This document shows, piece by piece, positions 1 to 24,374 of a stretch of DNA of 24,374 bases. The stretch is taken from positions 1 through 24,374 of the IMG/VR virus record IMGVR_UViG_3300042434_000066. One strand, 5' to 3'. Source of the DNA: a virus. Numbering within the stretch: position 1 is the stretch's first letter; each line of letters begins with the position of its first letter. A program made the translations under genes and the position numbers. The notes under the pieces are model-generated. The model did no database searches, was not told the DNA's origin, and was given only the letters and a program-made list of their open reading frames with translations.

Positions 1-19
1 AAGCCCGGCAAACCCCTAT

Positions 20-1435
20 ATGTGGTGCATGTCTACAATGCCGCTTGATATTTCCTACACACCGACCCCCACGGTCACCCAGTTCATGCAATCGGACAAG
101 AAGATGCGGGTCATCATGGGCCCTGTCGGCTCCGGTAAGTCCGTGGCCTGCTGCTTTGAGATTATCCGCCGGGCCAGCCAGCAGAAACCGAACGCTCAAG
201 GCATTCGTAAGACCCGCTGCGCTGTGGTCCGCGAAACTGTCCGCCAACTTTCCGATACCACCATCAAAACCTTCCTCGACTGGTTCCCTTCGGGGGTCTG
301 TGGCAACTTCATGCGCACCACCAAGACCTATTTCTTCAAGGTGGGTGACGTGGAGTGCGAGATTATGTTCCGCGCGCTGGATGACGCGGACGATGTGGCT
401 AACCTGAACTCTCTCGAACTGACCTTCGCGTGGTTCAACGAGTGCCGCGACATCCATCCTGACATTGTGGACGCTATGTCTAAGCGGGTGGGGCGATTCC
501 CCAGCGCCAAGGATGGCGGGGCGACGTGGCATGGGATGTGGGCCGATACCAACCCGCCCACCATGGATACGTGGTGGTTCTACCAGATGGAGAAGATCGA
601 CCCCAAGGACGGGGTCAGCCCCAACAACAACGGTTGGGATGTGTTCAAGCAACCCTCAGGCCGGAGCCCCTATGCAGAGAACATCGAGAACTTACCGTCG
701 GGATACTATGATACCCAAGGTCGCTCGGAGGAGTACGTCCGGGTGTTCATTGACGGTGAGTACGGGCTCTCCCTCGCAGGTACGCCGGTGTTCAAATACT
801 TCCGGCCGGACTACCACATGGCAAAGTCTCCGCTGCGTCCCATTACCAACGGCACTCGTCCTATCATTGTCGGCATGGACCTTGGCCTCACACCTGCCGC
901 GGTGATCGGACAGCAGGACCCACGCGGGCGTGCCCTCATTATGGCAGAGGCCGTCAGTTACGACATGGGCATCCAGAGGTTCATGCGCACGGTGCTCAAG
1001 CCCCTGCTCTACGAGAAGTTTGCCGGCGCACCCATCATCATCGTGGTTGACCCGGCCGGTGTCCAGCGGGCGCAGACCGACGAGCGATCCGCGGTCGACA
1101 TCATTAAGGCCGAGGGGTTCAGGGTCATGCCGGCCCGGACCAACAACATCACCCCGCGCATCGCAGCAGTCGACGACTACCTCATGCGACAGGTTGACGG
1201 TGACCCCGGGTTCCTCGTGGACCCCAGCTGCATCCGGCTCAAGGCAGCCCTGATGGGGGGCTACCGGTTCAAGAAGAACGGCGACGGGTTGGAGAAGTCC
1301 GGTGATGCCGGCAAGCACAGCCACATCGGTGACGCGATTAGTTATCTGATGATGCACATCGGCAGTCTCGACAGTGGCGAGATGCTGCACACGCGGCGAG
1401 AGGTGAGACGGGTTGACGCTAAAGGGTGGGCGTGA
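20..1435 (+). CDS. terL: Terminase large subunit (packaging ATPase and nuclease)
   Basis: Motor protein that drives DNA into the prohead at the portal and cuts the concatemer. The ATPase half shows a Walker A motif GPVGSGKS (residues 34-41) and a Walker B-like strand LTFAWFNE (134-141) with E141 as probable catalytic base, followed by TNPP (177-180), which fits the coupling motif. The RNase H-like nuclease half shows three acidic positions: D287 in GMDLG, D344 in VVDPAG and D438 in HIGDAISY. The length of 471 residues is normal and both domains look intact. The start is uncertain: ATGs occur at 20, 29 and 38, none has a clear Shine-Dalgarno, and the frame stays open to the window edge, so the gene may begin upstream. 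It is separated from the virion genes by its own terminator. Confidence 0.95.
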   Translation: MWCMSTMPLDISYTPTPTVTQFMQSDKKMRVIMGPVGSGKSVACCFEIIRRASQQKPNAQGIRKTRCAVVRETVRQLSDTTIKTFLDWFPSGVCGNFMRTTKTYFFKVGDVECEIMFRALDDADDVANLNSLELTFAWFNECRDIHPDIVDAMSKRVGRFPSAKDGGATWHGMWADTNPPTMDTWWFYQMEKIDPKDGVSPNNNGWDVFKQPSGRSPYAENIENLPSGYYDTQGRSEEYVRVFIDGEYGLSLAGTPVFKYFRPDYHMAKSPLRPITNGTRPIIVGMDLGLTPAAVIGQQDPRGRALIMAEAVSYDMGIQRFMRTVLKPLLYEKFAGAPIIIVVDPAGVQRAQTDERSAVDIIKAEGFRVMPARTNNITPRIAAVDDYLMRQVDGDPGFLVDPSCIRLKAALMGGYRFKKNGDGLEKSGDAGKHSHIGDAISYLMMHIGSLDSGEMLHTRREVRRVDAKGWA

Positions 1436-1490
1436 TACATAAAGTGCACCGACGGATTCTCCTCCCTGTTCCGCGGCCTGCTCGACTTAA

Positions 1491-1519
1491 CCCCTCCGGC
1501 CCACCCCCGGAGGGGTTTC
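1491..1519 (+). terminator. Rho-independent terminator after terL
   Basis: A perfect 9-bp GC-rich stem (CCCCTCCGG at 1491-1499 with CCGGAGGGG at 1507-1515) closes a 7-nt loop and runs directly into TTTCTCTT. It lies 55 bp after the terL stop. It is the only hairpin I found in the window that is followed by a T-rich tract. Confidence 0.8.
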
Positions 1520-1521
1520 TC

Positions 1522-1550
1522 TTGCTAGACGCACGACAGTGGGTTATGTT
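1522..1550 (+). promoter_or_regulatory. Sigma70-like promoter for the virion operon (predicted)
   Basis: TTGCTA (1522-1527, 4/6 match to TTGACA) and TATGTT (1545-1550, 4/6 match to TATAAT) are separated by exactly 17 bp. They lie just after the terL terminator and 30 bp before the next start codon. Position and spacing are the main support, since neither box is a strong match. A phage-encoded polymerase promoter in the same gap cannot be excluded. Confidence 0.45.
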
Positions 1551-1579
1551 TTGCAGAACTGCAACAGAGGAGGTCCGTC

Positions 1580-1783
1580 ATGGACAAGAAGACCCCAGTT
1601 AAGACCGGTCGCACGCCGACCACCATGAACAAAGACAACAAAGGCACCGGCTACGCAAAGGTAGCAACCTCAAACAAGCTGGAAGCAGCCGGATTGCGCG
1701 GTGCGGCGAAGAAGATGCGGCGTGAGGCTATCGAGCAGGTAGGTAAGACCTACAGCAAGTCTCGTCCGCGTCCGAAGTTCTGA
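1580..1783 (+). CDS. Small basic protein ahead of portal, unknown function
   Basis: A 67-residue protein rich in Lys and Arg, with no membrane segment. The N-terminal third looks unstructured (Thr, Pro, Lys, Asn). Residues 35-58 could form a basic helix, around LRGAAKKMRREAIEQVGKTY, and the tail ends in SRPRPKF. The start is supported by GAGGAGG about 8 nt upstream. It is the first gene after the promoter-like boxes and lies 12 nt before portal, so it is probably made with the head proteins. Its composition suggests nucleic-acid or packaged-DNA contact, which is inference only. I do not recognise a family. Confidence 0.75.
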   Translation: MDKKTPVKTGRTPTTMNKDNKGTGYAKVATSNKLEAAGLRGAAKKMRREAIEQVGKTYSKSRPRPKF

Positions 1784-1795
1784 GGTGATACCAGC

Positions 1796-3823
1796 ATGGC
1801 AGGTCTGACCATTCTTCGCGTCGTCGGTAACGATGAGCTTGTTCGCCAAGAGCGTGAACAGGCTGAGAAGGACCTTGCAGCGCGGCAGAGCAGCCCTGTC
1901 ATGCTTGGCATCACGGCTTACCTCAAGGAGTGCTGGGACGCATCACGCATCTCGCGTGACCCCATCACCGACATCATGCTCATGGCCATGCGGCAGCGCA
2001 ACGGGGAGTATGAGGCGGATAAGCTCAACGCCATCAGGGCGCAGGGCGGCTCCGAAGTCTACATGATGATTACCGAGGTCAAGTGTCGTGCGGCCGAGAG
2101 CTGGCTGCGGGACATCCTGCTCGACAACGGCTCGCCTCCGTGGGACCTCGTGCCGACACCCATCCCAGACCTGTCGCCCAAAGAGTCAGAAGAACTGCAG
2201 CTGGCCTTCGCCGAGCGCGTGATGGAGATTCTGCAGTCGTCAGGGCAGGCGCCAAGCAAGAGCCAGATCGCCGAGCTTAAAGAGATGGTCGGGCAGGAGT
2301 TCCGGTTCAAAATCTTGCAGGCGGCGCAGAACCGCGTCGACAAGATGCGGATCAAGATCGACGACCAGTTCGCCCAAGGCGGCTGGGCAGACGCGTTCAA
2401 CGAGTTCATCACTGACCTCGTGACTTTCCCGGCGGCGTTCATCAAGGGGCCGATCGTCCGGCGCCAGCGCTACCTCAAGTGGGAAGGCAGCAAGCTCGTT
2501 CCCGGTGAGCGCATTGCGCCTGAGTTCGAGCGCGTCAGCCCGTTTAACATCTACCCTGAGCCGGGCATCACACGCATCAATGATGGCTACCTGTTTGAGT
2601 ACCATGAGATGACGCGGACCCAGCTGGCCGATCTCATCGGCGTGCCGGGCTACGACGACCAAGCCATCCGCAAAGTGCTGGAGATCGGCAACACCCAGTC
2701 GTGGGTGCAGGAGTGGCAGAAGGACTCACGCGAGGAGGAGGAGCGCAAGTTCCACACCGAGCTGCGCCCGACCGAGGTCTACGACGCGTTGGAGTTCTGG
2801 GGCAAGATCAGCGGTCGGATGCTGCAAGAGTGGGGCATGACCGAGGAGGAAGTGCCCGACGTCGACCGCGAGTACGACGCCAACATCTGGTGCGTTGGGA
2901 ACTACATCATCAAGGCGGTGCTCAACTACGACCCGCTGGGCGAGAAGCCCTACGCCAAAACCAGCTTCATCAAGCAGCCCGGCGCCTTCTGGGGCAAGGC
3001 CATCCCCGAGATCATCGAGGACATCCAGAACGTCTGCAACGCAGCAGCCCGGGCTCTGGTCAACAACATGGCGATTGCCTCCGGGCCGCAGGTCGAGGTT
3101 AACCTCGAACGCCTGCCCCCCAACGAGGACATCACCCAGCTGCAGCCGTGGAAAATCTGGCAGGTGCTCAACGACCCACTGGGTTCGTCAGCTCCGGCCG
3201 TGAGGTTTAACCAGCCCAACGACAACGCCAACACGCTCGTGGGGGTCTACGACCGCTTCTCGCGCATGGCTGACGACCACAGCGGCATCCCGGCCTACAT
3301 CTACGGCGACACCAACGTGCAGGGGGCAGGACGCACCGCGTCGGGCCTCTCCATGCTGATGGGCTCCGCGGGCAAGGGGATTCGGCAGGTGGTGATGCAC
3401 ATCGACAACGACGTGCTCAAGACCATCGTGCAACGCCAGTTCGTCTACAACATGCGCTACGATCCCGATGAGTCGATCAAGGGCGACGCACAGGTCGTTG
3501 CTAAGGGCGCCGTTAACCTCGCTGTTAAGGAGACGGTCAACGTCCGCCGCGTGGAGTTCCTCAACGCCACGGCCAACGAGTTCGACATCAACATCATCGG
3601 GCCGCAGGGTCGCGCAGCGCTGCTGCGTGAGGTCGCTAAGGGGCTGCAGATGTCGGTCGATGACATCGTCCCGTCGCGTGAGAAGCTGGCGATGAACGAA
3701 CGGCTTGCCGCCGCAGCGCAGCAGATGCCGGCACCCGGTGGTGGGCAGCCTGCAGGGCAGAACATGGACCTCGCCGGTGCACCGGCTGGAGGGACTAACC
3801 TAATGACCGGGGGGCCGCAGTGA
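1796..3823 (+). CDS. Portal (head-tail connector) protein
   Basis: The portal forms the dodecameric ring at one capsid vertex through which DNA enters and leaves, docks TerL during packaging and later binds the neck adaptors. The 675-residue length fits large podovirus portals. The call rests on general sequence character (helical N-terminal region DPITDIMLMAMRQRNGEYE, long helices near residues 440-560) and on the gene order terL-portal-scaffold-coat. The last 40 residues are rich in Gly, Pro, Gln and Met and probably disordered. An AGGTGAT-type ribosome site precedes the ATG at 1796. The stop overlaps the GTG of the next gene by 4 nt, so the two are likely translationally coupled. Confidence 0.9.
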   Translation: MAGLTILRVVGNDELVRQEREQAEKDLAARQSSPVMLGITAYLKECWDASRISRDPITDIMLMAMRQRNGEYEADKLNAIRAQGGSEVYMMITEVKCRAAESWLRDILLDNGSPPWDLVPTPIPDLSPKESEELQLAFAERVMEILQSSGQAPSKSQIAELKEMVGQEFRFKILQAAQNRVDKMRIKIDDQFAQGGWADAFNEFITDLVTFPAAFIKGPIVRRQRYLKWEGSKLVPGERIAPEFERVSPFNIYPEPGITRINDGYLFEYHEMTRTQLADLIGVPGYDDQAIRKVLEIGNTQSWVQEWQKDSREEEERKFHTELRPTEVYDALEFWGKISGRMLQEWGMTEEEVPDVDREYDANIWCVGNYIIKAVLNYDPLGEKPYAKTSFIKQPGAFWGKAIPEIIEDIQNVCNAAARALVNNMAIASGPQVEVNLERLPPNEDITQLQPWKIWQVLNDPLGSSAPAVRFNQPNDNANTLVGVYDRFSRMADDHSGIPAYIYGDTNVQGAGRTASGLSMLMGSAGKGIRQVVMHIDNDVLKTIVQRQFVYNMRYDPDESIKGDAQVVAKGAVNLAVKETVNVRRVEFLNATANEFDINIIGPQGRAALLREVAKGLQMSVDDIVPSREKLAMNERLAAAAQQMPAPGGGQPAGQNMDLAGAPAGGTNLMTGGPQ

Positions 3824-4047
3824 AGCAGGCCACACCCGAAGTAATCCACGCGCTGGCTAACAGCGTCCGTCAATACCCAGTCATCCAAGAGTGGCTGGGA
3901 GAGTGGCGGATGTCTGAGCTTGAACGGCTGCCCAGCGTGGGACAGAACGTGACACTTGCACAGGGGCGGTGTCAGGTCTTAGGCGAGCTTTACAAGCTCG
4001 TCAGTGAGTCCCCTGACTTAGCAGCAAAGTCCCGTAGGGGCAGCTGA
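3820..4047 (+). CDS. Small conserved-looking protein between portal and scaffold
   Basis: A 75-residue protein starting at GTG 3820, which overlaps the portal stop (GTGA). It appears helical, with segments near residues 5-28 and 44-65. The middle, ELERLPSVGQNVTLAQGRCQ, looks like short proteins I remember between portal and scaffold in aquatic podoviruses. There is no signal peptide or transmembrane segment. The position suggests a head-assembly accessory protein. Function is unknown. Confidence 0.75.
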   Translation: MKQATPEVIHALANSVRQYPVIQEWLGEWRMSELERLPSVGQNVTLAQGRCQVLGELYKLVSESPDLAAKSRRGS

Positions 4048-4079
4048 TCCAACCACGCACACCCGAGAGGAGCGTCCAA

Positions 4080-5072
4080 ATGGCTATTCCCGCGCAAATC
4101 CGCAAACAGTCCGAGGCTGTCGCGAAGCTGTATGAAGAACTCAATCCGACCGACGAGGGCCAGTCCCCGGCGGAGGGTGAGGCCCAGCAGCCGACCGAAG
4201 CCAACGGTGAGGGCGGTTCTGCCGCTGAGTCGGCGCCTGCAGAGCAAGGGCGAACCGGCACCACGAACGATAACCCGACCGCCGAGCAGCGGTATCGTAC
4301 CCTTCAAGGTATGTACAACGCTGATACGGCCCGCCTCCGGGCGGAGAACAATCAGATGGGTCAACGCGTCACTCAGCTCGAACAGCTGATCGCGTCGCTT
4401 TCCGCGCCCCAGCAGGTAAACACTGCACAGGTTGCCGCGGCGAAGCTCATCACCGACAAGGACGTTGAGGATTACGGCGACTCGATTGAGGTCATGCGCC
4501 GTGCCGCCCGCGAAGAAGTTGCTGCATCGCAGCAGGAGGTCGCGGAACTCAAACGGTTGGTCATGCAGATGCAGACCACTGTCGTCCCCAAGGTGGAGAG
4601 CGTTGCACAGCGACAGGCGCTTAACTCTGAGCAGATGTTCTGGTCTGAACTGTCGGCAGAAGTCCCAGATTGGCGTGAAATCAACGCCGAGCAGGGCTTC
4701 CACAACTGGCTGCTTGAAGTCGATCCGTTGTCGGGCGTAGCCCGGCAGTCGTACCTCGACAACGCGCAGAACCAGCTGGATGCACGACGGGTCGCAGGGT
4801 TCTTCAAGACGTGGCAGTCAATGAATGGCGGTTCTGTTGCTCAATCACCTCGGAGCGTAGCCAGCTCTCAACTCGAAAAACAGATTTCCCCCGGGCGTGG
4901 CCGTACCTCAGCGAGCAGCATGACTGCCAATGAGGCCAAGGCATACAACCGGACGGACGTTGCCAAGTTCTTTGACGACGTGCGCAAAGGTCTGTATAAG
5001 GGTCGTGAGCAGGAGCGTGACCGGATCGAACGCGACATCTTCGCCGCACAGCGCGAAGGTCGCATAACATAA
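4080..5072 (+). CDS. Capsid scaffolding protein
   Basis: The scaffold guides assembly of the coat protein into a prohead of the right size and then leaves. Evidence is its place directly before the coat gene and a typical composition: an acidic, low-complexity N-terminal part (about residues 20-70, rich in Glu, Gln, Ala, Pro), heptad-like helices near 70-110 and 135-190, and a highly charged helical C-terminus (REQERDRIERDIFAAQREGR) of the type that binds coat protein in other scaffolds. It is 330 residues long. A GAGAGGAG ribosome site stands before ATG 4080. No protease motif was seen, so processing is not predicted. Confidence 0.85.
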   Translation: MAIPAQIRKQSEAVAKLYEELNPTDEGQSPAEGEAQQPTEANGEGGSAAESAPAEQGRTGTTNDNPTAEQRYRTLQGMYNADTARLRAENNQMGQRVTQLEQLIASLSAPQQVNTAQVAAAKLITDKDVEDYGDSIEVMRRAAREEVAASQQEVAELKRLVMQMQTTVVPKVESVAQRQALNSEQMFWSELSAEVPDWREINAEQGFHNWLLEVDPLSGVARQSYLDNAQNQLDARRVAGFFKTWQSMNGGSVAQSPRSVASSQLEKQISPGRGRTSASSMTANEAKAYNRTDVAKFFDDVRKGLYKGREQERDRIERDIFAAQREGRIT

Positions 5073-5084
5073 ACTGGCTAAGTG

Positions 5085-5090
5085 AAAGGA
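5085..5090 (+). promoter_or_regulatory. Ribosome binding site that fixes the coat-protein start
   Basis: AAAGGA at 5085-5090 lies 6 nt before ATG 5097. An in-frame GTG at 5082 would place this site inside the coding region, so ATG 5097 is the better start for the coat protein. Confidence 0.75.
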
Positions 5091-5096
5091 CACCAC

Positions 5097-6023
5097 ATGG
5101 CCTATCCCGTTGCTCCCGGCCGTCCCGACTACTCGGGGAATTTTATTCCCGAGATTTGGTCCGGCAAACTGATCGAGAACTTCTACGACGCCACCGTGCT
5201 GTCGGCGATCTCGAACACCGACTACGAAGGCGAAATTCGCCGCATGGGCGATACGGTTAACATCCGTACCCAGCCCAACATCACCATCCGTGAGTACGTC
5301 AAGGGTCAGAACCTTGTCGTCGAGAACCCGGATTCGCCCAAGCTGCAGCTGCTCATCGACAAAGGTGAGTACTTCTCCTGCATCGAAGACGACATCGACC
5401 GTGTTCAGTCGGACATCAAGCTGATGGACATGTGGTCGAAAGACGCTTCCGAGCAGATGAAGGTGAAGATCGACCAGCGCGTGCTGACCGATATGCTCCC
5501 CGACATCGCCGCAGCCAACAAGGGTGCCACTGCTGGTCAGCAGTCGGCAGCGTTCAACCTCGGCACGAGCGGCTCGCCGCTGACCGTGACCAAGGACGGC
5601 GCATCGGCCACCACTCCGGTTGTCGACCTGATCGTTGACATGGGCACCGTGCTCGACGAGGCCAACGTGCCGGAGTCGGACCGCTACCTTGTGATCCCGG
5701 CCCGCATGGCTGGTCTCATCAAGAAGTCCGAACTCAAGGATGCTTCGCTGACCGGCGACAGCACCAGCCCGGTCCGCAACGGCCGTCTCGGCATGATCGA
5801 CCGCTTCACCCTCTACGTGTCGCACAACCTGAACGTCTCGTCCGGCAAGACTTCGATCATCGCCGGTCACAAGATGGGCTTCACCTTCGCGTCGCAGATG
5901 ACTGAGATGGAAACTATCCGCGCTCAGTCCACCTTCGGCAACATCGTGCGCGGCCTGCAGGTGTACGGCTACAAAGTCACGAAGCCTGAGGCGCTGGCGC
6001 AAGCCGTCGTCCAGTTCGCATAA
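5097..6023 (+). CDS. Major capsid protein
   Basis: The main shell protein, 308 residues from ATG 5097. The N-terminus MAYPVAPGRPDYSGNFIPE leads into WSGKLIENFYDATVLSAISN and a strand-rich section (EGEIRRMGDTVNIRTQPNIT), a pattern I know from HK97-fold coat proteins of aquatic podoviruses. Gene order (scaffold before, structural protein after) agrees. Codons are uniformly GC-rich at third positions (37 of 60 bases are G or C in 5461-5520), as expected of a highly expressed gene native to this genome. The next gene's ribosome site overlaps the end of this gene (TAAGGAG), which suggests tight co-expression. Confidence 0.9.
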   Translation: MAYPVAPGRPDYSGNFIPEIWSGKLIENFYDATVLSAISNTDYEGEIRRMGDTVNIRTQPNITIREYVKGQNLVVENPDSPKLQLLIDKGEYFSCIEDDIDRVQSDIKLMDMWSKDASEQMKVKIDQRVLTDMLPDIAAANKGATAGQQSAAFNLGTSGSPLTVTKDGASATTPVVDLIVDMGTVLDEANVPESDRYLVIPARMAGLIKKSELKDASLTGDSTSPVRNGRLGMIDRFTLYVSHNLNVSSGKTSIIAGHKMGFTFASQMTEMETIRAQSTFGNIVRGLQVYGYKVTKPEALAQAVVQFA

Positions 6024-6035
6024 GGAGACCAGATC

Positions 6036-6512
6036 ATGGTTGCTTACACTGACTCTCTCGGGTTCTACAAGAACTCGGCTGGCTTCACCGCCAACGGTAC
6101 AGACCGCGTTAGCGTCACCGAGATCGACCTCGATTTCGCTAAGATCGCGGCTGCTCGCACCGCCGCCAGCGCTGCTGCGCTGGGGTCGGGCGACACGCTG
6201 GTCATCGCTGTCCTGCCGAAGGGCTCGTTCGTCCTGTCCGGTGTTGGTACGGTTGTTCGCGCCGAAGGCGCTGCAGCTAACATCGACGTCGGCATTGGCG
6301 GCGGCACCACCGATTTCTGGCTGGATGGTTTCGACCTGAACGCCGCTGTCGGTACCACCGGTGGTTACGCGGATGCTGCAGCTTACTACTGCGCAGTCGA
6401 TACCAACGTCCTGATGACCCTGAACTCGGCCAGCATTGACGCTGCTCGTGTGAAGGTTTCTCTGGCGGTGGTGAACATGGGCGCCGAACTCGGCGAAATC
6501 CCGTCGGCCTAA
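6036..6512 (+). CDS. Structural protein, probable head decoration or minor capsid
   Basis: A 158-residue protein dominated by beta-strand patterns (DTLVIAVLPKGSFVLSGVGT, RVKVSLAVVNM) and rich in Ala and Gly, with no charged clusters, signal peptide or membrane segment. AAGGAG at 6022-6027, joined to the coat stop, gives a strong ribosome site 8 nt before ATG 6036. Its place right after the coat gene and its codon use matching the coat gene suggest an abundant virion protein such as a decoration protein. A UUCG hairpin follows 1 nt after the stop. The decoration role is inferred from position. Confidence 0.75.
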   Translation: MVAYTDSLGFYKNSAGFTANGTDRVSVTEIDLDFAKIAAARTAASAAALGSGDTLVIAVLPKGSFVLSGVGTVVRAEGAAANIDVGIGGGTTDFWLDGFDLNAAVGTTGGYADAAAYYCAVDTNVLMTLNSASIDAARVKVSLAVVNMGAELGEIPSA

Positions 6513-6513
6513 C

Positions 6514-6535
6514 GGTAGGGGCTTCGGCCCCTACC
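6514..6535 (+). other. UUCG-capped 9-bp hairpin after the 6036 gene
   Basis: GGTAGGGGC (6514-6522) pairs perfectly with GCCCCTACC (6527-6535) around a TTCG tetraloop. The sequence after it (TCCAACTCAGG) has no T-tract, so it is a weak terminator at best. An RNA 3'-end stabilising or processing element is a good alternative. Confidence 0.75.
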
Positions 6536-6554
6536 TCCAACTCAGGAGGATAAG

Positions 6555-7031
6555 ATGGGTGTCTATACAGGTATCTCGCAGGACAACGTGCGGATCAACA
6601 GCGGCAATGCAACTCTGCAGACGCTGACCGTAACCGGTTCGGTGACTATCGCTGGTGCTGTCATGAACGTGCGTCAGCGGTTTACGATCGCTGAGATCAA
6701 CGCTGGTGCCACGCTTGTTCCGGCCGTTGCTGGCAAGTCCATCCGCATGGTGTCGTGCAAAGCTATCGCCGTTGGCGGTGCTGCTGGCGCTGTGACCACA
6801 GTGGATGTACTCGGCACGCTGTCCACCGGACGTAAGCTCGTTGCCTTTGCTCAGGCTAACCTGACGCAGAGCACGGTGCTGACCGATGGTGGCACTGGTG
6901 CGGCTGTCCTTGCAGATGGTGCGTCTTACACCGCAAACGACGCGGGTACGGCCGTCACCGTAGGCAAGACTGGCAGCAACGTGACGACTGCAACGCACAT
7001 CGACGTGATCTTCGATTACGTCCTTGTCTAA
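6555..7031 (+). CDS. Beta-rich structural protein, second decoration or head-fibre candidate
   Basis: A 158-residue Ala/Gly/Thr/Val-rich protein with alternating hydrophobic strands (TLTVTGSVTIAGAVMNVRQR, HIDVIFDYVLV). The N-terminal part QTLTVTGSVTIAG resembles the short triple-stranded repeats used in trimeric fibres. AGGAGG (6544-6549) stands 5 nt before ATG 6555, a very strong site. It has the same length as the gene before it and is also followed by a UUCG hairpin, but I see no clear residue identity between the two. A head decoration or head-fibre role is inferred from position and composition. Confidence 0.75.
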   Translation: MGVYTGISQDNVRINSGNATLQTLTVTGSVTIAGAVMNVRQRFTIAEINAGATLVPAVAGKSIRMVSCKAIAVGGAAGAVTTVDVLGTLSTGRKLVAFAQANLTQSTVLTDGGTGAAVLADGASYTANDAGTAVTVGKTGSNVTTATHIDVIFDYVLV

Positions 7032-7036
7032 TAACT

Positions 7037-7058
7037 GCGAGGCCCTTCGGGGCCTCGC
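7037..7058 (+). other. UUCG-capped 9-bp hairpin after the 6555 gene
   Basis: GCGAGGCCC (7037-7045) pairs perfectly with GGGCCTCGC (7050-7058) around TTCG. It begins 6 nt after a stop codon and lacks a T-tract (TACACTCACAAG follows). It has the same architecture as the hairpin at 6514 but an unrelated stem sequence, which implies selection for structure. Confidence 0.75.
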
Positions 7059-7081
7059 TACACTCACAAGAGGACACGCCC

Positions 7082-8479
7082 ATGCCCGGCAAGCGGATCA
7101 CAGACCTCACGGCTCTCTCTGGCGCAAACAGCGCCAATAACGACGATCTCGTGATTTTCGACGCAACGGCCAGTGAGACCAAGCGCATCTCGCGCTCACA
7201 GCTGGCTGAGGGGATGCAGGCCGATGTGCAGGTCTTCTCGAATAAGACCATCGCGCTGACGGGCAATACCGTGAACTACAACCAAGGCGGTACCAGTGCT
7301 GTCACACGCACGGTTCAGGCACGCTTGCAGGACTATGTCTCGGTCAAAGACTTCGGCGCTGTCGGGGATGGCGTGACGAACGACACTGCGGCTATTCAGG
7401 CTGCGATTGCCGCCACCGCTGCTTCTAAGTATGGTTTGATCTTTGAGGCGGGTAAAGATTATCTCGTTTCTTCGCCCTTGTCGTTTAGCAACAGCGCCAA
7501 CACTGTCCCCCGCTGGGTTGACTTTAACGGCTGCGCCATCACTGCGTCAGGATCGTTCAGCGGTTCTTCTGTCGTCTATGTGGAAAACCCGCAAGGCAAA
7601 GTAGACACCTTCTGGATGAATAACGCATACATTGACGCAACAGGTGTAAACTACGGCTTCTACCTAAAGGGCGGGCAGGATGGTCGATACTCATCCCTTC
7701 AGGCCGTCAACGCTGTTTCTCACGGGTTCTTGATCCAAGGTGAGACGGGTTTCGGCATTTACTACAACGTATTTGATACCTGCAAAGCGGGTGGCTCGAC
7801 TGTGGGTAACGGAGGGGATGGCTTCCGTATTTCTGGTGTTGTATCGCGATTTGCTAACTCAAACACGTTTGTAAACTGTGTCAGCCAATTCAATGCTGCG
7901 GGCGGTTTTAGAATTGGGATTTCCTCTGGCAACACCTTCATTTGCTGTGCTGCTGAAGAAAACGTCGCAGACGCCGGGTTTGTATTTGGAGACCTTGTAA
8001 CCTCTGTTTCAATCGTTGGCGGGTTTACAGAAAACAATGACTACTCAGGCACGGATACATCGTTCCGTATCTTGAGCGGTGCAGCAGTAGACAATATTCG
8101 CATCTCTGGCGGGCGTCACAATGGCACAACGAATGGTGACTTCACCCAAGACGGCATCATGTACAACACTACTGATGTTGGTGATGTGACGATCTGGAAC
8201 ACTGATCTCAAGATTAGAAACTTGACCCTTGGCGGAAGTGGCGCAAACATTGTCAGTGCAGACGCAACATCAATCCGCTTTGGCGATACGTTGAACCCTG
8301 ATGCAAACCTTACCTACAATCTAGGTTCAAATGCCCTTCGGTGGGACGCTGTATATTGCAACGACATCGATCAAAACTCCACCACTGGAGGGGCTGGTTC
8401 TGCTGGAGCGGGTAACCAATACATCACCCTAAGAATTGATGGGGTAAACTATAAACTTCTCCATGATGGGACCGTGTAA
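7082..8479 (+). CDS. Tailspike with pectate-lyase-like beta-helix
   Basis: Receptor-binding tail protein of 465 residues. Residues 1-60 form a short anchor region (RITDLTALSGANSANNDDLV). Residues 66-101 are a joint ending in VSVKDFGAVGDGVTND, the entry signature of the pectate-lyase-superfamily beta-helix found in many phage spikes. From about 110 to 390 a Gly/Asn/Ser-rich region with regularly spaced short strands fits a right-handed parallel beta-helix, which could cut or bind surface polysaccharide; no catalytic residues can be assigned. The C-terminal YNLGSNALRWDAVY motif is common in phage fibre tips. From about 7400 the DNA becomes AT-richer than the head genes, which suggests an imported distal part. 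The joint is shared with the spike at 12446. Confidence 0.85.
   Translation: MPGKRITDLTALSGANSANNDDLVIFDATASETKRISRSQLAEGMQADVQVFSNKTIALTGNTVNYNQGGTSAVTRTVQARLQDYVSVKDFGAVGDGVTNDTAAIQAAIAATAASKYGLIFEAGKDYLVSSPLSFSNSANTVPRWVDFNGCAITASGSFSGSSVVYVENPQGKVDTFWMNNAYIDATGVNYGFYLKGGQDGRYSSLQAVNAVSHGFLIQGETGFGIYYNVFDTCKAGGSTVGNGGDGFRISGVVSRFANSNTFVNCVSQFNAAGGFRIGISSGNTFICCAAEENVADAGFVFGDLVTSVSIVGGFTENNDYSGTDTSFRILSGAAVDNIRISGGRHNGTTNGDFTQDGIMYNTTDVGDVTIWNTDLKIRNLTLGGSGANIVSADATSIRFGDTLNPDANLTYNLGSNALRWDAVYCNDIDQNSTTGGAGSAGAGNQYITLRIDGVNYKLLHDGTV
7277..7384 (+). repeat. Tailspike joint module, copy 1
   Basis: Encodes residues 66-101 of the 7082 spike. Aligned without gaps to 12881-12988, it matches at 31 of 36 residues and, by my hand count, at 83 of 108 bases. 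Runs such as GTCTCGGTCAAAGACTT are identical. It marks the border between the anchor and the exchangeable beta-helix. Confidence 0.9.
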
Positions 8480-8508
8480 TGGCACTGACTAACGACACTG
8501 CGGCATAA
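8479..8508 (+). pseudogene. Nine-codon ORF remnant between spike and fibre genes
   Basis: ATG 8479 overlaps the spike stop (TAATG) and opens a reading frame for MALTNDTAA that ends at TAA 8506-8508. Its first 11 bases, TAATGGCACTG, equal those at the start of the 14450 gene. AACGACACTGCGGC (8491-8504) repeats 14 bases of the spike joint (7379-7392) in the same frame. It is too short to be functional as a protein and reads as a recombination scar, though chance cannot be ruled out. Confidence 0.4.
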
Positions 8509-8520
8509 GGAACAACCACC

Positions 8521-9627
8521 ATGGCCACCAACCTGACGACGCAAAAGATCAAGGACACGTACAGCCAGCTGCTGCACGTGGACGGCGGTCCTGAGGCTGC
8601 GGAGAAGACGGTCTACAGCGGGACTGGTGTGGCCACGGCGCTCAAGGTCGGGACCGGCTCTGCCTCGGTGGACAACGTCCAGCTCGACGGCAACACCATC
8701 CGCACGCTCGACACGAACGGTAACCTCACGCTGGCCCCCAACGGGACCGGCTCTGTCGCCATCGCTAAGGCAGCCATCACCGGCGGCACCATCGCAGGGA
8801 TCACAGACCTCGCCATCGCCGATGGCGGCACAGGGGCGTCTGACGCCTCGGGTGCACGGACCAACCTCGGACTCGGCACCATTGCCACTCAGAACGCCAA
8901 CGCGGTTGCTATCACGGGCGGCACGGTCTCCGGTGTGGTCTTTTCGGGTAGCTTCTCCGGCATGACGCTGGTCGAATCGACGACGCTGGCCACCGGTGCA
9001 GCCGCGGCCGGGGTTAATCTGAACGGCAACACGTTGGCCGCAGACGGCACCGACACCAACATCGACATCAACATCACGCCCAAGGGCACGGGTGAGGTGA
9101 ACGTCACCAATATCGACGTGCTCAGTGGTAAGGTGCCTTACGCCACGATTACCGGCCGGGCCTTCGCGTCCTTCTCTGACGTCACGGATCAGACGGGCAG
9201 CACGACCGTAGCTACGCCGGTAAAGTTCGGCACGACCGAAGTGGCTGGCGCCGGGATCACCATGGTCACTGACGGGACCAACCTGACGCGCCTGACCTTC
9301 GCTGCGGCGGGGACCTACATGGTCGCCCCGAACTTGCAACTCTCAAACTCTGACAGCAATGACCACGACACCACTGTGTGGCTGGCCCTGAACGGCACCA
9401 ACATAGATCGGTCGGCGACTAAGGTGACGGTGCCCAAGGCTGCCGATGGCGGTAACACTTTCTTCCAGATCATCTTCTACGTCACCGTGACCGCAGGACA
9501 GTACGTACAGGTTCTCTGGCTCCCAGAAAACGTCGCAGTGACCCTCGACCACACTGCTGCTGCCGCGGGCCCGCCCGCCGTACCGGCTATCCCCTCTGCC
9601 ATCGTTGCCGCTGAAAGGATCGCGTAA
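8521..9627 (+). CDS. Tail fibre with jelly-roll-like tip
   Basis: A 368-residue fibre protein. The N-terminal 35 residues (MATNLTTQKIKDTYSQLLHV) probably attach to the virion. The shaft carries phage fibre repeats: NTIRTLDTNGNLTLAPNGTG (59-77) and a related unit ending NITPKGTGEV (170-193), with the familiar ADGGTGASDASGARTNLGLG element (100-119) between them. Residues 213-345 form a compact strand-rich domain (YMVAPNLQLSNSDSN...FFQIIFYVTVTAGQYVQVLW) like the TNF/C1q-type jelly rolls at the tips of other aquatic phage fibres. Codon use is GC-rich throughout, unlike the neighbouring spike. AAGGAA lies 8 nt before ATG 8521. Confidence 0.85.
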   Translation: MATNLTTQKIKDTYSQLLHVDGGPEAAEKTVYSGTGVATALKVGTGSASVDNVQLDGNTIRTLDTNGNLTLAPNGTGSVAIAKAAITGGTIAGITDLAIADGGTGASDASGARTNLGLGTIATQNANAVAITGGTVSGVVFSGSFSGMTLVESTTLATGAAAAGVNLNGNTLAADGTDTNIDINITPKGTGEVNVTNIDVLSGKVPYATITGRAFASFSDVTDQTGSTTVATPVKFGTTEVAGAGITMVTDGTNLTRLTFAAAGTYMVAPNLQLSNSDSNDHDTTVWLALNGTNIDRSATKVTVPKAADGGNTFFQIIFYVTVTAGQYVQVLWLPENVAVTLDHTAAAAGPPAVPAIPSAIVAAERIA

Positions 9628-9908
9628 TGGCCAAGGACCCTCGCCTTGAGCGCGCTGGTGTGAGCGGATTCAATCAGCCGAAACGCACGCCCAGCCATCC
9701 CACCAAGAGCCACGTCGTTGTGGCTAAAAGCGGCGACCAGATCAAGACGATCCGGTTTGGACAGCAAGGCGTCGAAGGTGCCGGTAAGAACCCGACGAGC
9801 GAGAAAGACAAAGCCCGGAAAAAGTCGTACTATGCCCGGCATAACGCGCAGGACTCCAGCCCGGACAAATTGTCTGCCCGGTACTGGTCGCATAAGGTGA
9901 AGTGGTAA
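9627..9908 (+). CDS. Small basic conserved-looking phage protein
   Basis: A 93-residue, strongly basic protein that overlaps the fibre stop by 1 nt (TAATG). Motifs include FNQPKRTPSHPTKSHVVVAK, IKTIRFGQQGVEGAGKNP and a C-terminal SARYWSHKVKW. I recognise this overall pattern from cyanophage and other aquatic phage genomes, where it has no assigned function. There is no cysteine, signal peptide or membrane segment. It begins a run of four coupled small basic genes. Nucleic-acid binding is possible from charge alone but unproven. Confidence 0.8.
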   Translation: MAKDPRLERAGVSGFNQPKRTPSHPTKSHVVVAKSGDQIKTIRFGQQGVEGAGKNPTSEKDKARKKSYYARHNAQDSSPDKLSARYWSHKVKW

Positions 9909-10075
9909 TGGCCAGCCCCAAACCCACCAACCCCGCACTCTGGTCCAAGGTCAAAGCCGCGGCTAAGGCCAAGTTTGACGTGTACCCCTCTGCCTACGCC
10001 AACGCGTGGGCTGCCAAGGAGTACAAGAAGCGCGGCGGTGGGTGGAGCGGCCCGGACAATCGGGTGAAGAAATGA
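9908..10075 (+). CDS. 55-residue basic protein with PSAYANAW motif
   Basis: Reads MASPKPTNPALWSKVKAAAK, then a section with PSAYANAWAAKEYKKRGGGW and a basic tail. ATG 9908 overlaps the previous stop (TAATG) and the TGA overlaps the next ATG (ATGA), which strongly supports translation. The PSAYAN.W..K.YK..GG.W pattern is one I remember from small proteins in many phages and giant viruses, usually near capsid or DNA-associated genes. Function is unknown; a basic helix of this kind could bind DNA. Confidence 0.8.
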   Translation: MASPKPTNPALWSKVKAAAKAKFDVYPSAYANAWAAKEYKKRGGGWSGPDNRVKK

Positions 10076-10302
10076 GCAAGGGTGGGCTCGGCAAATGGTT
10101 TGGTGAGAAGTGGGTTGACGTCAAGACCGGCAAGGAGTGCGGTCGCTCCGGGTCTGAGAAGTCCTCGCGTGCCTATCCGGCTTGTCGTCCCGCCGCCGCT
10201 GCTGCAAAGATGAGCGCGACAGAGAAGCGCACCATGGCGACCAAGAAGACGGGCCCAGCGCGTAAGTCGTGGCCGGTCAAACCATCAGGCAAGAGGACGT
10301 GA
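10072..10302 (+). CDS. Small basic protein, DUF5872-like
   Basis: A 76-residue protein starting at ATG 10072, coupled to the previous stop by ATGA. An in-frame ATG at 10006 would overlap that gene by 70 nt and is not favoured. The order GLGKWFGEKWVDVKTGK, then ECGRSG..K.SRAYPACRP, then a Lys/Arg tail fits my memory of the short DUF5872-type family seen in phages and some bacteria. That family name is tentative. Two Cys (CGR and ACRP) could pair or bind metal. Function is unknown. Confidence 0.75.
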   Translation: MSKGGLGKWFGEKWVDVKTGKECGRSGSEKSSRAYPACRPAAAAAKMSATEKRTMATKKTGPARKSWPVKPSGKRT

Positions 10303-10303
10303 C

Positions 10304-10444
10304 ATGCCACTGAACGCCAAGGGTAAGAAGATCAAGACTGCTATGCAACAGCAGTACGGCAAGAAGAAGGGCACGAGCGTATTCTACGCCGCCGAAAACA
10401 AGGGCACCATCAAAGGTGTGACCAAAACAGGGAGTAAGAAGTAA
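10304..10444 (+). CDS. 46-residue Lys-rich protein
   Basis: Reads MPLNAKGKKIKTAMQQQYGK followed by KKGTSVFYAAENKGTIKGV and a basic tail. It begins 1 nt after the preceding stop and its TAA overlaps the ATG of the next gene (TAATG). The AAGAGGAC stretch 4-11 nt before the start gives a ribosome site. The QQYG.KKG..VFYA..NKGTI pattern is familiar from small uncharacterised phage proteins. About a quarter of its residues are Lys. No function can be assigned. Confidence 0.75.
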   Translation: MPLNAKGKKIKTAMQQQYGKKKGTSVFYAAENKGTIKGVTKTGSKK

Positions 10445-10692
10445 TGCGGTACCTACGGAACAAGGCCGATGGCTTCATCTACGAGTGGAACGAAATCCTA
10501 GCCCGGCACCCCAAGTGCGAAGAAGTGACCGAGGAGGAAGCATACCCGGAGCGTTTTGCGCCGGCCTCGGTGGTTGAGAAGGCCAAGCGCCGCACCAAGC
10601 GAATTGAACTTTCAACTGATGACATCCCCGAGCCACCTGTGTATACTTCGCCCGAGTTGTCGGCGGACGCATCAAGGGGCTTGCCTGAATGA
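10444..10692 (+). CDS. 82-residue protein ahead of neck genes, unknown function
   Basis: It starts with MRYLRNKADGFIYEWNEILA, a possible small beta-hairpin domain, followed by an acidic stretch (EEVTEEEAYPE), a short basic helix (VVEKAKRRTKRIE) and a Pro/Ser-rich tail that is probably disordered. It is coupled on both sides: TAATG with the gene before, ATGA with the adaptor after. The N-terminal RYLRN..DGFIYE.NE pattern resembles short proteins beside the neck genes of related phages. Its role is not known. Confidence 0.7.
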   Translation: MRYLRNKADGFIYEWNEILARHPKCEEVTEEEAYPERFAPASVVEKAKRRTKRIELSTDDIPEPPVYTSPELSADASRGLPE

Positions 10693-11333
10693 CACCAGCG
10701 GAGGTCATAACCGAAGTTCGGCGTATCGTCCAAGATACGCTCGCTCCGTTTCGCTACAGCGATGCGGTCATGCTTGGTTATGTCAACCAAACGCTCAAGC
10801 GCATGGCCATCCTGCGGCCTGACTTGTTCTCCGACATCGTTGACATCCCGACCACCGCGGACTCTGCGGTTCAGTCACTGCCTGTTGATGCCATCCGCCT
10901 CCTCGACATCTTCCAAGTCAAGAACGGCGCGGCGATCAACGAGGTTGACCGGGAGACGATGAACCGGAACTACCCTAATTGGATGACGGAAACCTCCGGC
11001 ACGCCAGTTAATTTCATGCGACACGTCAAGAACCCGGATCGGTACTTCCTCTACCCCCGCCCTGCAGCTGGGGTTGTGCTCGTCGGGGAGTACGCCAAGA
11101 GCCCGGTGGACTACGCGCTTGGTGACACGATCTCGGTGATCTCGGACGTGTACTTTCCTGTCATCGTGGACGGCACCGTGTTCTTGGCCCAGTCGATTGA
11201 CGATGAGCATGTGGACTCCGGCCGGGCCAAGCTGTTCTACGACAGCTTCACCCAGCAGCTCGGCGCAACTCTGCAGGGCCGCAAAGTGACCGACACGAAG
11301 AACGCCGGTATGGATAAGGGTGAGGTGATCTGA
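10689..11333 (+). CDS. Head-tail adaptor (neck) protein, DUF6682-like
   Basis: A 214-residue protein. The N-terminal helices (AEVITEVRRIVQDT...FRYSDAVMLGYVNQTLKRMA) followed by LRPDLF match my recollection of the adaptor proteins that sit under the portal ring in short-tailed phages (DUF6682-type name tentative). A strand-rich middle (IRLLDIFQVKNG, NPDRYFLYPRPAAGVVLVGE) and a C-terminal helical part follow. It is encoded just before a second neck-like protein, which agrees with a two-layer connector. ATGA overlap with the preceding gene and TGATG with the next. Confidence 0.75.
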   Translation: MTPAEVITEVRRIVQDTLAPFRYSDAVMLGYVNQTLKRMAILRPDLFSDIVDIPTTADSAVQSLPVDAIRLLDIFQVKNGAAINEVDRETMNRNYPNWMTETSGTPVNFMRHVKNPDRYFLYPRPAAGVVLVGEYAKSPVDYALGDTISVISDVYFPVIVDGTVFLAQSIDDEHVDSGRAKLFYDSFTQQLGATLQGRKVTDTKNAGMDKGEVI

Positions 11334-12103
11334 TGCCAACTCGCGCGTTCACTGACCTCCTGCCTAAGGTCCTGCCCAACGTGCCCGGGTGCCCTCAACC
11401 CTTGGCGATCCAACACATCCGCGACGCAGCGATCCGGGTCTGCGAGCGCACGCTCGCATGGCGTTACACTCAGCCGCGGTTCAACCTGCTCCCGGGGGTG
11501 CACGAGTACGCTTACGATAAACCCGTGGACACTGAGGTTCATGTCTTGTTCGATGCGCTGGTCAATGACCGCCCAATGCACAAGCTGACGCTGGAGCAGG
11601 CGCTGTATCAATACCCTGAGTGGGCCGACCTCTACAGTGGCGAGAACCCGTCTGTACTCTGGAGCCTGACACCACCCGGCTCATACAACACCTTCGACTA
11701 CAACGAGAACCTGTTCAACGACAACGAGCCGTTTGTGCTGCCCGAGGCGGTGGTTGCTTTGGCATCCGAGCCGCGGGCTGTGACCCAGCTCACGCCGGAC
11801 AAGTACATCCTTCTGCCGCTGCCGGATGACGAGAAGCCATATGCTATGCGTATGTTCTACGCATTGAAGCCGACACGCACTGCAGCTGGCATGGACCTTA
11901 CGATCTTCAACGACCTCGAAGAAGTGATTGTGCACTCGACGTTGCAGCATCTGCTCGTCATGCCGGGTGTAGCTTGGAGCGACAGAGAGCTGGCGTCGTA
12001 CCACGCCAAGCAAGGGCTGTTCACGTTGACTGAGCGTCGGGCCCGTGCCAACCTTGGTAACTATCGGGGGACGATGGTCGCCTCCGCCCCTAAGTTTGCG
12101 TGA
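11333..12103 (+). CDS. Neck or tail-tube adaptor protein (tubular protein A-like)
   Basis: A 256-residue protein beginning MPTRAFTDLLPKVLPNVPGC with an N-terminal helix pair (IQHIRDAAIRVCERTLAWRY), typical of neck proteins that join the connector to the nozzle. The central part has alternating strands and turns (KYILLPLPDDEKPYAMRMFY), and a long helix near the C-terminus contains LEEVIVHSTLQHLLVMPGV. Coupling to the upstream adaptor (TGATG) fits a shared assembly. Assignment to the gp4/gp11-type role rests on gene order and fold impression, not on a diagnostic motif. Confidence 0.65.
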   Translation: MPTRAFTDLLPKVLPNVPGCPQPLAIQHIRDAAIRVCERTLAWRYTQPRFNLLPGVHEYAYDKPVDTEVHVLFDALVNDRPMHKLTLEQALYQYPEWADLYSGENPSVLWSLTPPGSYNTFDYNENLFNDNEPFVLPEAVVALASEPRAVTQLTPDKYILLPLPDDEKPYAMRMFYALKPTRTAAGMDLTIFNDLEEVIVHSTLQHLLVMPGVAWSDRELASYHAKQGLFTLTERRARANLGNYRGTMVASAPKFA

Positions 12104-12111
12104 GGTAGACA

Positions 12112-12438
12112 ATGGTCCTCAAGATCACCAACAACGCTACGACGACAGTGGTTGGGGCGCTTACCAGCGCCGCTACGTCTCTGACTGTGGCCGCGGGTAC
12201 AGGTGCGCTGTTTCCTACGCTTGGCACGGGGGACTATTTTCAAGCCACGCTGCAGGACACCAACAACAACTTTGAACTCGTGAGGGTTACGGCGCGAACC
12301 GACGACACGATGACGATCGTGCGAGCCCAAGCCGGCACGCTGGCAATTCCGTTCCCAGCAAATAGTCGTTTTGAAATCCGCGTTACGGCGGACAACCTGC
12401 AGGACTACATCAATAGTCTTGACTTCCTTTTGCTGTGA
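12112..12438 (+). CDS. Stand-alone tailspike anchor domain (paralogue of 12446 N-terminus)
   Basis: A 108-residue protein that aligns along nearly its whole length with residues 1-100 of the spike encoded next to it. Shared blocks include NNA, FP.LG..DYF.ATL, VTAR...MT.VRAQ.G and a C-terminal E.RV.A. The two genes are 7 nt apart and look like a tandem duplication in which one copy kept only the virion-binding domain. It could be a subunit of a branched spike base, a cap for unused sites, or the remains of an older spike. Codon use matches the neck genes. Confidence 0.8.
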   Translation: MVLKITNNATTTVVGALTSAATSLTVAAGTGALFPTLGTGDYFQATLQDTNNNFELVRVTARTDDTMTIVRAQAGTLAIPFPANSRFEIRVTADNLQDYINSLDFLLL

Positions 12439-12445
12439 GGGCGCC

Positions 12446-14434
12446 ATGCCAATCATCCTAAAGAACAACGCCTCTAGCACGCTCGCCACGGCAATATCTG
12501 CATCTGACACCGGCATCGTGGTGGCTGACGGCAGCAAGTTTCCTTCACTCGGAGCGAGCGATTACTTCTACGCCACGCTGGTATCGTCTGGCGGCACGAC
12601 CGAGGTCGTCAAGGTCACGGCCCGGGCTAGTAACTCCATGACTGTGGTGCGTGCGCAGGACGGCTCGTCGGCTGCCAGCTTTGCATCTGGTGCGCTGCTT
12701 GAGATGCGGGTCAACGCCGCCTCGGTAACAGACCTCGTGGATGAGCACGACCAAGCCGCGGAGATCAGCATTGCTGACGCCGGTAACTACTACACTGGAA
12801 CGGACGTTGAGGCGGCATTGCAGGAAGTGGGGGCTGATTTCGCCGCCATCGCTGCTGCTTCTGGTTCGTCCCTAGTGGGCTACAATCAGGGCGGCACTAG
12901 CGCAGTCAACCGCACGGTCCAATCTCGCCTGCGCGATATCGTCTCGGTCAAAGACTTTGGCGCTGTTGGTGATGGCGTGACGGATGACTACGCCGCGTTT
13001 CTGGCAGCATCCACTTATTGCAATGACAATGATGCCCATTCTTTGTTAATTCCGGCGGCTTCATACCATTTAAGCGAGCCGTGGCTTGTACCGCAAGGTG
13101 GAAACTTTGTGCCATGCCGAATTGTTGCCGACGGCGCTGTTGTTGATAACACAGTCATTGCCACCAACTGCGCTGGGATTGCAGGCTTGACTGTTGACGG
13201 CGCTCCTGATGCTGGCTTTGTTTTTACTCGCGGTCAAGGTGCGTACCATGAGTTCCTCGTTGCTAAAAACTGCGGCTCTTATGGGTTCTACTGCGGCATT
13301 GCATCTCGTCAGCACCTAACAGTCGCAAGTTCTACTGGGTTCCAAGTCGGTGAGACTGTAACAGGTGCCTCATCTGGCAAAACTGGTGTCGTAGAACGTA
13401 TCACTGGAAATGTACTTCGCCTTGTTAAGTGCAATATTGCTGCTACGCAGGGCTTCTTTACGGTTGGGGAAACTGTAGTGGGTGCGGGTTCTGGAGCAAG
13501 CACAACAGTATCTTCCATATCCACTCCATACGGTGTAAACTATCAGGTCACTCGCGCAACCTTCAATCAGCTATCGTCTGTCCTTAATGGTAACAAAGGT
13601 TTTTATTTTGACGGGACTGCGACAACAGACCGCTCATACATGAACGCAACCACTTGGATTTCACCTGCAAGTGTTTCTAACGGCGGCAAGGGTTGGGTTG
13701 TTAGTCCCTTCACTGGCCCCGGCGGTAGTAGTGAGCATAACTACAACACATTTGTTAACATCAATATAGAAGGTAACGCTGACCAATCATTAGTGGACTC
13801 AGCTGGCAGGCAAAACACCTATATTGGTGGGCATTTTGTTGACACTGATGGGTCTGGCCAATCTGTTGCAATCACAGATGCCTTTAACTTTATTTTGGGT
13901 GGAAGGTATATTGGAACTCAAGACCTGTCTGGGGTTCCCTTTTATTACTACAATAGCAATACAGCGTCGATCAAATCAAAGATTACCGATGTTGACTCAT
14001 TTAGCACAGATGCGTTGGACGCAGCAAACGAACCTTTGTTCTACAAGGGCTGGTCAATCCTACCGAGCAGCAAGCTGACGTACACTCCTGCAGGGGATAA
14101 TTTAAACAACCACACGCTTGCAATTGACATGTCTGACTTTACCAATGGTAATTACGTCAATATGCGGGTGTTTATCGGCGGATTTAGGAACCAATCTGGA
14201 GGCTACGACCAGACCGATCACACTCAGTTAACGATGGTTATGTCTAGCCAATCTGGAAGCACCACGGTGAATCACGTCTCATACGCCGTTGCATCAACTG
14301 AAGGTATTTCAATTGACAGTGTTACGATTAGCACAGCAGGCGTAATTACAATTACGTTTGATACAACCAATCAAATATTTACGACAAGAAACCTCGTTGA
14401 ATTTTACAGCGATGATCCTGTTGACCCGCGTTAA
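12446..14434 (+). CDS. Large tailspike with beta-helix (second spike)
   Basis: A 662-residue spike from ATG 12446 (GAGG at 12437-12440 upstream; an in-frame ATG at 12371 would overlap the previous gene). Residues 1-100 are the anchor, about 108-135 a helix with YYTGTDVEAALQEVGADFAA, and 146-181 a joint ending VSVKDFGAVGDGVTDD, which opens a pectate-lyase-like beta-helix. Residues about 299-315 and 337-353 hold a twice-repeated VGETV.GA.SG motif, an apparent insert. The last 150 residues are strand-rich (YVNMRVFIGGFRNQSGGY, TISTAGVITITFDT) and probably form the tip. The distal DNA is strongly AT-rich (19 of 60 G or C in 14341-14400), unlike the anchor, pointing to acquisition of the receptor-binding part. 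Likely binds or degrades host surface glycan. Confidence 0.85.
   Translation: MPIILKNNASSTLATAISASDTGIVVADGSKFPSLGASDYFYATLVSSGGTTEVVKVTARASNSMTVVRAQDGSSAASFASGALLEMRVNAASVTDLVDEHDQAAEISIADAGNYYTGTDVEAALQEVGADFAAIAAASGSSLVGYNQGGTSAVNRTVQSRLRDIVSVKDFGAVGDGVTDDYAAFLAASTYCNDNDAHSLLIPAASYHLSEPWLVPQGGNFVPCRIVADGAVVDNTVIATNCAGIAGLTVDGAPDAGFVFTRGQGAYHEFLVAKNCGSYGFYCGIASRQHLTVASSTGFQVGETVTGASSGKTGVVERITGNVLRLVKCNIAATQGFFTVGETVVGAGSGASTTVSSISTPYGVNYQVTRATFNQLSSVLNGNKGFYFDGTATTDRSYMNATTWISPASVSNGGKGWVVSPFTGPGGSSEHNYNTFVNINIEGNADQSLVDSAGRQNTYIGGHFVDTDGSGQSVAITDAFNFILGGRYIGTQDLSGVPFYYYNSNTASIKSKITDVDSFSTDALDAANEPLFYKGWSILPSSKLTYTPAGDNLNNHTLAIDMSDFTNGNYVNMRVFIGGFRNQSGGYDQTDHTQLTMVMSSQSGSTTVNHVSYAVASTEGISIDSVTISTAGVITITFDTTNQIFTTRNLVEFYSDDPVDPR
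12881..12988 (+). repeat. Tailspike joint module, copy 2
   Basis: Encodes residues 146-181 of the second spike and matches copy 1 (7277-7384) at 31 of 36 residues with no gaps. The five differences are T/N, A/S, Q/R, Y/I and N/D in order. Sequences before and after the module are not alike in the two genes. Confidence 0.9.
13334..13509 (+). repeat. Two VGETV repeats inside the second spike
   Basis: GFQVGETVTGASSGKTGVV and GFFTVGETVVGAGSGASTTV are encoded 113-114 nt apart (first copy from about 13334, second from about 13447). The unit resembles small beta domains inserted in many phage structural proteins. It interrupts the expected beta-helix pattern. Confidence 0.65.
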
Positions 14435-14449
14435 TGCAAGGAGAAAGTA

Positions 14450-14713
14450 ATGGCACTGCAAAAAACCATCGCTGCAAACACAGGCTTTACAGCACCAAGT
14501 GCATACGGTCGCGTTGTTGAGCTTACCTATGCCCGAAACAAAACTTCGGCAAAGCTGTATTGGTATAAAGACCAAAATGCGGCTGATAGTTCTGTGAAGA
14601 TCAGTCAGGACACGGTTGAGTTTTTCGCCAGTCTTGATGGCGACAATTTGGTTGCTCAGGCATACGTTGCGTTCAAAGGCCTAGAGCACCTTAGTGATGC
14701 GGAGGATGTGTAA
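14450..14713 (+). CDS. Small beta-rich protein between spike and fibre, unknown
   Basis: An 87-residue protein with a strong AAGGAG site about 8 nt before ATG 14450. Strand-like segments alternate with turns (RVVELTYARNKTSAKLYWYK, NLVAQAYVAFKG), which suggests a compact beta-sandwich. There is no signal peptide, Cys or membrane helix. It overlaps the next fibre gene by TAATG. Being placed between two adsorption genes suggests a fibre-associated adaptor or folding helper, but this is position-based. I recognise no family. Confidence 0.75.
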   Translation: MALQKTIAANTGFTAPSAYGRVVELTYARNKTSAKLYWYKDQNAADSSVKISQDTVEFFASLDGDNLVAQAYVAFKGLEHLSDAEDV

Positions 14714-15768
14714 TGACCATTAGAGAGCACGGCGGCATCTTTGGCCGAAACCCTACGTTCAACAATGTGACGGTGGTTTCTGAACTAACAGTCACTAACG
14801 GCAAAGTAGGCATCGGCCTCACGCCATCGAACAGCGACCCCCTGACAAACGTTTCGGCAGGCCTTCTCCAAGTAAATGGAAACGTCGAACTTAGGTATGG
14901 AGGGGCAAACGCTGATCCTAGCGGGGCGCGATACTTCAACATCGTGAACACCGACACCACACTTGTTGCTGACCAGCCTTTGGGCGGCATTCAGTGGGTT
15001 GGTTTGGACGCCACCACTCCTAATAGTAACATGGCGTCGATTACGTCATATTCTTCTGGTAACACTGGAATCACTGGCGATCTGCGCTTTAAGATTGCTG
15101 GCACAGAGCGCGTTCGCGTCAGCTCTAGTGGTGACGTTTTGATGGACAAAACAGCCACAAACCTTGCTACCGCGGGAATTGAAGCCAAGACAGGTGGTCT
15201 ACTGCAAGTCACGCGGGACTCCGCGACGCCTTTTTTGGTCAACCGCCTTACAAACGATGGCAACCTTGTGGAGTTTTATCAAGCTGGCGCATTAGAAGGC
15301 ACCATTGCCGTATCCGGCACGACTGTAAGCTACAACGGGGGTCACCTTTCCCGCTGGGCGCAATTCCCAGACAACTCGCGCCCTGAGCTTTTCAAAGGTA
15401 CGGTCATGTCAAACCTCGACCAGATGTCAAACTGGAACAACGAGGACAACGAGCAGCTTAACTGCGTTCAGATCAGCGCTGTCGAAGGCGATCCTGATGT
15501 GGCCGGGGTGTTTGTGGCTTGGGACAGTACCGAGGACGCATACAACGACATCCTGCTTGCCATGACGGGCGACATGGTGATCCGCATCGCAGGTGGCACC
15601 ACTGTCCAGCGCGGTGATCTCCTGATGTCGGCTGGTGACGGGACGGCTAAACCCCAAGGCGACGACATCGTGCGCTCCAAGACCATCGCTAAAGTTACCT
15701 CAACCCATGTGTCTCACACCTACGCGGATGGCTCTTACGCTGTCCCGTGCGTGCTGATGGCTTGTTAA
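14713..15768 (+). CDS. Tail fibre with conserved C-terminal (IMC-like?) domain
   Basis: A 351-residue fibre. The N-terminus MTIREHGGIFGRNPTFNNVT starts a shaft with fibre-type motifs GKVGIGLTPSN (30-40) and KIAGTERVRVSSSGDVLM (127-144). Residues 205-351 form a distinct C-terminal domain starting near GGHLSRWAQFPDNSRPELFK and containing DVAGVFVAWD, GDLLMSAGDGTAKPQ and a final YAVPCVLMAC. I remember this ending from fibres of other aquatic phages. Its layout recalls the self-cleaving intramolecular chaperone (peptidase G2-like) domains of phage spikes, but no cleavage site can be assigned. The 5' half is AT-richer and the C-terminal part GC-rich, so the gene is itself mosaic. Confidence 0.8.
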   Translation: MTIREHGGIFGRNPTFNNVTVVSELTVTNGKVGIGLTPSNSDPLTNVSAGLLQVNGNVELRYGGANADPSGARYFNIVNTDTTLVADQPLGGIQWVGLDATTPNSNMASITSYSSGNTGITGDLRFKIAGTERVRVSSSGDVLMDKTATNLATAGIEAKTGGLLQVTRDSATPFLVNRLTNDGNLVEFYQAGALEGTIAVSGTTVSYNGGHLSRWAQFPDNSRPELFKGTVMSNLDQMSNWNNEDNEQLNCVQISAVEGDPDVAGVFVAWDSTEDAYNDILLAMTGDMVIRIAGGTTVQRGDLLMSAGDGTAKPQGDDIVRSKTIAKVTSTHVSHTYADGSYAVPCVLMAC

Positions 15769-15789
15769 AGCAACTCAAAGGGGGCTAAA

Positions 15790-15882
15790 ATGCCAGCAAC
15801 AACCAAGACGCTCTCAGCGGAAAACACCTTCACCGACGAGGCTAAAGCAGCATACGCCGCAGCGCAGGGGGTAGGCCAATGA
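15790..15882 (+). pseudogene. 30-residue truncated paralogue of the 15879 protein
   Basis: Encodes MPATTKTLSAENTFTDEAKA and a short Ala/Gly/Gln tail. The core TLSAENTFTDEAK aligns with SITAENTFSDAAR at the start of the next gene, after which homology stops. It has a GGGGG ribosome site 5 nt before its ATG and overlaps the next gene by ATGA, so it is probably translated. It may be a deletion remnant of a tandem duplicate, now serving as a leader that couples translation of the intact copy, or a real mini-protein. Confidence 0.6.
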
Positions 15883-16169
15883 CCACGATCGCAACAGCGA
15901 GCATCACTGCCGAGAATACTTTTTCCGACGCCGCCCGGCTGGAGGGGTATTTCAACCTGTCCATCTCGGGCACGTGGGTGGCAACCGTCACGGCGCAGCG
16001 TAGCATTGACAACTCAACGTGGGTTGACGTGGACACTTTCACTGCCAACAGTGAGGAGGTCGGCTTCGAGCCGGAGTTTATGTGGTACCGCGTCGGGGTG
16101 AAGACAGGCGCGTTCACTTCTGGTACTGTCGTCGTGCGCCTTGGGCGTGAAGACAAAGATCGACACTAA
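15879..16169 (+). CDS. Beta-sandwich virion protein, probable
   Basis: A 96-residue protein with a regular strand pattern (GYFNLSISGTWVATVTAQRS, WYRVGVKTGAF, SGTVVVRLGRE), which suggests a small Ig- or carbohydrate-binding-like sandwich. I recall short proteins of this type beside fibre genes in aquatic phages. No signal peptide or membrane segment. It is coupled to the truncated paralogue upstream by ATGA, and is the last gene of the second adsorption block before the membrane cassette. A role on the virion surface or at the fibre base is inferred. Confidence 0.75.
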   Translation: MTTIATASITAENTFSDAARLEGYFNLSISGTWVATVTAQRSIDNSTWVDVDTFTANSEEVGFEPEFMWYRVGVKTGAFTSGTVVVRLGREDKDRH

Positions 16170-16178
16170 GGGGTAGCC

Positions 16179-16421
16179 ATGCCGACTGAGATGCTCTGGA
16201 ACTTTGGCCTCACTGCAGCACTCGGCTTTGTAAGCTGGATGCTTAGAGGCTACGCCGAAGAAATCAAGCGGCTGCAAATTCTTCTGAACCGTACCCGCGA
16301 GGAAGTGGCCAAGGACTACGTCACAAAGACTGACGTGCAGTCTAGCATGAACATGCTCATCACGCGGATCGACAACCTCGACAAGAAGATCGACGAGCTG
16401 ATGCGTAGCTTGGCAAAGTGA
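16179..16421 (+). CDS. Membrane-anchored coiled-coil protein, lysis cassette
   Basis: An 80-residue protein with one N-terminal hydrophobic segment (residues 5-23, MLWNFGLTAALGFVSWMLRG) followed by a long charged helix with heptad spacing (IDNLDKKIDELMRSL at the end). One membrane helix plus a coiled coil fits an inner-membrane spanin or an XhlA-like lysis helper; I cannot choose between them. AAGGGG lies before ATG 16179. The stop overlaps the GTG of the next small ORF (GTGA). Confidence 0.75.
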   Translation: MPTEMLWNFGLTAALGFVSWMLRGYAEEIKRLQILLNRTREEVAKDYVTKTDVQSSMNMLITRIDNLDKKIDELMRSLAK

Positions 16422-16561
16422 AGGTGCTGCTGATCTGGGTGGGCTATACTCACCTGTGGATCGACGGACGCATGGTATTTGTCAAGATTTGTAGGTATAC
16501 TGCGGACGTGGCGCTGGCGGTTCATCCGCTCTACCCATGCCCGCCGTTCTGGAGTTTGTGA
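16418..16561 (+). CDS. 47-residue GTG-start protein with hydrophobic N-terminus
   Basis: The ORF begins with GTG 16418 inside the previous stop (GTGA), encodes VKVLLIWVGYTHLWIDGRMV and so on, and ends at a TGA that overlaps ATG 16561 (TGATG). It exactly fills a gap that otherwise has no gene. Third positions are mostly G or C. The hydrophobic first 14 residues suggest a membrane or export segment, and there are two Cys (C25, C41). The ribosome site is weak, so translation probably depends on coupling. Function is unknown. Confidence 0.5.
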   Translation: MKVLLIWVGYTHLWIDGRMVFVKICRYTADVALAVHPLYPCPPFWSL

Positions 16562-17052
16562 TGTTCGACCCAGTTTCCATTGGAATGGCTGTCAGCATCG
16601 GCAGCAAGGCGTTTGGCCTGCTAAAGCAGGGCATCGCCGCTGGCCGTGAAATTCAGGACATGGCTTCTCAACTATCCGAATGGGGCAAGGCCGTCTCCGA
16701 CATTGCTTACGCTGCGGAAAAAGCCAACGAGCCTCCCGGCGTATTCAAGACGCTGTTCGGCGGCGATACTCAAAAAAGCGCTATCGACATATTTGCTGCG
16801 CAAAAGCAGTGCGAACAGCAGCGCAAGGAGTTGCGCCAGCTTATAAGTTACACATACGGGAACGACGCTTGGCTGGATTTCCAGAACATCGAGCGCCGGG
16901 TTCGGGAGCAGCAGAGAGAACAGGTTTATCGTCGCCGCGAGATCATCGAGTCGATCATGGAATTTTTACTGTGGTCTGGTATAATCTTAGTGACCGTGGC
17001 GCTGTCTGGCGTCGGCCTCTATTTCTGGGGCGTTTATCTGGGGAGGTGGTAG
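16561..17052 (+). CDS. C-terminally membrane-anchored helical protein, unknown
   Basis: A 163-residue protein starting MFDPVSIGMAVSIGSKAFGL. The start at 16561 is chosen because it abuts the preceding ORF (TGATG) and because MFDPV is the usual beginning of similar proteins I remember; an in-frame ATG at 16537 is less likely. The middle is a helical, charged region (QCEQQRKELRQLISYTYG, RRVREQQREQVYRRREIIE), and the C-terminus holds one membrane helix (LLWSGIILVTVALSGVGLYF, about residues 136-158). Position in the lysis block suggests a membrane-linked late function. No enzymatic motif was seen. Confidence 0.8.
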   Translation: MFDPVSIGMAVSIGSKAFGLLKQGIAAGREIQDMASQLSEWGKAVSDIAYAAEKANEPPGVFKTLFGGDTQKSAIDIFAAQKQCEQQRKELRQLISYTYGNDAWLDFQNIERRVREQQREQVYRRREIIESIMEFLLWSGIILVTVALSGVGLYFWGVYLGRW

Positions 17053-17053
17053 A

Positions 17054-17239
17054 ATGCTAGAGAAGATTATTTGGGCAGTCGCCGCTGCTTCTGTTGTGAC
17101 AATCATCTATTTTTCTGGTGACGGGTTCTATCGTTACCCATGCCAAGACCCAGTCAACTGGTCTGCCTTGGAATGTCAGCCACCTATTTGCCTTCGCACT
17201 AGGAACTGTGCGACTGATCTAACGGGAGCCTCGCAATGA
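17054..17239 (+). CDS. Small exported or anchored Cys-containing protein
   Basis: A 61-residue protein with an N-terminal hydrophobic segment (residues 4-20, KIIWAVAAASVVTIIYF) and a short outside domain with four Cys in the order YPCQDP, LECQPP, ICLRT, NCATDL. The YPCQDP.NW...EC.PPIC.....C pattern is familiar from small proteins in cyanophage-like genomes. Spacing suggests two disulfides in the periplasm. GGGAGGTGG before the ATG is a strong ribosome site. It overlaps the next gene by ATGA. It could be a spanin-like or superinfection-related factor; no function is established. Confidence 0.75.
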   Translation: MLEKIIWAVAAASVVTIIYFSGDGFYRYPCQDPVNWSALECQPPICLRTRNCATDLTGASQ

Positions 17240-17520
17240 GCAAAAACGATCCTGACTATCTGGAAGCTAAGCTTCGCTACTTCATCGGCTGCTCGCTGGT
17301 GGTGATCTTGGCAGGCACCATCTTCACCATCCTCTACAGCCTCGTCTTCGTGACCCAGCCTCTTGGCGAGTCGAGCGAGAACGACCGCAAGTTTTTTGAG
17401 TTACTAACTCCAATTGCCTCGTTCATTGTTGGCGCTCTTGGCGGCGTCATGGCAGCAGGCAACAATCGCAACAAGGGTGGCAATGACGAGCCGCCAGCAC
17501 CACAGGAGTATACCGAATGA
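17236..17520 (+). CDS. Two-helix membrane protein, holin candidate
   Basis: A 94-residue protein with two membrane segments (about 15-37, YFIGCSLVVILAGTIFTILY; and 55-76, ELLTPIASFIVGALGGVMAA) and a charged C-terminal tail (NNRNKGGNDEPPAPQ). Size and two-helix design suit a class II holin, which would form the pore or lesion that frees the endolysin. It lies about 640 nt upstream of the endolysin and is coupled by ATGA to genes on both sides. There is no direct motif for holins, so other small membrane proteins in this cassette remain candidates. Confidence 0.65.
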   Translation: MSKNDPDYLEAKLRYFIGCSLVVILAGTIFTILYSLVFVTQPLGESSENDRKFFELLTPIASFIVGALGGVMAAGNNRNKGGNDEPPAPQEYTE

Positions 17521-17747
17521 TCGGACGCATGATTGGAATGTTTATTGGCCGCAAGGCTAAGGCGAAAGTCGTTGACGCAGTGCTGGACAAGGTGAACCTG
17601 CCTGACCCGGTGGAGAACGCAATCAAGGTTGCGGCCACTGGCAACGTCGGCGACCTGCTCGGCGGCATGGGCAAGGACGTAGTCAAAGAGGAAGTCCTTG
17701 AGGCTGTGGTTAAAAAGAAAGTGCCGATCAAGAGACTCAAAAAATGA
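17517..17747 (+). CDS. 76-residue basic helical protein in lysis cassette
   Basis: Starts MIGRMIGMFIGRKAKAKVVD, giving an amphipathic first helix with basic residues, continues with NLPDPVENAIKVAATGNVGD and ends in a Lys-rich tail (VVKKKVPIKRLKK). The hydrophobic face of the N-terminal helix is too short and broken for a normal membrane span, but it could lie on the membrane. Coupled by ATGA to the holin candidate before it and to the nuclease after it. Family and role unknown. Confidence 0.75.
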   Translation: MIGRMIGMFIGRKAKAKVVDAVLDKVNLPDPVENAIKVAATGNVGDLLGGMGKDVVKEEVLEAVVKKKVPIKRLKK

Positions 17748-18151
17748 GGTGGCTTGTTGCCCTGCTCTTCTCAGCAACCCCTGCGCTTTCTACGCCCTAC
17801 GAGATCACTCGGGTCATCGACGGCGATACGGTGGAGATTGCGGTGGATTTTCTCCCATCGCCCCTCCCGCCAAAGCTATCCATCAGGGTCATGGGTATCG
17901 ACACGCCTGAAAAAGCCCCTCGCGCACAGTGCGATGCCGAGGCAGCCCTAGCAAAGAAGGCCAGCGCGTTTACAAAAGACGCCGTGGCCAACGCCCTCGA
18001 GGTCGATGTCAAAATCCTCAAGTGGGATAAGTACGGTGGCCGGGTGCTGGGCGAGGTTTATCTGGACCACCAGAGCCTTGCCCAAAGCCTGATCTCTGCG
18101 GGCCTAGCCCGTCCATACAAAGGCGAGGCCAAGTCCTCGTGGTGCGAATAG
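17744..18151 (+). CDS. Secreted staphylococcal-type nuclease (thermonuclease-like)
   Basis: A calcium-dependent endonuclease-type protein of 135 residues that would cut DNA or RNA. A signal peptide is visible (MRWLVALLFSATPALS, cleavage near residue 16-17). The SNase fold motifs are all present: RVIDGDTVEI (23-32), IRVMGIDTPEK (47-57), DKYGGRVLGEV (95-105) and ISAGLARPYKG (117-127). The catalytic trio of the family (Arg35, Glu43, Arg87 in the staphylococcal enzyme) corresponds to R48, E56 and R100, and the metal-site Asp is kept, so it should be active. Coupled by ATGA to the gene before it, and 10 nt ahead of the endolysin. A periplasmic or extracellular site of action is inferred from the signal peptide. 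Confidence 0.9.
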   Translation: MRWLVALLFSATPALSTPYEITRVIDGDTVEIAVDFLPSPLPPKLSIRVMGIDTPEKAPRAQCDAEAALAKKASAFTKDAVANALEVDVKILKWDKYGGRVLGEVYLDHQSLAQSLISAGLARPYKGEAKSSWCE

Positions 18152-18161
18152 GAGCCTATAG

Positions 18162-19022
18162 ATGAGCCTGATTACCGTAGACCAGCTGCGTGCCATGATC
18201 CCCACCAACAAAGAGGTCGAGGCTTGGTGCGAGGAGCTGAACAAGGCGCTGCCTAAGTACGACATCACCACCGACCAGCGGATCGCTGGCTTTATCAGCC
18301 AGTGCGCTCATGAGAGCATGGACTTCCGCGTCTTGCAGGAGAACCTGAACTACAAAGAGGCCACCCTCCTGAAGGTCTTCCCCCGCTACTTCGGCCCCGG
18401 CAAGGAGAACGCCGCCGAGTACGCAGGCAAACCCGAGAAGATCGCCAACTATGTGTACATGGATAAGAACCGCTCCAAGGGCGGCGCTCTTGGAAATGTG
18501 AAGGATGGCGACGGGTGGCTTTTTTCCGGAAAAGGTCTGAAGCAGGTAACTGGCCGTGCGAATACGACGGCCTTTGGAAAGACCGTTGGCATGACCGCAG
18601 AGGAAGCCGCTGCTTACCTTCTGACCAAGAAGGGCGCGCTTGAGAGCGCACTGTGGTTCTGGGGCAGCCGTAACCTGAACGAGGTCGCAGACACGGGCGA
18701 CCAAGTGCGGCTGACCAAGATCATCAACGGCGGCGACATTGGCTTGGCTGACCGTCAGGCGCGCTATGCTAAGGCTATGGCGGCATTGGGTGGCAAGATC
18801 ACTGTCCCTGTCAATCCGCAGATCACCGACGCCGTAACGCAGACGCTGCGCCGTGGCTCTAAGGGTGACAACGTAAAGAAAATGCAGGCCAAGCTGGGCT
18901 TGTCGGCCGACGGGGACTTCGGTCCCGGCACTGAGGCCGCACTCAAGAAATGGCAGACTGCAAACGGACTTACCGCCGACGGCGTAGCCGGCCCAAAAAC
19001 ATTGGCTAAACTGCTCGGGTGA
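18162..19022 (+). CDS. Endolysin: GH19 muramidase/chitinase-like with PG-binding domain
   Basis: Peptidoglycan-degrading lysis enzyme of 286 residues. Residues about 1-215 form a GH19-type catalytic domain with the helix containing SQCAHES (E51 as probable general acid) and the substrate-groove motif GDGWLFSGKGLKQVTGRANT (116-135). Residues 226-286 are a PG_binding_1 domain (RRGSKGDNVKKMQAKLGLSA, GDFGPGTEAALKKWQ, ADGVAGPKTLAKLL). There is no signal peptide, so a holin is expected to release it. GGAG lies 7 nt before ATG 18162. The domain order (catalytic first, binding last) is common in Gram-negative phages, though binding domains are often N-terminal there. Confidence 0.93.
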   Translation: MSLITVDQLRAMIPTNKEVEAWCEELNKALPKYDITTDQRIAGFISQCAHESMDFRVLQENLNYKEATLLKVFPRYFGPGKENAAEYAGKPEKIANYVYMDKNRSKGGALGNVKDGDGWLFSGKGLKQVTGRANTTAFGKTVGMTAEEAAAYLLTKKGALESALWFWGSRNLNEVADTGDQVRLTKIINGGDIGLADRQARYAKAMAALGGKITVPVNPQITDAVTQTLRRGSKGDNVKKMQAKLGLSADGDFGPGTEAALKKWQTANGLTADGVAGPKTLAKLLG

Positions 19023-19057
19023 TGTAAGGTAACTGCAACGCAAATGGAGTACTGCAA

Positions 19058-19159
19058 ATGAAAGCGCCGATGCCTAAGTTTAAGCCCTGCCCGGGCTGCC
19101 CCAACCCCAAGAAGTGCACCGCCATGGGCAAGTGCATGAAGAAGGCCGCTAAGAAGTGA
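19058..19159 (+). CDS. 33-residue four-cysteine mini-protein
   Basis: Encodes MKAPMPKFKPCPGCPNPKKC and then TAMGKCMKKAAKK, with Cys at 11, 14, 20 and 26. The CPxC...C...C spacing could bind zinc or form two disulfides, and both ends are Lys-rich. GGAG (19046-19049) is 8 nt before ATG 19058, and the stop overlaps the GTG start of the tail nozzle gene (GTGA). Similar tiny Cys/Lys proteins occur in other aquatic phages as I recall. There is no signal peptide. Function is unknown; coupling could also set nozzle expression. Confidence 0.7.
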   Translation: MKAPMPKFKPCPGCPNPKKCTAMGKCMKKAAKK

Positions 19160-21594
19160 CAACGACTAAGATCGCCGAGTTCAAGGGTACGCTTCCGCGT
19201 GTCTCCCCGGAGTTACTTCCGGGGACTGCAGCGCAGATTGCACGCGATGTTAAACTCTACTCTGGCGATCTTATCCCTATCCCTGAACCCGTGGTCTACG
19301 CAAACGCCGAACGTACCGGTGTGCTGCGCACGCTCTATGCACTGCGTGATCCGGACACGGACGAACTCAAGTGGCTGACATGGGCCAACGAGATCGACAT
19401 TGTCACGCCTGCCGCGGATGAACTTGCCGAGCAGCGGTTCTACTTTACGGGCGACGGCAAACCCAAGGTCAGCACCTACGCTCTGGCAACAGCCGGTCTC
19501 GAACCGTACCCAGCCATTGGTGGGTACTACGATCTGGGGCTTCCGCTGCCCACGACGACAACCACGGCCACACCCACGTCATTCTCCACGGTCACGTCGG
19601 CGAGCTTCGCCCGCGACGGAGGCGGAAACGTCACTTTGGTGACGGCAACGTCGCACAACCTCAAGGATGGCGCTCTTATCACCGTGTCCGGGTTCTCTTA
19701 CCGCACGGGCACATACGCCCGAGTTGGCACGACGATCACCGTCACGATCAATAACCATGGGCTTGTGACTGGCACGCGCATCTACATTGAGTTCACCACT
19801 GGTGGTGCGACAACCAACTCCTACACAGTCACAGTGACCGGCACCAACACCTTTACAGTTATCGACACCGTGTCCGGCGCCGCAACCGGCGACTGCCGTT
19901 GGGACATTCGAGACCTTAACATCACCACGACGGCTACAGTCATCAACCCCACCACGCTGACCTACTTTTCTCCCGGGGCACAGGTGGCTACGACCACTAG
20001 CTCGGATGGTAAGGTCGATCTTGGCGGGCTGGTCCAGTCCCGCAACTACCTCTACACGTGGTACACTCCGTGGGACGAGGAGTCGATCGGCTCGGAGCCA
20101 TCGACGGCGATCTTCATCAAGGAAGGTCAGATCGTTACTGTCAGCGGTCTCCCGACCGCACCACCGGCCGGTGACAACTTCATCCGTGGTATCCGCCTCT
20201 ACCGCACTGTGGCTTCAACTTCGCAGACTCTGGACGCGGACTACTTCCGGCTCGCCACCATGTGGTTCCCACAGGCCATTGCCTCCGTTGCCCGGACAGG
20301 TGGCGTCGTCACGCTCAAGTTTGCAGAGCAGCACAAGTTCATTAAGGACGACCGCCTCAAGCTGGCAGGGTGCAGCGTCGCAGGCTTTGACATCACGGGC
20401 GCCGTAGTGACCGACGTGCCAGATCGGTTCACCATCACTTACGCGCAGGCAGGCACGGTAACGGCCACCACCGCGGCTACCGGCACGGTCTACTACGACA
20501 TCGCTGAAAACCCGCCAACGGACCCGGCGCGTTACTGGGGCGACGCGACATATGACTTCACCGATGACTTCAACTTCCGCAGCCTGCTCAACATCCTGAG
20601 TTCAAGTGACTACGACGCTCCGCCGGAAGACTTGCAGGGTGTGACAGTTATCCAGAACAGCATCATGGCCGGCTTTGTTGGCAACGACATCTACTTCACG
20701 GAACCGGGACAGTTTCATGCGTGGCCTGTAAAGTACAAGATTTCGCTGGAGTACAACATCGTTGGCATGGTTGCTCTTGGCAGCGACCTGTTGGTCATGA
20801 CAGAGGGGTTCCCCTACGTGATCTCGGGTTCGGACCCTGCGGTTCTCTCGACCACGCGCTATGCCACCAACTACCCGTGCCTCAGCAAGCGTAGCATCGT
20901 GCAGGCTGACGTTGGGGTTATGTACGCAACCCATGAGGGGTTGGCTCTTGCCTCGTTTGCCGGTGGTGTCCAGATTGCCACGGCGCCAGCCCATAGCCCT
21001 GATACTTGGAACGCTGCGCTCGATCCATCGACGATCGTTGGGGCGTTCTACGACAGCATGTACTTTGGCTCGCACAGCACCGGGTCGTTCTTCTACCGCC
21101 GCTCGCAGGATGGCCAGACGCCGGGTGACTTCGTTGACCACGAGCTTACCTTCACCGCCACATGGTTCGATCCGCTAACGGGTGCGCTCTACTACACGAC
21201 AGGCGACGATGGCGACATCGTCCGGTGGGATGACCCGGCGCAGCCCAATGCTGACTTTGCGTGGAAGTCCAAGGTCTTTATCTCGCAGGTGCCTTTCAAC
21301 ATGGGCGCAGCCCGAGTCGTTGCGGACTATACTGGGATTGCTGTATCGCCCATCTGGGGCGACTACGACGTTGAGTGGGGTAGCGCCGACGTAGACTGGT
21401 TTGTGTCAGAGCCGATTACGTTCAAGCTCTACGCCAACAAGAATCTGGTCCTCACCACAACGCGTAGTAACAGCGACGTGTTTAGACTTCCGGCCGGTTA
21501 TAAGACGGACACCTATGAAGTTGAGGTTGACGGTACTATACGCGTGCGAGCTATCCATCTGGGCGAAACGCCCTCATCGCTCACGAGGTCATAA
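19156..21594 (+). CDS. Tail nozzle / tail tubular protein B-like
   Basis: An 812-residue virion protein. The N-terminal GTLPRVSPELLPGTAAQIAR and the long strand-rich body with DIYFTEPGQFHAWP, GSDLLVMTEGFPYVISG, IVQADVGVMYATHEGLALAS and YYTTGDDGDIVRWDDP are typical of the beta-propeller nozzle proteins of short-tailed phages (T7 gp12 / P22 gp10 role). Three related small beta inserts occur near residues 158-185, 190-235 and 383-440. The start is GTG 19156, overlapping the previous stop; the ribosome site is weak, so coupling probably matters. The nozzle continues the neck and carries spikes and fibres. Confidence 0.85.
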   Translation: MTTTKIAEFKGTLPRVSPELLPGTAAQIARDVKLYSGDLIPIPEPVVYANAERTGVLRTLYALRDPDTDELKWLTWANEIDIVTPAADELAEQRFYFTGDGKPKVSTYALATAGLEPYPAIGGYYDLGLPLPTTTTTATPTSFSTVTSASFARDGGGNVTLVTATSHNLKDGALITVSGFSYRTGTYARVGTTITVTINNHGLVTGTRIYIEFTTGGATTNSYTVTVTGTNTFTVIDTVSGAATGDCRWDIRDLNITTTATVINPTTLTYFSPGAQVATTTSSDGKVDLGGLVQSRNYLYTWYTPWDEESIGSEPSTAIFIKEGQIVTVSGLPTAPPAGDNFIRGIRLYRTVASTSQTLDADYFRLATMWFPQAIASVARTGGVVTLKFAEQHKFIKDDRLKLAGCSVAGFDITGAVVTDVPDRFTITYAQAGTVTATTAATGTVYYDIAENPPTDPARYWGDATYDFTDDFNFRSLLNILSSSDYDAPPEDLQGVTVIQNSIMAGFVGNDIYFTEPGQFHAWPVKYKISLEYNIVGMVALGSDLLVMTEGFPYVISGSDPAVLSTTRYATNYPCLSKRSIVQADVGVMYATHEGLALASFAGGVQIATAPAHSPDTWNAALDPSTIVGAFYDSMYFGSHSTGSFFYRRSQDGQTPGDFVDHELTFTATWFDPLTGALYYTTGDDGDIVRWDDPAQPNADFAWKSKVFISQVPFNMGAARVVADYTGIAVSPIWGDYDVEWGSADVDWFVSEPITFKLYANKNLVLTTTRSNSDVFRLPAGYKTDTYEVEVDGTIRVRAIHLGETPSSLTRS
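19627..20460 (+). repeat. Three related beta inserts within the nozzle gene
   Basis: Units with the pattern V.L.....H.L..G..I...G occur at about 19627-19700 (VTLVTATSHNLKDGALITVS), 19726-19860 (ITVTINNHGLVTGTRIYIEF) and 20302-20460 (VTLKFAEQHKFIKDDRLKLA). Only the pattern is shared, not long identities. They resemble the small add-on domains found in many marine phage tail proteins. Confidence 0.6.
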
Positions 21595-21941
21595 TGGCGC
21601 GGTTCGCAGGCATCCCATCTCTGCCACAGGTTGGCGTCGAGGAGTGGCAGTATCGCGTCCTTAACGCGATGAAGCAGAACGTGGAGTTGTTGATAGGTAC
21701 GCGTGGTGAGCAAGACCTCACAAGCCGTGCATTGCTTAAATCATCAGTAGCTATCACCAGTGCACCAGAGCCTTCCATCCGCGCCGTTTCTGCTGTAGGG
21801 TCCGGGTTATCAATCAGTGGTGCGCAAGTGCCGTCGCTTGCTGACTATCAGTCGTTGGTCCGTGATGTGCAGCTATTGGTGAATGACGTCGCCCAACTGC
21901 GGGCAGCAGTGAACACTTTGATTTCTCAGCTAAGGAGCTAA
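21594..21941 (+). CDS. Conserved-looking 115-residue virion-associated protein
   Basis: Begins MARFAGIPSLPQVGVEEWQY, then VLNAMKQNVELLIGTRGEQD, a pattern I recall from short proteins that follow the nozzle gene in aquatic podoviruses. A central strand-rich section (IRAVSAVGSGLSISGAQVPS) is followed by a helix with heptad spacing (LVRDVQLLVNDVAQLRAAVN), which could trimerise. It overlaps the nozzle stop by TAATG. Likely a small structural or assembly protein; no established function. Confidence 0.75.
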   Translation: MARFAGIPSLPQVGVEEWQYRVLNAMKQNVELLIGTRGEQDLTSRALLKSSVAITSAPEPSIRAVSAVGSGLSISGAQVPSLADYQSLVRDVQLLVNDVAQLRAAVNTLISQLRS

Positions 21942-21943
21942 CC

Positions 21944-23242
21944 ATGGCGCGCAGTCCTTCCCGGGATAGCTACACCGGCCTTCGTGACATGTTTGACGGT
22001 GGCGGTCCGGGTCGGTCAGGCCCTACCTTTGAGGGTGGCGGTGCGCTTTCTCGTGGCGCAAACGCCATGGGTATTGGTCCAGTAGGTAGTCGCGCAGAGC
22101 GTGACGGAACTGGCTCATTCGGACTGCCGGACCCGATGTCGGGTCGTGTCTCCAGTGTCGCCGGGATTGATGTAGGTCGACGTGGCGAGGGCACTGGCTC
22201 TCTTGGTCTACCGGACCCAATGTCAGGCCGCATCTCTGGACTTGCGCGTTCTCCGAACGGAGCAGTAATGCCCGCGCCGATGCGTGGCGACCGCGATCGC
22301 CCTGTCATGGAAGCTCCCGTGCTGCCGCCAGTCACTCCGCCAACCACGCCGCCAAGCGGCGGACAGGATGATCTCATGACTGGTGAGGAGGTGAGCCGAC
22401 TGAACGCTGAGCGTTCGCGCGTGCCGACCTACGAGGCTGGTGGTTACGTCGGTAAGGGCGGTATGCCTATCCGCCCGTCAACTGCGTCACTTGATCTTCC
22501 ACCGGCGCTCGCGCGTATGCTCGATATGCCAATGCAATCTTACGCCGAAGGCGGGATGGTTGGACCCGGCGGTATGCCGCAGCGCCCCATGGGTGCCTCA
22601 CCCATGGCTATGAACGTCGCGCAACAAGGCGGCGCTCCCGTGGTTGGTCTGGCTCCGCAGGGCGGTCAAGGTCGTCCGCTTAACTTTGCTGCCATCGACC
22701 AGCAGGCGCAGCAGTTCATGCAGCAGAATCCGCAGCAGGTCGAACAGATCAAGGCGCAGGTCCAACAGGCCATGGCTGCTGGCGAAGTCGACGCGCAGAG
22801 CCTCAACATGTTTGTGCAGGTTGCCACGACCGCGCTGCAAAACCCGGAGATGTGGCCGCAGCTGCGTCAGGTTCTGATCCAGCAGGGGATGCTGGACGCC
22901 GAGGACATTGGTGAGGAGTACGACCAAGGCTTCCTCATCATCCTCTACATCATCGGTAAGACCATGGGTGGCGGGCAAGCAACCACCCCCGCTCCGATGT
23001 CGGCGGGGCAAGCACCCCAAATGTCGATGAAAAAGGGCGGGCCGCTCCCGGCCAAGAGCAAGAACCCGGACGGGTCGATCCCGATCAACGCTCATGAGGG
23101 TGAGTACGTTATCCCAGCTGACGTTGTTCGGAAGGTCGGCACGGACCATCTGGACAAACTGATTGCTAAGACGCGCGGGATGGACGGCAAGAAGGGCGAG
23201 AGCTACGTCGAAGAAGATGACTACGAAGAAGGAGAGATGTGA
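21944..23242 (+). CDS. Repeat-rich structural protein with C-terminal HEGEYVIPADVV motif
   Basis: A 432-residue protein in three parts. Residues 1-165 are Gly/Pro/Arg/Ser-rich, probably disordered, with two 28-residue-spaced copies of GTGS.GLPDPMSGR.S (55 and 83). Residues 163-215 contain two copies of a Y..GG.VG.GGMP.RP motif (163 and 200). Residues about 240-320 are helical and Gln/Met-rich (AQQFMQQNPQQVEQIKAQVQ). The C-terminal section has KKGGPLPAKSKNPDGS, NAHEGEYVIPADVVRKVGTD and an acidic end. I recall that last motif in large structural or internal proteins of marine phages. AAGGAG lies before ATG 21944. Position before the internal proteins suggests an ejection or inner-virion role. 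Confidence 0.75.
   Translation: MARSPSRDSYTGLRDMFDGGGPGRSGPTFEGGGALSRGANAMGIGPVGSRAERDGTGSFGLPDPMSGRVSSVAGIDVGRRGEGTGSLGLPDPMSGRISGLARSPNGAVMPAPMRGDRDRPVMEAPVLPPVTPPTTPPSGGQDDLMTGEEVSRLNAERSRVPTYEAGGYVGKGGMPIRPSTASLDLPPALARMLDMPMQSYAEGGMVGPGGMPQRPMGASPMAMNVAQQGGAPVVGLAPQGGQGRPLNFAAIDQQAQQFMQQNPQQVEQIKAQVQQAMAAGEVDAQSLNMFVQVATTALQNPEMWPQLRQVLIQQGMLDAEDIGEEYDQGFLIILYIIGKTMGGGQATTPAPMSAGQAPQMSMKKGGPLPAKSKNPDGSIPINAHEGEYVIPADVVRKVGTDHLDKLIAKTRGMDGKKGESYVEEDDYEEGEM
22106..22249 (+). repeat. Two GLPDPMSGR repeats, 84-nt period
   Basis: Copies at 22106-22165 and 22190-22249 encode GTGSFGLPDPMSGRVSSVAG and GTGSLGLPDPMSGRISGLAR, in frame. The DNA has drifted at third positions, so the repeat is old and kept at protein level. 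Confidence 0.8.
22430..22591 (+). repeat. Two Y..GG.VG.GGMP.RP repeats, 111-nt period
   Basis: Copies from 22430 (YEAGGYVGKGGMPIRPS) and 22541 (YAEGGMVGPGGMPQRPM) are in frame with 37 residues between starts. They are separate from the GLPDPMSGR repeats of the same protein. Confidence 0.75.
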
Positions 23243-24141
23243 TGGGCTTCCTATCGAAAGTCTGGCGCGGGATTAAAAAGGTCGTAGGCACGGTTGCCAT
23301 GATCGCTGCCCCCTTCATCGCTGGTCCTATCGCGGGCATGATCGGCATCTCTGGTACCATCGGTACTGCATTAACGGGCGCAGCACTTGGCGGACTTGGT
23401 GCGGCAGCGGCCGGAATAGACCCAAGGATCGGCGCTGCCCTTGGTGGTCTGGGCGGCTTTGGTGCGGCGGGTGGCTTCGGCCAGATCGGGCAAGCCGCTA
23501 GAGGTATGTTCGGCGGTATCGCTGGGGGCGCTGCCCCCGCAGCCGGAGTTGCAGCTGCTCCCGCAGCTGCTGGAGTTGGTGGCGCAGCCGCCGCTGCCCC
23601 CGCAGCAGGCGGGTTCTTCTCCGGCCTTAACCTCGGCAACATCGCCCCACTTGCCATGTCCATGTTTGGTAAAGCGCCGCAGAACCTAACAGCGCAGGAG
23701 CGCGAACTCCTTAAACGCAACATGGAGACTGCCGCCATCGAGCGTGGCGTGTTTGACGAGCGCCTTGGCGCTGCTCGCTCCTTGCTCCAAGCTGGCGAAG
23801 CCAACCCTGAGCGTGCGTTTGCCGAGGCCCAGATGGGTACCCAGCGTGGCTTGCGTGATGTCGAGCGTACCGCTGCTGTCTCTGGTCGTCCGGGCCTGCA
23901 AGAGTCGGAGCGCCGCCGCGCTTCGATTGAAGGTGCACGAATCGGCACTGCCGCTGTCACTGGTGAGCAAGCTCGCGCTGCGCAAACCACGGCTGCAGGA
24001 CTGTCAGCCCTTCCGACCAGTGTCCCAACCACTGGCGAGGAGCTTAACATGGCGATTTATAGAGACCTTCAGCAGCGCAAGTCTGACTATGCTAAAGACT
24101 TGGCTGGCGGTTTCGGGCAGATGTACGGTAATATCGCCTAA
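23242..24141 (+). CDS. Gly/Ala-rich internal virion protein, ejection candidate
   Basis: A 299-residue protein from ATG 23242, chosen because it abuts the previous stop (TGATG) with GGAG upstream; the GTG at 23239 is less likely. Residues 1-15 are a basic amphipathic start (MGFLSKVWRGIKKVVG), 16-100 a Gly/Ala/Ile-rich hydrophobic stretch that could enter membranes, 100-125 an Ala/Pro hinge, and 140-299 charged helices with QERELLKRNMETAAIERG. This design fits internal proteins that leave the head before the DNA and help cross the host envelope. The role is inferred from composition and from position after the tail genes. Confidence 0.75.
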   Translation: MGFLSKVWRGIKKVVGTVAMIAAPFIAGPIAGMIGISGTIGTALTGAALGGLGAAAAGIDPRIGAALGGLGGFGAAGGFGQIGQAARGMFGGIAGGAAPAAGVAAAPAAAGVGGAAAAAPAAGGFFSGLNLGNIAPLAMSMFGKAPQNLTAQERELLKRNMETAAIERGVFDERLGAARSLLQAGEANPERAFAEAQMGTQRGLRDVERTAAVSGRPGLQESERRRASIEGARIGTAAVTGEQARAAQTTAAGLSALPTSVPTTGEELNMAIYRDLQQRKSDYAKDLAGGFGQMYGNIA

Positions 24142-24153
24142 TAGGAGGCACCC

Positions 24154-24374
24154 ATGGTAGTCCAAACATTCGGTAACCGTATTCTCGGTGGCGTCGGTGC
24201 GCCCGGTGGCGGCATGTCGGAAGCCTTTGGTGCGGGTGTCAACACCGCGCTAGGCCAGCGCGAGTCGCGGCAAGTGATGAACATCCGCGCGCAGGACCAG
24301 CAGTTCAAGATCGAAGACCGCGAGGAGGCCAAGCGCCGCCGCGCTGCAGCAGCCTCTGCTGCAGCTGCATCCAA
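24154..24374 (+). CDS. Start of a further internal virion protein (runs off window)
   Basis: Only the first 73 codons are present, with no stop before the window ends. AGGAGG (24143-24148) stands 5 nt before ATG 24154, the strongest kind of ribosome site seen here. The visible part starts MVVQTFGNRILGGVGAPGGG, continues through GAGVNTALGQRESRQVMNIR and enters a charged helix turning into an Ala-rich run (KRRRAAAASAAAAS). This helical, Ala/Arg/Gln-rich style matches the previous gene and suggests another ejection protein. Confidence 0.75.
   Translation, partial: MVVQTFGNRILGGVGAPGGGMSEAFGAGVNTALGQRESRQVMNIRAQDQQFKIEDREEAKRRRAAAASAAAAS

Follow-up and report, generated by a model that had tools for sequence, protein, structure and literature searches.

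A predicted exported SNase-family nuclease as an optional gene of a phage lysis operon

Introduction

Phage lysis is usually described in terms of a holin, an endolysin and a spanin only. In a 24,374-base virus record of IMG/VR, analysed here over its whole length and called the window below, a gene of the staphylococcal nuclease (SNase) family lies directly ahead of an endolysin gene. The locus raises the question of what a nuclease does in a lysis operon, and of whether it belongs to lysis at all.

In gene order, the window starts with terminase and portal genes, continues with capsid and tail genes and reaches the lysis cluster, followed by an internal virion protein. The features of the cluster that matter here are as follows.

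16537-17052, plus strand: protein of 171 aa with a C-terminal hydrophobic segment (phrog_32327, unknown function; hydropathy).
17054-17239, plus strand: protein of 61 aa, four of them Cys, with a single hydrophobic segment at the N-terminus (hydropathy; sequence).
17236-17520, plus strand: protein of 94 aa with two hydrophobic segments, candidate holin (hydropathy; phrog_25359, unknown function).
17517-17747, plus strand: small basic protein of 76 aa; conserved upstream of the SNase.
17744-17747, plus strand: ATGA, the 4-nt overlap of the SNase start with the upstream stop.
17744-18151, plus strand: predicted exported SNase-family nuclease, 135 aa and stop (Pfam, PHROGs, PDB sequence and fold matches; purifying selection).
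17744-17791, plus strand: predicted signal peptide, codons 1-16, with likely cleavage after S16 (rule-based prediction with controls; alignments of relatives).
17930-17932, plus strand: codon of Cys63, first of a conserved pair.
18143-18145, plus strand: codon of Cys134, second of the pair, invariant in alignment A3.
18149-18161, plus strand: SNase stop, AGGAG (18150-18154) resembling a ribosome-binding site, and the 10-nt gap to the endolysin.
18162-19022, plus strand: endolysin with a GH19/chitinase-like catalytic part (phrog_181, E 1.9e-66) and a PG_binding_1 domain (PF01471).

Results

The product of 17744-18151 is a member of the Pfam SNase family (PF00565; E 1.4e-12, 48.5 bits against a cut-off of 21) and matches the endonuclease family phrog_452 of PHROGs (E 4e-22). 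Its residues 17-123 align with the PDB sequence of Staphylococcus aureus nuclease, and its AlphaFold model (pLDDT 92.4) was matched to staphylococcal nuclease by Foldseek (E 1.4e-9, TM 0.66). Seven residues, D26, D28, R48, D53, T54, E56 and R100, pair in the alignment with active-site residues of the S. aureus enzyme, which we take to be D19, D21, R35, D40, T41, E43 and R87, in that order. D26, R48, D53, T54, E56, R100 and both cysteines are invariant in all 40 SNases of equal length (window included), and D28 is invariant in alignment A3. Judged by its residues and predicted fold, the protein would be a catalytically complete SNase; the initial annotation had described a complete domain with all catalytic positions, and the Pfam, alignment and fold matches agree with it. 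The gene is under strong purifying selection: the overall median dN/dS across the 40 equal-length sequences is 0.071. Taken by region it is 0.050 for the mature protein and 0.35 for the signal peptide, whose substitutions preserve hydrophobic character.

The N-terminus, MRWLVALLFSATPALS followed by TPY, is consistent with a short Sec signal peptide. It was scored with a rule (n-, h- and c-region plus an AxA-like site) that, like the gene calls, was scripted for this analysis and is distinct from SignalP. The window SNase scores positive, as do 54 of 433 control ORFs. Among unique viral relatives the rule is satisfied by 74/74 at 70% identity or above and by 133/139 below 70%, and among cellular SNases by 55 of 79 (80 loci, one unscored). 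In the close relatives, taken from a scan that confirmed 180 and kept 80, the letters of the N-terminus vary while its signal character stays, and AxA or AxS precedes TPY, DQY or YEI. The cysteine pair is present in 74/74 and 138/139 of the same viral relatives and in 76/79 cellular ones. Neither the signal peptide nor the pair occurs in four SNases of cyanophages and methylophages, and a fifth phage SNase (L239, cysteines unscored) is negative under the rule, so in the phage SNases compared here the pair and the signal peptide appear to occur together. Given the signal-rule counts and the distribution of the cysteines, export looks like a conserved feature of the viral SNase family, in line with the clear signal peptide noted in the initial annotation. 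The Cys63-Cys134 pair fits an oxidising compartment, in which it may form a disulfide.

The genes at 17054-17239, 17236-17520 and 17517-17747 and the SNase gene are linked in a chain by 4-nt overlaps, and the AGGAG ahead of the endolysin starts inside the SNase stop codon. The SNase retains both couplings, since 72 of 74 relatives begin with ATGA or GTGA and 67 of 74 have GGAG at the stop. The 10-nt distance to the endolysin, given in the initial annotation, is confirmed by the sequence. That annotation also spoke of coupling to holin-like genes; the coupling stands, through the 4-nt ATGA overlap, and the holin-like character is only plausible. The 17236-17520 product matched no known holin family in Pfam, PHROGs or a further family search, and with two hydrophobic segments as its one holin-like trait its identification as a holin was dropped. 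Downstream, a Peptidase_S9 match of 19156-21594 lies below its cut-off and was set aside for the better name, internal virion protein (phrog_511).

How often such a nuclease lies beside an endolysin, a point raised by the initial annotation, is readily answered for the close relatives. An endolysin homologue directly follows the SNase in 78 of 80 close loci, and the other two contigs stop 51 and 21 bases downstream; 5 of the 78 have as endolysin another GH19-like enzyme, of weak similarity. A pooled set comprised 213 SNases unique in their DNA, near-copies remaining, with 300 of its 301 loci placed. An endolysin was found no more than 150 bp away in 64/66 at 85% identity or above, 8/8 at 70-85% and 11/139 below 70%, counts that cover three reference types of endolysin, miss others and include loci cut by contig ends. 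Three of the 11 distant loci (L173, L252 and L253) belong to the same cassette as the window. In the other eight a wall hydrolase, in at least two cases of Hydrolase_2 type, sits just before the SNase, and this is a separate pairing. Frames L206:4303-4926 and L250:191-709, on distant viral contigs, are Hydrolase_2 (SleB-type) proteins with a signal-like N-terminus of their own, immediately before an exported-type SNase.

The surroundings of the cassette vary: in the 47 loci scored out of 76, the downstream genes fall into 18 families. The largest accounts for 23 loci, and the 13 families with a single member may represent various genes from one and the same setting. Many of the loci L002-L081 carry about 2 kb of extra DNA between the homologues of 16537-17052 and 17054-17239, and other relatives have about 220 nt between the homologues of the 17236 and 17517 genes.

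The presence of the SNase was also surveyed from its neighbours, on loci that are partly the same as those of the close SNase scan. Among the matches listed for the endolysin (80 of 201 relatives), the SNase lies upstream in 49 and is absent in 29, and 2 are too short; among those listed for 17236-17520 (80 of 303), 66 have it, 11 lack it and 3 are too short. In 27 of the 29 SNase-free endolysin loci, an overlap of 4 nt joins the homologue of 17517-17747 straight to the endolysin start. On an endolysin tree of 81 rows including the window (49 with SNase, 29 without, 3 undecided), presence changes at least 8 times and parsimoniously 12 times, counts that may also reflect recombination. A core lysis gene would always accompany its endolysin; of the loci that can be read, 29 of 78 around the endolysin and 11 of 77 around the 17236 gene have no SNase. 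Lysis therefore has no need of the SNase, a core lysis function is rejected, and the nuclease is no integral part of lysis. The SNase is an optional plug-in of the lysis operon. In two SNase-free loci (L471:2531-2983 and L536:2549-3004) the endolysin is preceded by a different membrane protein of about 150 aa, holin-like in appearance.

In a tree built by a quick method on 119 columns, the viral exported-type SNases form one group of 68 rows (SH-aLRT 94, not starred), separate from 49 cellular rows, and the lysis-cassette SNases form a single starred group of 10 rows inside it (SH-aLRT 100). The exported-type SNase of Sulfurimonas phage SNW-1 is placed among the cellular sequences. The cellular loci kept, 80 in all and from Pseudomonadota, are 34-50% identical to the window SNase, the closest only 49-50%. 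With the viral sequences grouping apart and cellular identity this low, a recent capture from a host was rejected as a likely origin.

Distant relatives (below 70% identity) occur in other settings, with ribonucleotide reductase (RNR) genes within 2.5 kb of the SNase in 46 of 139 unique viral relatives and PhoH nearby in 13 of 139. NrdB was found in 16 of 50 whole records searched, and of the 15 records with both NrdB and an SNase match, 6 have the two within 350 bp, namely G018, G021, G022, G044, G048 and G049, some of which may be near relatives of each other. It was found in none of 19 lysis-cassette records (G001-G016, G037, G039 and W01), which may be fragments. For the initial annotation, relatives with the gene in an unrelated, early region would have spoken against its view; distant ones do lie near RNR or DNA polymerase genes, and they keep the signal peptide, so that this view is weakened in part only.

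Several records stood out in these searches. G035 gave no SNase match in the Pfam search, and three viral records (G030, G039 and G040, those of L229, L289 and L306) gave two each. A viral NrdA frame of 908 aa (L200:2210-4936) has an internal HNH endonuclease-like stretch, which suggests an intein or intron. L240 (PV200784.1, 21768-30058), named Staphylococcus phage ISU935, carries the S. aureus chromosomal genes vwb, emp, thermonuclease and cold-shock, and looks like host DNA labelled as phage. Terminase and capsid searches with the window found distant isolates only, namely Pseudomonas phage Rollin (45%) and Rhizobium phage RHph_TM3_14A (39% and 52%); in 49.0 of the 60.9 kb of the latter there was no significant SNase match (best E 0.1).

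Discussion

We tentatively favour, as quite possible, the reading that the SNase is a periplasmic, probably Ca2+-dependent nuclease that destroys extracytoplasmic DNA, most likely in the lysate, and that its gene is an accessory of a mobile lysis operon. Its translation would be coupled to that of the neighbouring genes, late in infection, and the protein would be exported via the Sec pathway and cleaved after residue 16. The mature enzyme would fold in the periplasm, where C63 and C134 would probably form a disulfide and the Ca2+ that SNases require would be supplied; phage DNA in the cytoplasm would stay safe. Once the endolysin opened the wall, the SNase would meet leftover host nucleic acids and digest the DNA outside virions, most likely freeing progeny from DNA tangles and cutting viscosity. 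According to a preprint, homogenates were less viscous when S. aureus nuclease in the periplasm was combined with the lysis genes of lambda (PMC10055543). The function is nevertheless dispensable, as the SNase-free loci with the same endolysin indicate, and this counts against the lysate reading.

Before lysis, a periplasmic SNase would also attack foreign DNA in transit. Superinfection exclusion, in which the enzyme cuts the DNA of competing phages (or plasmids) while it crosses the periplasm, is to our mind rather doubtful. Export is the feature retained across genomic settings, and the patchy presence, for which the endolysin tree implies 12 gains or losses, suits a gene of conflict. A lysis-operon gene among structural genes would, however, be switched on late, at a point where exclusion brings the least benefit, and in short-tailed phages the DNA passes through a protein channel. 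Lateness also weighs on nucleotide or phosphate scavenging, in which products of extracytoplasmic nucleic acid would feed the dNTP or phosphate pools, since a lysis gene would come too late for replication. The proximity of RNR genes to distant exported-type SNases, the short NrdB distances, the PhoH neighbours and the order nrdB-nrdA-x-SNase in a Rhizobium phage seem to fit nucleotide supply better than a role in the lysate, but NrdB was not found in the lysis-cassette records, and we consider scavenging unlikely for the window. The neighbouring RNR genes speak for scavenging in the distant relatives, and the lysis operon speaks for DNA clearance here; none of these roles suits every setting of the SNase well.

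That the gene is cargo taken from a host, doing nothing specific for the phage except altering the surroundings, for instance by breaking down biofilm DNA so that progeny spread, would agree with the commonness of secreted SNases in Pseudomonadota. We regard it as very unlikely, because the viral exported-type SNases form a group of their own. Least probable of all is an incidental N-terminus on an enzyme that degrades host DNA in the cytoplasm. The signal peptide of the window is short, with a single Arg, and signal-less phage SNases do exist (L085, L086, L237 and L238); yet the hydrophobic N-terminus and the AxA/AxS site persist despite changes of letters, and of the phage SNases compared only those of the exported type have the cysteine pair, so a cytoplasmic enzyme is already disfavoured on sequence grounds.

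A shade more tentatively than for the window itself, we suggest that exported SNases of viruses form a family of their own, present in several phage groups, and serve as an extracytoplasmic weapon or tool. In one branch the gene would have turned into a plug-in for a mobile lysis operon. Nuclease and endolysin would then be produced jointly, and DNA that escapes at lysis, or enters before it, would be destroyed.

The SNase fold, its secretion and its carriage by phages are each already known singly. A literature search of partial coverage turned up no publication that describes phage lysis operons with an exported SNase, and an exported family that is specific to viruses and optional in a mobile lysis operon may be new. 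The SNase is a case in which an accessory gene enters a tightly overlapped operon and brings its own start overlap and a ribosome site for the next gene. That lysis operons occur naturally both with an exported nuclease and lacking one makes its role testable, be it to aid progeny, to block rivals or to feed the cell.

The SNase resembles staphylococcal nuclease, of the same family (PF00565), in fold, active-site residues and secretion, and differs in being viral, in a shorter C-terminus, an extra Gly before the second active-site Arg and the Cys pair, and in its place in a phage operon. The cyanophage and methylophage proteins (P-HM2, ACG-2014i, S-TIM5 and Melnitz) share a phage-encoded SNase domain, but have no signal peptide or Cys pair and lie outside lysis genes. 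Much nearer is the SNase of Caudoviricetes sp. MW202675.1 (Manatee Spring), 73% identical, with a signal peptide, the endolysin next to it and the same small genes upstream, although of 14 window genes searched for in its 23.8 kb only the 17236 gene and the endolysin were matched. That genome was deposited as Myoviridae, and its annotated internal virion protein D and phage stabilization protein suggest a short-tailed phage. The SNases of Rhizobium phages RHph_TM and RHph_Y65 also have the signal peptide and the Cys pair (L083), but adjoin RNR, thyX and dUTPase genes instead of lysis genes. Streptococcal prophage DNases (streptodornases) are phage-borne secreted DNases beside lysis genes, in Gram-positive prophages and with an unrelated fold. 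The engineered combination of periplasmic NucA with the lambda lysis cassette (PMC10055543) likewise joins an exported SNase to lysis genes; that system is man-made, with the S. aureus enzyme and an OmpA signal.
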